A stretch of 64,000 bases of DNA, from contig JAIOPC010000014.1 of the NCBI GenBank assembly GCA_021414085.1, positions 1 through 64,000 on the forward strand, read 5' to 3'. Shown here one piece after another: positions 1-64,000 of the stretch (positions are counted from its first letter, which is position 1; the number at the start of each line of letters is the position of its first letter). The notes under the pieces were generated by a model, which ran no database searches, had not been told where the DNA came from, and worked only from the letters and a program-made list of their open reading frames with translations. Made by a program: the position numbers and the translations under genes. This DNA comes from Actinomycetes bacterium (lineage in GTDB: Bacteria; Actinomycetota; Acidimicrobiia; Acidimicrobiales; Ilumatobacteraceae).

Positions 1-1023
1 GAGCAGCATCACCGCGTCGCGCAGTGCGCCGGTGAACAGGCGTTGTTTGCGGCCGACGTCGACGATCACGCCGGCAGTATCGAGCACGATCCGGCGGACT
101 TGGCCGAGGGCGGCGGCGACGAGCATGTCGTAGGGGTCGATGACGACTCCGTCGGCGGTTTCGCAGCGGTGTGCTGGGTTGTTGGGGTCGAGCGGTGCGG
201 GGTGTTCGCCGAGCGCGCGGCGCAAATGATGCTCGAACAGTTCGTAGCCGACGATCAGGTTGACGACTGGTTCACCGGTGGGTGACTGACCGGAGACGGC
301 GGCGGCACCGAAGATTGCTTTCAACGCGTCGAAGCGGCGTTGTGCGTCGGTGCGTTCCATCAGCCGCGGCACCATCGCCTCGCCGTGCACAGCCACGCCA
401 GCTTCCCAGTCGGCGAGCCATTCGCTGCGACAGAACTGCTCGAACACTTCCATCAGTTCGACGCCGGCCACCGCGCCACCGTTGGCGTCGAGAAAGAACC
501 GTTCACCGACGATGGACATGTGTGCGTTGCGATCGCGGTGGGCGCGTTCGTGATCGTCGTGTGCGCCGTCGGCGTCGGCCAGTGCCTCCCAGTGGGCGAG
601 CAGGGTGATGTAGTCGTCGTAGTCCAACACCGTGGCCTGCCCAACGAGTAGCTCCTCGGAGTCGGCGAGATGCTCGGCGACACGCGGGTTGGCCACCAAC
701 TGCCCGAGCGCATGCATCTGCGCGACACCGATCTCCCCAGCCGCGGCCGCGGTGGCCGCCGACTCGAACTTGGACAGCATGCGACCGGTCTTCACGAACC
801 GCGACGCTTCGCCACCGGACCAGTTACACGTCGCTCGCCCCCACGCCTTCACCGACCGATGCCCATCGGCGCCGAACGCACCAGCCGACGCGACCCGATC
901 AACCAACGTCGCCAACGCAGCCTCAACCCGGCGCCGCTCGCCATCCAACCGACGCGCCAACACCTCCAGATCAGCCGGGGGCATGCTGGCAATCTCGGCA
1001 ACGGACGGCACTTGAGAACTCAT
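1..1023 (-). CDS. DUF222 (13E12 repeat family) protein, C-terminus cut by window edge
   Basis: Reading the minus strand from the ATG at 1023 gives 341 uninterrupted codons that run off the left edge. The N-terminal part (SMPPADLEVLARRLDG, then VASAGAFGADGHRSVKAW) and the middle (MSIVGERFFLDANGG, GVELMEVFEQF) match the DUF222 region of actinobacterial 13E12 proteins. Full-length members usually end in an HNH nuclease domain, which would lie outside the window. These proteins are multicopy in actinobacteria; their role is not settled, and a mobile or DNA-repair link is often suggested. The gene is divergent from the peptide cassette that starts at 1156. The call is firm for the family and open for the function. 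Confidence 0.85.
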   Translation of the reverse strand, partial: MSSQVPSVAEIASMPPADLEVLARRLDGERRRVEAALATLVDRVASAGAFGADGHRSVKAWGRATCNWSGGEASRFVKTGRMLSKFESAATAAAAGEIGVAQMHALGQLVANPRVAEHLADSEELLVGQATVLDYDDYITLLAHWEALADADGAHDDHERAHRDRNAHMSIVGERFFLDANGGAVAGVELMEVFEQFCRSEWLADWEAGVAVHGEAMVPRLMERTDAQRRFDALKAIFGAAAVSGQSPTGEPVVNLIVGYELFEHHLRRALGEHPAPLDPNNPAHRCETADGVVIDPYDMLVAAALGQVRRIVLDTAGVIVDVGRKQRLFTGALRDAVMLL

Positions 1024-1155
1024 GTACGCAGTATCTCAAAGGGGTGTCACAGGGTTCCCAACCATGGTGTTTCAGGGTTTGTCGGCTCTTTAACGGTGCT
1101 TTAGCGCGCGGGTTCACCATGGGGTCATCAACCCGATACCACCAAGGAGCACACC

Positions 1156-1311
1156 ATGAAGATCAAGCCAGTTCAGCCCACCACCACCCAGAAGTCGGCC
1201 AGCGAGCCGAGCCGCCGGACCCTGGGTTTCAAGTACCACCCGAGCCGCCGGACCCTGGTCGCCAAGTTCCACCCGAGCCGCCGGACCATGTTTGGCCGGA
1301 TCCACCCCTAA
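1156..1311 (+). CDS. 51-residue repeat peptide, candidate RiPP-type or bacteriocin-like precursor
   Basis: The ATG at 1156 has a strong ribosome site (AAGGAG, 1143-1148). The product has a 17-residue head (MKIKPVQPTTTQKSASE), then three exact-length 11-residue units, PSRRTLGFKYH, PSRRTLVAKFH and PSRRTMFGRIH, then a final Pro. The consensus is PSRRT(L/M)xx(K/R)(aromatic or I)H. It is very basic, has no Cys, and shows no signal peptide or membrane segment. A 17-bp perfect hairpin follows, then an M50 metalloprotease gene in the same direction. A short head plus tandem core units beside a protease is the layout of multi-core peptide precursors. I do not recognise the family. Alternatives are a small regulatory or antimicrobial peptide used unmodified. 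No modifying enzyme such as a radical SAM, YcaO or LanM protein is visible nearby. Confidence 0.7.
   Translation: MKIKPVQPTTTQKSASEPSRRTLGFKYHPSRRTLVAKFHPSRRTMFGRIHP
1207..1305 (+). repeat. Three tandem 33-bp coding repeats inside the small peptide gene
   Basis: Units lie at 1207-1239, 1240-1272 and 1273-1305. The first 15 bases of each unit (encoding PSRRT) are identical in all three copies and the last codon (CAC, His) is also constant. The variable codons in between keep a positive residue at position 9 and a hydrophobic one at position 10. Exact 11-codon periodicity with no indel fits a translated repeat, not a random DNA repeat. Confidence 0.9.
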
Positions 1312-1320
1312 TCAGCCAGC

Positions 1321-1359
1321 AAACCGCCGGGGCACGCCCACCGCGTGCCCCGGCGGTTT
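1321..1359 (+). terminator. Perfect 17-bp hairpin between peptide and protease genes (terminator or attenuator)
   Basis: The arms at 1321-1337 and 1343-1359 are perfectly complementary around a 5-nt loop (CCACC). The run after the stem is only TTTC-GTTTC, so a classical U-tract is weak. It starts 9 nt after the peptide stop codon and ends 27 nt before the protease start. Such a stem would let the peptide be made in excess of the downstream enzyme and would stabilise the short upstream message. Partial read-through is inferred because no separate promoter for the protease is evident. Confidence 0.75.
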
Positions 1360-1386
1360 CGTTTCACCCCTGAAGGAGCCCCGCTC

Positions 1387-2841
1387 ATGTCGTCAGCAAC
1401 CCACACAATCTCGAAGACTCAGACCCCGCCAGTTGCCTTTGCGCCCTGGGTCGAGTGGCAGCAGGAACAGTGCCGCAACGGACGGATGCTCATCACCGCC
1501 GTCAATCAGCGCGAAGGACGGGCGATCTACCTCGACGGTGCCGACCTCGACCCGGCCAGTAGCGATCGCCACCGCAGTGCCTTAGCCGAACTTCATGACG
1601 GCGGATTCCTCGCCAGCGACGGCGAGGTTCGCTCGGCGAATACCGACGCCAAGATTCCCGGCGCTGGCCTTGTGTGGCGTGGGGCCGACCGCTTCGTGCG
1701 CCGCAGCCACGCTGCAGGGTTGCGCCGAGCATTCGACCGCCCGTGGGTCATCGCCCAACTTGCGTTGGCGTTGGTGGGTGCGGTTGCCGTGGTCCTCACG
1801 CTGCGCACCGACGGGCTCGAACTACACGCCCACCCAGCACAGATACCGGCCATCATTCTTCTTGGGCTAGTCGCCGTCTTCATTCACGAGATGGGGCATG
1901 CGCTCGTCACCGTCCACTACGGCCGTCGAGTGCGCATGGCGGGATTGCGTCTACACCTTGGCTCGCCAGCGTTCTACGTCGAGTCGCTCGACGCGTTGCT
2001 GCTGACACGTCGGCAACGATTGTTGCAAGCTGCCGCCGGGCCGTGGGCAGAGTGGCTCGCGACTTCCGTCGCTGCGCTCGTCTTTCTCGTCATTGCCCGC
2101 GACGGAGCTGCCGCCGCGATCCTGCAGCGATTCGTCGTGGTCAACACGATCGTGCTCGCGACCAACTTGCTTCCGTTTGTCGGCCTCGATGGTGCCCTGC
2201 TCTTCGCCGATGCGATTCGCGAACCAGACCTGACATTTCGCGTCAGCAATCCCGCAGGCAGCGACGCGCCAGCCGACCGCCTGTTCACCATCTACTCGGC
2301 GCTCAACGCTGCAGTCGCCGCCGCGCTGCTTGTCATGGCGGCGTTCTTCTGGTGGCAATTGTTCGGCGGCCTCATTGTCGCGCTGTGGTCGTCTGGTCCT
2401 GTCGGTGCGGTTGCTCTGGTCGTGGCTGGTCTCGCCCTCAGCCGTCAGCTGTGGCGCACCGTGTCGGCCGCCCTCGCGCCGGTCGTGGTGCATGCCCGCC
2501 GCATCCGGTCGAGAATGATCTTTCGTGCCCAGCGCCGCTGGCGAGTGAAGTCGATCACCGCGATGCGTTGCCTGCCAGAGATCGCGGCGCTGAGTGAAAG
2601 CGAGCTCGGAATCCTCGCCGGCCGCCTCGAGCGGATGTGCGTGCGCAGCTCGAACGGCCCGGTCGTCGACAGCCCAGTGGTCGTGCGTCGCGCGCTGTCG
2701 AAGGCCTCGCTCACCAAGGGCACGGTCATCACCTGGATCGGTGCCGCAGATTGCAAACGCTTCGCCGGCGCCGACCTCGTCGTGCTCCCGCCCAACTGGC
2801 GGACCTTTCTCGCGCAAACCACAAACCAAAGGAGCAGATAG
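1387..2841 (+). CDS. M50 (site-2 protease type) membrane metallopeptidase
   Basis: 484 residues from the ATG at 1387, which follows GAAGGAG at 1372-1378; longer GTG starts would fall inside the hairpin. The zinc motif HEMGH is at residues 167-171 inside a hydrophobic segment, and the second metal motif NLLPFVGLDG (Asp268) matches the NxxPxxPLDG motif of S2P proteases. About six membrane segments are seen between residues 105 and 370. The soluble tail (from about 390, PEIAALSESELGILAGRL) resembles the start of a degenerate cyclic-nucleotide-binding fold, which some M50 proteins carry. Bacterial M50 enzymes cleave peptides or regulators in or at the membrane. Here the neighbour is a repeat peptide, so maturation or release of that peptide is the likeliest job (inference). 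Confidence 0.85.
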   Translation: MSSATHTISKTQTPPVAFAPWVEWQQEQCRNGRMLITAVNQREGRAIYLDGADLDPASSDRHRSALAELHDGGFLASDGEVRSANTDAKIPGAGLVWRGADRFVRRSHAAGLRRAFDRPWVIAQLALALVGAVAVVLTLRTDGLELHAHPAQIPAIILLGLVAVFIHEMGHALVTVHYGRRVRMAGLRLHLGSPAFYVESLDALLLTRRQRLLQAAAGPWAEWLATSVAALVFLVIARDGAAAAILQRFVVVNTIVLATNLLPFVGLDGALLFADAIREPDLTFRVSNPAGSDAPADRLFTIYSALNAAVAAALLVMAAFFWWQLFGGLIVALWSSGPVGAVALVVAGLALSRQLWRTVSAALAPVVVHARRIRSRMIFRAQRRWRVKSITAMRCLPEIAALSESELGILAGRLERMCVRSSNGPVVDSPVVVRRALSKASLTKGTVITWIGAADCKRFAGADLVVLPPNWRTFLAQTTNQRSR

Positions 2842-2844
2842 GAA

Positions 2845-4827
2845 ATGCACGGCAAATCCAGCAAGTCAGTCCTCGCCGCCAAGGTCAGTAGGGCTAGCAA
2901 AGTAGGCCTGACGATCGCGTTGATCGCAGGCTGTCTGACAACTTGGTCGTCGCCACAAGCGCACGCCGCACCAGTAGTCGTTCCGGCGTCAGCCGGCTGG
3001 AGCGGAACGGTCACGTTGCACTATCGGTCGGACGAATCTTCCGACGATTTCAATTACATCCACACAGACACCACCGAGACGTTCGTCTTCGACGGGCAAC
3101 TCCTGGCCAACTCGCCGATCACGACGGATGGACTGACTTATCTCGACACATACCAGCAGTACGCGTCGGTATCGGGATCATCCACCATGACGAGCGGGTT
3201 GGGGGCCGAGAACTTCAACATCAAGACTGAGACCTCAGGTCAGTATCAGGGGGCTCGCAGACCGAACGGTCCGACATTTCACTTCCGCGTTGAGAGCACT
3301 GAAAGCACGCAGGGTTTCAGACTGGATATGACCTCGGCTGGTGATCAACCCGATGTCATGCCGACGAGCACCACGGAAACGGTCTGCGACATAACTGCAA
3401 GCCCGATCTGTTCAAACCGCGAGTACCAATCCGCAGGCGGTTGGTACTGGGATACGCCGATTTCGTCGTTGGGGGATCCGCTCCACAGTTGGTCGGTCGA
3501 TGGGAGCCGGGTCCAAAATCTCAGTTCGGGAAACCACACCGAGGTGAACACTCTGACCTGGCACCTCACGAGACTTCCAGATCAGGATGTCGACGGTGTT
3601 CCCGACGCCGATGACGACTGCCCTGGCACGTTCGACCCCGAGCAACTTTGCATCGACACCGATGGCGACGGCTTCGACGATGTTGATGACAACTGCACGT
3701 TCCTATTCAACGATCAGGCGAACAGTGACAACGACCCGTATGGCGATGCCTGCGACTCCGATGATGACAACGATGGCCTCACCGACGAATACGAGCTGAG
3801 CATCGCCACCGATCCGACGAACGTCGATAGCGACGGTGACGGGTTGTCCGACGGTACCGAGGTCAACGGGGTGCCGCCAAGCGATCCGAATGATCCCAAC
3901 GATCCACCTCGCGCTGGCTGTGTGAGCGGCGCTGACTATCGGTTCACGGGGGCAACGGTACGTGCCGAGCTGGATCTTCTCGGCCCTTTTGATCCCGACT
4001 TCTTCGAGTTCTCGACGACCATGAAGTGGTGCGTTGTCAACGGGCTTGTGTATGCGGACGGCGCACCATCAAACCTCAGCCTCGTCACGATGAACACTTT
4101 CCTTGCCACTGGATTGGACCTCCTCGGTTTCACGTGGGAGCCGGGGCCGGATCCGAACCCTCCGGGCGTCAGTGGTCAAGGCACGCCGACGATGACGGTC
4201 ACGTCGCAGGGGTTGTTTAAGGCGTGCTTCAACGTCATCGATGGGGCCGCGCTTGTCGGTGGCGGCCTCATCAAGGGTGGAGGCGCAGCCGTCAAGAAAT
4301 TCGGGCCAACGGTTATGAGCAAGTTCCTTTCAAGTACGAGAGCGGGAAGGAGTTTCTCCCAAGCAGTCGATGATGCGGTCTTTAGCGGGATCGCAAAAGC
4401 TGATGCGCTGATGGCGTCGGCGTCGAGGAAGGTCGACTCGCTCGTGCGTCGAGCGAAACGACTACTTCCGGACAGCCTGGTTGACGGGCTGAAAGACGTA
4501 CTGGAGGTTGCTCTCCTTGCTGCAGTTGAGGCAGTTCACGCGGCAGTTTCGACCGTTGTGCGCAGCGTCATCGAGCGAAACGGTCCATTGCTGGCCGCGA
4601 GTAAGCGGCTCAGGAGTCAGGCGACAGACCAGATCGAAACAGAGCTGGGCGCCGCGATTGGGAACATCTTCGGCGTCGAAATCCCCTCGTGGGACTGGTG
4701 CTACGACGCGTGGGAACCGGTCATGCAGATGACACTGTCTGCCGCAAACTCCTCGTCCGTAACCGTCGACGGATTCACGCCTCCCTACTTCGTTGTGAGC
4801 GGTGGTATTGACTTCGACCGTCGTTAG
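2845..4827 (+). CDS. Secreted protein with Asp-rich thrombospondin type 3 (calcium-binding) repeats
   Basis: 660 residues; the ATG is 3 nt after the protease stop and has AAGGAG upstream, so the two are co-transcribed. Residues 1-42 form a signal peptide with an Ala-rich cleavage site (AHA-AP). Residues about 50-240 form a beta-type domain of unknown family with paired Cys. Residues about 246-355 hold repeats of the type DxDxDGxxDxxDxC, as in thrombospondin type 3 and OmpA-linked calcium-binding stretches. The last 240 residues include glycine-rich and amphipathic helical segments and a closing beta-type stretch. No catalytic motif is evident. It may be a cell-surface partner, carrier or target of the peptide cassette; the specific role is unknown. 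Confidence 0.75.
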   Translation: MHGKSSKSVLAAKVSRASKVGLTIALIAGCLTTWSSPQAHAAPVVVPASAGWSGTVTLHYRSDESSDDFNYIHTDTTETFVFDGQLLANSPITTDGLTYLDTYQQYASVSGSSTMTSGLGAENFNIKTETSGQYQGARRPNGPTFHFRVESTESTQGFRLDMTSAGDQPDVMPTSTTETVCDITASPICSNREYQSAGGWYWDTPISSLGDPLHSWSVDGSRVQNLSSGNHTEVNTLTWHLTRLPDQDVDGVPDADDDCPGTFDPEQLCIDTDGDGFDDVDDNCTFLFNDQANSDNDPYGDACDSDDDNDGLTDEYELSIATDPTNVDSDGDGLSDGTEVNGVPPSDPNDPNDPPRAGCVSGADYRFTGATVRAELDLLGPFDPDFFEFSTTMKWCVVNGLVYADGAPSNLSLVTMNTFLATGLDLLGFTWEPGPDPNPPGVSGQGTPTMTVTSQGLFKACFNVIDGAALVGGGLIKGGGAAVKKFGPTVMSKFLSSTRAGRSFSQAVDDAVFSGIAKADALMASASRKVDSLVRRAKRLLPDSLVDGLKDVLEVALLAAVEAVHAAVSTVVRSVIERNGPLLAASKRLRSQATDQIETELGAAIGNIFGVEIPSWDWCYDAWEPVMQMTLSAANSSSVTVDGFTPPYFVVSGGIDFDRR

Positions 4828-4833
4828 CTAGCC

Positions 4834-4866
4834 GAAGCCCGTAGTCACCTAGTGGCTACGGGCTTC
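4834..4866. terminator. Bidirectional 15-bp terminator hairpin between convergent genes
   Basis: Arms 4834-4848 and 4852-4866 pair over 15 positions with one G-T wobble, with a 3-nt loop. The loop (CTA) is the stop codon, read on the minus strand, of the SARP gene ending at 4849, so the right arm is also its last five sense codons. It lies 7 nt after the plus-strand stop at 4827 and would serve both directions. Confidence 0.75.
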
Positions 4867-7800
4867 GCCAAGCATTGCTACGGCTTCCGTCGGCGAGACG
4901 CGACGCTCGCGTACGTCGGTCGGCAGGTGGCGCAACCGGTCGGCGGAATCAGCGGGCAACACCCGGAGCAACGCGTCAAGCGCGACCGCCACACTCTCGA
5001 GCATTTGCGTCGGTGCGAACGTGTCGAGCGCTTCGAGTAGGTACACCCGAGCATTGACATCGTCCCCTTCGGCGCTGGCGATGAGCCCGCGGGCGTATGC
5101 GCGCAGCCCGATCTCGCGTGGCTCAGGGTTGTTGCGGGCGAGTCTGGCGATGATCGTCGCGTTCTCGCGTGCGACTGCAAGGTCGCCGAGCTTTGTGACC
5201 ACTTCGATCAACCGAACTCGGTCGTTCAGTTCTTCGCGCGGATCGGCGAGTTGCAGGTTGATCACCAATGATCGTTCGACGAACTCGCGGGCGGCGGCCA
5301 AATCGTTCCGAGATTCAGCTATCCATGCCTTCCCGTACACTGCGTAGCCGATCAACAGAGGCAGGCCGAACCGAACTGCATCGCTCATAGCAGCGTCGAA
5401 CTCGGCGTCCGACCCATCGACATCACCGATGATGAAAAGTAGACGTGCGTGTTGGTAGCTCAGGAATCCCTCTGAAGCCCCATACGAGTTATGCGACCGC
5501 AGCCGTGGGCCGAGTAGCGCTTCAGCGTCATCAAGTCGCCGTTGGCGCAGTAGCAAGTTGGCGTAGCTGTTGAGCGCGTGCCCTGCCTCGCGCCAATGAC
5601 CGGTCGCCTCCAGACGTGAGATCGCTGAGACGAGCTGCGACTCCGACTCCGACTCCGCTCCGGCGTCGGACATTCTGATGTCGCCAGCGATGAACTCGGC
5701 GAATGCACCGCATGGTTCATCGTCGAGCAATCGTGCCAGAGCGAGCGCCTCGTCGGCCCAGCTGCGCTCCTCGTCCGACGACCGGCCGGATCGGTACGCC
5801 GCAACAAGAAGTACGGGAAGGCGATCCTCCGGTTCCACACCGGAGTTCGCCAGCACAACGTCGATCCAAGAATTGAGTGTGTTGACGTCTCCCGACTCTC
5901 GCCAGAGCAACGGGCCAAGCGCGCCGATCAACTTCGCCAAACTCGAATCGTCGCCCGACGACACGTAGAAGTCGCCGGCCGCGCGCAGGTTTGCTGCTTC
6001 GGCCTGCAGAGAGTTGAACGCTTGCGCGGGGTCCGGCCCATCGCTGGCCACACGCGTCCGCTCGCCCCATGCGATCATCTCCTGTGCATGGCGGCGACGA
6101 ATCTCGGATTGCTCATCCGCATCGAGTCGACCCGCGGCGAACGCCTTCACCGTCTCCAACAGTCTGTATCGGGGCTGACGGTTCGCGCGATCGACAGCGA
6201 CCAGTGAGGCGGCCACGACCGTGTCGAGAGAATCGACAACCGCTTCACCGCCTACGGTTCCGTTCGGGTCTGAGCACACGGCCAGAATTGCGTCGAGGGT
6301 CGCACCACCCTCAAACACCGACAACCGCCGCAGGAGAGCTTGCGCTGCACCGGACAGCAGGTCGTAGCTCCATTGAATAGTGCTGTACAGCGTCCGGTGT
6401 CGATCATTTGCGGTTCGGCTACTCAACTGCAGCACATGGCCCTCACCGAGTTGTTCAAGGATGTTTGCCGCCGACATCGTCTGCAAGCGAGCCGCGACCA
6501 ACTCGATTCCCAACGGGAGATGATCGACGGCCGCACACAGCTGCGCATTATCCGTTGCGTTGTCGCCACTCGTATTCGCGCCACCGCGCAGTGCGCGCCG
6601 CTCAAGGAGCGCAACTGCGTCAACAGGTTGTAGCCCAGACAACGGAATCACCGTCTCATCGGAGATTGCGAGGCGCTCACGACTAGTAGCCAGGATTCGT
6701 ACGCCCGAGCACGACTGAAGAATCGCTTCGATGGTCGCTGCTGCGTGAATGATGACGTGCTCGCAATTGTCAATCACGAGCAGCAGATTGGTGTCGGCGA
6801 GCAGGCTGACGAGCGCCGCCAACGAGGTGTTGTCGTCGCCCGTGCGAATGCCAAGTGCCGAACCGATTGTGGTAGCGACAAGCGTTCCGTCGGTTACCTG
6901 GCTGAGGTCGGCGAACCACACGCCGTCGGAGTACCGCTCACTCACGGCCGCGGCGACGTTGACGGCGAGCGAGGTCTTGCCGATTCCACCCGGTCCCACA
7001 AGTGTCACCAATCGGTTGTGCGCGATTCGTTCGGTGACGTCGGCGACGAGATCGTCGCGGCCGATCAATTCCTTGGTGGCTGGCAACCGCCGGCCCGGAC
7101 CGGAGAGTCGGTCCGGCTCGACAATCGTTGGCGGGGCATCGAGCGAAGCGTCTTGATCGAGTACTGCGGTCTCCAACTCGATGATCGCGGCGCACGGCCG
7201 CACCCCCATTTCGTCGCGCAGGATTCGACGGAGGTCGGCGAGTCGCGCCAAGGCGTCGACCTGGCGCCCGCAGCGATACAACGCAAGGATGAGTCGCTGC
7301 CACAACGTCTCGCGATACGGCGACTGCGACACCCAGTGCTCGAGCGCCGGAATCACCGAACTGGCGCGACCACAGCCAATCTCAGCGTCGGCCCACACTT
7401 CGACCAGGTCGAGTCGCTGATCGGACATGCGGGTAACTACCGGACCGGCGAACGGGGTTTCGCCGAGGCCGCTCAGTGGGTCGCCAGTCCACAGCGCGAG
7501 ACCCGCCGCTGCCAGCCGAGCAGCCTCCGCAGGGTTGCCGTCGTCGAGACAACGTCGTGCATCGGAAAGCAGCAATCCAAACCTCAGTGCATCCACCGCT
7601 TCGGGAGCGATGTTCAACACGTATCCGGGCGAGCGAGTGACGATGGCCTCGGCGCCGCCTTGTTGAGCAATCGCTTGCCGTAACTGCGATACCTGCACCT
7701 GCAGATTCGTGCGAACCGTTCGGGGCGCATCCTCACCCCACACACCGTCGATCAGACGATCGATCGAGAGCACCCGACCGGCATCGAGGGCGAGCATTGC

Positions 7801-7923
7801 GAGCACAGCCGCTTGCTTGGCTGGAAGGACAATCGGAACGGCACCGATGCGCAGGGCCACGGGCCCCAAAACGGAGACAGCGATGCCGACTTCTGCAACT
7901 TCCGTAGCCTGAGGCCTCGCCAT
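4849..7923 (-). CDS. AfsR/SARP-family transcriptional regulator (SARP1)
   Basis: 1024 residues. The N-terminus (SVLGPVALRIG, then VRTNLQVQVSQLRQAI) is an OmpR-type winged helix as in SARP activators, followed by a bacterial transcriptional activator domain to about residue 250. A P-loop (GPGGIGKTS, near 310) and Walker B (LLLVIDNCEHV, near 378) define an NB-ARC/STAND ATPase. The C-terminal third is helical and TPR-like. AfsR-type proteins activate secondary-metabolite or transport genes in response to a signal bound by the TPR part. It is the last gene of the minus-strand peptide-transport string, 34 nt after the S66 peptidase. It lacks a Shine-Dalgarno site and has a TACGAT box 6 nt before the start. 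It is a close paralogue of the regulator at 12612-15680. Confidence 0.93.
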   Translation of the reverse strand: MARPQATEVAEVGIAVSVLGPVALRIGAVPIVLPAKQAAVLAMLALDAGRVLSIDRLIDGVWGEDAPRTVRTNLQVQVSQLRQAIAQQGGAEAIVTRSPGYVLNIAPEAVDALRFGLLLSDARRCLDDGNPAEAARLAAAGLALWTGDPLSGLGETPFAGPVVTRMSDQRLDLVEVWADAEIGCGRASSVIPALEHWVSQSPYRETLWQRLILALYRCGRQVDALARLADLRRILRDEMGVRPCAAIIELETAVLDQDASLDAPPTIVEPDRLSGPGRRLPATKELIGRDDLVADVTERIAHNRLVTLVGPGGIGKTSLAVNVAAAVSERYSDGVWFADLSQVTDGTLVATTIGSALGIRTGDDNTSLAALVSLLADTNLLLVIDNCEHVIIHAAATIEAILQSCSGVRILATSRERLAISDETVIPLSGLQPVDAVALLERRALRGGANTSGDNATDNAQLCAAVDHLPLGIELVAARLQTMSAANILEQLGEGHVLQLSSRTANDRHRTLYSTIQWSYDLLSGAAQALLRRLSVFEGGATLDAILAVCSDPNGTVGGEAVVDSLDTVVAASLVAVDRANRQPRYRLLETVKAFAAGRLDADEQSEIRRRHAQEMIAWGERTRVASDGPDPAQAFNSLQAEAANLRAAGDFYVSSGDDSSLAKLIGALGPLLWRESGDVNTLNSWIDVVLANSGVEPEDRLPVLLVAAYRSGRSSDEERSWADEALALARLLDDEPCGAFAEFIAGDIRMSDAGAESESESQLVSAISRLEATGHWREAGHALNSYANLLLRQRRLDDAEALLGPRLRSHNSYGASEGFLSYQHARLLFIIGDVDGSDAEFDAAMSDAVRFGLPLLIGYAVYGKAWIAESRNDLAAAREFVERSLVINLQLADPREELNDRVRLIEVVTKLGDLAVARENATIIARLARNNPEPREIGLRAYARGLIASAEGDDVNARVYLLEALDTFAPTQMLESVAVALDALLRVLPADSADRLRHLPTDVRERRVSPTEAVAMLGEARSH

Positions 7924-7929
7924 TTCGGG

Positions 7930-7935
7930 ATCGTA
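7930..7935 (-). promoter_or_regulatory. Candidate leaderless -10 box (TACGAT) for SARP1
   Basis: On the minus strand TACGAT is followed by exactly 6 nt and the ATG at 7923. The wider match GGTTACGNTCC is repeated at the same distance before the paralogous SARP2 gene. No Shine-Dalgarno sequence is present. No convincing -35 is seen. Confidence 0.45.
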
Positions 7936-7957
7936 ACCGGCGATGGTGGTGGCGTCG

Positions 7958-8995
7958 TCAGGCGACGGCTGCCTCGATGAGGCTGAATGTTTTCTCGTTG
8001 TTGTTGAGCTCGGCGAGGACGCCCAATGGGAGGATCCATTGCGGATCGGTGTGTCCGAAATCCATGTTGGTCACGATGGAGAGATCTTTGGCCCCGAATT
8101 GGCCGACGACGGTGTCGATGATCATTTGGTCGAGCTCGACCTTCTCCGCATCGGAGTAGCCGCGGGCGCGTCCGAAGAGGAGCCCGGCCGCTCGTTCGAA
8201 CACGCCTTGGATTCCGTAATTGAACAACCAGTAGCGAACCTGATCGATCGATGGCTTTTCCTCGGACGTCTCAAGAAACAGAATCCGGTCATTCCAGAAG
8301 TCTGCGACAGGCCAGAAGCGGGAACCCTTCAGAAACTCGAGCACCTCGACACAACCTCCAAACAGCCTCCCGGTTGCAACACCCGAACCGTTCAACCAGT
8401 GCCATCCACCATTTGGCCGTAACTCGCCGACGCTGTCGATATTGCGAGGGTCGTTCCAATCCGCGTACGAGTCAACCCACTGTGAGTAGGGCTGATAACT
8501 GAACCTTTCGGTCGGTTCAAACAGCATCGCCTTGATGTGCGTCGCCGCCTGAGGAAAGTGCCGGAGTTGTGCCATCCCGGCCATCACCGCGGGCCCGTGG
8601 AACGTCACGAGACCCAGGTTGTGGCAGAACACCAGTTGCGTAACGGTGTCCGAGTAACCCATCAAGACCTTCGGGCTAGCCCGAATCAGTTCCGCATCGA
8701 GGTACGGCAGGATGAGGGCCGAGTCGTCACCGCCAATCGAAGCAATAATCGCTGAGACCGATTCGTCTGCGAAGGCGGCGTTGAGGTCCGCCGCTCGCGA
8801 CCTCGGGTCGCTTCCCGACGTCCCAGATCCGAGCCGAGTTGTCGGGCTTTCCTTGATCCGGAGACCTAGCTGGTCAGTCAAGGTCTGCAGACCCGCATTG
8901 AACACGTGTGGAAAGACTGCCGGCCCACCCCACGACATCGACACCACCGACACCGCGTCGCCCTCGTGCAATCGTTCGGGCCGGGTGAACTCCAT
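7958..8995 (-). CDS. S66 family serine peptidase, MccF/LD-carboxypeptidase type
   Basis: 345 residues. The family triad is visible: nucleophile Ser115 in MGYSDTV, Glu217 in GGCVEVLEFL and His315 in NMDFGHTDP. Typical S66 segments (IASIGGDDS, TFHGPAVM) are present. Members include LD-carboxypeptidase, which trims muropeptides, and MccF, which inactivates the peptide-nucleotide antibiotic microcin C by cleaving its acyl-sulfamoyl adenylate. The nucleophile position and overall length favour the MccF-like branch. It follows the permease genes by 42 nt in the same operon, so its substrate is probably a peptide taken up by that transporter. Whether it recycles cell wall or gives immunity cannot be decided from sequence. 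Confidence 0.88.
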   Translation of the reverse strand: MEFTRPERLHEGDAVSVVSMSWGGPAVFPHVFNAGLQTLTDQLGLRIKESPTTRLGSGTSGSDPRSRAADLNAAFADESVSAIIASIGGDDSALILPYLDAELIRASPKVLMGYSDTVTQLVFCHNLGLVTFHGPAVMAGMAQLRHFPQAATHIKAMLFEPTERFSYQPYSQWVDSYADWNDPRNIDSVGELRPNGGWHWLNGSGVATGRLFGGCVEVLEFLKGSRFWPVADFWNDRILFLETSEEKPSIDQVRYWLFNYGIQGVFERAAGLLFGRARGYSDAEKVELDQMIIDTVVGQFGAKDLSIVTNMDFGHTDPQWILPLGVLAELNNNEKTFSLIEAAVA

Positions 8996-9037
8996 TCGCC
9001 AAGTCTTGCTCGTAGCGACGGCTTTCGGTAGTGCTCG

Positions 9038-9928
9038 TTAGCTCGCGTCGATCTCTCGCCCCGCGGGTCCCTGCGCGATCGCGTCCCCGAGCAGCAAGAA
9101 ACCCGCAACAGCGGCTGACAAGAACACGCTGGGCAGGATGAGAAGGTGAGGTGACCGCGAGTAGTAGGTCTGCGCGTCGTCCATCATTTGTCCCCACGAC
9201 ACGACCGATCCCGCCACGGCGAACCCAAGGTACGACAGCACCGCCTCGGCACCGATCAAGAGCCCGACCAAGGACGCGGTATAGGCGGCGACTGGTGGGA
9301 GCGCGTTTGGCACGACGTGCCGAAGGCAGATGCGCACGTCGGTCGCGCCCACTGCCCGCGCCGCTTCGATGTACGACTCTGTGCGAATCGACCGAGTAGC
9401 AGCGCGGCTGATGCGTGCGACTGTTGGCCAGAGCAGCACGGTGAAGGCCACGACCGTGGTCGTCGCCGACCGTTGACCTGGGACCAGCACGGCGAGGATC
9501 AGGATCATGCCGACCACGAGGGGAATGCCGAGAACGACGTCACCGGTGCGTCGCACGATCGCATCCACCCAGCCACCACGCCAGCCAGCAGCTACGCCGA
9601 CGCTCATGCCCACAAGTGCGATGAGTACCGCCGCGCCAACCCCAACGATGAGCGAGTGGCGTGCACCGTAAATGACGCGGCTGAACTCATCGCACCCTTG
9701 GCGGTCGGTGCCGAACCAATGGTTGGCGTTCGGTGCCAGTCGATCCTGATACGACCCGTCCTCCGCCCGCAGCGCACAATCCGTCGGCGATGGAGATCCT
9801 GGGGCGAACGCGACGACCAACTGCGGTGCGACGGCACAGATGCCGACGAACGACAAGAGCCACAACGCCATGCGGAGTCCGAAGCGTCCCGCGAGTCGCC
9901 CCCGCCCGAACAGCGAAGCGCCGTTCAT
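9038..9928 (-). CDS. Peptide ABC transporter permease, DppC/OppC type
   Basis: 296 residues with about six membrane segments. The N-terminal motif region (GTDRQGCDEFSRVIYGARHSL) is the GTDxxGRDxxSRxxxGAR signature of DppC-type permeases with small changes. The EAA loop (EAARAVGATDVRICLRHVVPNALPP, split here from residue about 195) couples to the ATPase. Its ATG overlaps the stop of the upstream permease by 4 nt (ATGA), a sign of translational coupling. It would form a heterodimer with the DppB-like partner. No ATPase gene (DppD/DppF type) is found in this operon, so a distant ATPase must serve it. Confidence 0.92.
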   Translation of the reverse strand: MNGASLFGRGRLAGRFGLRMALWLLSFVGICAVAPQLVVAFAPGSPSPTDCALRAEDGSYQDRLAPNANHWFGTDRQGCDEFSRVIYGARHSLIVGVGAAVLIALVGMSVGVAAGWRGGWVDAIVRRTGDVVLGIPLVVGMILILAVLVPGQRSATTTVVAFTVLLWPTVARISRAATRSIRTESYIEAARAVGATDVRICLRHVVPNALPPVAAYTASLVGLLIGAEAVLSYLGFAVAGSVVSWGQMMDDAQTYYSRSPHLLILPSVFLSAAVAGFLLLGDAIAQGPAGREIDAS

Positions 9929-10854
9929 GAGCTCCGCTCGATTCTTGGGTCGAGTGCCATCGTGGCTACGTCCGTCAGCAAATCCACCAGCAGGTAGACG
10001 GCGATGATCGCCATCGTGAAGCCGATGATTGTTGCGTTGTCGCGTTGGCTGATTGCTTGCGCAATTGCTCGCCCCACTCCCGGCAAGTTGAAGACGCGTT
10101 CAACCACAATGGCTCCACCGACGAGCGCCCCAATTTCGAGCCCGACGAACGAGACGAACGGCACCGAACCATTGCGCACGACATGCCGACGGAGGATGGC
10201 AGCCTCGGTGATGCCCTTCCCGCGCGCTGTGCGAGTGTGCGGAGCGCGCAGTTGCGTGATCGACTCGGCGCGCACCAATCGGACGGCGATGGCTATGCCC
10301 GGGAGCGCAAGCGTGAGCGCCGGCAAGACGTAGCTGAAGATTCCATTCCGCGTGCCGGCGACCGGCAACCATCGAAGATCGATGCCGAACAAGTCCTGAG
10401 TGAGCGATCCCACAACGAACAGCGGCACTGATAACCCGATGGTGCAGACGGCGAGCACAGCATTGTCCGAGCGCTGGCCGCTGCGCCGGGCCACGCTTGC
10501 ACCAACAACCAGGCCGAGTACAACTTCGATCACCACGGTGAGAACGACGAGCGTCAGGGTGACCGGCAGGGCCTCTTGCATCATGTCGGACACCGGTCGC
10601 CGCGCGACGAACGACTCACCTAGGTCGCCGCGGAAGAGTCGACCGAGCCAGCGGATGTATTGCTCCCACAATGGCTGATCCAGCCCGTAGCGGGCTCGAA
10701 TGGCCGACAGTGTGCTCGCCGTGACCTGCCGATGCCCGGCGATCGCGCGAGCGGGATCGCCGGGCAGGGCAAAGGTGATGATGAAGACGAGCACTGTCGA
10801 CGAAAGGAACGTGGCAACCGCTCCGGCTCCACGCCGCACGACAAACAGTGTCAT
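9925..10854 (-). CDS. Peptide ABC transporter permease, DppB/OppB type
   Basis: 309 residues. It starts with the usual first helix after MTLFVVRRGAG, followed by FALPGDPARAIAG and the family phrase RARYGLDQPLWEQYIRWL, then FRGDLGESF. The C-terminal half holds the coupling loop and GGAIVVERVFNLPGVGRAI, a strong DppB signature. Six membrane segments are expected. It begins 6 nt after the stop of the lipoprotein gene and overlaps the DppC-like gene by 4 nt. With that partner and the lipoprotein it forms the membrane and capture parts of a di- or oligopeptide importer. Confidence 0.93.
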   Translation of the reverse strand: MTLFVVRRGAGAVATFLSSTVLVFIITFALPGDPARAIAGHRQVTASTLSAIRARYGLDQPLWEQYIRWLGRLFRGDLGESFVARRPVSDMMQEALPVTLTLVVLTVVIEVVLGLVVGASVARRSGQRSDNAVLAVCTIGLSVPLFVVGSLTQDLFGIDLRWLPVAGTRNGIFSYVLPALTLALPGIAIAVRLVRAESITQLRAPHTRTARGKGITEAAILRRHVVRNGSVPFVSFVGLEIGALVGGAIVVERVFNLPGVGRAIAQAISQRDNATIIGFTMAIIAVYLLVDLLTDVATMALDPRIERSS

Positions 10855-10860
10855 TGGTGA

Positions 10861-12510
10861 TCAGGACGCTGGCGCGACCAACTCCAGCCTCCAGAGGGAA
10901 CCGGCATCAACCACAACATTGGTGAGCTTGGTGCTGTGAACTCCGACGTCATCGGAGAATGTCACCGGCGCAAGCGGCATCGCCGACTCGACGATCCGCT
11001 GCGCCTCGCCGAGGTACGGCAGGCCGGCGGCTTCATCCGCAGCCTCGCGGGTCAGGCGAAGCTGTTCGTCGAAATCTGCGTCGGCATACCCGAAGTTGTT
11101 CACGCCCGAAGTGGATTCGAACAGTGGCGACAAGAAGCTGTAGCCCGATGGGTAATCCCACACCCATGAAAGCTCGAACGGGCCGACCGGCTTGCCTGGA
11201 GCGGTCTCGTCGAGGAACTGACCGAACTCAAAGCTCCGAACCTCGATTTCGATACCGAACAGTTCTCGCCAAGAGTTGAGGATCGGGTCGAGGCTTGCCG
11301 TGCCGTCGTCGGAAATGTTGTACACGACGATCGAGTTGCCAGGCACTCCGCCTGCGTCTTCGAACAGCTGCTTGGCCCGCTCCGGATCGTACGTACACGC
11401 ATCGCAAACACCCTGCAAGGCGCCCGGCGCAAGCGACGGAACCATGCCAGTTGCTGGCGACGCAGTGCCCTCGTACACGCGATCCGCAATCGCCTGGCGG
11501 TCGATGGCCAGCGAGAAAGCGAGGCGTATGTCGGGATTGTCGAACGGGGCAACGTTGCTCGGAAAGCCGATGTAGCTCAGCAACGCCGCGTGTGTGACGA
11601 CGAAACTATCCGGGTATGCCTCGCGTGCTGGGGCGAGGGCTTCGGGTGGAAGCGTGCGCGCGATGTCAATGGCGTCAGCTTCGAAGTCCTTGTACGCCGT
11701 GAGTGTGTCGCTATAGATGCGGAACTCAATGCTGTCGGCCCGACCGGGCGTGCCGGAGTAGTGCGGGTTGCGAACAACAGTGATGCTCTCGTTGTGCTGC
11801 CACGGCTCGGCCACCATGTATGGCCCGTTGCCGATCGGCGCATCGAGGAACGCGGCGGCAGATTCCTCGGTGGCTACAAAGTCCGCAGGCAGTGGCGCGA
11901 AGATTGGGTAGGTCAGCACCTTCGGAAGTAGCGCGAACGGTCCATCCGTCGTCACCGTGAGCGTGTGATCATCAACCGCCGCCACGCCCGACACGGGCAC
12001 GTCGCCGATCGCTCCGCTCGGTTCTGCCTCGAGAACATCGGCCCAACCCGCGATTGGGTAACCCTGGTACGACGGGACCGCCGCGAGATCGGGGTCGGCG
12101 GAGCGCGCGAAAGCGAACTCGAAGTCTGCGGCCACGACCGGACGCCCATCGGAGTAGGCGGCGTCGGGATTGAGCAGGAAGGTCCAGGTGACTCCGTCGT
12201 CTCCCAACGACCACTCCGTGGCTACGCCCGGAGCTAGCTGCAGGTCGGGCGTAAGGGTGACCAGGGTTTCCACGAGCAAGCGCGTCACCTGGGCGCCCTC
12301 AATGTCGGCGTTCAGAGCGGGGTCGATCGAACTCGGTTCCGAGATGGAAACCGAGAACGAAAACGGCTCCTCGGGTGACTGTGATGACGAAGAGCTGTCC
12401 GGAGATGGGTCGCTCGAGTCGGAATCGCTGCACGCCGCAGGGGCGAAAACAGCGAATCCGATCCCCAGCGCCATCGTGGTGATGGAAAGGGGTCGGGTAC
12501 TGGATCTCAT
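10861..12510 (-). CDS. Extracellular solute-binding lipoprotein, family 5 (peptide-binding)
   Basis: 549 residues from the ATG at 12510. This start is chosen because GGAG lies 8 nt upstream and the protein then opens with a compact lipoprotein signal peptide ending in APAAC followed by a Ser/Asp-rich linker. The longer GTG start at 12549 would put extra residues before the signal. The SBP_bac_5 pattern is clear (LVETLVTLTPD, TWTFLLNPDAAYSDGRPVVAADF, GNGPYMV, RLAFSLAIDRQAI). Members bind di- and oligopeptides or nickel outside the membrane and deliver them to DppBC-type permeases, here encoded 6 nt downstream. Expression probably depends on the SARP-like repeats at 12562-12605. Confidence 0.92.
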   Translation of the reverse strand: MRSSTRPLSITTMALGIGFAVFAPAACSDSDSSDPSPDSSSSSQSPEEPFSFSVSISEPSSIDPALNADIEGAQVTRLLVETLVTLTPDLQLAPGVATEWSLGDDGVTWTFLLNPDAAYSDGRPVVAADFEFAFARSADPDLAAVPSYQGYPIAGWADVLEAEPSGAIGDVPVSGVAAVDDHTLTVTTDGPFALLPKVLTYPIFAPLPADFVATEESAAAFLDAPIGNGPYMVAEPWQHNESITVVRNPHYSGTPGRADSIEFRIYSDTLTAYKDFEADAIDIARTLPPEALAPAREAYPDSFVVTHAALLSYIGFPSNVAPFDNPDIRLAFSLAIDRQAIADRVYEGTASPATGMVPSLAPGALQGVCDACTYDPERAKQLFEDAGGVPGNSIVVYNISDDGTASLDPILNSWRELFGIEIEVRSFEFGQFLDETAPGKPVGPFELSWVWDYPSGYSFLSPLFESTSGVNNFGYADADFDEQLRLTREAADEAAGLPYLGEAQRIVESAMPLAPVTFSDDVGVHSTKLTNVVVDAGSLWRLELVAPAS

Positions 12511-12520
12511 TTGTGTGTCT

Positions 12521-12554
12521 CCAATGTGAGGTGGCTGTTGCCCGCTCACATTGG
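12521..12554. promoter_or_regulatory. 10-bp perfect inverted repeat upstream of the lipoprotein gene
   Basis: CCAATGTGAG at 12521-12530 is the exact reverse complement of CTCACATTGG at 12545-12554, with a 14-nt spacer. It lies between the 11-bp direct repeats and the ribosome site of the lipoprotein gene. It could be a dimeric repressor or activator site overlapping the promoter, or a 5' leader hairpin. No protein is known to bind it. Confidence 0.6.
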
Positions 12555-12561
12555 AAGATCC

Positions 12562-12605
12562 CGCTGAAGACTCGCTGAAGACTCGCTGAAGACTCGTTGA
12601 AGACC
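12562..12605. promoter_or_regulatory. Four tandem 11-bp direct repeats, SARP-type operator candidate
   Basis: Units at 12562-12572, 12573-12583 and 12584-12594 are identical (CGCTGAAGACT); the fourth at 12595-12605 differs at two positions. On the transcribed minus strand each reads AGTCTTCAGCG. SARP activators such as ActII-ORF4 and DnrI bind heptamers spaced 11 bp (or 22 bp) apart just upstream of -10. Here the repeats sit in the 101-nt gap between a SARP gene and the transporter operon, and a weak hexamer CAATGT lies exactly 8 nt after the last unit. The binding role is inferred. Confidence 0.7.
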
Positions 12606-12611
12606 GACTTC

Positions 12612-15600
12612 TCAGATGTCGCGCAACGCGTTGAGGAGCGCTGGCACTTCCGCCGGCGACACGCGACCCTCGCGAACGTCTCTCGGCAAGCTACGTAACT
12701 GTTCTGCGGCCTGCGCTGAAAGAGTCTGCAGCACGTCCTCAAGCATGTCGGCCATCTGGTCGAGCAACCTGGTTTGGGCGTACGCCTTTACCGCTTCGAG
12801 CATGAGTGCGCGTGCTGCCTTCTGGTCGCCCTCCGCGAGTGCGATGACGCCGTGTGCGTGGGCGGCTTGGCCGATTTCCCCGGGCTCCGGAGTTTTGCGG
12901 GCAAGCTCGCTCACCACGAGTGCGTGCTCCCGAGCGGCATCGAGATCGCCAAGCTTGGCGCACACAACGGCCAACCGTGCGCGGTCGACGAGGGCATCGC
13001 GCCAATCGCCGTATTGGTTTCCTAAGACGAGTGAGCGCTCGAAACATTCGCGGGCTGTGCCAAAGTCGTTCTTTCGCTGGGCCGCCCATCCTTTTCCGAA
13101 CCATCCGAACGCCATGGCTAGCGGCAACTCAAGACGCTCGGCGATACGCATTGCTAGGTCGATACCTGCAAGTGCCCCATCGATGTCGCCGGCACTCAGC
13201 CGCAATCGGCCTTGCTGGTATTGCATCAAGGCTGCAGTGGCCCCGTATAGCTCGCGTGACCGAAGGCGGGGTGCGAGAAGCTCTTGTGCCTCGTCGAATC
13301 GCCGCTCGCGTAGCAATAGCCACGCGTACGAGTTCACTGCGTAACCGGCGCGTCGCCAATGCCCGATCCCCTCCAAACGAGCGATCGCTGACTGGAAAGT
13401 CGCCTCCAGGCGCGTGTCAGCCTCGGTGACCAACAGGTCGCCGATCACGAACTCGGCGAACCCGATTGCGGCATCGTCCGAAAGCCGTGTCGCCAATTCG
13501 AGCGCTTCGTTCGCTCGCTCGCGCGCCAAGAACGGTGGGCCGTCGGGGCGGAACGCGGCGATGAGGAGCACGGCGAGTCGGACAGTCGGCTCGAGGTCGC
13601 TATAGGTCAACAGGAGATCGAGCCACGATCCGAGTTCCTTGATTGGGCAGGCCTCGCGCCACAGCAAAGGGCCCGGTGCGCTCACCAACTCGGCCAGCTT
13701 CGTGTGTGAGTTCGCCGACTCGAAGAACTGATACGCAGCTCGCAGGTTTGCCGCTTCAACTTGTATCGAATGAAAAGCTTCAGCAGAATCCAACCCCTCG
13801 CTGATCACCGCCATCCGCCGACCGAAGTCGATCATGTACTCCGCGTGCCGTCGTCGAGCTTCGTTCTGCTCGTGCTCGTCAAGCTGATCGACCGCGAACG
13901 CCTTCACCGTCTCAAGCAGCAGGTATCGCGGGTGTCGACCCGCCCGTTCGACCGAGATAAGTGAGGCAGCAACAGATGTGTCCAGTACGTCAACCACGGG
14001 CAGACCGTCAAGCATCCCATTAGGGTCCGAACAGACCGCCAAGACCGCGCCGAGGGTTGCCCCGCCTTCGAACACGGAAAGGCGCCGAATCAGTTTCTGA
14101 CCGCTTGCCGACAGTAGGTCGTAACTCCATTGGACCGTGCTGTACAAGCTTCGCCGGCGATCGATGACGGTGCGATTCTCCAACTGCAGCACACCTTTGG
14201 CACCGAGTTGGCCGAGGATGTCTCTGGCGGACATCGACGCGAGGCGGGCGGCGACCAACTCGATGCCGAGCGGCAAGTGATCGACCGCGACACAGAGCGC
14301 AACTTCGTCGGCCGCCGCCTCGCCGGTGGTTGTGGCGCCACCGCGCCTGGCGCGCCGCGTGAGCAGAGCAACTGCATCATCTGACTGCAATGGCGGCAGC
14401 ACAATCGCCACTTCGTCCGGTAAGGCGAGGCGCTCGCGACTGGTTGCCAGGATTCTTACGCCCGGGCAGGAGCCAAGAATCCTTTCGATCGACTCCGCAG
14501 CATGGACAATGACATGCTCGCAATTGTCAATGGCCAGCAAGAGCTCGGTATCGGCGAGCAGCGAGACAACCGCTTGCAGCGTCGCTACGTCATCGCCGGT
14601 GCGCATCCCGAGTGCTGTACCGATAGTGGTGGCGACGAGCGTTCCATCGAGGACGTTGCTCAGATCCACAAACCAGACACCGTCGGGGTACGTCTCGGTG
14701 AGCGCTGACGCAACGTTCACGGCGATCGAGGTCTTTCCGATGCCGCCAGGCCCGACGAGCGTGACCAGGCGGTTCTCGAGGCACCGTTGCAAAGCTTCTT
14801 CCAACAACTCGTCGCGACCCGTCAGTTCCTTGGTGGCAGGCAGTCGTCGACCAGGACCGTTCAGGCGTGCGGGCAAAGCAGCTGTTGGCGCGGCGTCGAG
14901 CGAACCGTCTTGATCGAGAATCGACGTCTCCAACTCGACGATGGCGGCGCACGGTCGCACGCCGATCTCGTCGCGAAGCGTGCGACGTAGATCAGCCAGC
15001 CGCGCTAACGCGTCGGCCTGGCGACCGCAGCGGTACAAAGCAAGTATCAGTCGTTGCCACAGCGTCTCTCGGTACGGCCAGTGCGCCACCCAGTCCTCGA
15101 GTGGGGGAACCACTGAACTGGCACGTCCGCAAGCGATTTCGGCGTCGGCCCACAATTCGACAAGGTCGAGTCGTTGGTCGGCGAGGCGGGTGACAACCGG
15201 TGCCGCGAACGGAGCGTCGCTGAGCCCACTGAGTGCATCACCTCTCCAGAGTTGAAGTCCTGCATTGGCCGATCGCGCGGCTTCGACGGCGTCGCCATCG
15301 GCGAGACATCGCCGAGTGTCTGCCACCAGTTGAGCGAATTGCAAGGCGTCCACCGCATCTGGCTCGAGGCTCAGCATGTAACCGGGCGCCCGCGTGACGA
15401 TCACGTCTCCGGAACCGTGCTGGGCGATGGCCTGACGCAACTGCGAGACCTGCACCTGAAGGTTCGACCGCACGGTGCGCGGCGCGTCGTCACCCCAGAT
15501 CCCGTCGATCAAGCGATCAATCGAGACGACTCGACCCGCTTCGAGCGCCAGCATCGCCAGTGCCGCGGCCTGCTTCGCGGGAAGCGGAACAGGGACACCA

Positions 15601-15680
15601 CCGACATTCAGCGCCACGGGACCGAGAATCGAGACAGCGACGCCAGATTTCGTTTTGCCCTTTGCCCCAGTCCGCGCCAC
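12612..15680 (-). CDS. AfsR/SARP-family transcriptional regulator (SARP2)
   Basis: 1022 residues from a GTG at 15680. It has the same order as SARP1: OmpR-type winged helix (SILGPVALNVG, VRSNLQVQVSQLRQAI), BTAD region, P-loop GPGGIGKTS near residue 306, Walker B LLLAIDNCEHV, and a long helical TPR-like tail. The DNA-binding third is very similar to SARP1, while the tails differ more, which suggests shared or overlapping operators and different signals. It heads the minus-strand string and its stop is 6 nt from the 11-bp repeats in front of the lipoprotein gene, so it likely activates that operon. There is no Shine-Dalgarno site; a TACGCT box lies 6 nt before the start. Confidence 0.93.
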   Translation of the reverse strand: MARTGAKGKTKSGVAVSILGPVALNVGGVPVPLPAKQAAALAMLALEAGRVVSIDRLIDGIWGDDAPRTVRSNLQVQVSQLRQAIAQHGSGDVIVTRAPGYMLSLEPDAVDALQFAQLVADTRRCLADGDAVEAARSANAGLQLWRGDALSGLSDAPFAAPVVTRLADQRLDLVELWADAEIACGRASSVVPPLEDWVAHWPYRETLWQRLILALYRCGRQADALARLADLRRTLRDEIGVRPCAAIVELETSILDQDGSLDAAPTAALPARLNGPGRRLPATKELTGRDELLEEALQRCLENRLVTLVGPGGIGKTSIAVNVASALTETYPDGVWFVDLSNVLDGTLVATTIGTALGMRTGDDVATLQAVVSLLADTELLLAIDNCEHVIVHAAESIERILGSCPGVRILATSRERLALPDEVAIVLPPLQSDDAVALLTRRARRGGATTTGEAAADEVALCVAVDHLPLGIELVAARLASMSARDILGQLGAKGVLQLENRTVIDRRRSLYSTVQWSYDLLSASGQKLIRRLSVFEGGATLGAVLAVCSDPNGMLDGLPVVDVLDTSVAASLISVERAGRHPRYLLLETVKAFAVDQLDEHEQNEARRRHAEYMIDFGRRMAVISEGLDSAEAFHSIQVEAANLRAAYQFFESANSHTKLAELVSAPGPLLWREACPIKELGSWLDLLLTYSDLEPTVRLAVLLIAAFRPDGPPFLARERANEALELATRLSDDAAIGFAEFVIGDLLVTEADTRLEATFQSAIARLEGIGHWRRAGYAVNSYAWLLLRERRFDEAQELLAPRLRSRELYGATAALMQYQQGRLRLSAGDIDGALAGIDLAMRIAERLELPLAMAFGWFGKGWAAQRKNDFGTARECFERSLVLGNQYGDWRDALVDRARLAVVCAKLGDLDAAREHALVVSELARKTPEPGEIGQAAHAHGVIALAEGDQKAARALMLEAVKAYAQTRLLDQMADMLEDVLQTLSAQAAEQLRSLPRDVREGRVSPAEVPALLNALRDI

Positions 15681-15686
15681 GCCCGG

Positions 15687-15692
15687 AGCGTA
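15687..15692 (-). promoter_or_regulatory. Candidate leaderless -10 box (TACGCT) for SARP2
   Basis: On the minus strand TACGCT is followed by 6 nt and the GTG at 15680, and it is embedded in GGTTACGCTCC, which matches the SARP1 upstream sequence at 10 of 11 positions and at the same distance. No Shine-Dalgarno sequence is present. Confidence 0.45.
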
Positions 15693-15724
15693 ACCGTGAC
15701 CCCGTGATGGCGGCCTGCTGGTGG

Positions 15725-15752
15725 TTGCATCACTCCGCTACCCCGTTAGCCT
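15725..15752 (+). promoter_or_regulatory. Candidate promoter for rplJ-rplL
   Basis: TTGCAT (15725-15730), 16-nt spacer, TAGCCT (15747-15752). It lies in the only non-coding gap before the L10 leader and points toward rplJ, with transcription expected to start near 15759. Confidence 0.5.
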
Positions 15753-15759
15753 TTCCGCG

Positions 15760-15937
15760 ACAACTAAACCGGTCGCTCGCCGTAGACCGTTGGCCCCCGC
15801 TTCAAACCGGGATTAATGGGAACTCTCCCACCAGCCGAGGTGAATCTCGCCCGGAACGTTTTGCAGGTCTTCTCCTGCCGATCGCTCCTCGCGGTGTTCG
15901 CTGCAATGCGAGCACCCCGAGTCGAAGCGAAAGGAGG
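15760..15937 (+). ncRNA. Ribosomal protein L10 leader (autoregulatory mRNA element)
   Basis: The stretch 15780-15845 carries features of the L10-binding leader: a GTAGACCGTTGG block, TTAAT followed by a G-rich stretch, and CCAGCCGAGGTG. Two more hairpins follow: GCAGG/CCTGC around TCTTCT (15863-15878), and a 14-bp imperfect stem 15888-15901 / 15908-15921 that ends 8 nt before the strong ribosome site AAAGGAGG (15930-15937). In this known system L10-(L12)4 binds the leader and represses rplJL. Exact boundaries are estimated. Confidence 0.7.
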
Positions 15938-15942
15938 TGTAC

Positions 15943-16476
15943 ATGACTTCAGATAATCCCCGTGCAGAGAAGGTTGCGGTAGTCGACGAGGTCACCGCCA
16001 AGCTGAAAGCTGCCGACGCCGTGATCATCACTGAGTACCGCGGCATGTCGGTTGGCCAATTGGCCGCCCTGCGTCGCTCGTTGCGTGGTGTCGGTGGTGA
16101 GTACAAGGTGTTCAAGAACACGTTGGCTCGCTTCGGTGCCAAGAACGCAGGTGTTGAGGGTCTCGACGAATTGCTGTTGGGACCTTCCGGCATCACGTTC
16201 GTGAAGGGTGATATCGCAGGTGCCGCTAAGGCGCTGCGCGATGTCGCCAAGACCAACCCGCTGCTGGTTATCAAGGGTGGCGTACTTGCTGGCAAATCAT
16301 TGTCGGCAAAAGACGTCGAAGCCCTTGCCGATCTGCCAAGCCGGGAAGTGTTGCTGGCTCAGTTCGCCGGCGCACTACAAGCCCCGCTCGTCAAGACCGC
16401 TGGTCTGTTGCAGGCTCTGCCGCGCAACTTCGCCTACGGCCTGAAAGCACTCATCGATCAAAAAGAAGCCGCCTAA
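15943..16476 (+). CDS. rplJ: 50S ribosomal protein L10
   Basis: 177 residues. ATG 15943 is used, 5 nt after AAAGGAGG; the GTG at 15937 lies within the ribosome site. The L10 signature is clear ([33 protein letters not shown], described by its start AVVDEV and [28 protein letters not shown]). L10 anchors L7/L12 dimers on the ribosomal stalk and binds its own leader RNA. It is followed after 46 nt by rplL. Usually rplK-rplA precede it; here an accessory SARP operon does. Confidence 0.98.
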
Positions 16477-16522
16477 GTACTTAGGCACTCATCAAACTCA
16501 GAACTCAAACAGGAGAACACAA

Positions 16523-16903
16523 ATGTCAATCGCAAGCATCCTCGACGACATCAGCAAGTTGACGGTCATCGAGCTCAAGGAACTGCTCGACTCGTTCGAA
16601 GAGAAGTTCGGCGTAACCGCCGCCGCTCCGGTGGCCGTGGCCGCTGCAGCCGGTGGTGGCGGAGGCGGCGCTGCCGCAGCCGAGGAAGAGAAGGACGAGT
16701 TCGATGTCATTCTCACCGACGCCGGCGCCCAGAAGATCCAGGTCATCAAGGTCGTGCGCGAGCTGACCAGCCTGGGCCTCAAGGAAGCCAAGGACCTGGT
16801 CGACGGAGCCCCGAAGCCGGTGCTCGAGAAGGCCACCAAGGAAGCTGCTGAAGCCGCCAAGGCCAAGCTGGTCGAGGCTGGCGCCTCGGTCGACGTTAAG
16901 TAG
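16523..16903 (+). CDS. rplL: 50S ribosomal protein L7/L12
   Basis: 126 residues, ATG with AGGAG 8 nt upstream. The N-terminal dimerisation helices ([25 protein letters not shown]) are followed by an Ala/Gly-rich hinge and the C-terminal factor-binding domain ([28 protein letters not shown], only partly quoted). L7/L12 recruits translational GTPases to the ribosome. A strong hairpin 35 nt after the stop probably separates its expression level from rpoBC, as in other bacteria. Confidence 0.98.
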
Positions 16904-16938
16904 AAAGTCAAGTAAGAACAGCAAGTAACTCGCGGGTC

Positions 16939-16975
16939 GGGTGATGTCGAGGCTCCGAAAGCCTTGACATCACCC
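16939..16975 (+). terminator. Hairpin between rplL and rpoB (partial terminator/attenuator)
   Basis: The arms 16939-16954 and 16960-16975 pair over 16 positions with one G-T wobble around the loop CCGAA. There is no U-tract. An rplL-rpoB attenuator is known in E. coli and would explain the higher output of ribosomal proteins than of polymerase. Confidence 0.75.
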
Positions 16976-17034
16976 ACCGCTCCGGCTTACCGTTCGCCAA
17001 CGGATTCGACCGCCGGGCAACTTGCCCGCAGCGG

Positions 17035-17063
17035 TTGACTACGTCGTGCTCGCCGGATAGCAT
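17035..17063 (+). promoter_or_regulatory. Candidate rpoBC promoter
   Basis: TTGACT (17035-17040), a 17-nt spacer and TAGCAT (17058-17063) match a housekeeping actinobacterial promoter. It sits after the attenuator hairpin and would give an untranslated leader of about 80 nt before the GTG of rpoB. Confidence 0.6.
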
Positions 17064-17151
17064 CGAACGTTGCCGTGCGTCTCGTTTTCCGCTACTCCTT
17101 TGTACCGGTGACTTTTCGCGCCCCCGTGTCGATCAAGATTGAGGAGTAGAC

Positions 17152-20826
<3,675 letters not shown>

Positions 20827-20840
20827 GAGAGGCTGAACCA

Positions 20841-24731
<3,891 letters not shown>

Positions 24732-24747
24732 GTCGTCTAGCTAGTAA

Positions 24748-25782
24748 TCAGTCCCAACCGCGCAGGTTGATCGGCCAGCGGTCGATCACCTCGTGGTCGC
24801 GGACCAACCACGCAATCTCGTGCATCGCCATCGTTGGGTCGATGTGCGCGGGCGCGAGTAGCACTCGCTCGCCTACTTTGATCGCGCCTGCCGGCTGGGC
24901 GAACGAGACGTGTTCGTCGCTGAGGAACCACACCTGCGCGTCGCGAGCATCGAGCGTGCTCACAGTTGGGTTGCCATGGTCCATGCCCATCGCCTTCAGC
25001 CCCACATCAGCCACCGCGCGGCTCGCGTTCGCTGATATCACCGTGCCGAGCACCCAACAGGCTTGCACGAACGGCAGCTGCAGTTTCGCGTAGTACGTAT
25101 CCATCAACGCGTAGCTGCCGGCTTGTACGTCGGTGACGCGGTCGTGCAGGTCGTACGTGCCCGTACCGCCGGCACTCACCACATCGCCACCAACGGACTC
25201 GTGCGCAGCGACCAGCAGGTCGACTGCCTCGGCGACCTTTCGGCGCTGAAGGTCGCGGTCGTCCATCACCATTAGATGGCCCTCGTAGCCCATCACTCCG
25301 CGCACGTGCATACCGCGGGCACGTGCGAGCTCGGCGATGCGCGCGGCATCGGAAGGTGCGCATCCACATCGAGGGAGCCCGATGTCGACGTCGACAAGCA
25401 CTTCACGAACACCGGCGGCGTCAGCGGCTTCGACAGTCTCCGGCGAGTCGACGGCAACGGTCATGCGCGCACCGTGTCGCTCGCCCTCGCTGACCATCTG
25501 GGCAAGGCGTGCACGGTCGAGCACCTCGTTGGCGAGCAGAAGATCTGCGCCGAGCCCAGCAGCCGCCATGCCGATCATCTCGCGCGGTGTGGCGCACGTG
25601 AAGGACGAATGCCCGACAGCCAACTGTGCCCGAGCGAGTTCCGTGCACTTGTGCGCCTTGACGTGCGGCCGCAGTGTGGCCCCGGGGCGGGCAGCCGCCA
25701 TGGTGTTCAGGTTTTGGGCGAGCAGTTCGGCATCGACGATGAGCGCCGGCGTAGGGAGATCGAGCAAAGTCCGCGGATCCAT
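24748..25782 (-). CDS. Fold-type III PLP enzyme, D-threonine aldolase / D-serine dehydratase-like
   Basis: 344 residues. An alanine-racemase-type barrel starts with DLPTPALIVDAELL and carries the PLP lysine in RPHVKAHKC (Lys42). The C-terminal beta domain has the metal pair in PAHIDPT; a His-x-Asp pair is typical of D-threonine aldolases, whereas D-serine dehydratases use His-x-Cys. The likely reaction is cleavage of a beta-hydroxy-D-amino acid to glycine and an aldehyde; the exact substrate is open. The start is 4 nt after the VapC stop, so it may be co-transcribed with the toxin pair. It is convergent with rpoC. Confidence 0.88.
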   Translation of the reverse strand: MDPRTLLDLPTPALIVDAELLAQNLNTMAAARPGATLRPHVKAHKCTELARAQLAVGHSSFTCATPREMIGMAAAGLGADLLLANEVLDRARLAQMVSEGERHGARMTVAVDSPETVEAADAAGVREVLVDVDIGLPRCGCAPSDAARIAELARARGMHVRGVMGYEGHLMVMDDRDLQRRKVAEAVDLLVAAHESVGGDVVSAGGTGTYDLHDRVTDVQAGSYALMDTYYAKLQLPFVQACWVLGTVISANASRAVADVGLKAMGMDHGNPTVSTLDARDAQVWFLSDEHVSFAQPAGAIKVGERVLLAPAHIDPTMAMHEIAWLVRDHEVIDRWPINLRGWD

Positions 25783-25786
25783 GCCA

Positions 25787-26203
25787 TCACCACTCGATCG
25801 TGGCGTCGCCGTTTGAACGGGCGTACTCGGTCAATACTGGGTCCTTCGATACGAGCGTTAGCTGATGGTGCACTGCCGTTGCGTAGATCATGCGGTCGGC
25901 GACGTCGCCGTTGAACTCTTCTAGCTGCGCAGCGGCTACTGAGATCGGTGGTGTCAACTCGGCAATCGCGATGATGCCATCGGTGAGTAAGTCGTGCACC
26001 CACATCTGTGTCGGGCGATCCAATGCGATCGTGCCTTCGCCGACCATGGTCGCGACTTCCCACAAGGAGATCGCGCTGAGGAACAAGCGTGGTGCATTGT
26101 CGATCAGTCGTCGGGCGCGCGTCGACAGCAGATCCGAGTCGGCTTGCCACCACAGCAGTGCGTGCGTGTCGAGCAGCAGCGATTCCGGCTCAGTTGTCGG
26201 CAC
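25787..26203 (-). CDS. vapC: PIN-domain toxin, VapC type
   Basis: 138 residues from a GTG at 26203, overlapping the antitoxin gene by 14 nt; an upstream in-frame ATG at 26329 would give an improbable tail inside the antitoxin gene. Four acidic PIN positions are visible: Asp in LLLDTHALLWW, Glu in SAISLWEVA, Asp in GDVADRMIYATA and Asp in VSKDPVL. VapC toxins are Mg-dependent ribonucleases that cut tRNA or rRNA and are blocked by the partner antitoxin. The pair sits between rpoC and rpsL. Confidence 0.9.
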   Translation of the reverse strand: MPTTEPESLLLDTHALLWWQADSDLLSTRARRLIDNAPRLFLSAISLWEVATMVGEGTIALDRPTQMWVHDLLTDGIIAIAELTPPISVAAAQLEEFNGDVADRMIYATAVHHQLTLVSKDPVLTEYARSNGDATIEW

Positions 26204-26417
26204 GCCACGCCTCGTCGGTGGAGAAGTATTCGGACTCGGCATCGGCCAGCAATGTGACCGAACCGACAACCACTGTGGTCGCTTCGATCGGCACCACGCG
26301 AGCGACCGGCTGGCCATGTTTGGTGACAACTAGCGGGCGATGCGTTGTCGCGACTTCGTCGAACAGTGCGAGGCAGCGAGCCTTGAAAACACTGGCAGGT
26401 ACCCTGGGATCGGCCAT
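26190..26417 (-). CDS. Phd/YefM-type antitoxin for the adjacent VapC
   Basis: 75 residues from the ATG at 26417. This start is chosen because the protein begins with the usual Phd pattern (VPASVFKARCLALFDEVATTHRPLVVTKHGQPVARVVP, key parts FKARC and TKHGQPVA) and a TACGAT box lies exactly 6 nt upstream; longer starts at 26453 or 26501 would run through the palindrome at 26451-26474. Antitoxins of this type bind DNA through the N-terminus and neutralise the toxin through the C-terminus. The gene overlaps vapC. Confidence 0.88.
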   Translation of the reverse strand: MADPRVPASVFKARCLALFDEVATTHRPLVVTKHGQPVARVVPIEATTVVVGSVTLLADAESEYFSTDEAWRADN

Positions 26418-26423
26418 TGCTAA

Positions 26424-26429
26424 ATCGTA
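26424..26429 (-). promoter_or_regulatory. Candidate leaderless -10 box for the toxin-antitoxin operon
   Basis: TACGAT on the minus strand, then TTAGCA, then the ATG at 26417. The spacing (6 nt) is the same as at several other genes in the window. Confidence 0.5.
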
Positions 26430-26450
26430 TCCCTTAGTGACTGCAGATAT

Positions 26451-26474
26451 GACCATAGACAGTTGACTATGGTC
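26451..26474. promoter_or_regulatory. 8-bp inverted repeat, candidate antitoxin operator
   Basis: GACCATAG (26451-26458) and CTATGGTC (26467-26474) are exact reverse complements with an 8-nt spacer. The repeat lies just upstream of the -35 region expected for the antitoxin promoter, where autoregulatory toxin-antitoxin complexes usually bind. Confidence 0.55.
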
Positions 26475-26517
26475 GGTCTTTCTTGCCGCCAAGGTGGTCA
26501 ACTCTGGCCGCGATGCC

Positions 26518-26523
26518 TAGCCT
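26518..26523 (+). promoter_or_regulatory. Candidate leaderless -10 box (TAGCCT) for rpsL
   Basis: TAGCCT is followed by TGCCGG and then the GTG start of rpsL at 26530. No Shine-Dalgarno site is present before rpsL, which fits a leaderless message. Confidence 0.5.
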
Positions 26524-26529
26524 TGCCGG

Positions 26530-26901
26530 GTGCCAACAATTCAGCAGCTCGTCCGCCAAGGACGTAGTACCAAGTTCTCCAAGACCAAGACGCCTGCCCT
26601 GAAGGGTTCGCCCCAGCGGCGCGGCGTGTGCACCCGTGTGTACACCAACACCCCGAAGAAGCCGAACTCGGCTCTGCGCAAGGTGGCGCGTGTTCGCCTC
26701 ACCAGCGGCGTCGAAATCACGGCGTACATCCCGGGCGAGGGTCACAACCTGCAAGAGCACAGCATCGTGCTGGTGCGTGGCGGTCGTGTGCGCGACTTGC
26801 CAGGTGTTCGTTACAAGATCATCCGCGGCGCGCTCGACGCCGCCGGTGTGAAGAATCGCAAGCAAGCCCGCAGCCGCTACGGCGCCAAACTGGTCAAGTA
26901 A
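26530..26901 (+). CDS. rpsL: 30S ribosomal protein S12
   Basis: 123 residues, GTG start. The sequence is canonical ([39 protein letters not shown]). The lysines mutated in streptomycin resistance are wild type. S12 lies at the decoding centre. It has no ribosome site and a TAGCCT box 6 nt before GTG, so translation is probably leaderless. rpsG follows after 13 nt with its own AAGGA site. Confidence 0.98.
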
Positions 26902-26914
26902 GAAGGATTGAACA

Positions 26915-27385
26915 ATGCCTCGTAAAGGTCCCGCCCAGCGTCGTGAGCTCATGCCCGACCCGATCTATCGCTCGCTGCTCGTTAGCCAATTGGTCAACAA
27001 GGTCATGCTGCACGGCAAGCGTTCCGTTGCCGAGAAGATCGTGTACGACGCACTCAAGATCGTGGAAGAGAAGTCTGGTGCCGAGCCCGTCGCCACGCTG
27101 AAGCGTGCGATCGACAACATCAAGCCGCCGCTGGAAGTGCGCAGCCGTCGTGTTGGTGGCGCCACCTACCAGGTTCCGGTGGAAGTGCGCCCACGTCGTG
27201 CAAGCACGCTCGCCGTGCGTTGGCTCGTCGACTTCAGCCGTGCCCGTCGCGAAAAGACGATGGCCGAGTGCCTCGCTGGTGAGCTGCTCGATGCCGGTAA
27301 CGGCCTCGGCGCCAGCATCAAGAAGCGCGACGACATGCAGAAGATGGCCGAGAGCAACAAGGCCTTCGCTCACTACCGCTGGTAG
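26915..27385 (+). CDS. rpsG: 30S ribosomal protein S7
   Basis: 156 residues; ATG with AGAAGGA upstream. Canonical start [18 protein letters not shown], with [14 protein letters not shown] in the middle. S7 nucleates assembly of the 30S head and contacts the E-site tRNA. Normally fusA and tuf follow in the str operon; here the next gene is convergent and unrelated, so the operon ends at rpsG. Confidence 0.98.
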
Positions 27386-27401
27386 TACTGGCGGCAGTCG
27401 C

Positions 27402-27857
27402 CTACAGCGGCAGCCTTGTCGCGACTTCGGGGAACTGTTGCCCGAATTCGAATGCGTGCTCCGACGGCCCGTTGCGGTCGAAGTAATCCAACCGCGCCTT
27501 CGCTTCGTCGACGGTTGGCAGCGTGCCCTCCTCGATCCACCACATGACCGCCCGCGAACCGGGTTCGAACCATTCCGCCCGCCGGCGAAAGAAGTCGCGG
27601 TGCAGGCCGCGATAGGCGAAGTCGCGCAGGGCCTTCTGCGACTTCCACACCGTGAGGTTGACGATCGTCAGCGGATTGGGAAAGGTTTGGATCGAGGTTG
27701 CGTCGCCGGCATCGGTCTGTAGCCGCCAGACAAAACCATCGGATGCTTCGCCAGCGGCGTTCACCGGATCGAGCGCATTCCTAAAGTCTGCGGTCTCCAC
27801 GGCGTCGATCGGATGCCTCAACGTGGCGACGTTGAGTTGCGCAAGATGCAGTGCCAT
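27402..27857 (-). CDS. DUF3291 domain protein
   Basis: 151 residues. The pattern HLAQLNVATLRHP at the start, TVWKSQKALRDFAYRGLHRDFFRRRAEWF (key parts VWKS and HRDFF) in the middle and MWWIEEGTLPTVDEAKARL later is typical of DUF3291, a small dimeric-barrel-like family of unknown function with relatives among monooxygenase-type folds. The gene is convergent with rpsG and divergent from the MFS exporter. A TAGAAT box lies 6 nt before its ATG, suggesting leaderless expression. Confidence 0.82.
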   Translation of the reverse strand: MALHLAQLNVATLRHPIDAVETADFRNALDPVNAAGEASDGFVWRLQTDAGDATSIQTFPNPLTIVNLTVWKSQKALRDFAYRGLHRDFFRRRAEWFEPGSRAVMWWIEEGTLPTVDEAKARLDYFDRNGPSEHAFEFGQQFPEVATRLPL

Positions 27858-27863
27858 GGATCG

Positions 27864-27869
27864 ATTCTA
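27864..27869 (-). promoter_or_regulatory. Candidate leaderless -10 box (TAGAAT) for the DUF3291 gene
   Basis: On the minus strand TAGAAT, then CGATCC, then the ATG at 27857. It is back to back with the promoter of the MFS gene. Confidence 0.5.
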
Positions 27870-27874
27870 GAAAG

Positions 27875-27902
27875 TTGCGATGCGAAGGAGTCTCACTACG
27901 CT
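27875..27902 (+). promoter_or_regulatory. Candidate leaderless promoter of the MFS gene
   Basis: TTGCGA (27875-27880), 16-nt spacer, TACGCT (27897-27902), then 6 nt to the ATG at 27909. A GAAGGAG at 27884-27890 is about 18 nt from the ATG, too far to serve as a ribosome site. Confidence 0.55.
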
Positions 27903-27908
27903 GCCGAC

Positions 27909-29483
27909 ATGACTACAACCGCAGCTGTAAGCGTCGAAGATCTCGACGGAGTCGATCCGAAGACGTACGAGCGCCGCTGGTGGATTCTCGCCACGATGTG
28001 CCTCAGCCTCGTGCTCATCGTCGCCACGGTTAGCTCGGTCAACGTCGCCATTCCTGCGCTTTCAGGTTCCGAGCTACGGCCTAGTGACACGCAGGTGTTG
28101 TGGATCGTCGATGCATACGCACTTGTGTTTGCAGCCTTGCTGCTGCCTGCAGGTGCGCTCGGTGATCGTTTCGGTCGCAAGGGTGCGCTGCTGACTGGTC
28201 TTGTGATCTTCGCGGCCGCATCGGCCGTTTGTGCCTTCATGACCTCGGCGAACGCGCTGATCGCCTGCCGCGCGGTCATGGGAATCGGTGCCGCGTTGAT
28301 CATGCCGTCGACGTTGAGTCTGTTGCAGTCGTGCTTTCCGCGCCGCGAACGAGCTAAGGCAATCGCGATGTGGGCCGGTTTCGCTGGCGCGGGCGGGGCG
28401 ATTGGTCCAGTCATGGGCGGCGCACTTCTTGGACACTTCTGGTACGGCTCCGTCTTCTTCGTCGCGGCCCCGATCGCGTTTGTTGCGTTCATTGCGTCCG
28501 CCGTCCTGGCGCCTTCGTCGCGCGAGCCCAACGCTGCCCGCCTCGACCTCTTCGGCGCGCTGCTATCGATCGTCGGGTTCGGTGGCTTGTTGGCGGCGAT
28601 CATCGAAGGACCCGAGCGCGGCTGGAGCGACCCGCTGGTGGTCGCTGGCTTCGTCGCCGCAGTCGTGTGCCTGGTGGGCTTTGTCGCCTTTGAACGCAAG
28701 GTCAGCGACCCTCTGCTGGACATGAAGTTCTTCCGCAACCGACGGTTCGCGATGGGAAGCATGGGCATTTCGGTCACGTTCTTCGGAATGTTCTCGATGT
28801 TCTTCATCCTCACGCAGTACTTGCAGTACGTCGCCGGTTACTCGGCGTTAGGGGCTGGCCTGCGCGGTTTGCCGTTTGCCTTCACGATGATCCTGGTCTC
28901 GCCGCGGGCACCGCTGATCGCTCGTCGGATCGGTGCCAAGCGTGCCGTCGCTGGTGGAATGGCACTGATGTCCGTGGGCGTGTTGTTGATGTCGTTTGTC
29001 ACCAGCGACACGTCGTACTTCTATGTGGCTGGCTGCCTCGTGTTGATGGCAGCAGGCGTCGGGGCGGCGATGCCTTCGCTGAGCAGTGGCATCGTGCAGA
29101 GCGTTCCGATGCACAAGGCCGGCGTCGGAGCCGCGGTCAACGACACGACTCGTGAAGTGGGCGGTGCGATCGGCATCGCGATCGTCGGCAGCATTGTCAA
29201 CAGCATCTTCCGCAGCAACGTCGGCTCAGCGCTCGCCGGATTGCCGGCTGCGCAGCAAGAGTTTGCGAAAGACAACATCGCGAAGGCGCTTGGCGTGAGC
29301 AAAGGTTTGGCACAGTCGGGCGACCCGCAGGCAGCCGCCGAGCTACGCCGCGCCGTGCAGCAGGCGTTCCTCGATGGCGCACACGTGGCGCTGAAGGTGG
29401 CCGCCGGTGTGGTGATTGTCGCGGCTGTGATCATGTATCAGCGGCTACCCGACGGTGGCGAACACCACACGTCGTCCCACTGA
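27909..29483 (+). CDS. MFS multidrug exporter, DHA2 (EmrB/QacA) family
   Basis: 524 residues from the ATG at 27909; a longer GTG-type start at 27813 would overlap the divergent gene. The first helix follows RRWWILATMCL; motif A is GDRFGRKGALL and the antiporter motif is around RAVMGIGAALIMPSTLSLL (key part GIGAALIMP). About 14 hydrophobic segments are expected over this length. Members export drugs or metabolites using the proton gradient. The substrate is unknown; no regulator gene of the TetR or MarR type is adjacent. Confidence 0.92.
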   Translation: MTTTAAVSVEDLDGVDPKTYERRWWILATMCLSLVLIVATVSSVNVAIPALSGSELRPSDTQVLWIVDAYALVFAALLLPAGALGDRFGRKGALLTGLVIFAAASAVCAFMTSANALIACRAVMGIGAALIMPSTLSLLQSCFPRRERAKAIAMWAGFAGAGGAIGPVMGGALLGHFWYGSVFFVAAPIAFVAFIASAVLAPSSREPNAARLDLFGALLSIVGFGGLLAAIIEGPERGWSDPLVVAGFVAAVVCLVGFVAFERKVSDPLLDMKFFRNRRFAMGSMGISVTFFGMFSMFFILTQYLQYVAGYSALGAGLRGLPFAFTMILVSPRAPLIARRIGAKRAVAGGMALMSVGVLLMSFVTSDTSYFYVAGCLVLMAAGVGAAMPSLSSGIVQSVPMHKAGVGAAVNDTTREVGGAIGIAIVGSIVNSIFRSNVGSALAGLPAAQQEFAKDNIAKALGVSKGLAQSGDPQAAAELRRAVQQAFLDGAHVALKVAAGVVIVAAVIMYQRLPDGGEHHTSSH

Positions 29484-29485
29484 CA

Positions 29486-30160
29486 TCACACCGCGGGTTT
29501 GCTCCACTCGCGTTCGGCGCGCTTGAGGCGGAAGTAGCGCACGATCTCGATAGCGACGTTGATTCCGAGGGCGGTGCCGAACGCGATCCAGAAAGCCTTC
29601 GAGTGGTCGTCCTTGAACGGCTCGCCCACCAGCCGGGCGAGCCCAGCGGCATAGGTGGCCCAAATGAGGGCAGCGATGAATGTCCACCGGACGAACCATG
29701 CGCGTGATTGGCGGGTGATGCCGCTCGCGATCGTGATGGCGGTGCGACCACCCGGAATGAACCTGGCAGTGATCAGCAGTAGGCCGCCGCGAGCAGCTAT
29801 CTGTTCCCGTGCCCACGTGAGCTTGGCTGCGAACTTCGGCTTGCGTTGCGCTCGCCGCTCGAACGCGTCTGACCAATGCTTACCGATGCTGAACGCCATG
29901 TTGTCGCCGATGAACGCGCCGGCAGCACCTGCTGCGATGACAGCGACCAACGGGTACGGCGCCGTCCCGGTTGCGACAGCCACGCCACCGATGATCACGG
30001 TGGTCTCGCTAGGAACGACCGGTATCACCGAGTCGAGCAGAGCGATGGTGAAGATAACTCCGAGGAACCACCAGTTGCCTGCCCAGTCGCCGAGCTTGTC
30101 GGTGAACTCGCTCAGCCAGTCGATCACACCATTCAGAAAACCGAGATTGGCCGCCAGCAT
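29486..30160 (-). CDS. DedA family membrane protein
   Basis: 224 residues with four to five hydrophobic segments. The DedA/SNARE-associated pattern is visible: DSVIPVVPSETTVIIGG near the N-terminus, GAFIGDNMAFSIGKHW, and ARFIPGGRTAITIASG in the middle. DedA proteins are undecaprenyl-phosphate or phospholipid flippases and help membrane homeostasis and resistance to cationic peptides. It ends an operon with the PurK-like and OYE-like genes, starting 11 nt after the former. Confidence 0.92.
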   Translation of the reverse strand: MLAANLGFLNGVIDWLSEFTDKLGDWAGNWWFLGVIFTIALLDSVIPVVPSETTVIIGGVAVATGTAPYPLVAVIAAGAAGAFIGDNMAFSIGKHWSDAFERRAQRKPKFAAKLTWAREQIAARGGLLLITARFIPGGRTAITIASGITRQSRAWFVRWTFIAALIWATYAAGLARLVGEPFKDDHSKAFWIAFGTALGINVAIEIVRYFRLKRAEREWSKPAV

Positions 30161-30171
30161 GAGCGAGCAGG

Positions 30172-31281
30172 CTAACTGGTGGTGAGTTGCTTGCGCAGGC
30201 GACGCACAACGCTGGTGGAACCGGCAGCGGTGCCGCTCGCAGCGGCGAGATGCCCGGCGATAACGCCGTCGCCGGGCTCAACGCCGTCGTAGCGGTGCAC
30301 GTGCGCAGTGCCTTCGCTGAGCACCCGCTCCCACTTCGGCTCGCCGTCGGCCCATAGTTCGCCAGGAAGGCTGACGACCGCGATGCCTGGTGCTGTCATG
30401 GCCGATGCACCAAGCCCGAGGCCGCAAACAGCGCGCAGCTGCTGCTCGTATTGGTTCGTTCGACAGCTGTCGAGCGTGTAGAGCCCGAGCACACTCGGCT
30501 GCGGGATCATTTCGTGCACGTAGACCTCGCGCCCAACGACGAACATGTGCACTGTGAGGACACCGATGATGCCCAACTCGGTGGCGATGAATGCGGCGAG
30601 TTCGGCACCGTCGGCCTGACCAGAACCAAGCAAGCTCGCCGGTGCGTAGCTGACCTCGAGCTTGCCGTGCACGTATTGCTGCTGCGCAACTGGATAGGTG
30701 GCGACGCTGCCATCGCCACTGCGGGCGACGATGATCGAGAGTTCACGACCGAGCGGGAGGCGTTGCTCTAACACGCACGGTCGGCGACCGAGCGCTTGCC
30801 ACGCCTCGGGCAGGTCGACGTGGGCGGCTATGCGTACCTGGCCGTGGCGTCCGCCACCGTGATGTCGCAGCTTCAGGATCGCAGGGAACTTGGTGTCGGC
30901 CGCGGCGACGATGTCGTCCTCGGACTCGATCAGCATGTGCGGCCCGACGCCGATGCCGAGATCTTCAAGAAAGCGCTTCTCCGCGATTCGATCCATGCAC
31001 AGCTCGACGACGTCGGGGCTCGGGTGCACCGGCACCTTGGCGGCGACCCGTCGCATCGCCGCGAGCGGCAGCTGATCGACGACTGTGACGACGCTGCACT
31101 CTTTTGCCGCCTGCATCAGCGCTCTTGCCGCCAGTTTGGGGTCAATGACGAGAGTGCGATACCCCATCTGCTGGGCGGCGTGCTCGAAATAGCGGGTTGT
31201 CGGTCCCCCGCCAAGAAGGCCGATCGTCGCCGGTGGCACGGTTGGTGGTGGCACGATTGGTGGCGGAGCCATGTCGGTCAT
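30172..31281 (-). CDS. Divergent PurK-like ATP-grasp enzyme
   Basis: 369 residues. A proline-rich head (MAPPPIVPPPTVPP) precedes a PurK-like layout: IGLLGGGPTTRYFEHAAQQMGYR (key part GLLGGG), FPAILKLRHHGGGRHGQ, RELSIIVARSGDG and LRAVCGLGLG. However, the C-terminal Mg and substrate motif of true PurK (E-L-F, then NEIAPRPHNSGH) has become H-M-F and HEMIPQPSVLGL, with the conserved acidic and Asn residues lost. There is no purE nearby. The start overlaps the OYE-family gene by 4 nt, so the two are translationally coupled. A changed substrate in the carboxylate-amine ligase family is likely; classical N5-CAIR synthesis is doubtful. Confidence 0.7.
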   Translation of the reverse strand: MTDMAPPPIVPPPTVPPATIGLLGGGPTTRYFEHAAQQMGYRTLVIDPKLAARALMQAAKECSVVTVVDQLPLAAMRRVAAKVPVHPSPDVVELCMDRIAEKRFLEDLGIGVGPHMLIESEDDIVAAADTKFPAILKLRHHGGGRHGQVRIAAHVDLPEAWQALGRRPCVLEQRLPLGRELSIIVARSGDGSVATYPVAQQQYVHGKLEVSYAPASLLGSGQADGAELAAFIATELGIIGVLTVHMFVVGREVYVHEMIPQPSVLGLYTLDSCRTNQYEQQLRAVCGLGLGASAMTAPGIAVVSLPGELWADGEPKWERVLSEGTAHVHRYDGVEPGDGVIAGHLAAASGTAAGSTSVVRRLRKQLTTS

Positions 31282-33239
31282 AGCGATGCCCCTACTCGTT
31301 CACCATCGATGACTGCCGCGTGCGCTCGTCGCGGTGCGACACAATCGCCCACGCGTTGCACGCTGACTCCCTCGGCCTTCAGTTCGTTGTACAGCCACTC
31401 AACTGGGCTGGGCGGAACGGCGAGCACCACCCAGTCGGGGCGACGAGTGTGATTCGCGCCGGTTGGGTGATGTAGCAGCGTCAGTTCCCCGTCAGCGAAA
31501 CCCATGGGCACGAGGTCGGTTGACTGGACGATTCCTTTCGCTTGTGCGCGCATCCACCAGTTCTCCATGTCGAGCGTGATGCCCAAGTCTTGGCCAACCA
31601 CCATGCCGGGCGTGACGATCTCGACGGTGCAGCCGCGATCGGCGAGTAGCTCGGCGACGGAGGTGGCGTGGTGGAAGCCGATCTCGTCGACTATGACGAC
31701 ATTGCCCGCTGGTTCGGTGGTTCCGTCGAGAACGTCGCGCACGTCGGCTACTTGCGCGGCGGAGTCGTCGGCGACCCACCACGGGCGAACGGGTTCGGCG
31801 CCGGTTGCAACCACCACGTGATCGGGTTTGCGTTCTTGTACGAGGCCGGGCCACACACTCACGCCGTATTCGATGGTCACGCCCAGGCGAGCGGATTCGG
31901 TGAGCTGGTTGCGGACAAGGTCGCCGAGCTCCGCACGGTTCGGAACGGTGGCGGCAAGGCGTACCTGCCCGCCCGCTGCAGGCTCTCTCTCGCACACGGT
32001 GACGCGATGTCCGTTGCGCGCGGCTGCGATCGCTGCTTGCAAACCGGCCGGGCCGGCGCCGACGACGAGTACGTTCTTGCGAGCCCCTGCACTCGTTGAT
32101 GGACGTGACTTCAACACAGCGACCTCGTGTTCTTTGCCGGTCGTCGGATTTTCGATGCAGCCCAACCAACGGTTCAAGCCCATGCGACCGACGCACTCCT
32201 GATTGCAGCTCAGGCACAGACGGATGTCGTTGGCGGCATTAGCGCGGGCCTTGGCGGCGAACTCGGCGTCGGCGATCTGGCCGCGCACGATGCCCACCAG
32301 GTCGCAGTGGCCGTCCGCGAGCGCGCGTTCAGCTTGCAGCGGGTCCTTGAAGCGGCCGACACCGATCACCGGCAGGTCGACCGCCTTGCGGAAGGCGGAC
32401 GGGATGAAGAGCGCGTAGCCCGGTGGGACGTGCATGCTGGCTTCGATCATGAACAGACTGGCAGTCGCGACGCCGATTGAAGTATTGATGTAGTCGACTT
32501 GCCCGGTCGCCTCCGCGATTTCCGCGACGCGTACCGCGTCGTCGATGGTGGTGCCTCCTTCGATCAGCTCGTCGCCGCATAGCCGCACGCCAAGTGCCAG
32601 TCGGTTGCCGATGACCGCGCGAACGGCGGCAACGATCTCGACGAGAAGGCGGGCGCGATTCTCGATCGTGCCGCCGTACTGATCGGTGCGGTGGTTCGTC
32701 GCTGGCGAGAGGAAGCCGCGCACGATCGAGGAGTGCGAACACTGCAGCTCGATGCCATCAAATCCACCCTCGGCGCAGTGCTCGGCGACTAGTGCGTACC
32801 CCGCGACGATTTCGGCGATGTCGGCATGTGTGACTGCCTTTGGTACTTCGCGAAACAGCGGGTCGGCAATGGCCGACGGAGCCCAGACCGGCAGGCGCGA
32901 GTACATCGATGACGCTTGCCCGCCGTTGTGATTGATCTGGGCAAAGATCGGAACGCGGTGACGATGCACTGCCTCGGTCATTTCGCGGTAGCCGGGGATG
33001 ACATCGCGATGGAACCCATGGATCAGCTTCTCGTACGGCCAGTCGGTGGGGTGCGTGCTGTGCTCTTCGGTGATGATGAGGCCGGTGCCGCCGGCGGCGC
33101 GGGCCGCGTAGTAGGCGGCGTGTTGCGCGGTCGGCTTGCCATCGCGCGCGTAGTTGGTCAGGTGCGCGCTGAACACGATGCGGTTGCGGGTACTGACTGG
33201 ACCAAGTTGCAGTGGGGTCCACAGGTAGCGATACGCCAT
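31278..33239 (-). CDS. FadH/OYE-family flavin-FeS oxidoreductase, mycofactocin-associated type
   Basis: 653 residues. Residues 1-340 are an old-yellow-enzyme barrel (RNRIVFSAHLTNYARDGKPT, ITEEHSTHPTDWPYEKL, FAQINHNGGQ). The Cys cluster C-x2-C-x3-C (CLSCNQEC), with a further Cys about 12 residues on, should bind a 4Fe-4S centre as in 2,4-dienoyl-CoA reductase. A second part has an FAD/NAD Rossmann motif (VLVVGAGPAGLQAA). The HSTHPTDWPYEKLIHGF region is characteristic of enzymes annotated with the mycofactocin system. No mftA-F genes are present, so it is an outlying member. It follows the DUF1353 gene by 15 nt and is coupled to the PurK-like gene. Confidence 0.88.
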   Translation of the reverse strand: MAYRYLWTPLQLGPVSTRNRIVFSAHLTNYARDGKPTAQHAAYYAARAAGGTGLIITEEHSTHPTDWPYEKLIHGFHRDVIPGYREMTEAVHRHRVPIFAQINHNGGQASSMYSRLPVWAPSAIADPLFREVPKAVTHADIAEIVAGYALVAEHCAEGGFDGIELQCSHSSIVRGFLSPATNHRTDQYGGTIENRARLLVEIVAAVRAVIGNRLALGVRLCGDELIEGGTTIDDAVRVAEIAEATGQVDYINTSIGVATASLFMIEASMHVPPGYALFIPSAFRKAVDLPVIGVGRFKDPLQAERALADGHCDLVGIVRGQIADAEFAAKARANAANDIRLCLSCNQECVGRMGLNRWLGCIENPTTGKEHEVAVLKSRPSTSAGARKNVLVVGAGPAGLQAAIAAARNGHRVTVCEREPAAGGQVRLAATVPNRAELGDLVRNQLTESARLGVTIEYGVSVWPGLVQERKPDHVVVATGAEPVRPWWVADDSAAQVADVRDVLDGTTEPAGNVVIVDEIGFHHATSVAELLADRGCTVEIVTPGMVVGQDLGITLDMENWWMRAQAKGIVQSTDLVPMGFADGELTLLHHPTGANHTRRPDWVVLAVPPSPVEWLYNELKAEGVSVQRVGDCVAPRRAHAAVIDGERVGASL

Positions 33240-33254
33240 CGCTGGTCACCCTAC

Positions 33255-34166
33255 CTATCGAGCAGCGACCGTGTACCTGCGGACCATCCAGTAGGTGAAC
33301 ACCGCGGCCGCTACTCCGAGCACAGTGAGCAAGATCTTCAGCCAGCGCTTCGGGTTCGACCACACCTTGAACCGGTACTCGGCAACTTGGTAGGCGAAGG
33401 AGACGGCGCCGACCGCGACGGTCACGTGAATGAGCGCGGCGAGCGCAATCCCGGTGATCATCCCGGCTTTGCGCGTGCCCTTGGGCCACACGATGGCGAG
33501 CACGGTTGGGATGGCTACCGCCATCGCCGCTCCGGTCAACAGCTCAAGTCCCCACGGCATGTCGTCGCCCATCCAGGGCAACCACGCACCCCTGTCGAAC
33601 AGATCGAGCGTCGCGAACCAGCCGAGCACGACGATGGCCAGTAGCCCGAAGTAGCCGAGAGCCGCGCGTACCTTCGACACAGTCCACGCGGTGGGCATGC
33701 TGACCGCGCTCCACACCAACCAACGCCGAATCACGGGCGTGCCCAGGTCGGCCATCGCATCGCGGAAGACGCGGTCGGCCTGCAGCTGCGTGATCTCGGC
33801 GGGGCCGATCCAATCCTTCAGCACCTTGCCTTCGCCGTCGCGACCACGGAACGGCTCGGTGAGCGCGTCGTGAACGAGGGCCGCGGGCAGGTGTACGCCG
33901 GTGCGGCCGACAAGCCACGTCATCAGTTGCGGAACACTGGTGAGGTCGGTGCGGAAGTCGTTCTGATCGCGCGGCACCACGATGTCGGGCTGGCCCGCCT
34001 TCTCGAACTCGCGGTCGCGGTAAGCGATCTTGCGGGTGAGGAACCACTCCTCGTCTGTCGTACCGGGTACGCGTTCAAGTGCGACGACGATCTCGCTGCC
34101 GGGGCCTGCGACAGGGTCGTAGAACCGCTTCGTCTCGGCTGTGATCGGCATGCGTGGCAGCTTCAT
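33255..34166 (-). CDS. DUF1353 protein with C-terminal membrane segments
   Basis: 303 residues from the ATG at 34166; longer starts cross the divergent gene. The first half is a DUF1353 domain (RTDLTSVPQLMTWLVGRTG, key HDALTEP), a family often found in phage and prophage proteins. The second half has about three hydrophobic segments (residues 170-300) with basic ends, so the protein is probably membrane-bound. Function is unknown. It is the first gene of the minus operon with the OYE enzyme. Confidence 0.8.
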   Translation of the reverse strand: MKLPRMPITAETKRFYDPVAGPGSEIVVALERVPGTTDEEWFLTRKIAYRDREFEKAGQPDIVVPRDQNDFRTDLTSVPQLMTWLVGRTGVHLPAALVHDALTEPFRGRDGEGKVLKDWIGPAEITQLQADRVFRDAMADLGTPVIRRWLVWSAVSMPTAWTVSKVRAALGYFGLLAIVVLGWFATLDLFDRGAWLPWMGDDMPWGLELLTGAAMAVAIPTVLAIVWPKGTRKAGMITGIALAALIHVTVAVGAVSFAYQVAEYRFKVWSNPKRWLKILLTVLGVAAAVFTYWMVRRYTVAAR

Positions 34167-34202
34167 CCCAGCAATCCTCGCGCGACCCGCGAGACTGCGG
34201 GG

Positions 34203-34574
34203 ATGGATGAACAATCTCTTGACTTCTTCGTGGAACTTGAGAGGCGGGTGTGGACGGCGCTGACGCTCGGCGACGCCGCGGCAGACGAAGCGCTGCTCAC
34301 CCCGGGCTTTCTGGGCGTGTATCCGACGGGATTCGCAACTCGCGCCGATCACGTCGGCCAACTAGCGGGTGGGGCGACGGTCGATTCGTACTCCATCCAT
34401 CAAGCACGGCTAGTTCGTGTTTCAAGCACGGCAGTGCTGCTTTGTTACCGCGCCGAGTTTCGTCGCCTGCGCGGCGGGGTGGCTGGTCCGATCGAAGCGA
34501 TGTATGTCGGCTCGCTGTGGATCGAACGCGACGGCGAGTGGCGAAACTCGTTCAGTCAGGACACGCCGGTCTAG
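34203..34574 (+). CDS. SnoaL/DUF4440-like (NTF2-fold) small protein
   Basis: 123 residues from the ATG at 34203. The order of elements (helix FVELERRVWTALTLGD, then ADEALLTPGFLGVYPTGFATRADHV, and a closing WIERDGEWRNSFSQDTP) is that of NTF2-like proteins in the DUF4440 group, which bind small ligands or act as isomerases. No catalytic residues can be assigned. It is divergent from the DUF1353 gene (36 nt) and its end overlaps the convergent DUF445 gene by 4 nt. Confidence 0.75.
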   Translation: MDEQSLDFFVELERRVWTALTLGDAAADEALLTPGFLGVYPTGFATRADHVGQLAGGATVDSYSIHQARLVRVSSTAVLLCYRAEFRRLRGGVAGPIEAMYVGSLWIERDGEWRNSFSQDTPV

Positions 34575-35818
34575 AAGAACGCCTGGCTGAACGTGTAGAT
34601 GATGAGGCCGGCCAGGCCGCCGACGATGGTGCCGTTGATACGGATGAACTGCAGATCGCGGCCCACTTGCAGTTCGAGGCGATCGGCCGTTGCCTTACCG
34701 TCCCACTTCGCGAAGGTTGAGCTAATGATCTCGGCGACTTCGCCGCGGTAGTGATCGACGACGTAGCCGAGGGCCCGCTGCACCCAGTCGTTGACCTTCT
34801 GCTGCAGCTCGGGCTCGTCGCGCAACCGCTTGCCGAGGTGGACCAGCGAGCGATCGATGCGCTGACGGAGTTCGCTGTCGGGATCGTTGGTCGCGTTCAG
34901 CGTGCTGCGCTTCACCTCGCCCCACAGCGATTGCAACCAGGCGCGAACGTCGCGGTGGGCGAGCAATTCGGCCTTCAGCTCTTCGCCCTTAGCCATCAGC
35001 CCTTCGTCGTCGCGCAAGCGCGTCGCGAACGCAAGCACGCGTTGGTCGATCGCGACGCGAACTTCGTGGGTCTCCTCGCCACCGACGTCGGCGATGAAAC
35101 GATGGACCGCGGTATAGATCTTCTCGAAGATCCGATCGTCGATTGGCTCCGGAATCCACCAGGGCGACTCCTCTTCCAGGCGTTGGCGGAAAGTCGCGCG
35201 GTTGTCGTCGAGGAATCCGGCCAGCCCGGTGAGCACGGCGTCGAGCAACCGTTGGTGGTGGCCACCCTCCATCGCGACGTCGATGGCGCGACCGATCAAA
35301 GGTGCGACGGGAGTAGTGCGGATCTTGCGTTCGATCAGTCCTTCGAGCGCGTTGGATACATCGCGATCGTCGAGGATTTCCATACTGCCGCGCAGCGCGT
35401 CGGCGACACCCGTGCCCGCCTTCGCCGCGTTAGTCGGCTCGCTGAGCCAAACCCCAATGCGGCGACCGACCTGCGCGGTGGCGAGGCGTTCCTGCAGTAC
35501 CTCGTGGGTCAGGAAGTTCTCCTGCACGAACTCGCCGAGCGATGCGCCGATCTGCTCTTTGCGATGAGGGATGATCGCCGTGTGGGGGATCGGAATGCGC
35601 AGCGGATGTCGGAACAAGGCGGTGACCGCGAACCAATCGGCGAGGGCACCGACCATCGCCGCTTCGGCGAACGCGCGCACGTAACCCAGCCATGCGTGCT
35701 GCGGCTCCTGCCAGCGGGCGAGCGCGAACACGATCGTTGCGGCGACGAGTAGTCCGAGCGCGAGCGCCTTCATTCGGCGCAGTGAGGTTCGGCGGTCGGT
35801 ATCGCTTGCGGACATCAT
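34571..35818 (-). CDS. DUF445 family membrane-associated protein
   Basis: 415 residues. A hydrophobic first segment (LGLLVAATIVFALARW) is followed by the DUF445 signature EAAMVGALADWFAVTALFRHP and IPHTAIIPHRKEQIG, then a long helical region and a final membrane segment (NGTIVGGLAGLIIYTFSQAFF). DUF445 proteins resemble the YheB/YjiN group; the function is unknown. Its ATG overlaps the stop of the CLC gene by 4 nt, so both are made together. Confidence 0.88.
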   Translation of the reverse strand: MMSASDTDRRTSLRRMKALALGLLVAATIVFALARWQEPQHAWLGYVRAFAEAAMVGALADWFAVTALFRHPLRIPIPHTAIIPHRKEQIGASLGEFVQENFLTHEVLQERLATAQVGRRIGVWLSEPTNAAKAGTGVADALRGSMEILDDRDVSNALEGLIERKIRTTPVAPLIGRAIDVAMEGGHHQRLLDAVLTGLAGFLDDNRATFRQRLEEESPWWIPEPIDDRIFEKIYTAVHRFIADVGGEETHEVRVAIDQRVLAFATRLRDDEGLMAKGEELKAELLAHRDVRAWLQSLWGEVKRSTLNATNDPDSELRQRIDRSLVHLGKRLRDEPELQQKVNDWVQRALGYVVDHYRGEVAEIISSTFAKWDGKATADRLELQVGRDLQFIRINGTIVGGLAGLIIYTFSQAFF

Positions 35819-36999
35819 GTTGCCGCCTCGCGGTGGCGATGTCGTGCGACGTAAAGGCCCGGCTTGCCGGCGACAGCGCGGGCCACGATTCCGACTACAA
35901 GCGCCGGCAACAGTGTGTTCCAGCCGAACTGTTCGACAGTGAGCACGACGCCGGTCAACATCACGGTGGCGGCGGACGAGAAGACAGCAGTCGAGCCGGT
36001 TGTGGCGAGTAACAGTGCGGGCGCGTGTAGCCCAGGTGCGAGTGCACCACCAACCGTGCCGCCAATGACGAACATAGGCAGCACCTCGCCGCCCACGAAG
36101 CCGGTGCCGAGCGCGATGGCGGTGAACAACAACTTCAGCAGCGGTACGTACCAGTCGACGTGGTCACCGGCGAACGCGGGCCCGAGCAGGTCGCTTGAAA
36201 GCCCGAGGTAGTCGCGACCAAACAACGCCATCGCCGCGAGTGTTGCAAGGCCACCGAGCACGGGGCGCGCTGGGGGCCAGCGCAACACGCGCGCGACGTG
36301 CGATCGCAGGAAGTGGATCGCCCACACGAAGCAGCGCGCCAGCAGCCCGCAGGCAACTCCGAGGAGTGCGAGCTTGGCGGGCAGTCCAATCGTCCAGTCG
36401 GGAGTTGGCAGGTGCGGCCGGCCGCTGAATTCGTAGCCGAGCGCGCGGACAACGAAATGGCCGGAGAACGCCGATGCGATGGCAGGCAGTAGAGCCCGCA
36501 ACGCATGACGGCGCGTGACCTGCATTGTGAAGGCGACACCGGTAATGGGCACTGCGAACACCGCGCCCCAACCGCCGGCGAGCGAGGCAGCGATCAGCGT
36601 GCGGCGATCCTCGTGCGAGAAGCGCGCAACCCGCGCCGCCGTGTCGGTGACTGATCCGGCGAGTTGCAGTGCCGCGCCTTCGCGACCGACCGATGCCCCA
36701 ACGAGGTGGCCGGCGATGGATCCGCCGAAGATCAACGGCGTCATGCGCGCCGGTACGCCGTGGGTGAACATGTGGCCCTGCTCGATCACTGCTGGCGTAC
36801 CTCCCTTCGCACGGCCGCCGAGGTAGTGATAGGTGACCCCCACCAGCAGTCCGACTGCTGGCAACAGCCACACGAGCCAGCCGTGCGCGATTCGGGTGCG
36901 AGTTACCCAATCGAGCGACCTGAGAAACGCAAACGAGACAACGCCAATGAGGGCACCACCGGCGGCCGACGCGATGACGAGTCTGAGTGTGCGCCGCAT
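35815..36999 (-). CDS. CLC-family chloride channel or transporter
   Basis: 394 residues from the ATG at 36999; a longer start at 37029 is possible. About ten hydrophobic segments. Family anchors: GREGAALQLAGS carries the gating glutamate (the GREGP motif with Ala in place of Pro), GGWGAVFAVPITG, and GFVGGEVLPMFVIGGTVGG corresponds to the GxFxP-type second selectivity motif. The first motif (GSGIP) is changed to GGTPAV. Both the pore glutamate and the missing C-terminal CBS domains fit bacterial H+/Cl- exchangers. It is co-transcribed with the DUF445 gene. Confidence 0.88.
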   Translation of the reverse strand: MRRTLRLVIASAAGGALIGVVSFAFLRSLDWVTRTRIAHGWLVWLLPAVGLLVGVTYHYLGGRAKGGTPAVIEQGHMFTHGVPARMTPLIFGGSIAGHLVGASVGREGAALQLAGSVTDTAARVARFSHEDRRTLIAASLAGGWGAVFAVPITGVAFTMQVTRRHALRALLPAIASAFSGHFVVRALGYEFSGRPHLPTPDWTIGLPAKLALLGVACGLLARCFVWAIHFLRSHVARVLRWPPARPVLGGLATLAAMALFGRDYLGLSSDLLGPAFAGDHVDWYVPLLKLLFTAIALGTGFVGGEVLPMFVIGGTVGGALAPGLHAPALLLATTGSTAVFSSAATVMLTGVVLTVEQFGWNTLLPALVVGIVARAVAGKPGLYVARHRHREAAT

Positions 37000-37052
37000 C
37001 CAACCGAGGCTAGGCCAGCCGCAACACACCCCGTCCGTAGAATGGAAGCATC

Positions 37053-40000
37053 ATGAGCGCCGGCGACGAGTCAACTCAGCCGGGTCGGCCGCCACTCGAT
37101 CCCCTCGATCTGGCGTCGCTCAACCCCGATCAGCTCGATGCGGTGGTGCACGCCGGTGGTCCGCTATTGGTTGTTGCCGGTGCGGGTTCGGGAAAAACGC
37201 GGGTGCTCACGCATCGCATCGCGCACCTGATTCATGAGGGCGTTCCGCCGTCGGCGATCCTGGCAATCACCTTCACCAACAAGGCCGCCGACGAGATGAA
37301 ACACCGCGTCGCGGCGCTCGTCGGCCCGATGGTGAAGGCGATGTGGGTCTGCACGTTCCACTCGGCGTGCGTACGCATCCTGCGGTCAAATGCGGAGGCG
37401 CTTGGCTACCCGCGCAACTTCAGCATTTACGACCAAGCCGATTCGCAACGGCTCACCGGCTACGTCATTCGTGATCTCGGGCTGGATGCGAAGCGTTTCC
37501 CGATCCGGGCGGCGCACGGGCAAATCAGTTTGTGGAAGAACGAGTTGGTGTCGCCCGGCGCGGCACTGGCGAAGGCGGAGGATCCGTTCTCGCGCAAGCA
37601 CGCCGAGATCTACTCCGAGTACCAAGCGCGTCTGCAACGCGCCGGCGCTATGGACTTCGACGACCTGCTGATGAAGACGGTGCAACTCTTCCGCGAGCAC
37701 CCTGATGTGCTCGCCCATTACCAGCAGCGTTTCCAGCACGTGCTGGTCGACGAGTACCAAGACACCAACATGGCGCAAAACGAACTCGCGTTGGCGCTAG
37801 CAGCGCAACACCAACAGGTAACCATCGTCGGCGACGGCGACCAATGTCTCCCGCCCGGCACCCTCATTGCGACGCCGAACGGACCCGTACCCATAGAACA
37901 GATCGCGGTAGGCGACAAGGTTGACGGAACCGGTGGCCACCTCGACGTCGAAACCGGCGTTGTGCGTCACATCCAGGAGGGCCGCTACAAAGGGCCGATC
38001 GTGAAGGTGACTGTCGGTGATGTCGTTCTGACGGGCACGCCGCACCACGTAGTGCCCGCATTGTTTGAAGTGTCCGCTGGAAAGCACCTTGTCTACCTGA
38101 TGCATCGCGGGGACCGTGGTTACCGAGTTGGCCGAACGAAGAGCGTGCGGTCAAACAGCAACGGATATCTCGATCCAGGGTTCAAGGTGCGCACGGTGCA
38201 GGAGCATGGCGATGCACTTTGGGTGCTGAAGGTTTGCGACACGTTGGCAGAAGCGGCTTTCTTCGAAGCGAAGTTTGCGGCCGAGTACGGCCTGCCGACC
38301 GCGTGTTTCCACTCCCAAGGTCGTGAGCTGGCGATGAACGACGAGTGGCTCGCGAGGTTGTACGACGCGATCGACACCGAAATGCGGGCCAAGATTCTCA
38401 TGGATGAACTGTTGTTCCATCCCGAGTTCCCGCATCATCGCCCGCAGAACGGCAAGATGCGCAGCACGCTCAACCTCGTGATGTTCTCCGACCAGCGAAG
38501 CCGGATCGGATACCACCGCATTCAGTGGAGCTCGAGCAACGAAACAGTGATCGAACGGCTAGAAGTCGGCGGGGTGAAGTTGCGGGCTGGGAAGGCTGGC
38601 AAACGGTTCGAGACGTCGTTCAAGTCCTACCCCGAGGCTCTCGCGGGCGCCCATCGTGTTGCTCGTCTCGGCGGTCTTAATCTGAAACGCCGCGCCATGA
38701 TCGGTGGAGTCACGTACGACTCAACCCCGCTCTCACACCTTCATCCGGGCATGACTGTTCTTGTGTTGGTTGATGGTCGGTTTGAACCTCGGTCGATCGA
38801 CTCAGTCGACATCGAGCAATACGACGGGCCGGTGTACGACCTTGAGGTTGATCCGACGCACCACTACGTCGCGAACGGGATGCTTGTTCACAACAGCGTC
38901 TACGGGTGGCGCGGGGCCGACGTGCGGAACATTTCGCAGTTTGAGGATCAGTTCGACGACGTCACGACGATCGTGCTCGATCAGAACTATCGCAGTACGC
39001 AGACGATTCTCGACGCCGCTAACGCGGTGATCTCCAACAACCCCGGTCGCAAAGAGAAGCACCTGTGGAGCGAGAAGGGTGGCGGCGACAAAGTCGTTCG
39101 CTACCACGCTGAGGATGAAGGCGACGAAGCTACGTGGGTTGCGCGCACGATGCAGTCGGTGCAGACCGCGACGCACCTGTTGTGGAAGGAGATGGCCGCC
39201 TTCTACCGCACCAATGCTCAGAGTCGAGTCCTCGAGGAAGCGTTTATGCGCTTCGGTGTGCCGTACAAAGTCGTCGGCGGCACTCGCTTCTATGACCGAC
39301 GCGAAGTGAAAGATGCGATGGCGTACCTGCGCGCCGCCGTAAACCCCGCCGACGAAATCAGCATCAAGCGAGTGCTCAACGTGCCCAAGCGTGGTGTTGG
39401 CGATGGCAGCGTCGCCAAGCTCGATGCGTTGGCGAAGGCAACCGGCACGACGTTTATGGAAGCGATGCGCCACGCGCAAGAGGCAGGGCTCACCGGCCCC
39501 GCGGCGCGCGGTGTCGAGAGTTTCGTGCGGCTGATCGACGCCGCCGCCGAGCTGGCGGCCATTGCGGGCACCGGCCCCGCCGATGTGCTGCAGTCGGTGC
39601 TCGATGGCAGCGGCTATCTCTCCGAGCTGGAGGCCGAAGAAACCGTCGAGGCAGCGGGCCGACTGGAGAACGTCGGTGAGCTGATCGGCTCCGCGCGCGA
39701 GTTCACGCGCATCGACGAGTTTCTGGAGCAGGTCGCGCTTGTCGCCGATACCGACGAGATCGACGACGACGATCGCGTCGTGTTGATGACGTTGCATAGC
39801 GCCAAGGGTCTCGAATACCCGGTGGTGTTTCTTGTCGGCATGGAAGAGGGTGTTTTCCCGCACATTCGCGCCCTCTCGGAGCCGACGGAGATGGAAGAGG
39901 AACGTCGCCTCGCCTATGTCGGCATCACCCGCGCGCAGCAGAAGCTGTTCGTCAGTCACGCATGGAGCCGACAACTCTTTGGAACCACGAGCTACAACCC

Positions 40001-40442
40001 GCCCAGCCGCTTCCTCGACGAGATTCCGACGGACCTCGTCGAATCGATTGGAGTGGTCGGCGGCGGTCGCGCCTACGGTCGAGCCAGCGTGCGTGCCCGC
40101 ACCGACTACGGCAAGCCCGCCCCGTATCGGCGAAGCCCGTCGACGGTCAGCAGCTTCGACCCCGACGATCCGGACGACAACGACAACGAAAACGACAGCA
40201 CCGATTGGCACCGCGAAAGGGTCGTGGAGGCAGCAATCAATGCGGGTCAGCGCAGCGCAGCGGCCGCGAACGTGCAACAGATCGCGCTCCGTGTCGGCGA
40301 CGACGTTGAGCATCCGGCGTTCGGCGAAGGCGTCATCATCGAGATTCGCGGTCAGGGCGACAAGGCAGAGGCCACGATTCGGTTCCGCGAGGCCGGCACC
40401 AAACACCTTTCCATGGCTTGGGCGCCCCTGAAGAAGCTCTGA
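37053..40442 (+). CDS. pcrA: PcrA/UvrD-type DNA helicase containing an intein
   Basis: 1129 residues encoded; 779 after removal of a 350-residue intein (residues 265-614), a normal PcrA length. Walker A (VVAGAGSGKTRVLTHR), motif II (LVDEYQDTN), motif III split by the intein (GDGDQ then SVYGWRGAD), and motifs V-VI (LMTLHSAKGLE, LAYVGITRAQ) are present. The C-terminus has the Tudor-like tail (VEHPAFGEGVI) that contacts RNA polymerase in PcrA. The enzyme unwinds DNA in repair and removes stalled complexes. A TAGAAT box lies 9 nt before the ATG. Confidence 0.96.
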   Translation: MSAGDESTQPGRPPLDPLDLASLNPDQLDAVVHAGGPLLVVAGAGSGKTRVLTHRIAHLIHEGVPPSAILAITFTNKAADEMKHRVAALVGPMVKAMWVCTFHSACVRILRSNAEALGYPRNFSIYDQADSQRLTGYVIRDLGLDAKRFPIRAAHGQISLWKNELVSPGAALAKAEDPFSRKHAEIYSEYQARLQRAGAMDFDDLLMKTVQLFREHPDVLAHYQQRFQHVLVDEYQDTNMAQNELALALAAQHQQVTIVGDGDQCLPPGTLIATPNGPVPIEQIAVGDKVDGTGGHLDVETGVVRHIQEGRYKGPIVKVTVGDVVLTGTPHHVVPALFEVSAGKHLVYLMHRGDRGYRVGRTKSVRSNSNGYLDPGFKVRTVQEHGDALWVLKVCDTLAEAAFFEAKFAAEYGLPTACFHSQGRELAMNDEWLARLYDAIDTEMRAKILMDELLFHPEFPHHRPQNGKMRSTLNLVMFSDQRSRIGYHRIQWSSSNETVIERLEVGGVKLRAGKAGKRFETSFKSYPEALAGAHRVARLGGLNLKRRAMIGGVTYDSTPLSHLHPGMTVLVLVDGRFEPRSIDSVDIEQYDGPVYDLEVDPTHHYVANGMLVHNSVYGWRGADVRNISQFEDQFDDVTTIVLDQNYRSTQTILDAANAVISNNPGRKEKHLWSEKGGGDKVVRYHAEDEGDEATWVARTMQSVQTATHLLWKEMAAFYRTNAQSRVLEEAFMRFGVPYKVVGGTRFYDRREVKDAMAYLRAAVNPADEISIKRVLNVPKRGVGDGSVAKLDALAKATGTTFMEAMRHAQEAGLTGPAARGVESFVRLIDAAAELAAIAGTGPADVLQSVLDGSGYLSELEAEETVEAAGRLENVGELIGSAREFTRIDEFLEQVALVADTDEIDDDDRVVLMTLHSAKGLEYPVVFLVGMEEGVFPHIRALSEPTEMEEERRLAYVGITRAQQKLFVSHAWSRQLFGTTSYNPPSRFLDEIPTDLVESIGVVGGGRAYGRASVRARTDYGKPAPYRRSPSTVSSFDPDDPDDNDNENDSTDWHRERVVEAAINAGQRSAAAANVQQIALRVGDDVEHPAFGEGVIIEIRGQGDKAEATIRFREAGTKHLSMAWAPLKKL
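37845..38894 (+). mobile_element. Intein in the helicase motif III site, with probable GIY-YIG-type endonuclease domain
   Basis: 350 codons. It begins with Cys (CLPPGTLIATPNGPVPIEQI, block A), has the block B TxxH in GTPHHVV, and ends with block F/G (VYDLEVDPTHHYVANGMLVHN) followed by Ser, the correct +1 nucleophile. The insertion splits Q and S in the helicase motif GDGDQ-SVYGWRG. The middle does not show LAGLIDADG repeats. It reads VYLMHRGDRGYRVGRT and later AEAAFFEAKFAAEYGLPT, which is the order of a GIY ... YIG core plus the conserved glutamate helix of GIY-YIG nucleases. That identification is inference. Confidence 0.9.
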
Positions 40443-40460
40443 ACTGGTTGAATTGAACGA

Positions 40461-40907
40461 ATGCGCCCGCGGCTGCTGCACAGCAAGGAGACGTTGCGCC
40501 GTCGTCGGCGGCTCAGCAACACGTGGGCGGGTGTGGTGGTGGCCTGGTCGTTCATCCGCACCTTGTTGGTCTGGGCGGCGGTCGGCGACTACGGCCTGAA
40601 CCCGTGGATCTACCTGGCAATCGACCTCAGCAGCGCGGTGGTGGATGCGATCACTACCCCACGAATGGTTCTCAACTTCATCGACGAGCGCTACCGGGTG
40701 GCTGCCGGCTGGGGCCTGATCGCTCTGGTCGCCTTCATCGTTCCCGACCTCTACATCTTCCTCGGCACCCGCACCCTGCCGACGAAGCTGATCGTCCTCA
40801 TTTGCGTGATCATCGGGTCGACATTGACGGTCGGCGTCATCAGCGTCACGCGCAAGGTCAACAAGGGTCGGCTCGAACGCAAGGCGGCCGCCGCGGCGTC
40901 TGATTGA
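40461..40907 (+). CDS. Small membrane protein of unknown function
   Basis: 148 residues. A basic head (HSKETLRRRRRLSN) precedes about four hydrophobic segments (near residues 23-42, 48-63, 84-100 and 107-126) and a basic tail. This is the positive-inside pattern of an inner-membrane protein with both ends in the cytoplasm. No domain is recognised. It follows the helicase gene by 18 nt and is followed by a flavodoxin-like gene 8 nt later, so a three-gene unit is possible. Confidence 0.7.
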   Translation: MRPRLLHSKETLRRRRRLSNTWAGVVVAWSFIRTLLVWAAVGDYGLNPWIYLAIDLSSAVVDAITTPRMVLNFIDERYRVAAGWGLIALVAFIVPDLYIFLGTRTLPTKLIVLICVIIGSTLTVGVISVTRKVNKGRLERKAAAAASD

Positions 40908-40915
40908 ATAGCCCC

Positions 40916-41347
40916 ATGAAGGCAGCCATTCTTTTCGAGAGCCTTACGGGCCACACGCGCACGGCGGGCGAACTGATCGCCAGCAACTTGCAACAGGAAG
41001 GCTGGGGCATCACCGGCGTCTCGCCCGTTCGCAAGCCCGAGATGGCCAGCATTCAAGACGCCGACATGATCATCATCGGCACGTGGGTGCACGGCCTGTT
41101 CGTCGTTGGTCAAGCCCCGTGGGGTCTCGGTGCGATCGCTGGCCTACCCGCGATGCAAGGCAAGCTCGCTGCAACCTTCTGCACCTTCGCGTTGAACCCG
41201 GCGAAGACTCTCGACAAGCTCGATGGCGCTGTTAGCCAGCTTGGTGCGGAAGTCATCGGTGGCTTGGCGTTGCACCGCAGCAAGCTCGCAGCTCACTCAG
41301 AAGAGTTCGCCGCGCGGCTAATCGCCAACGTGCCCGTTCGCGCCTGA
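40916..41347 (+). CDS. Flavodoxin-like protein
   Basis: 143 residues from the ATG at 40916. The FMN phosphate loop is visible (ILFESLTGHTRTAGELIA, a T/S-rich loop right after the first strand), followed by MIIIGTWVHGLFVVGQAPWG, the aromatic-containing second loop. The Rossmann-like order of a short-chain flavodoxin is kept. Such proteins carry electrons for reductases or act as quinone or menaquinone-linked partners. No electron donor is encoded next to it. The gene is convergent with the serpin gene. Confidence 0.8.
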   Translation: MKAAILFESLTGHTRTAGELIASNLQQEGWGITGVSPVRKPEMASIQDADMIIIGTWVHGLFVVGQAPWGLGAIAGLPAMQGKLAATFCTFALNPAKTLDKLDGAVSQLGAEVIGGLALHRSKLAAHSEEFAARLIANVPVRA

Positions 41348-41354
41348 CCTCGAT

Positions 41355-42653
41355 CTAGACGCGCGTTGCGCTCGGGTCGTTGACGCGACCCATAAACACG
41401 ACTGCGCCCGAGCTGCGAGCAATCAACCAGAACGTGAAGGGGCGATCGATTGTCAGAGTGATCGGCTCCTGCTCCGGCGGTGCCGACGTGGCCACCATCA
41501 CAACAGCCGTCGCGGCGGCTGCTTCGGTGCCCTCTTCGTCGACGGTGATGTTGGCTTGGTGGATGACATCGCCAACGACAAGCTTCTCCTCGGTTGTCAT
41601 TCCACTGAAGTCGGCGTTGTCGCTGAATGCGGTCGGCATTCCCATGTCCTTGAGCGTGTCGGCCAAGCTGACCGATGTCTCGATGTCGAACTTCGGGAAC
41701 CCGAGGTCGACTGGTCGCTCCCGAAGTGACGCCGTCGCTTCTGCGACAGTCGGCATCAGCGTGTCGGCTGTGTCGCCAACGGCCACGACCATCGCCAGTT
41801 CGCCGAACACATACGGCAACTCGATGGCTTGCCAACCGTCGCCTTCGGAGTGCGCCAATCGTCGCGATGTATGCATCATCTCGACGTCGACATCGCCGCC
41901 CGGTGTCGCGAACGACTCGGTAGCCGTTTGCTCCTTGTCGAAGGTGTCGTTCCAGTTGGCCTTGAGGTAGATCGCGTTGACAAGCGTCAGTCGCGAGTCG
42001 GCGGTGATGACTCCTTCAGCGAGCAACTCTGGAATGCGATCGCGGGTCTCGGTGGCGACCCACTCGTTGATCGTCTGACGCGCTGCTTCTGGATCGGCCG
42101 TGTAGTCGACGAGCTCCAGTCCAGCGCCGTACTCCGCGGACAAGAGATCAAGAAACGCTTTCTCGAAGTTCAATCCCGCTTGGCCCCACAAAGAGTTGGC
42201 GATTGACAACTGAACTTCGCTGATGCCTTCGCCACCATCAGCCGTGTTGTCCTGCGACTTGTTTGCTGCTTCGAGAGCGGCGGCAAGTCCATTCATCGAG
42301 CGGTGGATAGTGAACGGGTCGGCGACGTGCAGCACCAGGTCCATTTCCGCGAGCGTCGCCCCCTTCGCCCCGGCCGACGTCATCGCCAACGCGAGCGCGA
42401 TGCTGGCTGGCGAGAACACAAGGTTCGCCACCGGGTCGACGCTGGTCAGGTGCAGAAACATGTCGTCGGCGAAGGCGTTGATCGCAGCGGCCGCATCCGT
42501 CGGATCGGCACCGGCAGTGACACGTGGAGCATCGCCGCGCAAGCTGCTCGCCCCGTTTGCGGTTTGAGTCTTCTTGGCGTCGTCAGAGCAGGCTGCGAAC
42601 ACCTGGGCGACGGCCGGAACGGCGAGTAGTTGGAGGAAGGTACGGCGTTGCAT
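41355..42653 (-). CDS. Serpin (serine protease inhibitor) lipoprotein
   Basis: 432 residues. The N-terminus MQRRTFLQLLAVPAVAQVFAAC has a twin-Arg-like start and a lipobox Cys, so the protein is likely exported and lipid-anchored. The serpin fold is supported by NLVFSPASIALALAMTSAGAKGAT, LVNAIYLKANWNDTF and the C-terminal RPFTFWLIARSSGAVVFMGRV (quoted only in key parts). The hinge is of the inhibitory type: after VDEEG comes T-E-A-A-A-A-T. Counting from the hinge Gly as P15, P1-P1' is Thr-Ser (within MVATSAPP). It should trap a serine or cysteine protease outside the membrane. Bacterial serpins are uncommon. Confidence 0.9.
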   Translation of the reverse strand: MQRRTFLQLLAVPAVAQVFAACSDDAKKTQTANGASSLRGDAPRVTAGADPTDAAAAINAFADDMFLHLTSVDPVANLVFSPASIALALAMTSAGAKGATLAEMDLVLHVADPFTIHRSMNGLAAALEAANKSQDNTADGGEGISEVQLSIANSLWGQAGLNFEKAFLDLLSAEYGAGLELVDYTADPEAARQTINEWVATETRDRIPELLAEGVITADSRLTLVNAIYLKANWNDTFDKEQTATESFATPGGDVDVEMMHTSRRLAHSEGDGWQAIELPYVFGELAMVVAVGDTADTLMPTVAEATASLRERPVDLGFPKFDIETSVSLADTLKDMGMPTAFSDNADFSGMTTEEKLVVGDVIHQANITVDEEGTEAAAATAVVMVATSAPPEQEPITLTIDRPFTFWLIARSSGAVVFMGRVNDPSATRV

Positions 42654-42695
42654 ATCTATGTGACGAAGCCCGACCGACCGTGGTTCCCGGCGTCC

Positions 42696-43175
42696 CTAAT
42701 CGGCAGTCAAGTCGAGCGTCAGCTCGCTGTTGGCGCTGATGATTGGCCCGACGCCTGGCGGGGGCGTGGCGAGATCCGCGACCTGCAGCGTGCGCCCCTC
42801 GCAGTCGGTGAACGTTCGTGTCTTCTTGATCAGCTCGATTGTGCAGCCCGCATCGCGGTCGGCGGGGTGGGCCAGGTAGACCGCCCACCCGAAATCGATG
42901 TCGGCGCCGGTGTGATCGACGACCACGTTGCGATCGTCGCCCAGCAAGTCGCGCAGAATGATCGGGCCATCGCGATCGATCACGCCAGCCACAAACGCTG
43001 TCGAGCCCATCTCCTGCACGGTTGGCGCCAGATTGCTGGTCGTGTCGTCGCTGTTGTTGGCGATGATGGCGGCAACGCCCCACAGCGCCAGCCCCAGCAC
43101 AGCGAAGAACCCGAGGCCGAGCAACACGGGCACAACGGCCCGGGCGAATGTGGACTGCAGCTGCGGTCGGCGCAT
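42696..43175 (-). CDS. Membrane-anchored protein with possible degenerate Rieske-like domain
   Basis: 159 residues from the ATG at 43175; a TTG at 43205 is an alternative. One transmembrane segment (residues about 13-40) after a basic head, then an external domain. The end (FTDCEGRTLQVADLATPPPGVG then ELTLDL) resembles the last third of Rieske proteins, where a CPCHGS loop is followed by a Gly-Pro-rich turn, but the Cys-x-His pairs that hold the 2Fe-2S cluster are gone. The two Cys left could form a disulfide. Function is unknown; the Rieske link is a weak inference. Confidence 0.6.
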   Translation of the reverse strand: MRRPQLQSTFARAVVPVLLGLGFFAVLGLALWGVAAIIANNSDDTTSNLAPTVQEMGSTAFVAGVIDRDGPIILRDLLGDDRNVVVDHTGADIDFGWAVYLAHPADRDAGCTIELIKKTRTFTDCEGRTLQVADLATPPPGVGPIISANSELTLDLTAD

Positions 43176-43224
43176 CAACCACAGTGTGCCCGACAGGTTG
43201 CCCAAGTTGCCCTATCCGGACGAA

Positions 43225-43254
43225 TTGAGGATCGGGTCGGATCGGTCGTAGGGT
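43225..43254 (+). promoter_or_regulatory. Candidate promoter for the B12-protein/sucCD operon
   Basis: TTGAGG (43225-43230), 18-nt spacer, TAGGGT (43249-43254), then 9 nt to the GTG at 43264. No Shine-Dalgarno site precedes that GTG. Confidence 0.4.
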
Positions 43255-43263
43255 TCCGAACTT

Positions 43264-43674
43264 GTGAAGAGGCCGTATCGAGTCGTCGTGGCGAAACCCG
43301 GGCTAGATGGCCACGACCGTGGGGCCAAGACCATTACCCGGGCGTTGCGCGACCACGGATTTGAAGTGATCTACACCGGGCTGCACCAGACGCCGGAACA
43401 AATCGCCGAGACGGCGCTGCAGGAAGACGTGGATGCGGTCGGCCTGTCATTGCTCAGCGGGGCGCACCTCACGCTGTTCCCGCGTGTGATGAACGAGTTG
43501 CGCGAACGCGGCCTCGGCGAGACGCTCGTGTTCGGTGGCGGGGTCATTCCCGCGGCTGATGTCCGTACGTTGAAAGAGCAGGGTGTGGCGGAAGTGTTTG
43601 GGCCCGGAAGTTCGCTGAAGGGCATCAGTAAGTGGCTTGAGGCCACGCTCGACGAGAAAGAGGACGCCACTTAA
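43264..43674 (+). CDS. Stand-alone B12-binding domain (methylmalonyl-CoA mutase C-terminal type)
   Basis: 136 residues, GTG start. The cobalamin motif Asp-x-His-x2-Gly is present in KPGLDGHDRGAKTI, then SLLSGAHLTLFP and FGGGVIPAAD complete the Rossmann-type domain. These small subunits carry adenosylcobalamin for methylmalonyl-CoA, isobutyryl-CoA or related mutases made of two chains. The next gene begins immediately (ATG directly after its stop) and encodes succinyl-CoA ligase, which uses the succinyl-CoA a mutase would form. The large mutase subunit is not in the window. Confidence 0.9.
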   Translation: MKRPYRVVVAKPGLDGHDRGAKTITRALRDHGFEVIYTGLHQTPEQIAETALQEDVDAVGLSLLSGAHLTLFPRVMNELRERGLGETLVFGGGVIPAADVRTLKEQGVAEVFGPGSSLKGISKWLEATLDEKEDAT

Positions 43675-44835
43675 ATGGACCTGTTCGAGTATCAGGGCAA
43701 GCAGTACTTCGCCCGTTTCGATATCCCTGTCAGCCCCGGCGACGTGGCGTTGACGGTCGATGAGGCCGTGGTCGCGGCCGAGGCTGCCGGCTACCCGGTT
43801 GTGGTGAAAGCGCAGGTGCAAGTCGGCGGGCGCGGTAAGGCGGGCGGCATCAAGTTGGCGAACAACGCGGACGAGGTGCGCCTGCACGCGGGAAACATCC
43901 TTGGCATGGACATCAAGGGCCATGTCGTCAAGCGCGTCTGGGTGGAACATGCCAGCGACATCAAGAAGGAGTACTACGCCTCGTACTCGCTCGATCGGGC
44001 GGCGAAGAAGCATCTGCTGATGCTCAGCGCCGAAGGCGGCGTCGAGATTGAAGCTGTGGCAGCCAAGGATCCCAATGCGATCGTCATGTTGCACATCGAC
44101 CCAGTTGACGGGCTGTCGCTTGCCGTTGCGCGCGACGCTGCGGTGCGCGCCAAGATCGACGAAGAAGCAATCGACGGTGTGGCGTCGATGCTGGTGAAGT
44201 TGTACGACTGCTTCACCCGTGGCGATTGCGACCTGGCCGAGATCAATCCGCTGATCTTGCGACCCGATGGCGGCGTGCACGCGCTCGACGCGAAAGTCAG
44301 CCTCGACAACAACGCGGCATTTCGTCACCCCGAGTGGGACGAGTTCCGCGCTACCGAAGAGTTGGATGAGCGCGAGAAGTTGGCGCGGTCCCACGACCTG
44401 CAATACATCGGGCTCGATGGAACTGTCGGCATTATTGCCAACGGTGCCGGTTTGGCGATGAGCACCCTCGATGTCGTCAACCAGGTCGGTGGCACGGCCG
44501 CCAACTTCCTCGACATCGGTGGCGGCGCCAACGCCGACATGATGGCCGCGGCCTTGGAGGTCATCAACTTCGATCAGAACGTGAAGAGCATCTTCATCAA
44601 CATCTTCGGTGGCATCACCCGCGGTGAAGACGTCGCCAATGGCATCGTCGCGGCGATGGGTCGCGTCGACCTGCGAGCGCCAATCGTGATCCGTCTCGAC
44701 GGAACCAACGCGGAAGAGGGTCGCGCAATTCTGGTCAACGCGGGCATTCCCGAAAGCAAGCTGTCGTCGAAACCCACCATGCTGGAAGCTGCCCGCGCGG
44801 CGGTCGCGCTGAGCAATCAGAACGGAGCGAAGTAA
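43675..44835 (+). CDS. sucC: Succinyl-CoA ligase (ADP-forming) beta subunit
   Basis: 386 residues. An ATP-grasp start (MDLFEYQGKQYFARFDIPV) and VVKAQVQVGGRGKAGG are typical, as are the Mg-site AEINPLIL and NIFGGITRGEDVANG near the C-terminus. The subunit binds nucleotide and succinate, and with SucD it makes ATP or GTP in the TCA cycle. The ATG abuts the stop of the B12 gene, and sucD starts 2 nt after its end, so the three are an operon. Confidence 0.98.
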   Translation: MDLFEYQGKQYFARFDIPVSPGDVALTVDEAVVAAEAAGYPVVVKAQVQVGGRGKAGGIKLANNADEVRLHAGNILGMDIKGHVVKRVWVEHASDIKKEYYASYSLDRAAKKHLLMLSAEGGVEIEAVAAKDPNAIVMLHIDPVDGLSLAVARDAAVRAKIDEEAIDGVASMLVKLYDCFTRGDCDLAEINPLILRPDGGVHALDAKVSLDNNAAFRHPEWDEFRATEELDEREKLARSHDLQYIGLDGTVGIIANGAGLAMSTLDVVNQVGGTAANFLDIGGGANADMMAAALEVINFDQNVKSIFINIFGGITRGEDVANGIVAAMGRVDLRAPIVIRLDGTNAEEGRAILVNAGIPESKLSSKPTMLEAARAAVALSNQNGAK

Positions 44836-44837
44836 CC

Positions 44838-45740
44838 ATGGCGATCTTCGTCAACGCCGACACCAAGGTGATCGTGCAAGGCCTCACCGGCGGTCAGGGC
44901 AAGTACCACGGATTGCGCAACAAGGCATACGGCACCCAAGTGGTCGCCGGTGTCACGCCCGGCAAGGGCGGAACCGACGTTGAGGGTGTGCCCGTGTTCG
45001 ACACGGTGGCGCAGGCTGTCGCGGCGACAGGTGCAACGGCGTCGTTCGTTGCGGTGCCCCCGAAGGCAGCGAGCGCGGCGATTCTCGAAGCCGCTGCCGC
45101 TGGCATCGCGTTCATCGTGTGCATCACCGAAGGAATCCCCGCACAAGACGAAGCGAAGGTGTTCAACACCCTGCTGCGCAACCATCCCAAGACGCGGCTG
45201 CTCGGCCCGAACTGTCCCGGCATCATCAGCCCCGGCAAGTGCAACATCGGCATCACCGCTGGCGAGATTGCGCAGTTGCCGACGGCGAAGGGTCCGAACG
45301 TCGGCATCGTGTCGCGTTCGGGCACCTTGACGTATCAGGCGCTGTACGAGTTGAAGCAGCGCGGCATCGGTGTCAGCACCTGTGTGGGCATCGGTGGCGA
45401 TCCGGTACCGGGCACCAACTTCATCGACTGTTTGAAGGAGTTCCAGGCAGACCCGGAAACGCATGCGATCATCCTCATCGGCGAGATCGGTGGCTCTGCG
45501 GAAGAGGAAGCAGCCGAGTACATCAAGGCGAGCGTCACCAAACCGATGAGCGCGTACATCGCCGGCGTCACTGCACCGGAGGGCAAGAAGATGGGTCACG
45601 CTGGCGCGATCACCAGCGGCGGCAAGGGCACTGCCAAAGGCAAGATGGACGCCTTGCGCGCCGCAGGTGTGAAGGTTGGTCTGAACCCCACCGAGGCTGG
45701 CGACCTGATGGCTGAAATTCTGGCCAGCATGGCTCGCTAG
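44838..45740 (+). CDS. sucD: Succinyl-CoA ligase alpha subunit
   Basis: 300 residues. The CoA-binding Rossmann part starts with VIVQGLTGGQGKYH and continues to GPNCPGIISPG. The phosphorylated His is in KKMGHAGAITSGGKG, in the usual place in the second domain. It completes the heterodimer with SucC. The start AACC-ATG follows GGAGCGAAG, a usable ribosome site. The next gene begins 20 nt after the stop with its own leaderless box. Confidence 0.98.
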   Translation: MAIFVNADTKVIVQGLTGGQGKYHGLRNKAYGTQVVAGVTPGKGGTDVEGVPVFDTVAQAVAATGATASFVAVPPKAASAAILEAAAAGIAFIVCITEGIPAQDEAKVFNTLLRNHPKTRLLGPNCPGIISPGKCNIGITAGEIAQLPTAKGPNVGIVSRSGTLTYQALYELKQRGIGVSTCVGIGGDPVPGTNFIDCLKEFQADPETHAIILIGEIGGSAEEEAAEYIKASVTKPMSAYIAGVTAPEGKKMGHAGAITSGGKGTAKGKMDALRAAGVKVGLNPTEAGDLMAEILASMAR

Positions 45741-45748
45741 GCCCGCAC

Positions 45749-45754
45749 TACCTT
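45749..45754 (+). promoter_or_regulatory. Candidate leaderless -10 box (TACCTT) for the DinB-like gene
   Basis: TACCTT is followed by CCGTTC and then the ATG at 45761. No Shine-Dalgarno site is present. Confidence 0.45.
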
Positions 45755-45760
45755 CCGTTC

Positions 45761-46291
45761 ATGCCGATTGTTCCTGACGACAAGAACTGGACGTGGGTGC
45801 TCGAGCGGCCGTGTCGCGACTGCGGCTTCGTCGCCGAAAACTTCGAACCCGCCGATACTCCCTCCAGCATTCGAGCGAACGCCGTGCGCTGGCAAGAGTT
45901 GCTCGCGCACCCGAACGTTCGTCTGCGCCCGAACGACTCGACGTGGTCAGCGCTTGAGTACGGATGCCACGTGCGCGATGTGTTTCGGTTGTTCAATCAT
46001 CGCCTCGAACGCATGCTGGACGAGGATGCGCCACAGTTTGCCAACTGGGATCAAGATGTAACCGCGATCGAGGAGCGCTACTCCGAGCAGAATCCGGCGG
46101 TGGTAGCCGCTGAGCTTGCGGAAGCCGCTGAGGTGCTAGCGACAACTTTCGAAAGAGTCACGCTCGGCGACCACGAGCGCACCGGGTTTCGTAGCGATGG
46201 CGCGGCCTTCACGATCGGCAGCTTTGCTCGCTATCTCATGCACGACCCGTTGCACCACGTCTGGGACGTCGAGCAGGGTTACGACAACTAG
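45761..46291 (+). CDS. DinB-like four-helix metal-binding protein
   Basis: 176 residues. The pattern WSALEYGCHVRDVFRLFNHRL after the first third and YLMHDPLHHVWDVEQGY at the end places His residues where the DinB/maleylpyruvate-isomerase superfamily binds a divalent metal. Members act on thiols such as mycothiol or bacillithiol or have unknown roles. The head (PCRDCGFVAENFEP) has a CxxC. It is convergent with the Nudix-like gene (2-nt gap). Confidence 0.82.
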   Translation: MPIVPDDKNWTWVLERPCRDCGFVAENFEPADTPSSIRANAVRWQELLAHPNVRLRPNDSTWSALEYGCHVRDVFRLFNHRLERMLDEDAPQFANWDQDVTAIEERYSEQNPAVVAAELAEAAEVLATTFERVTLGDHERTGFRSDGAAFTIGSFARYLMHDPLHHVWDVEQGYDN

Positions 46292-46293
46292 CG

Positions 46294-46830
46294 CTAGGGC
46301 AGTTGGCCCACGTGCGCGAGCGCTAAACGGATCAGGCGATCGTGTCCGCCGGTCATCTCGTTGCGCACCTTGTCGCTGATCGCTTCTGCTGGCGTGAACC
46401 AGCCAAGGTCTAGTGCTTCTTGCGTTGGCTGGCAATCGCCTGCGACCGGCACGACAAACGCCAGGCTGACGGCGTGGTGGCGCGGGTCTTGGTAGCCGCT
46501 GATGTCGGCGTCGGGGAAGTACTCCACGATCGTGAACGGAGCGATCTCGGGTGGGATCTGCGGTAACGCAACCGGCCCGAGGTCTTTTTCGAGATGGCGC
46601 AGCAGCGCAGTTCGAATCCGTTCGCCGTACAGCACGCGGCCGCTCACGACCATGCGGCTGATCGAACCGTCGGCCGCTTGGCGCAGCAACATGCCAATGT
46701 GGGTGACCCGACCGAGCTCGTCGACGCGCACGGGCACTGCATCGACATACACCAGCGGCACGTTGGCGCGGATGTTCTGTAGCGCATCGTGCGAGAGCCA
46801 CGCGGTGCGGGTGTCGACTTCCTCGGTCAT
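46294..46830 (-). CDS. Nudix-like DUF4916 protein with altered Nudix box
   Basis: 178 residues. The middle follows a Nudix fold (THIGMLLRQAADGSISRMV, later SLAFVVPVAGDCQPTQEALDLGWFT). The Nudix box GX5EX7REUXEEXGU is read here as GRVLYGE - RIRTALL - RHLEKDLG, so the first Glu is kept but the central REUXEE has become RHLEKD. Metal-dependent hydrolysis of nucleoside diphosphates may be lost or modified. DUF4916 proteins are common in actinobacteria and uncharacterised. The start overlaps the upstream acidic-protein gene by 4 nt. Confidence 0.82.
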   Translation of the reverse strand: MTEEVDTRTAWLSHDALQNIRANVPLVYVDAVPVRVDELGRVTHIGMLLRQAADGSISRMVVSGRVLYGERIRTALLRHLEKDLGPVALPQIPPEIAPFTIVEYFPDADISGYQDPRHHAVSLAFVVPVAGDCQPTQEALDLGWFTPAEAISDKVRNEMTGGHDRLIRLALAHVGQLP

Positions 46831-47189
46831 CGGCGGCCTCGGAGAGGATTGTGGTGCGGCTTGGAGCGCGGTTGCGGGGGTGCGTAGGCCCAGGTCTCGT
46901 CGTCGATGTCGACGTCGATGCCGTCGTCGTCAATATCGATTGGATCGGTCGGGGAGGCGACGATGATCGGTGCGTCCTCTTTGGCCGGGCGCAGTTCGAG
47001 CGCCTTCTCGAGTCCGAGCATTCCGCCAGCGAGCATCGCGCCCCCGACGCCGTAGTGACGGCGTGCGGTGGCGACCGGTGTCGGCTCGATGGTCAGATCC
47101 GGTGCGGGCTCGATGATGGTCTCGTCTGGCTCCACGACATTGAACGATACCCGTTCGATGCGCGGCCACTGCGGGTGGGCATTGCGCAA
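46827..47189 (-). CDS. Acidic low-complexity protein of unknown function
   Basis: Up to 120 residues. The start is uncertain: a TTG at 47189 gives the longest form and a GTG at 47135 a shorter one. A central Gly-rich helix-like stretch (GVGGAMLAGGMLGLEKALEL) is followed by an Asp-rich run (IDIDDDGIDVDIDD) and a basic tail. No domain is recognised. It overlaps the DUF4916 gene by 4 nt, which argues for translation and a shared role. Confidence 0.6.
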   Translation of the reverse strand: MRNAHPQWPRIERVSFNVVEPDETIIEPAPDLTIEPTPVATARRHYGVGGAMLAGGMLGLEKALELRPAKEDAPIIVASPTDPIDIDDDGIDVDIDDETWAYAPPQPRSKPHHNPLRGRR

Positions 47190-47208
47190 CGCCGTGTTGC
47201 AAAGTGCG

Positions 47209-47214
47209 TAGTCT
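47209..47214 (+). promoter_or_regulatory. Candidate leaderless -10 box (TAGTCT) for the Nei-like gene
   Basis: TAGTCT, then CTGCAC, then the GTG at 47221. No Shine-Dalgarno sequence is present. Confidence 0.45.
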
Positions 47215-47220
47215 CTGCAC

Positions 47221-48123
47221 GTGCCCGACGGCGATTCGACTCACCGCTCTGGAGCGGCGCTGCGAACAGCTCTCGTTGGCCGTCCGCTTCGGCGTTTCGA
47301 CGCACCTGGGTTGTTCGGACCTGTGCCCACCATCGGCCGCTTAATCGAACAGGTCGAGACCGACGGAAAGCGCCTTGAGATCGTCTGGGACGACGGCATC
47401 GTGTTGAAAACGCATCTGAGGTTGAACGGTGCGTGGCACCTGTATCGCACTGGCGAGCGGTGGCGTAAGCCGAACGACCAGATGCGGGTTGCCATTGAGG
47501 TTCCGGGTTGGGTAGCGGTGTGTTTCAACGCCGCCACCATCGAGACATATCGCGAGTTCGACCCTGTTCGGCACCCCGGTTTCGGCCGCCTGGCTGCCGA
47601 CCTGTCCAACGCGACCGACGCGGAGACTGCCGAGTGTGTCCGTCGCATGTTCGCTTACGCCGACGAGGCGTGTCCGATCGCTGAAGTGTTGCTGGATCAA
47701 CACGTCGCACGCGGGATTGGCAACGTGTATCGCAGCGAGATCCTTTGGGCGTGCGAACTCAGCCCGTTTGCCGAGGTCTCCTCGCTGTCGCTCGACGATT
47801 GCACACAGGTGATCAACGCCGCGACGCGTCTGTTGCGCACCAATCTCGATCGGGTGTATCTCGCGGCTGGCCCCGAGGCTCTGAGCGGACTCGCTGTGTA
47901 CGGCCGCAATGGAACACGTTGCGCCCGTTGCAGCGACACAGTGCAGGTTCGTCGCGTCGGTCAGTTCGAACGATTGCTGTATTTCTGCCCGGGTTGCCAG
48001 ATCCGGCACCAGCCGTTCGTCGAGCCGCCACTCGAACCGCCGATGCGCGAGATGGATCCGCACCCTGCGGCCACATTGTTCAACGCCGAGATGCGGCGTC
48101 GACGCGACTCAATCTCCGGCTGA
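47221..48123 (+). CDS. Fpg/Nei family DNA glycosylase-lyase with Asp at position 3
   Basis: 300 residues from a GTG. The N-terminal catalytic proline is in place (M-P), but the next acidic residue, normally Glu3 in MPEG-type starts, is Asp (MPDGD). The beta-sandwich lysine is in LKTHLRLNGAW, the helix-two-turn-helix in DQHVARGIGNVYRSEILW, and a C4 zinc finger (CARC ... CPGC) closes the domain. These enzymes excise oxidised bases and nick the strand. The family is Nei2-like by its start and W-rich H2TH. Glu-to-Asp may weaken the reaction. The end overlaps the cyclase gene by 15 nt (convergent). Confidence 0.9.
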   Translation: MPDGDSTHRSGAALRTALVGRPLRRFDAPGLFGPVPTIGRLIEQVETDGKRLEIVWDDGIVLKTHLRLNGAWHLYRTGERWRKPNDQMRVAIEVPGWVAVCFNAATIETYREFDPVRHPGFGRLAADLSNATDAETAECVRRMFAYADEACPIAEVLLDQHVARGIGNVYRSEILWACELSPFAEVSSLSLDDCTQVINAATRLLRTNLDRVYLAAGPEALSGLAVYGRNGTRCARCSDTVQVRRVGQFERLLYFCPGCQIRHQPFVEPPLEPPMREMDPHPAATLFNAEMRRRRDSISG

Positions 48124-51100
48124 TCCCGCCACCGCTTTGTGCTCGCCAACGAGCAGCGCGAGCAGGGTCGTCCACCCCTCGCCAAGAAGCGTTCGTGAAT
48201 CGTGTGCCGGGTGAGCACTGCCAGAGATCAGTTGATATGCGCTGGTTGCGAGTGCGGTTGCCACCACGTCGCCGACAGCCATCGCACGGGCGACCGCAGC
48301 CTCGACGGAGAGCGCAGCGTGTTCGGAGTCGCCCATCTGTTGGTAAGCGCCAGCGGCCGCGAGGTAGGCGAAGACGTTGTCGAGGTATGTCGCGCCCGTC
48401 GCCGTCGCGACGGCGTCAGCGTGCTGGATGGCCTCGGCGGGCAAGCCAGCGGCTGTGTCGACCAGCGCGTTGACCGCACGTGTGAACGGATGGGCGTGCC
48501 CGTATGACGGCACGGATTCGATCGCTGCCATCGCATCCTCTACGCGGCCCAGTTGCGCGTACGCAAGCGCCAACACCACAGTGGGCTCGTACGCCTCGCC
48601 GCCGATCGCTGCTATCTCGGCAAGCGCTCGCTCGGCGGTGGCTGCCGCGACTGCACCGTTGCCGCGATGCATCGCCGCGCCGGCGACGGCCATTAGAGCG
48701 AACGAACCACTCTGCGATGTCTCAGCAATCGACAGCAGCTCTTCCGATGTGCGTTGCGCCGATGCCTGGCGACCGAGTGCGACCTGCGCGCGCACGAGTG
48801 GTGCCATCGCCTGAATCATTCCGAACTTGTCGTTGATGCGCTTGAACCGCAGCCGCGCCTTGTCGGCGAAACTGGCGGCATCTTCCAGCTTGCCTTGCCA
48901 CAACCGCAGGTCGGCGAGCAGCGTGTCCATCATGCTTGCGGCCCAAACATCGCCGCGCTGCTCGGCCTCGGCGCCGACAACGCCGGCTAACTCCTCGGCC
49001 TCTGCGAACCGACCCTCAAAGAACTCAACAAACGCAAGCAGACCAAATGCCCAACCCACTCCGTTGCGGTCGCCCAGCCGGGTGTGCGTCTCGGCGGAGC
49101 GCGTCAGTCGTTCACGCGCGGCGGGCAGGTCGCCAGACAGGAATGCGATCCAGGCGCGGTGCTGCTCGATGTATGCCGAGCCCCTCTCGTCGCCAAGCTC
49201 TCTGAACAGGCCGTCGGCTTCGCCGAAGTACCACTCGGCGTCGGTCAGCGAGCCGCCGAACATTTCGACGTATCCGCGGATGCGAAGTGCATGGGCCAGC
49301 AACTCTGGTCGGTCGACGCCACGCAGCAGGTCGACTGCCTGACCGAGTTCCCGACGCGCATCATCGATGCGTCCATCGACTTGGCTGAGCGAACCACGAA
49401 GACGATGTGCTTCCGCCTCGATCGTCACATCCTTCAGAGCCGCGGCGATTCCATCCAAAGCGTCGATGTCGGCGGTCGCCTCAGGAAAGGCCCGCTGGTC
49501 GGTGTATGCCGTTGCGCGAACTAAGTGGAGGTGCGCAAGTTCAGCTGCGGGCGTGTCGGTCGCTCGCGAAAGGTCGAGTGCACGCGACGCATGGCGCACA
49601 GCCATGCGCAGACTCCCGCTTTCCAGCGCGCGGTCGGCTGCACTGGTGAGCAGCTGCACTGCCTGCTCGCTGACATCGGCGGGCACGCCCTCGACGATTC
49701 CGAGTTCTTGCACGATTTCGGCGGCCGATGCGAGGTGATGCACCCGATCCTCCAGCCCGGCGGCCGCGCCGCGGCTGGACGATTCGCCAAGCGCGCGGGC
49801 GACGCCGGCATGGCGCTGCGCGCGAGCTGCCTTTGTGAGGGTCTGATATGCGGCGTCGCGCACCGATTCACTGCAGAACTCCCACCGCCTACCGGTGACC
49901 TCCAACAAACCGAGATCATCGAGTTCGGTGACCACTTCGCGATCAAAGACATTTCCGGTCTCGGTGGCAAAGCGTTCGAGCCCCATGATGTTGCCCGACG
50001 TGCCCAAGACGGCAGCGTTCTCGAGCATCTGGCGCTGCGGTGGCGTTAACTGGTCCAGGCGAGCGGCGATCAGTGTGCGTAACGAGTCCGGGAGTTCGCT
50101 CGCGTTGCCGCCCGCCTCGGTGAGCGCGACAAGTTCGAGCAGGAACAGCGGGTTGCCTCCGCTGCGGTCGTACAACGCTGTGATCAGTTGCTGGTCGCGC
50201 GCTGCGTCGCCCAACAGAGCGGTCGCCAGCTGATCGGTGTCGGCTCGCGTCAGTGGCTGCAAGCTGAGCGATAACACGGTGCTGCGCTCGGACCGCGGTG
50301 GCCACAGAACTTCGCTTCCCGGCCGCATGGCGGTGATCAGCAGGAACGGCCGCCGCCCGAGCGCGCTGAGCAGATGCTCCAACAGATCGAGCAACGCCTG
50401 GTCGGCCCAGTGGACATCGTCGATGCTCAGCACCATCGCGCCCTTCATCGAGCGCGCTTCGAGAACGTAGGCGACCGTGCGATGAATCGTGCTGCGCGCG
50501 TTGATGGGATCGAGCTTGTCGATCGGCGACGGATAACCGAGCAGGTGGATGAAAACGTCGACCATGCGTTCGGTGTCCTCATCGGCCACCGTGGGGAACA
50601 TCTGCTTGGCGCGATCGAAGGCGGTGGTGCGCATTGCTTCCACCGGAACGCCGGAATCGAGGTCGAGGTAGTCGGACAACGCGCTGGCGATTGGCCACCA
50701 CACGTTGGCTTCGCCGTAGGGCACGCAAGCGCCTTCAAGAATCGACATGTCGCCTTGATCGCGCAGTCGTTGTATCACCTCGTCGACAAGGCGGCTCTTG
50801 CCGACTCCGTTCTCCGCGTTGATATGCAGCAGCACACTTCGGCTACTGCGCGTGACCAGCTCGATTGCAGCATCGGCCATTGCGAGTTCGGAGTGTCGAC
50901 CGACGATCCCGACGTCGCGACGGCGGCGTCGGCCTGGCGGCGCGGTGGCTTCCAGCGCCAGCCAGGCAGTCAGCGTCTGCTCGCGGCCGCGTGGCTGCAT
51001 TTCGCCGAACGGTTCGTAGCGGAACGTGTGTGACGTGAGTGCGTGGGTGGACTCGCCGACCAACACGCCTCCGATCGGCGCCGAGGACTGCAAGCGCGAG

Positions 51101-51585
51101 GCGGTGTTGACTACGTCGCCCATTGCCGTGTAGTCGCTGCCGGCCAAGGTGCCCACCAGCACTTCGCCGGAGTTGATGCCAACTCGCATGCGGATGTTGT
51201 CGCTGCCAGCGAGATGGCTGGTGACCACAAACTCGGCGAGCACATCTTGCATCCGTAGGGCGGCGCGCACCGCACGTTCCGGATCGTCTTCATGAGCGAC
51301 CGGGGCGCCGAACAGCGCCAGGATGCCGTCTCCCAGAATCTTGTCGACTCGGCCACCGAAGCCAACGACGACCTCAAGCAGGCGCTCGAAGCATTGGTCG
51401 ATCAGTCGCTTGACCTGTTCGGGATCCATGTGTTCGGTGAGCCCGGTGAAGCCGACCAGATCGGCGAACAAGACGGTGACGATCCGGCGCTCTTCGGGTT
51501 GGCCAAGCGCGACGGAGTGGCCGCACGACGGACAAAATCGTGCGCCAGCAGGCACCGAAGCGCCACACGACGTGCACTGAATCAC
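48109..51585 (-). CDS. Class III nucleotide cyclase fused to AAA ATPase and TPR regulator
   Basis: 1158 residues from a GTG at 51585, which starts with a zinc ribbon (CTSCGASVPAGARFCPSCG). A cyclase domain follows: metal Asp in LFADLVGFTGLT, a second metal Asp in KILGDGILALFG, and NTASRLQ with the catalytic Asn and Arg. Next is an ATPase with a slightly changed P-loop (NAENGVGKSRL) and Walker B (VLSIDDVHWAD), then about 550 residues of TPR-like helices. This is the layout of actinobacterial cyclase/LuxR-type sensor proteins without the HTH. It probably makes cAMP in response to a bound signal. It is convergent with the Nei-like gene and divergent from the histidine kinase. Confidence 0.9.
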   Translation of the reverse strand: MIQCTSCGASVPAGARFCPSCGHSVALGQPEERRIVTVLFADLVGFTGLTEHMDPEQVKRLIDQCFERLLEVVVGFGGRVDKILGDGILALFGAPVAHEDDPERAVRAALRMQDVLAEFVVTSHLAGSDNIRMRVGINSGEVLVGTLAGSDYTAMGDVVNTASRLQSSAPIGGVLVGESTHALTSHTFRYEPFGEMQPRGREQTLTAWLALEATAPPGRRRRRDVGIVGRHSELAMADAAIELVTRSSRSVLLHINAENGVGKSRLVDEVIQRLRDQGDMSILEGACVPYGEANVWWPIASALSDYLDLDSGVPVEAMRTTAFDRAKQMFPTVADEDTERMVDVFIHLLGYPSPIDKLDPINARSTIHRTVAYVLEARSMKGAMVLSIDDVHWADQALLDLLEHLLSALGRRPFLLITAMRPGSEVLWPPRSERSTVLSLSLQPLTRADTDQLATALLGDAARDQQLITALYDRSGGNPLFLLELVALTEAGGNASELPDSLRTLIAARLDQLTPPQRQMLENAAVLGTSGNIMGLERFATETGNVFDREVVTELDDLGLLEVTGRRWEFCSESVRDAAYQTLTKAARAQRHAGVARALGESSSRGAAAGLEDRVHHLASAAEIVQELGIVEGVPADVSEQAVQLLTSAADRALESGSLRMAVRHASRALDLSRATDTPAAELAHLHLVRATAYTDQRAFPEATADIDALDGIAAALKDVTIEAEAHRLRGSLSQVDGRIDDARRELGQAVDLLRGVDRPELLAHALRIRGYVEMFGGSLTDAEWYFGEADGLFRELGDERGSAYIEQHRAWIAFLSGDLPAARERLTRSAETHTRLGDRNGVGWAFGLLAFVEFFEGRFAEAEELAGVVGAEAEQRGDVWAASMMDTLLADLRLWQGKLEDAASFADKARLRFKRINDKFGMIQAMAPLVRAQVALGRQASAQRTSEELLSIAETSQSGSFALMAVAGAAMHRGNGAVAAATAERALAEIAAIGGEAYEPTVVLALAYAQLGRVEDAMAAIESVPSYGHAHPFTRAVNALVDTAAGLPAEAIQHADAVATATGATYLDNVFAYLAAAGAYQQMGDSEHAALSVEAAVARAMAVGDVVATALATSAYQLISGSAHPAHDSRTLLGEGWTTLLALLVGEHKAVAGSAGD

Positions 51586-51656
51586 CCCGCGAGCGTACGG
51601 CACATCCGCCCGAAGGCGGACGCTGGAAACAGCCAGCACCGTTATCGTGGCCGCCG

Positions 51657-52829
51657 ATGACCATTCGGCATCCAATTCGGTGGCTTCGTGATCACCCGGC
51701 CTACGCCGATGGCCTGTTCGCAGCGGCATTGGGCACGATCTCGGTGATCTTTCACCTGACCATGCGCGGCTACGACGGTGTTGCTGACCCAAGCGTGCAG
51801 GGAGCGTTCTTAGCGGTGGCCGCGACTGTCCCGATCGCGTGGCGACGCTCGCACCCGGCCGCAGTTCTTCTGGTCGTGACGATCAGTCAAATGCTGATGG
51901 AAGCGTTCTCGATGGCCGGTCCCGGCTGGACGGGCGTGTTGATCGCTGCTTATTCACTGGGTGCCCACCGCAGTGGCCCGACATTGTGGCGACTGAGCGG
52001 GATTGTTTGCCTGCTGATCACAGCGTTCATTGTCGTGGGCGTTGTGCACGGCGAAGCCGCCTGGCAAGCGCTCGTCTCCACACCAATTGTGGCGGGCAGT
52101 GCAATCGTGCTCGGCGACAACATGCGCCGACGGCGCGAGCGAGCTGCGGAGCTGGTGGAGCGGGCGGAACGAGCCGAACGCGAGCGCGAATTGTTGGCGC
52201 ATCAGCATGTGCAAGACGAGCGCAGTCGGATTGCTCGAGAACTGCACGATGTCGTCGCGCACAGCGTGAGCTTGATGGTGATTCAAACCGCTGCCGCTCG
52301 TCGTCGACTGGCGATAGACCCGGCAGAGGCGGATGCCGTGTTGACGACGGTCGAAGATGTCGGACGTACCGCAATGAACGAATTGCGGCGAATCCTCGGA
52401 GTGTTGCGCGATGAGAGTGGCGAGCAAGTGCTCGTGCCGCAACCCGGACTCGCCGCGCTCGACGATCTAGCCGCAACTGCGCGCGACCTGCCCGTCGTGC
52501 TGACGTGTGATGGCCAGCTCGACGATGTGCCGGCCGGCATCGAGCTGAGCGCTTACCGCATTGTGCAGGAGGCGCTGACGAATGTTCGCCGTCACGCGGG
52601 CGTCGTCAAGCGCGTCGACGTTTCAGTCGTGCGCATGAATGGATCGCTGAGCGTGGAGGTTTCCGACGACGGCAGAGGCGCCGCGGCCCACCTTGTTGCT
52701 AGCGAGACGGGCTTCGGTTTACTCGGTATGCGCGAGCGAGTCGCCGCCTACGACGGTGCTCTGGTCGCGGGGCCGCGCTCGGGTGGCGGTTGGCGCGTGA
52801 TGGCGACCTTCCCAGTCGGCGCCGCATGA
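51657..52829 (+). CDS. Sensor histidine kinase, NarL-partner (HisKA_3) type
   Basis: 390 residues. Four to five membrane segments make up the first 150 residues, then a coiled coil rich in Arg and Glu (RRRRERAAELVERAERAERER, quoted in part) and the dimerisation motif ERSRIARELHDVVAHSVSL with the phospho-His. The ATPase part has the N box ALTNVRRHAG and the G box DDGRG. It lacks a large external sensor, so it may sense membrane stress or a membrane partner. Its stop overlaps the regulator start by 4 nt. The pair precedes an ABC exporter. Confidence 0.93.
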   Translation: MTIRHPIRWLRDHPAYADGLFAAALGTISVIFHLTMRGYDGVADPSVQGAFLAVAATVPIAWRRSHPAAVLLVVTISQMLMEAFSMAGPGWTGVLIAAYSLGAHRSGPTLWRLSGIVCLLITAFIVVGVVHGEAAWQALVSTPIVAGSAIVLGDNMRRRRERAAELVERAERAERERELLAHQHVQDERSRIARELHDVVAHSVSLMVIQTAAARRRLAIDPAEADAVLTTVEDVGRTAMNELRRILGVLRDESGEQVLVPQPGLAALDDLAATARDLPVVLTCDGQLDDVPAGIELSAYRIVQEALTNVRRHAGVVKRVDVSVVRMNGSLSVEVSDDGRGAAAHLVASETGFGLLGMRERVAAYDGALVAGPRSGGGWRVMATFPVGAA

Positions 52830-53500
52830 TCCGCGTCGCGCTCGTCGACGATCAGGAAATGGTTCGCGCGGGCTTTCGAATGATCTTGGAGAGCGAGCCC
52901 GACATCTCGGTTGTGGGCGAGGCTGCCGATGGGCGCGAAGCAATCGAGGTTGTGCGGCACAGTTCGCCGCACGTCGTGCTGATGGATGTGCGAATGCCGG
53001 TTATGGACGGCATCGAGGCGACGCGGCTGCTGGTGAACTCGGATTCAGAGGCGCGCATTTTGATCCTCACCACCTTTGACCTTGATGACTATGTGTATTC
53101 AGCCCTGCGTGCTGGTGCGAGCGGGTTCATGTTGAAGGACGCACCAGCCGATCAGTTGATCAATGCCGTGCGCGTGATCGCGGCGGGAGACGCGCTGCTG
53201 GCGCCATCGGTTACCAGGTTGCTCATTGAGGAGGTTTCCCGTCGGCCGGCCGCGCGAACCGCTGTGGCACCCGGCCTCTCCGAGCTCACCGACCGCGAAT
53301 TGGAAGTGCTGCGACTGATGACCCGCGGACTTTCAAACGGAGAAATCGCGGGGCATCTCTACCTCGGTGAGGCAACCGTGAAGACCCATGTGGGGCGAGT
53401 GCTCTCCAAACTGGGTGTGCGTGATCGCGTTCAGGCGGTGGTGGCCGCCTACGAGAGCGGCGTGGTTACCCCTGGAGCTGCTGATCATCCGCAGGGCTGA
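52826..53500 (+). CDS. NarL/FixJ-type response regulator
   Basis: 224 residues from the ATG at 52826. The receiver has the acidic pocket (VALVDDQEMVR), the phospho-Asp in VLMDVRMPVMDG and Lys in FMLKDAP. The C-terminal LuxR-type helix-turn-helix reads LTDRELEVLRLMTRGLSNGEIA then EATVKTHVGRVLSKLG. It is translationally coupled to the kinase and is 56 nt upstream of the ABC ATPase gene, its likely target. Confidence 0.95.
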   Translation: MIRVALVDDQEMVRAGFRMILESEPDISVVGEAADGREAIEVVRHSSPHVVLMDVRMPVMDGIEATRLLVNSDSEARILILTTFDLDDYVYSALRAGASGFMLKDAPADQLINAVRVIAAGDALLAPSVTRLLIEEVSRRPAARTAVAPGLSELTDRELEVLRLMTRGLSNGEIAGHLYLGEATVKTHVGRVLSKLGVRDRVQAVVAAYESGVVTPGAADHPQG

Positions 53501-53556
53501 CCGACGTCACCCGTATTGGTGATGCTTTTGGCCGCTGTTCCCGTTACAACGGAACT

Positions 53557-54312
53557 ATGACTGACACGAGTACCGGAACCGCAACGGCCACGATCGCAGC
53601 GGGAGCCGTCGATGCAACCAAGATCTACGGCGGCGGCGACAGCGAGGTGCGCGCGCTCGACGGTGTGTCCGTCGAGTTCGAGCGCGGTCACTTCACTGCG
53701 ATCATGGGTCCTTCCGGCTCGGGCAAGAGCACCTTGATGCATTGCCTGGCTGGCCTCGACGCGCTCACTAGTGGGGCGGTTTACATCGGCACCACCTACC
53801 TCGCTGCGCTGAACGACAAGCAGCTCACCGAGCTGCGTCGTACCGAGATCGGATTCGTCTTCCAGGCCTACAACCTCGTGCCGACGTTGACGGCGGAGGA
53901 GAACATCATGTTGCCGCTGCTGCTTGGTGGCGCGAAGGGCGATACGGAATGGATTGCTCGTGTGATCGACACCGTCGGTTTGCGCGATCGATTGAAGCAT
54001 CGGCCCAGCGAGTTGTCCGGTGGCCAGCAGCAGCGTGTCGCGGTCGCACGCGCTCTCGCGAGTCGACCCACCATCATTTTCGCCGACGAGCCCACCGGCA
54101 ACCTCGACAGCCGCAGCGGCGCCGAGATCCTCGAGTTCATGCGTCTCGCAGTGCGCGAGTTGGGGCAGACGATCGTGATGGTCACGCACGACCCGGTTGC
54201 CGCCAGCTATTCCGATCGGGTGATTTTCCTCGCGGACGGCAAGGTGGTCGACGAGATGCGCGACCCAACTTCCGAGCGCGTGCTCGATCGCTTGAAGCGC
54301 CTCGGAGACTGA
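53557..54312 (+). CDS. ABC transporter ATPase, MacB/LolD type
   Basis: 251 residues. Walker A GPSGSGKST, signature LSGGQQQR, Walker B IIFADEPTG and the H-loop VTHDP are all standard for the MacB/LolD/FtsE group. It works with FtsX-type permeases in lipoprotein transport, antibiotic-peptide resistance or cell division. A TACAAC box lies 6 nt before the ATG. It starts a three-gene operon with two permeases, the first beginning 3 nt after its stop. Confidence 0.95.
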   Translation: MTDTSTGTATATIAAGAVDATKIYGGGDSEVRALDGVSVEFERGHFTAIMGPSGSGKSTLMHCLAGLDALTSGAVYIGTTYLAALNDKQLTELRRTEIGFVFQAYNLVPTLTAEENIMLPLLLGGAKGDTEWIARVIDTVGLRDRLKHRPSELSGGQQQRVAVARALASRPTIIFADEPTGNLDSRSGAEILEFMRLAVRELGQTIVMVTHDPVAASYSDRVIFLADGKVVDEMRDPTSERVLDRLKRLGD

Positions 54313-54315
54313 GCC

Positions 54316-56853
54316 GTGTTCAAACTCAGTCTCAAGAACATCTGGAGCCGTAAGGGCCGGATGGTCCTCACCGCTCTAGCGGTCATTGCTGGCACGGCCT
54401 TTCTCTCAGGCGTGTTCGTGTTCACCGACACGATCAACGGCAGCTTCACGCGCATGTTCGCCGACGCGTTCAAGGGCACCGACGCGTACGTTCGCTCATC
54501 CAATGTGATTGAGGGCGACTTTGGCGAAGAGACCCGCGATCGAATGTCGATCGACGTCGTCGCTGAGGTCGCTGATGTGCCCGGTGTCGTCGAAGCCAAC
54601 GGCTACGTCGGAGGGAGCGCGACGGTTGCGTTTGAGGGCAAGGTGCTCGGACAGGACGGCCCGCCAAAGTTCGGCGCCTCATGGACCAACAGCGAAGGCT
54701 CGCCGTGGACTCTGTATGCCGGACAGGCGCCTACCGGTCCGGATGAAGTCGTGCTTGACCGGGCCTCCTCGAAGGCGGCTGGGGTTGAGGTCGGCGACGT
54801 TGTCAGCATCACTTCGCTCGGGCAACCGCGCGACTTCACGGTCGTCGGGATTGCGCTCTTTGCTGGCAACGACTCGTCAGGTGGCGCCAGTTGGGCCTTG
54901 TTCGATTTGCCAGTCGCACAGGAAATGGTGATCGGTGATCTCACCAAGATCGACGCGGTCTTTGTGCGTAGCGACGCCTCGGTCAGCGATCAGCAGTTGG
55001 CCGACAACATCCAAACTGCGATCGGCGATCCAGAGATCGAGGTGCTCACCGGCGCCGAGATCACGAAGGAGAACCAGACCGCCGTTGAGACAGCGCTTGG
55101 GTTCATCACCATCTTCCTTTCTGTCTTCGCGCTGCTCTCGCTGTTCGTCGGCAGCTTCATCATCTACAACGTGTTCAGCATCTCGGCCGCTCAGCGTCAG
55201 AGCGAGAACGCCTTGTTGCGGGCCATCGGAGCGAGCCGCAATCAGATCACTCGGTCGGTCTTCACCGAGGCGTTGGTTGTTGGCGTCGGGGGCTCGTTAC
55301 TCGGTTGCGTTGGTGGCGTGGGCCTGGCAACGGTGATTCTCGGCGTGCTGTCCGCGGTTGGTTTCGGGCCCGGCGACACCGAGTTGGTGATCGGCGCTTC
55401 CGGCTTCGTCATCACCCTGATCGTCGGCACCATCGTCACGCTGATCTGCGCCGTCGCGCCGGCGTTGCGTTCCGGGCGCGTGCCGCCGTTGGCGGCGATG
55501 CGCGATGTCGCCATCGACCGCGCGGCGGTCTCAACGACTCGCAAGTGGCTCGGCGCGGCATCGGTGGTGGCCGCGATTGCGCTGGTGACCCTCGGACTCA
55601 CAGGCGGCAACGCCAATTGGCTCGGCGCTGGTGTCATCGCAATGTTCGTCTCGCTCATTGCCCTCGGCCCGTTCGTTGCCGCCCCAATTGCTCGCGCGGC
55701 GGAACCTGTGCTCGGTAGGTTGCGTGGACCCTCCGGCACAATGTCGGGCCGCAACGCGGCGCGTAACCCGAAGCGCACGGCACTCACCGCGGGCGCTCTC
55801 GCCGTGGGGCTGTCGTTGCTGATTGGTGTTGCCACGCTCGGTGCCTCTGCCAAGGCGAGCACGCGCGAGATCATCGGCGAAGCATTTCAATCCGACTATG
55901 TGGTGTCGCCGAAGCAGGGCAACGCCCAAATTGGTATTCCGCCCACGATCGCAGCCGAGATCAAGGCTGCGGGCGTCGGCGACGCGCTGGGGCTCGCGGC
56001 CACGAAACTGTTCGTGAAAGAAGATGGTGAGTTCAAGGACAAGGGCGTCCTGGCAGTCTCGGCCCCCGACGCCCAGGCTGTGTTGGAGCTCACGTTCCTC
56101 GACGGCAGCTTCGAAGATCTCGACGCAACCGGAATTCTGTACTCGGCCGACAAGGCGAAGCGCGATGGCCTCAGCGTCGGCGATCCCGTCGAGATCAAGC
56201 TGCTCGACGGCACCGAAGCGACGTTGACCGTTCAGGGAGTGTTCGACGACGACATCTTTGGCAACCTGATCGTCGAACGCTCGTTGTTCGACGGTCAGTC
56301 GGTGCCCCTGTTCGACCTCAGTGTGTTCGTTCGTTCCGCCGACGGCGTTACGTCGTCGGGCACGGAAGCATTGCAGGCAATCGTCGATCGCTACCCGACC
56401 GCGAAGCTGCAGACCCGCGACGAGTACATCAACGAGCAGAGCAAGCAGATCGATGGGTTTCTGAACTTCATCTACGCGCTGCTGGGTATGTCGATCTTCA
56501 TCGCTGTCATCGGTGTCGTCATCACGCTCTGGCTTGCTGTGTATGAAAGGCGCCGCGAACTTGGTTTGCTGCGTGCGGTGGGCATGACAAAGCGACAGGT
56601 GCGCCGCAGCGTGCTATGGGAATCGATGATCACCGGTGTTGTCGGCGTCGTACTCGGAACGGTCCTCGGGGTTGCCCTTGGTTGGGTCATCGTCAAGGCG
56701 TTCGAGGACGAAGGGCTCGGCGTCTTCGAGCTACCGATTCCGACGATTCTGATCGCCATGGTGCTCTCCTTGATCTTCGCGGCGCTCGCGGCCTTGATTC
56801 CTGCTCGCAAGGCCTCCAACGCCGACATGCTGACCGCCATCGCAACGACGTGA
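54316..56853 (+). CDS. FtsX-type ABC permease, first of two
   Basis: 845 residues from a GTG. An N-terminal membrane helix (TALAVIAGTAFLSGVFVFTDTI) and a long external MacB-like domain are followed by two FtsX domains of three or four helices each (ETALGFITIFLSVFALLSLFVG and the C-terminal one from FIYALLGMSIFIAVIGVVITL, quoted in part). The order N-helix, periplasmic domain, FtsX, second periplasmic domain, FtsX is seen in actinobacterial lipid or peptide exporters. It is probably half of a heterodimer with the next gene. Confidence 0.92.
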   Translation: MFKLSLKNIWSRKGRMVLTALAVIAGTAFLSGVFVFTDTINGSFTRMFADAFKGTDAYVRSSNVIEGDFGEETRDRMSIDVVAEVADVPGVVEANGYVGGSATVAFEGKVLGQDGPPKFGASWTNSEGSPWTLYAGQAPTGPDEVVLDRASSKAAGVEVGDVVSITSLGQPRDFTVVGIALFAGNDSSGGASWALFDLPVAQEMVIGDLTKIDAVFVRSDASVSDQQLADNIQTAIGDPEIEVLTGAEITKENQTAVETALGFITIFLSVFALLSLFVGSFIIYNVFSISAAQRQSENALLRAIGASRNQITRSVFTEALVVGVGGSLLGCVGGVGLATVILGVLSAVGFGPGDTELVIGASGFVITLIVGTIVTLICAVAPALRSGRVPPLAAMRDVAIDRAAVSTTRKWLGAASVVAAIALVTLGLTGGNANWLGAGVIAMFVSLIALGPFVAAPIARAAEPVLGRLRGPSGTMSGRNAARNPKRTALTAGALAVGLSLLIGVATLGASAKASTREIIGEAFQSDYVVSPKQGNAQIGIPPTIAAEIKAAGVGDALGLAATKLFVKEDGEFKDKGVLAVSAPDAQAVLELTFLDGSFEDLDATGILYSADKAKRDGLSVGDPVEIKLLDGTEATLTVQGVFDDDIFGNLIVERSLFDGQSVPLFDLSVFVRSADGVTSSGTEALQAIVDRYPTAKLQTRDEYINEQSKQIDGFLNFIYALLGMSIFIAVIGVVITLWLAVYERRRELGLLRAVGMTKRQVRRSVLWESMITGVVGVVLGTVLGVALGWVIVKAFEDEGLGVFELPIPTILIAMVLSLIFAALAALIPARKASNADMLTAIATT

Positions 56854-56864
56854 GCAAATAGCAG

Positions 56865-59405
56865 GTGCTACGACTTGCGTTGCGGAGCGTGGTGGCGCGT
56901 TGGCCGCGCCTGCTGTTAACCGCGTTGGCGATTGTTGCCAGCACCGCCTTTCTCAGCGGCACGTTCATTTTCCGCGACACGATCGAGCGCACCTTCGACG
57001 CCTTGTTCGCCGACGTCTACGAGCGCGTCGATGCTTACGTGCAGAGCAACAACTCAGTCGAGAGCTTCTTTGGGATCGAACGCCGCGATCGTCTTCCTGC
57101 CGACGTTGTCGACCAGGTGCGGGCGGTGCCGGGGGTGGCCGACGCGCAGGCATCCATTCAGGGTGATGCGGTTGTCATAGCCAGTGATGGCAAGCCGATC
57201 GAGCGGCCGACGGCGCCGACTTTCGGTGCCACGGTGAACGATGGCGAGCTGTCGATCTGGAAGGTGAAGGAGGGTCGCCGGCCGCAGGGCTTGGGCGAAG
57301 TGGCCCTCGACACGCTCACCGCCGCGGACGGTGGCTTCGCGATTGGCGACATGGTCAAGGTCAACTCCGACAACGGTTCGCAGTCCTTCGAGCTGGTGGG
57401 AATCATGGAGTACGACGACATCATCTCCCCCGGCAACGCAACGTGGGCGCTGTTCGACGCAGAGGCCGCCGAGGCGTTCATTGCGAAGCCGGGCTTCATC
57501 GATGCAGTTCTGGTGCAGGGCGACGGCAGTGTGTCGGCCGACGAGTTGGTGCAGCGGATTCGTGCTGCCCTCGATCCGCAGGTTGCCGAGACGCTGACCT
57601 CGGCCGAGATCACTGCCCAAAGCCAGACGGAGATCGAGAAGAGTCTCAGCTTCCTCACCATCTTCCTGGTGATCTTCTCGTTCATCGCGCTGTGCGTTGG
57701 CATGTTTGTGATCTACAACGTGTTCTCGATCATTGCCGCGCAACGCCAACGGGAGAATGCGTTGCTGCGCGCGCTCGGCGCTAGCCGCCGACAGGTCACA
57801 TGGTCGCTGATGATCGAGTCGCTGGTCGTTGGCCTGTTCGGTTCAGTTGCGGGCATGGTGGCCGGAGTGGGGTTGGCATCGGGCATCAAGTCGCTGCTCA
57901 ACGCCCTCGACTACGTCATTCCCGCTCGCGGCCTGGCTATCGAGCCGCGCACCATCATCATCACGCTGGTCGCCGGAACGCTCGCCAGCGTGCTGGCGGC
58001 GATCGGCCCCGCCGTCGGCGCCGGCCGTGTGCCGCCAGTGGCCGCAATGGGCGACGCCGTGCTCGAGCGAGTGGGTTCAGTGCGCGGTCGTGTCGGCGCT
58101 GCAATCGCGTCGGCGGTCGTGGGCGCAGCCGCGATTGTGGCAGTCATGCGCGGCGCCGATGCCCTGCTGTTGGCGCTCGGAGTGGTGTGTCTGTTTGCTG
58201 CCACGTTGCTGATGGGTCCGGTGATGGCCCGACCGATCGCGCGCTTCATCGGTGCGCCAGTGCAACGTGTGCGTGGAGTCACCGGAACGATGGCGCGCGG
58301 GAACGTGCAGCGCAATCCGCGACGCACGGCGCGCACTGCCGCACCGGTGTTAATCGGGGTCGCTTTGGTCACGGGGGCGTCGGTGTTCGCAGCGTCGATC
58401 AAGCAACAAATTCACGACGTCGTCGGCGCCACGTTTGCGGGCGACTATGTCGTCAATTCGACCAACGGTGGGCCGGTGAGTTTCGGGCAGGAGTTCGTCG
58501 ACTCGTTGAACCAGCTGCCGGAGGTTGATCAGGCGACCGGGCTCGGGTTCGCGTTTGGCATCGCCGACACCGACGGCGAGACCGCAAATGGACTTGTCGT
58601 TGATCCGTCGACCGCCAACGGCCTCTTGAACATCGTGTTCGTGTCGGGGGAGATGATCGATCTGACGACCGACGGAGTGTTGATTAGTGAAGGCGAAGCG
58701 AAGCGCGAGAACGTGGCGATTGGCGGTGAGGTAGTCCTCCGTCTCGACGGCGAGCCGTTGCCGCTCACAGTGCAAGGAATCTTCGAGACCACCGACCTGA
58801 TCCGCGCCTCGCGTATCTATCACCGCGAGACGTTCGTGGGCAGCAGCATCCCGACGCCCGCCGGAGTCGTCTCGCTGACAGCAGCCGCTGGGGTCTCCGA
58901 CCGCGATCTGCGCGACGCCGTCGATGTGATCATCAAGGACTACGGCATCGGCACGCTGCAAAACAAGCAGGAATTCATCGAGAGCCGTGCCGACATCGTT
59001 GATCGCAGTTTGTCGTTCATCTATGGATTGCTGTTCCTTTCGATCGTCATCGCCACGTTCGGCATTGTGATCACCTTGCTGCTGGCCGTCTACGAACGCC
59101 GGCGTGAGACAGGGTTACTGCGTGCCGTGGGCATGAACAAGAGTCAGGTGCGCACGACCGTTCGGTGGGAGAGCGTGATCACCTCTATCTATGGCGCCGC
59201 GGTCGGCGTGCTGATGGGCTTGGTGCTCGGGTACGTGGTCATCGTCGCATTGCGCGATCAAGGCTTAACCACTTACTCGGTGCCGGTCAGCAGCATCATC
59301 TGGATCATGGTGCTGGCGTTCATTGCTGGTGTCGTCGCCGCCGTGGTTCCAGCCTGGCGGGCCACCCGCCTGGGCATCCTCAGCGCCATTGCCGCCGACG
59401 GCTGA
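56865..59405 (+). CDS. FtsX-type ABC permease, second of two
   Basis: 846 residues from a GTG, 11 nt after its paralogue. It has the same plan: N-helix (LLTALAIVASTAFLSGTFIFRDTIER, key parts given), outer domain, first FtsX domain (SLSFLTIFLVIFSFIALCVGMFVIYN region) and second FtsX domain near the C-terminus. The two permeases are similar along their length and are clearly a tandem duplication. One ATPase dimer with two different permeases would make an asymmetric exporter. The substrate is unknown. Confidence 0.92.
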   Translation: MLRLALRSVVARWPRLLLTALAIVASTAFLSGTFIFRDTIERTFDALFADVYERVDAYVQSNNSVESFFGIERRDRLPADVVDQVRAVPGVADAQASIQGDAVVIASDGKPIERPTAPTFGATVNDGELSIWKVKEGRRPQGLGEVALDTLTAADGGFAIGDMVKVNSDNGSQSFELVGIMEYDDIISPGNATWALFDAEAAEAFIAKPGFIDAVLVQGDGSVSADELVQRIRAALDPQVAETLTSAEITAQSQTEIEKSLSFLTIFLVIFSFIALCVGMFVIYNVFSIIAAQRQRENALLRALGASRRQVTWSLMIESLVVGLFGSVAGMVAGVGLASGIKSLLNALDYVIPARGLAIEPRTIIITLVAGTLASVLAAIGPAVGAGRVPPVAAMGDAVLERVGSVRGRVGAAIASAVVGAAAIVAVMRGADALLLALGVVCLFAATLLMGPVMARPIARFIGAPVQRVRGVTGTMARGNVQRNPRRTARTAAPVLIGVALVTGASVFAASIKQQIHDVVGATFAGDYVVNSTNGGPVSFGQEFVDSLNQLPEVDQATGLGFAFGIADTDGETANGLVVDPSTANGLLNIVFVSGEMIDLTTDGVLISEGEAKRENVAIGGEVVLRLDGEPLPLTVQGIFETTDLIRASRIYHRETFVGSSIPTPAGVVSLTAAAGVSDRDLRDAVDVIIKDYGIGTLQNKQEFIESRADIVDRSLSFIYGLLFLSIVIATFGIVITLLLAVYERRRETGLLRAVGMNKSQVRTTVRWESVITSIYGAAVGVLMGLVLGYVVIVALRDQGLTTYSVPVSSIIWIMVLAFIAGVVAAVVPAWRATRLGILSAIAADG

Positions 59406-59424
59406 TGTGTAACAGTTGGCAGCA

Positions 59425-59844
59425 ATGACTGCTGGCTACTCAGGTACACCGTTGCCGAAGAAGTTGGGAATTGTTGGCGACGCGGTGTTCACGGTGCTGC
59501 ACGCGCCTCCCAACTTCGCCGAAACATTGGGTGACTACGGCGAAGCCGTGTGGCAACGCAGCCTGTTGGCACCGATCGACGTGGTGGTTGCGTTCTTTAC
59601 CGAGCGCAAGGCACTGCTCGCCGAGTGGCCGAAGCTGACCGAGGCCGCACAACCGGCCGGCGGCGTATGGATTGCATGGCCGAAGAAGAGCAGTGGCGTC
59701 AACACCGACATCACCGAGGATGTGCTGCGCGCACACTTGCTGCCGACCGGATGGGTCGACAACAAGGTGTGCGCGATTGACAGCACTTGGAGCGGGTTGC
59801 GCTTCGTGCTGCGGAAAGAAAACCGCCCGCCACGTTTGCGCTAG
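59425..59844 (+). CDS. DUF3052 family protein
   Basis: 139 residues from the ATG at 59425. The start MTAGYSGTPLPKKLGI, then VDVVVAFFTERKALLAEW-like strand and helix, and the end GWVDNKVCAIDSTWSGLRFVLRKENR are DUF3052, a small actinobacterial family of unknown function. It follows the permease operon by 19 nt and could be co-transcribed with it. Its end is 15 nt from the convergent peroxiredoxin gene. Confidence 0.82.
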   Translation: MTAGYSGTPLPKKLGIVGDAVFTVLHAPPNFAETLGDYGEAVWQRSLLAPIDVVVAFFTERKALLAEWPKLTEAAQPAGGVWIAWPKKSSGVNTDITEDVLRAHLLPTGWVDNKVCAIDSTWSGLRFVLRKENRPPRLR

Positions 59845-59859
59845 TCGCTCAGGCGTGAG

Positions 59860-60492
59860 CTACTTGGGCTGCGGCAGGACCCGGAGATACGGCTTCACTG
59901 TTGTCCAGCCCTGCGGGAACAGCTTCTCGGCCTCTTCGTTGGTAACGGCGGAACCGATGATCACATCGTTGCCGTCCTTCCAGTTGACGGGCGTGGCCAC
60001 CTTGTACTTGGCGGTGAGCTGCAGGCTGTCGATCACGCGCAGGATCTCATCGAAGTTGCGGCCGGTGCTTGCCGGGTAGGTGATCGTCAGCTTGACCTTC
60101 TTGTCGGGGCCGATCACAAACACGGAACGCACGGTGAGCGTGTCGTTCGCGTTCGGGTGGATCATGTCGTAGAGGTCGGCGACCTTGCGATCGGGGTCGC
60201 CGATCATCGGGAAGTTCACCGGTGTCCCCTGCGTTTCGCCGATGTCGGCTTCCCACTTCTCGTGCGACTCGACGCTGTCGACGGACAGGCCGATCACCTT
60301 CACGTTGCGCTTGTCGAACTCGGGCTTGATCTTGGCCACGTAGCCCAGCTCGGTGGTGCACACCGGAGTGAAATCTTTCGGATGGCTGAACAGCACACCC
60401 CACGAGTCACCCAGCCAGTCGTGGAACTTGATTTCGCCCTGGGTGGTGGGGGCGGTGAAGTCGGGGGCGATGTCGCCGAGACGAACGGTCAT
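59860..60492 (-). CDS. 1-Cys peroxiredoxin (Prx6 type)
   Basis: 210 residues. The peroxidatic Cys45 is in FTPVCTTELG and is the only Cys in the chain, which is the definition of a 1-Cys enzyme. The C-terminal domain of Prx6-type proteins (NWKDGNDVIIGSAVTNEEAEKLFPQG) is present. It reduces hydrogen and organic peroxides, with a thiol or ascorbate-like reductant from elsewhere. It is divergent from the ArsR gene across a 115-nt regulatory gap. Confidence 0.95.
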   Translation of the reverse strand: MTVRLGDIAPDFTAPTTQGEIKFHDWLGDSWGVLFSHPKDFTPVCTTELGYVAKIKPEFDKRNVKVIGLSVDSVESHEKWEADIGETQGTPVNFPMIGDPDRKVADLYDMIHPNANDTLTVRSVFVIGPDKKVKLTITYPASTGRNFDEILRVIDSLQLTAKYKVATPVNWKDGNDVIIGSAVTNEEAEKLFPQGWTTVKPYLRVLPQPK

Positions 60493-60528
60493 GGTGAGCT
60501 CCTGTTGAGAGTACGAGTTGTTGATTGA

Positions 60529-60559
60529 AGAGTATCGAATACCCGACTACATCGGTCAA
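60529..60559 (-). promoter_or_regulatory. Candidate promoter of the peroxiredoxin gene
   Basis: On the minus strand TTGACC (60559-60554), a 19-nt spacer and TACTCT (60534-60529). The peroxiredoxin gene then has an AGGAG ribosome site about 10 nt before its ATG. The long spacer suggests a regulated promoter. Confidence 0.4.
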
Positions 60560-60569
60560 GATTGTTTGG

Positions 60570-60599
60570 TTGGCAGGTGACTAAATGGTCACCTATTAT
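60570..60599 (+). promoter_or_regulatory. Candidate promoter of the ArsR-SRPBCC operon
   Basis: TTGGCA (60570-60575), 18-nt spacer, TATTAT (60594-60599), then 8 nt to the GTG at 60608, giving a near-leaderless message. The palindrome at 60575-60594 fills the spacer. Confidence 0.6.
60575..60594. promoter_or_regulatory. 7-bp inverted repeat overlapping the ArsR promoter spacer
   Basis: AGGTGAC (60575-60581) and GTCACCT (60588-60594) are exact reverse complements with a 6-nt gap. A dimeric winged-helix repressor bound here would block polymerase between -35 and -10. The adjacent ArsR-family gene is the natural candidate. Confidence 0.6.
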
Positions 60600-60607
60600 T
60601 CGACCTC

Positions 60608-60922
60608 GTGGACCTGGTCTTCAAAGCACTTGCCGACAACACGCGCCGAGCGTTGCTCGATGCGTTGGTGGAGCGCGATGGCCAGTCGGTGGCGGCGCTG
60701 TGCGAGCAGTTCCCGTCGATGACGCGCTTCGGCGTGATGAAGCATCTCGCCGTGCTCGAGGCGGCGAACCTTGTCACCACCCGTCGGCAAGGTCGCAACA
60801 AGTTGCACTACCTCAACCCCGTGCCGATCCAGCAGCTCGCCGACCGTTGGATCAGTAAGTACGCACAACCGTTCACCCGCTCGCTCGTCGACCTGAAGCA
60901 GTCCGTAGAAAGCACAGCCTGA
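60608..60922 (+). CDS. ArsR-family winged-helix regulator
   Basis: 104 residues, GTG start with no ribosome site. The helix-turn-helix is visible in MDLVFKALADNTRRALLDAL (start) and SMTRFGVMKHLAVLEAANLV, followed by the wing RRQGRNKLHYLNP. There are no Cys residues of the metal-binding kind, so it is not a classical metal sensor. ArsR repressors without metal sites often control the SRPBCC protein encoded after them, here 15 nt downstream. Confidence 0.9.
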   Translation: MDLVFKALADNTRRALLDALVERDGQSVAALCEQFPSMTRFGVMKHLAVLEAANLVTTRRQGRNKLHYLNPVPIQQLADRWISKYAQPFTRSLVDLKQSVESTA

Positions 60923-60937
60923 AAGGCAGAGATAACA

Positions 60938-61849
60938 GTGGCCGTTACCCGACACCAATACCGCATCTACATCAAGGCACCGATCGAGCAAGTGTGGAAC
61001 GCGGTCGTCGACCCCAGCTACACGCGTCGCTACTTCCATGGCACGGCCTTCGAGTCGCCACCGCAGAGCGGGCAGCCCTATCGCACGTCGACCGACGATG
61101 GCCACCCAACGGTCGATGGCACGATCGAGGTCTTGGAGCCACCGACGCGGTTGGTGATGACGTGGCACACGCTCTACGACGCCGCGCTTGCGGCTGAGCC
61201 GCCGTCGAGAGTTGAGTGGACGCTTTCGCAGGCGGGCGACGGGTTAACTCAAGTCGACTTGGCGCACGGCGATCTTGCGTTCAGCCCGCTCACATGGGCC
61301 AACGTTCGTTACGGCTGGGTGTGGATCCTCGACGGACTGAAGACGCTCGTCGAGACCGGCGAAGTCCTCCCGCCAATCAAGGACCGCGAGGAAGCAACCG
61401 ACGCCGACGACATCACCGCCGGCTGGCACCGCGCGCAGGGCATCGAGTGCAATAACTCCATCTGGGAGATGGTCGAGGCCGAGCGCACGCCAGAGAACAA
61501 CGAAGAGATACTGCGTCGCGCGTTCGCGGCGAGCTATCACTGGGCGCGTGCGAAGGGCCGCACGCCCTTGAACGACCAGCGTGGGCAGTACATGCTGGCC
61601 AAGGCCCATCTCTTGGCCGGGCTACCCGAACGGTCGTTGCACTACGCGGATGATTGCATGCGCATCACGCTCGAGAATGGCTTCGTCGACTTCGACCTGG
61701 CGTATGCACATGAAGCACGTGCGCGCGCGTTGCGTGCGCTAGGACGCGACGAGGAAGCGATGAGCGAGTGGGCGGCCGCGAAGGCCGTCCCGATCGCTAA
61801 CGACGGCGATCGCGAGATCCTCGACATGGATCTCGCCGAGGGACCGTGA
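60938..61849 (+). CDS. SRPBCC (AHSA1-like) protein with C-terminal helical repeat region
   Basis: 303 residues from a GTG. Residues 1-150 are an AHSA1/START-like domain (IYIKAPIEQVWNAVVDP, LEPPTRLVMTWH), which binds hydrophobic ligands. The second half is helical and TPR-like (NEEILRRAFAASYHWARAKG, YMLAKAHLLAGLPERSLHYADD, key parts), an unusual fusion for this family. With the ArsR gene it forms the common ArsR-SRPBCC pair, and autoregulation by a ligand can be inferred. It is convergent with the ABC ATPase gene (1-nt gap). Confidence 0.85.
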   Translation: MAVTRHQYRIYIKAPIEQVWNAVVDPSYTRRYFHGTAFESPPQSGQPYRTSTDDGHPTVDGTIEVLEPPTRLVMTWHTLYDAALAAEPPSRVEWTLSQAGDGLTQVDLAHGDLAFSPLTWANVRYGWVWILDGLKTLVETGEVLPPIKDREEATDADDITAGWHRAQGIECNNSIWEMVEAERTPENNEEILRRAFAASYHWARAKGRTPLNDQRGQYMLAKAHLLAGLPERSLHYADDCMRITLENGFVDFDLAYAHEARARALRALGRDEEAMSEWAAAKAVPIANDGDREILDMDLAEGP

Positions 61850-61850
61850 C

Positions 61851-62504
61851 CTAACTGGCGATTAGGCCGTCGACCAACTCGATCGTGCGGTCGGCGATCT
61901 CGTCGGCCCACCGCCGATCATGCGTGGCGACAACGATGGTGGTCGTGGTCGCGCGATCGGCGAGCGTTCGTGACAAGCGGCCGAGTTGCTCATCGTCGAG
62001 ATGCGCGTCGGGTTCGTCGAGCACCAAAACATCCGCGCGGCCAGCCAGTGCGGCAGCGAGTGCAACTCGTCGCCGTTGGCCGCCAGACAGTCGACCGCAT
62101 CGTTCGCTAGCGAGATCCACGAGGTCGACGTCGCGCAACGCGCGGTGAACGTGGCCGCGCCGCGCACGCGGGTTGGGTGCGAGCTCGCGCATCACTGCGA
62201 TCAGGTCGACGTGGTCGAACACCGACAAGCGGCGCGGCACACTGTCGTCTTGCGGCAGGTAACCCAACCGGCGTCGGACGTTCGCCAAGCTGCGATCGAC
62301 AACCGCCTCGCCGCCGACGACCAAGGTTCCCTCTGAAGGAGCCGTCACCGTCGCGAGTAGTCGGAGCAGCGTGGTCTTTCCGCATCCGTTGTTTCCGAGC
62401 ACGACAGTGACGCCCGCACCGATCGTGAGCGACGGCACGCGGAGCTCGAAGCGCGGCGAGTTGCGGTACGTGACGCCTTCCATGTGCAGGACAGGTGCCG
62501 TCAT
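61851..62504 (-). CDS. ABC transporter ATPase, ABC-2 exporter type
   Basis: 217 residues from the ATG at 62504, which overlaps the previous gene by 4 nt. Walker A GNNGCGKTT, signature LSGGQRRR, Walker B VLVLDEPDAHL and switch VATHD are intact. It has the short form of ABC-2 type drug or lipid exporters. The partner is the membrane protein encoded just upstream. The order sigma factor, membrane protein, ATPase is a minus-strand operon. Confidence 0.9.
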   Translation of the reverse strand: MTAPVLHMEGVTYRNSPRFELRVPSLTIGAGVTVVLGNNGCGKTTLLRLLATVTAPSEGTLVVGGEAVVDRSLANVRRRLGYLPQDDSVPRRLSVFDHVDLIAVMRELAPNPRARRGHVHRALRDVDLVDLASERCGRLSGGQRRRVALAAALAGRADVLVLDEPDAHLDDEQLGRLSRTLADRATTTTIVVATHDRRWADEIADRTIELVDGLIAS

Positions 62505-63202
62505 GCTTCGCTCCAGCGGTCGAGCCGTCGCCGGCTGACTAACAGCGCCGCTGCGGCAATGAGCGCTACAACCGCCGAACCCAGCTGGCCGACGACACGG
62601 AACGGGGCGGTTGCGTCGCTGTTGGCTTGAGCAACGATGACAACCATCGTGAGCCAGGCGAGGCCGACACCCAACGCGGCGCGGCGGATGCCGATGTGCG
62701 CACCGAAGGCCAGGGCCGTCGTGGTCGTGGCCAACGCAGGCAGCAGCCACGCCAACTGCAACCAGCCGTGCGTCGGCGAGGTGAGCACCGTCAACGCCGA
62801 CAGCGTCGCAGCCGCAGTTACGACAGTGATCGTGCGCAGCAAGATCAGTCGCAAGCCCGAAAGCGGCGTCGCCACAGCGACTTCGTGGGCGCGGTCGCTG
62901 TGCGGGCCGTACGCAAGCGCGACGCCCAGCACGGGCACGATTGGAGCGAGGGCAAGGAAGACCGCGAGTTGGTCTCCGGGCTTCCACTGCTTCGCGCCAG
63001 CGCTTGCCGCGAGAACCAGCACGAGGCCGACTGCCGCAAACCATGCCCAGCGCAGCACTGGTGTCGCCGCCATCAAGCGGGCGGTGGGTTCCGGAACGCG
63101 CAACGCAAGGAGCGCCCGCTCGAACCGACTGCGCGTCGGGGCGGTGATCTCGCCCATGATCGCGTCGAGGTTGCTCGCCAGTCGTTCGTCGATGCTCTTC
63201 AC
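62501..63202 (-). CDS. Membrane protein, probable exporter permease in a sigma-factor operon
   Basis: 233 residues. A 45-residue cytoplasmic head (KSIDERLASNLDAIMGEITAP) is followed by about six hydrophobic segments. No anti-sigma zinc motif is found, so it is not a standard anti-sigma factor, although its place after a sigma gene is typical for one. Overlaps of 4 nt on both sides suggest strict co-expression. The likeliest role is the membrane half of an ABC-2 exporter, with the head possibly binding the sigma factor (inference). Confidence 0.65.
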   Translation of the reverse strand: MKSIDERLASNLDAIMGEITAPTRSRFERALLALRVPEPTARLMAATPVLRWAWFAAVGLVLVLAASAGAKQWKPGDQLAVFLALAPIVPVLGVALAYGPHSDRAHEVAVATPLSGLRLILLRTITVVTAAATLSALTVLTSPTHGWLQLAWLLPALATTTTALAFGAHIGIRRAALGVGLAWLTMVVIVAQANSDATAPFRVVGQLGSAVVALIAAAALLVSRRRLDRWSEA

Positions 63203-63708
63203 TTGGTCACCTTCTGAAGCAGATCGCGGGCGCGGGAGAGGCGACTCTTGACGGTGCCCTGTGGAATGCCGAGCAAAGCTGCGGCTTCGGCCGTGGTGAG
63301 TTCATCGATGTACACCGCGCTGACCACGGCGTGCAGATCGGCAGGAAGACGTGACAACAGGTCGTAGGTGCGAGTTCCTGGAGCAGGTAGTGGTTCGGGT
63401 TCTGGCATGGTCGCAACGGGGGTTGGGTGCGGATGACGGCGCAGCTGATCGATCAGCCTGCGCAGCGCGATCGACCACAACCACGCGCCGACCTCGCCCT
63501 TTTCGGGGCGGAACTGGCGAGCACTGCGCCATGCACTGATGAACGTGTCTTGCAGTGCAGTATCGACCAGATCGTCGTCGTTGCATCGCGATTGCAGCCT
63601 CAGCAGCAACCAGCGGGAGTGCCGGTGATAGAGCGCTTCGAGCGCGTGCCGATCGCCTGCTGCCACAGCGGCCAAGAGGTCGGCATCGGTGCGCTCGGGC
63701 GCGGTCAC
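63199..63708 (-). CDS. ECF-type RNA polymerase sigma factor
   Basis: 169 residues from a GTG at 63708; a longer start at 63777 would overlap the neighbouring gene and adds residues with no family match. Region 2 (DLLAAVAAGDRHALEALYHRH and VDTALQDTFISAWRSARQF) and region 4 (LTTAEAAALLGIPQGTVKSRLSRARDLL) are clear. It is translationally coupled to the membrane protein gene. It should direct polymerase to its own operon and stress genes. Confidence 0.9.
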   Translation of the reverse strand: MTAPERTDADLLAAVAAGDRHALEALYHRHSRWLLLRLQSRCNDDDLVDTALQDTFISAWRSARQFRPEKGEVGAWLWSIALRRLIDQLRRHPHPTPVATMPEPEPLPAPGTRTYDLLSRLPADLHAVVSAVYIDELTTAEAAALLGIPQGTVKSRLSRARDLLQKVTK

Positions 63709-63734
63709 ACACAACAGCGTGCCAGTTCCGGCGC

Positions 63735-64000
63735 TCAAACGGCAGCGGCCCGGCGCTGCTTGCGACCTTGGCGCCAATTGCGCCAGTCGGAGCGAAGGCC
63801 GCGCATTGGAAAGGCGAGCTGCTGGATGATTCCGTTGGGCATCGGCCCCGGGATGCCGTAGTTCTGCGGACGCTGATCGCGGGGCATGCGGTACGTGCCG
63901 AACATGATGTCCCAGATCGGAAGGAAGGTGGAGAAGTTGCTGTTGTGTGCTTCGTGCCGCAGCTCGTGATGCCAGTGATGGAACTCGGGAGTCATCACCA
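63735..64000 (-). CDS. Fatty acid hydroxylase / sterol desaturase family protein, N-terminus beyond window
   Basis: The last 88 residues of the protein are inside the window; the gene starts to the right of 64000. The His box HHWHHE and the sequence following it (NSNFSTFLPIWDIMFGTYRMP) match the C-terminal di-iron motif of the sterol desaturase superfamily, integral membrane hydroxylases. The closing part (MPNGIIQQLAFP, then a basic tail) is also typical. The substrate is a lipid or carotenoid of unknown kind. It is the upstream neighbour of the sigma-factor operon. Confidence 0.88.
   Translation of the reverse strand, partial: VMTPEFHHWHHELRHEAHNSNFSTFLPIWDIMFGTYRMPRDQRPQNYGIPGPMPNGIIQQLAFPMRGLRSDWRNWRQGRKQRRAAAV

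Follow-up and report, generated by a model that had tools for sequence, protein, structure and literature searches.

We found that a cassette near the start of the window (the whole stretch of 64,000 nucleotides analysed here) pairs a gene for a short peptide with a gene for an M50/site-2-protease-like membrane protein, and that this kind of pairing recurs, within a clade of related proteases, in distantly related actinobacteria. We propose that a short precursor, consisting of an [IV]xP(xxP) leader and a basic, often repetitive tail, would be recognised through its leader by an RRE-like domain of the membrane site-2 protease, which would then remove the leader and possibly assist export of the cationic product; an antimicrobial or signalling role is conceivable for the peptide. 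As judged from sequence, a leader/repeat precursor is probably recognised, cut and perhaps exported by the protease in this manner. The evidence consists of co-occurrence of peptide and protease, a leader conserved above the core, coding constraint in the relatives, predicted RRE-like and M50 domains in the protease family and, for most relatives, CRP-type operators ahead of the peptide together with cNMP domains on the protease.

The first-pass annotation had described a 51-codon gene with a ribosome site, a 17-residue head and three exact 11-residue units, with a perfect 17-bp hairpin behind it and then genes for an M50 protease and a secreted protein; all of these were re-found in the same order (Table 1). 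It had named lack of conservation of the peptide frame beside M50 genes as the result that would speak against it, but a precursor-like peptide adjoins the protease in 20 of the 21 evaluable clade loci, the other five of the 26 being truncated by contig ends. The arrangement that generally marks a RiPP, an encoded leader and core precursor beside a maturation protein, thus appears in these loci. Its interpretation as a leader/repeated-core precursor beside an S2P-type protease is supported, its calcium-binding surface protein finds no support as a conserved partner, and the RiPP-like reading of the window cassette is largely supported at this level.

Table 1. Features of the cassette (positions in the window)
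Feature	Position	Strand	Basis
AAGGAG ribosome-binding site of peptide gene	1144..1149	+	sequence; 6 nt before ATG
Precursor peptide gene, 51 codons, ATG start	1156..1311	+	sequence; equivalent place and similar peptide in sister locus L049
Putative leader, 17 codons, KIKPVQP ([IV]xPxxP pattern)	1156..1206	+	pattern rarity among background ORFs
Three 11-codon units, PSRRT and variable hexapeptide	1207..1305	+	DNA repeat and nucleotide differences
Perfect 17-bp hairpin 3' of peptide gene	1321..1359	+	arms 1321-1337 / 1343-1359, 17/17 paired
M50/site-2-protease-like membrane protein	1387..2841 (from ATG)	+	HEMGH 1885-1899, LDG 2185-2193; profiles, fold model, tree
RRE-like N-terminal segment of M50 protein	1423..1638	+	model: three strands then helices, 10-residue blocks with pLDDT 60-79
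C-terminal stretch of M50 protein, where relatives have cNMP-binding domains	2521..2838	+	alignment with L021 and L049
Secreted-looking protein, TSP3 repeats at about 3577-3858	2845..4827	+	TSP3_bac 26 vs cut-off of 25 bits; signal peptide judged by eye

The product of the peptide gene is MKIKPVQPTTTQKSASE, followed by PSRRTLGFKYH, PSRRTLVAKFH, PSRRTMFGRIH and a C-terminal Pro. Three DNA repeats of 33 nt start at 1207, 1240 and 1273; the 15-nt block CCGAGCCGCCGGACC occurs three times in the window, which no shuffle of 100 matched (mean 0.06), and when the peptide itself was shuffled 60 times, its repeat score stood at z = 19.8. Between the units, the 21 pairwise nucleotide differences are all confined to the final 18 nt, and 18 of them are nonsynonymous, with no silent changes in the constant block; changes are few and pN/pS is 2.1, so that purifying selection is not demonstrated by the window units themselves. 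With regard to the leader, the pattern [KREQ][IV]xPxxP, picked after the relatives had been seen, stands near the start of 2 of 1201 background ORFs (35-70 aa) and 0 of 268 basic ORFs. The helical moments of the three 11-mers are unexceptional (1723, 1786 and 1906 of 2000 shuffles were equally high), and we thus make no claim of an antimicrobial helix for the window; those of four tails of relatives (two of L104, one each of L097 and L105) lie above 94-96% of shuffles. Compared with 40 simple shuffles, the fold downstream of the peptide stop scores z = -7.7; of the 20 peptide loci, 18 have a hairpin of z at most -2 behind their last peptide gene. The window hairpin is likely a terminator or attenuator; an alternative GTG start of the M50 gene is open within it, at 1345. 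Neither an Rfam match nor a sigma-70-like promoter was found at 900-5000 of the window.

The sister locus L049 keeps the order of peptide, protease and secreted protein, and its peptide has SRRT units. The window peptide is significantly similar to this peptide only (2 of 2000 shuffles reached the score), not to those of L021 (252 of 2000) or L050 (1722 of 2000), and it was missed by the family peptide HMM; by its sequence, it is a divergent member. Among the evaluable loci, the leader motif is [IV]xP in 19 and [IV]xPxxP in 14, counts that are partly circular because eight of the 13 initial seed peptides were chosen by the leader pattern; four others (L093, L095b, L097, L109) came from a repeat scan and L021 from reading the ORF list. 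Less circular tests are given by the HMM-found peptides of L096, L098, L100 and L105 (GTG starts of L096, L100 and L105 assigned by reading) and by a leave-one-out HMM run, which recovered 18 of 18 family peptides (E 7e-11 to 0.064) when 47 sources were searched through their six-frame ORFs. The peptides of L050 and L113 lack the motif; L113, the 21st evaluable locus, has a basic small ORF, and in L050 an S74-chaperone ORF sits between peptides and protease. No family peptide was found in the loci outside the clade (L022-L028, L051, L052, L054-L059, L114-L118), where the best HMM match had E 0.017 (L057), and the nine small peptides scanned with NCBIfam (window, L021, L049, L050, L092, L093, L097, L108, L109) fell into none of its families.

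The tails of the clade peptides are basic and variable. Of 24 listed peptides, 23 carry a net charge between +6 and +25; the exception is that of L049, which has a net charge of 0 over its full length and is basic in its tail alone. The 13-codon leaders of the L104 pair are identical and the cores diverged (pS 0.65, pN 0.32). In addition, pN/pS is 0.20 for the L050 units, and the values for codon changes are 0.23 for the L095 pair and 0.11 for L109. Such changes in the relatives favour a coding function.

In the tree, the window M50 protein lies within a 26-locus site-2 protease clade (support 93/88, present in 95% of 200 bootstrap trees) and forms a pair with that of L049 (100/99). HExxH and LDG are the metal-site motifs of M50/site-2 proteases, and both are present in the window protein, as HEMGH and LDG. 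Pfam M50 matches 24 of the 26 clade members at E 0.001, including the window protein, which at 22 bits is under the gathering cut-off of 27.2. A fold model of the window protein (mean pLDDT 55) weakly resembled solved site-2 proteases (3b4r, prob 0.99, E 0.19; 8vjl, prob 0.97, E 0.1). The N-terminal domain of the clade family matched a domain of L022 that Pfam assigns to PqqD (prob 96%, E 1.3e-9); PaaA-like_N gave a weak match in 5 of 16 members, and the best solved-structure match was PaaA (5ff5, E 0.094), whose N-terminal domain we take to be an RRE. Taken over the family, there is support for an RRE-like N-terminal domain; the window copy by itself gives none, as its N-terminal segment had no significant match to the family domain in a direct profile comparison. 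The cNMP-binding domains of 22 of the 26 clade proteins are absent from the sister protein and from the window protein, in which Pfam found no such match. Within the genus of the window, 14 further genomes were searched and all 14 lack the protease at E 0.001. A viral home was not supported, none of 57 pattern matches in viral contigs being confirmed as a relative. Partial M50 matches turned up in 11 plasmid records, each spanning less than 80% of the query; five of the ten listed were annotated as mpaP.

The common form of the locus carries a clear regulatory signature. Upstream of the peptide, operators of the form GTGA-N6-TCAC, presumably the core of the CRP consensus, occur in 13 of 19 loci, compared with a background of 4 sites in 252,869 bases; this pattern was first noticed in L092 and then counted (12 of 18 without L092, and L050 outside the count). 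A single phmmer search placed CRP-type regulators near 14 of the 26 loci, to which Pfam added L092, and a zinc finger is found in at least 19 of 26. Neighbours were also compared under more stringent gene models (228 in the 26 loci), a set that misses some genes and finds the zinc finger in 11 loci and CRP in 10. The genes lying within 6 kb in at least 3 of 26 loci were the protease, the zinc finger, the CRP regulator, MoaA (4 loci), a PrmC-like methyltransferase, a cyclase, DUF6457, one unassigned ORF and antisense frames. A dedicated modification enzyme was not among these genes, and no transporter or immunity gene recurred among the 26 loci. In the window copy, neither a zinc finger nor CRP-type operators were found. 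As far as sequence tells, the window copy is a derived one, with the peptide ahead of the protease, three units, and no zinc finger, recognisable cNMP domain or operators found.

There is a slightly less than even chance that the units stay joined and that the tail works in one piece, as a multivalent cationic peptide, which would refine our model rather than oppose it. The residues at unit boundaries vary among the relatives, many of which have a single motif instead of repeats; on the other hand, the exact period of 11 residues in the window and that of 16 residues in L050 argue for separate units, such as the three free 11-mers that the first-pass annotation had thought possible.

It is unlikely, though worth weighing, that the peptides are intracellular cationic nucleic-acid-binding or regulatory proteins, whose level or anchoring would be controlled by the protease with its cNMP domains, the CRP regulator and the zinc finger. 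The high charge of the peptides, the CRP-type regulators and operators, and the protein with a cyclase domain that three loci have no more than 6 kb away fit this idea, and Lys/Ala/Pro-rich basic tails could bind nucleic acid. Against this, cores are more variable than leaders in the L104 pair, the relatives of the protease are RiPP proteases, and the cores of the window and L104 look by eye unlike histone-like tails.

Known systems offer close parallels for the preferred reading, a precursor handled by an RRE-like site-2 protease. M50 proteases are employed in daptide and epipeptide maturation (PMC10036551, PMC10885120); daptides were discovered via MpaP, a site-2 protease with an RRE domain fused ahead of it (PMC10036551). 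The daptide precursors next to it are short and share a motif near the N-terminus, as do most precursors of our loci. An annotated mpaP locus was found on a Streptomyces plasmid. The clade proteases are homologous to MpaP (hhalign 99%), but MpaP falls outside the 26-locus clade and its N-terminus gave no significant match to the family RRE (prob 6%). Unlike daptides, the clade has [IV]xP(xxP) leaders and basic cores, and most relatives have extra cNMP domains, a zinc finger and CRP-type operators; the window peptide has no ELExMEAP-type leader and no C-terminal Thr. A daptide cluster was rejected, as NCBIfam daptide_HExxH gave the window protein 84.6 bits (E 7e-24) against a cut-off of 300 (L021 146.3, L092 153.4), and no mpaB/C/D/M was found, either with Pfam 3' of the cassette as far as 15.7 kb or among the genes in at least 3 of 26 loci. 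In epipeptides, the M50 protease EpeP/YydH is proposed to cut and export the peptide (PMC10885120), and its profile weakly matched the window protein (34.7 vs 225 bits); unlike there, no radical SAM epimerase was among the scanned window neighbours, and MoaA, in 4 of 26 loci, is the sole recurrent radical SAM gene. The membrane M50 proteases TglG/TmoG of pearlins likewise act on a small ribosomal peptide, but trim modified residues off the C-terminus of a scaffold (PMC10885120), and no pearlin-type ligase is among the genes seen to recur in the clade. L022-type fusions share the cNMP, PqqD and M50 domains and an adjoining repeat-rich ORF, but their cNMP domains are N-terminal and they lie outside the clade.

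These parallels also bear on a rather improbable alternative, a RiPP with a real side-chain or terminal modification by an enzyme encoded elsewhere in the genome. The fusion of RRE and site-2 protease is the daptide protease architecture (PMC10036551), and the enzyme search covered locus neighbourhoods, which for the window cassette stop 5' at the contig end. The window starts at contig base 1, so that about 1.1 kb is visible 5' of the peptide, with a DUF222 gene alone; in this part and downstream as far as 15.7 kb (Pfam) no modifying enzyme was found, as the first-pass annotation had noted. The lack of a recurrent modification enzyme in the clade speaks against this alternative, and MoaA was set aside as a modifier because it reads as molybdopterin synthesis (the L094 copy is above the cut-offs for Radical_SAM and Mob_synth_C; the L092 frame has a weak Mob_synth_C match). 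Finally, that the peptide frame is a chance one beside a real protease gene is very improbable, since the short, unannotated ORF, missed by the HMM and devoid of silent changes in its constant block, still has its repeat score, its counterpart in the sister locus, and relatives whose codon changes are rich in silent ones.

The gene for the TSP3 protein starts 3 nt 3' of the M50 gene. A conserved role for this protein was rejected, because the window's own genome has no further copy (E 1e-5) and the corresponding place in L049 is taken by an unrelated PKD-domain protein.

A description of this peptide/protease family was not found in an open-access library of papers, which does not prove its absence, and the precursor family is apparently undescribed. 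Possibly the protease is all that its precursors need for maturation. More tentatively, and with somewhat less than an even chance, these loci could represent a new class of ribosomal peptides in which an RRE-guided intramembrane protease is the sole maturation enzyme, the common form being under dual cyclic-nucleotide control by tandem CRP-type operators and the cNMP domains of the protease, and the window branch having lost this control while its cationic core became a precursor of three units with diversifying hexapeptides. The clade is a separate group of site-2 proteases with a putative RRE and with its own precursors, in which no dedicated modification enzyme was seen to recur and the signature of regulation, tandem CRP-type sites plus cNMP domains on the protease, is unusually clear. 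The system offers a concrete and testable set of cationic peptides for asking whether intramembrane proteolysis alone may serve as a pathway of peptide maturation.

The cassette at the start of the window agrees in every measurable detail with the first-pass annotation, which had claimed a short peptide gene of a head and three exact units, a perfect hairpin and an M50 gene directly before the next gene. Chance does not account for the peptide repeat (z 19.8), and its 15-nt block is present in three copies, the shuffled mean being 0.06. Upstream, the view stops at the 5' neighbour of the cassette, because the first base of the window is also base 1 of its contig.

Features of the window cassette, its neighbours and related loci
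Locus	Position	Feature	Remarks
Window	1156-1311	Peptide gene	17-residue head, three 11-residue units, final Pro
Window	1321-1359	Hairpin	perfect, 17 bp
Window	1387-2841	M50 protease gene	next gene starts 3 nt beyond
Window		DUF222 gene	5' neighbour of cassette; opposite strand
Window		BTAD/NB-ARC regulator gene	3' neighbour of cassette
Window	4849-7923 and 12612-15680	Two BTAD/NB-ARC regulators	63% identical, ~1020 residues each; LD-carboxypeptidase and peptide-type ABC transporter block between them
L104	6986-7330	Tandem precursors	identical leaders; cationic cores after Gly-Gly, helix-forming in appearance
L022	8363-8800	ORF ending in many 15-residue repeats (SGGSLDAGSLDAGAV)	cut by contig end; adjoins cNMP-PqqD-M50 protein outside clade
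L026	2120-2458	ORF with PIDA.VAAN repeats	immediately precedes M50-like protein
L092	3735-4436	234-residue ORF	signal-like start; directly before protease; also L093, L099, L103
L095	1757-5197	1147-residue protein, adenylate/guanylate cyclase and AAA domains	also L108, L109
L050	8635-8970	111-residue Peptidase_S74 (endosialidase chaperone) ORF	between repeat peptides and protease
L023	4561	Zinc finger	adjoins protease outside clade
L114	2919	Zinc finger	adjoins protease outside clade

The window M50 protein carries HEMGH and LDG motifs, and its fold model (poor, mean pLDDT 55) is similar to solved site-2 proteases. Against the NCBIfam model of daptide proteases the protein reaches E 7e-24, yet it scores far under the model cut-off. 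Near home it is rare: 4/61 genomes matched at E 0.001, its own included, and it was found in none of the 14 other genomes of its genus at this threshold. A two-sequence profile searched against 397 genomes of the order added G676, the source of the sister locus L049 (E 5e-94), and G436, the source of L050 (E 8e-31); most remaining matches among those listed map to the profile's cNMP part. With a four-sequence profile, 9 of 395 genomes of the class had a match (own included; best other E 6e-41), and 51 of 396 genomes of the phylum matched at E 1e-12 (own included). The 22 places scoring 1.1e-73 or better in the phylum, own genome's aside, are L092-L113. The protease is present in 16/27 genomes of the class of G786 (E 1e-30), 3/5 of that of G722 (E 1e-60) and 1/24 of that of G891 (E 1e-60).

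The precursor-protease family is real and recurrent. In a tree of 35 proteins, the proteases of the window, L049, L021, L050 and L092-L113 form one group of 26 (support 93/88, 95% of bootstrap trees), in agreement with an earlier tree that lacked the named MpaP (94/91). The L049 protease is sister to that of the window (100/99), while the place of L050, a long branch in the sequence tree, is unsure. The daptide RRE-S2P protease MpaP and other RRE/cNMP/M50 proteins fall outside the group, and daptide identity for the family was rejected by test. Complete frames are mostly ~700 to 800 residues; the L050 protease is short and the L111 one is cut by the contig end. cNMP domains were detected in 22/26 proteins; the six proteins scanned individually carry two each. 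The window and L049 proteases are among the four without them; their C-terminal stretch can be aligned to the first part of the L021 cNMP region, beyond which the alignment weakens.

Five loci are cut by contig ends (L103, L106, L107, L110 and L111), leaving 21 evaluable ones. A peptide with a [KQ][IV]xP leader lies downstream of the protease in 16 of them (L092-L102, L104, L105, L108, L109 and L112), twice in L095 and L104. The L021 peptide is upstream in divergent orientation, and those of the window and L049 are directly upstream. L050 has three upstream repeat peptides lacking the leader motif, besides the end of a further one truncated by the contig edge; the motif is likewise missing from the basic small ORF of L113. 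Altogether, [IV]xP leaders occur in 19/21 loci. In 14/21 the motif is complete ([IV]xPxxP), whereas L096, L098, L099, L100 and L105 lack the second Pro. In the background, [KREQ][IV]xPxxP close to the N-terminus was seen in 2/1201 ORFs of 35-70 residues, and in 0/268 basic ones; the L021 leader fits this pattern only if the first position is dropped. Leave-one-out HMMs recovered 18/18 tested peptides (E 7e-11 to 0.064). The family HMM did not recover the window and L049 peptides, which are linked to the family by the protease tree, position, leader pattern and mutual similarity (score reached by 2/2000 shuffles). The L021 peptide combines both styles: its leader is of the family type (ITPKKPAAK), and after it come ESRETKR, ESRQTKR and ESRHTV, reminiscent of PSRRT, though direct comparison with the window peptide was not significant (252/2000 shuffles). 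As L026 illustrates, other M50-like proteases may also be accompanied by repeat peptides.

Codon changes in the repeats are mostly silent in L095 (pN/pS 0.23), L109 (0.11) and L050, where 172 of 284 differences among seven 16-residue units are at third positions (0.20); the two SRRTF blocks of L049 differ by silent changes only (3). L093 (0.46) and L097 (0.56) are less clear, and L096 and L100 differ by two changes only. The leaders of the L104 pair are identical over 39 nt, with strongly diverged cores (pS 0.65, pN 0.32). The 15-nt PSRRT block is identical in all three window units, and all 21 pairwise differences lie within the last 18 nt, 18 of them nonsynonymous (pN/pS 2.1, a small sample). 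This pattern in the sequence hints at diversification of the window hexapeptide.

A zinc finger of ~70 residues (CWHCR...CRFCGR) recurs in 19/26 loci, downstream of the protease with two exceptions, L095 and L104; none was seen at the window (first 8 kb), L049 or L050. It may predate the peptide family, because the same type lies beside proteases outside the clade. A hairpin of z -2 or lower (40 simple shuffles each) follows the last peptide gene in 18/20 loci, with L021 and L050 as exceptions. GTGA-N6-TCAC sites, often two or three per locus and 23-24 nt apart, precede the peptide by no more than 300 nt in 13/19 loci, compared with four sites in the 252,869 bases counted elsewhere; the window, L049, L021, L095, L097 and L104 have none there. 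One phmmer search placed a CRP-type regulator near 14/26 loci; Pfam confirmed those of L049, L093, L094 and L113, and also one at L092 missed by phmmer. In 3/26 loci a cyclase/AAA protein is encoded no more than 6 kb from the protease and is a possible source of cyclic nucleotide. Together with this cyclase-domain protein, MoaA, a PrmC-like methyltransferase, DUF6457 and the 234-residue ORF, which has no Pfam match, recur in three or four loci; Pfam revealed no dedicated peptide-modifying enzyme among these genes.

The N-terminal domain of the family (16 sequences) matches the L022 domain called PqqD by Pfam (probability 96%, E 1.3e-9). Its best solved-structure match is PaaA, a weak one (E 0.094), and 5/16 sequences gave a weak PaaA-like_N match. 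The MpaP N-terminus showed no significant match to the family RRE. In the window fold model, the N-terminal segment forms three strands then helices with moderate confidence. An RRE is thus well supported for the family but only plausible for the window protease, whose segment alone showed no significant match to the family RRE.

The family is apparently undescribed so far, and its mode of action is, by inference, like that of RRE/S2P peptide maturation. In the most likely scheme, the RRE-like domain would bind the peptide leader, the membrane protease would then cut the leader off, and the cationic peptide would be released or exported. The epipeptide M50 protease EpeP is thought to work in this cut-and-export way (PMC10885120), and leader removal by MpaP is described in PMC10036551. 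Leader binding, cut, export and peptide activity are what we infer for the family.
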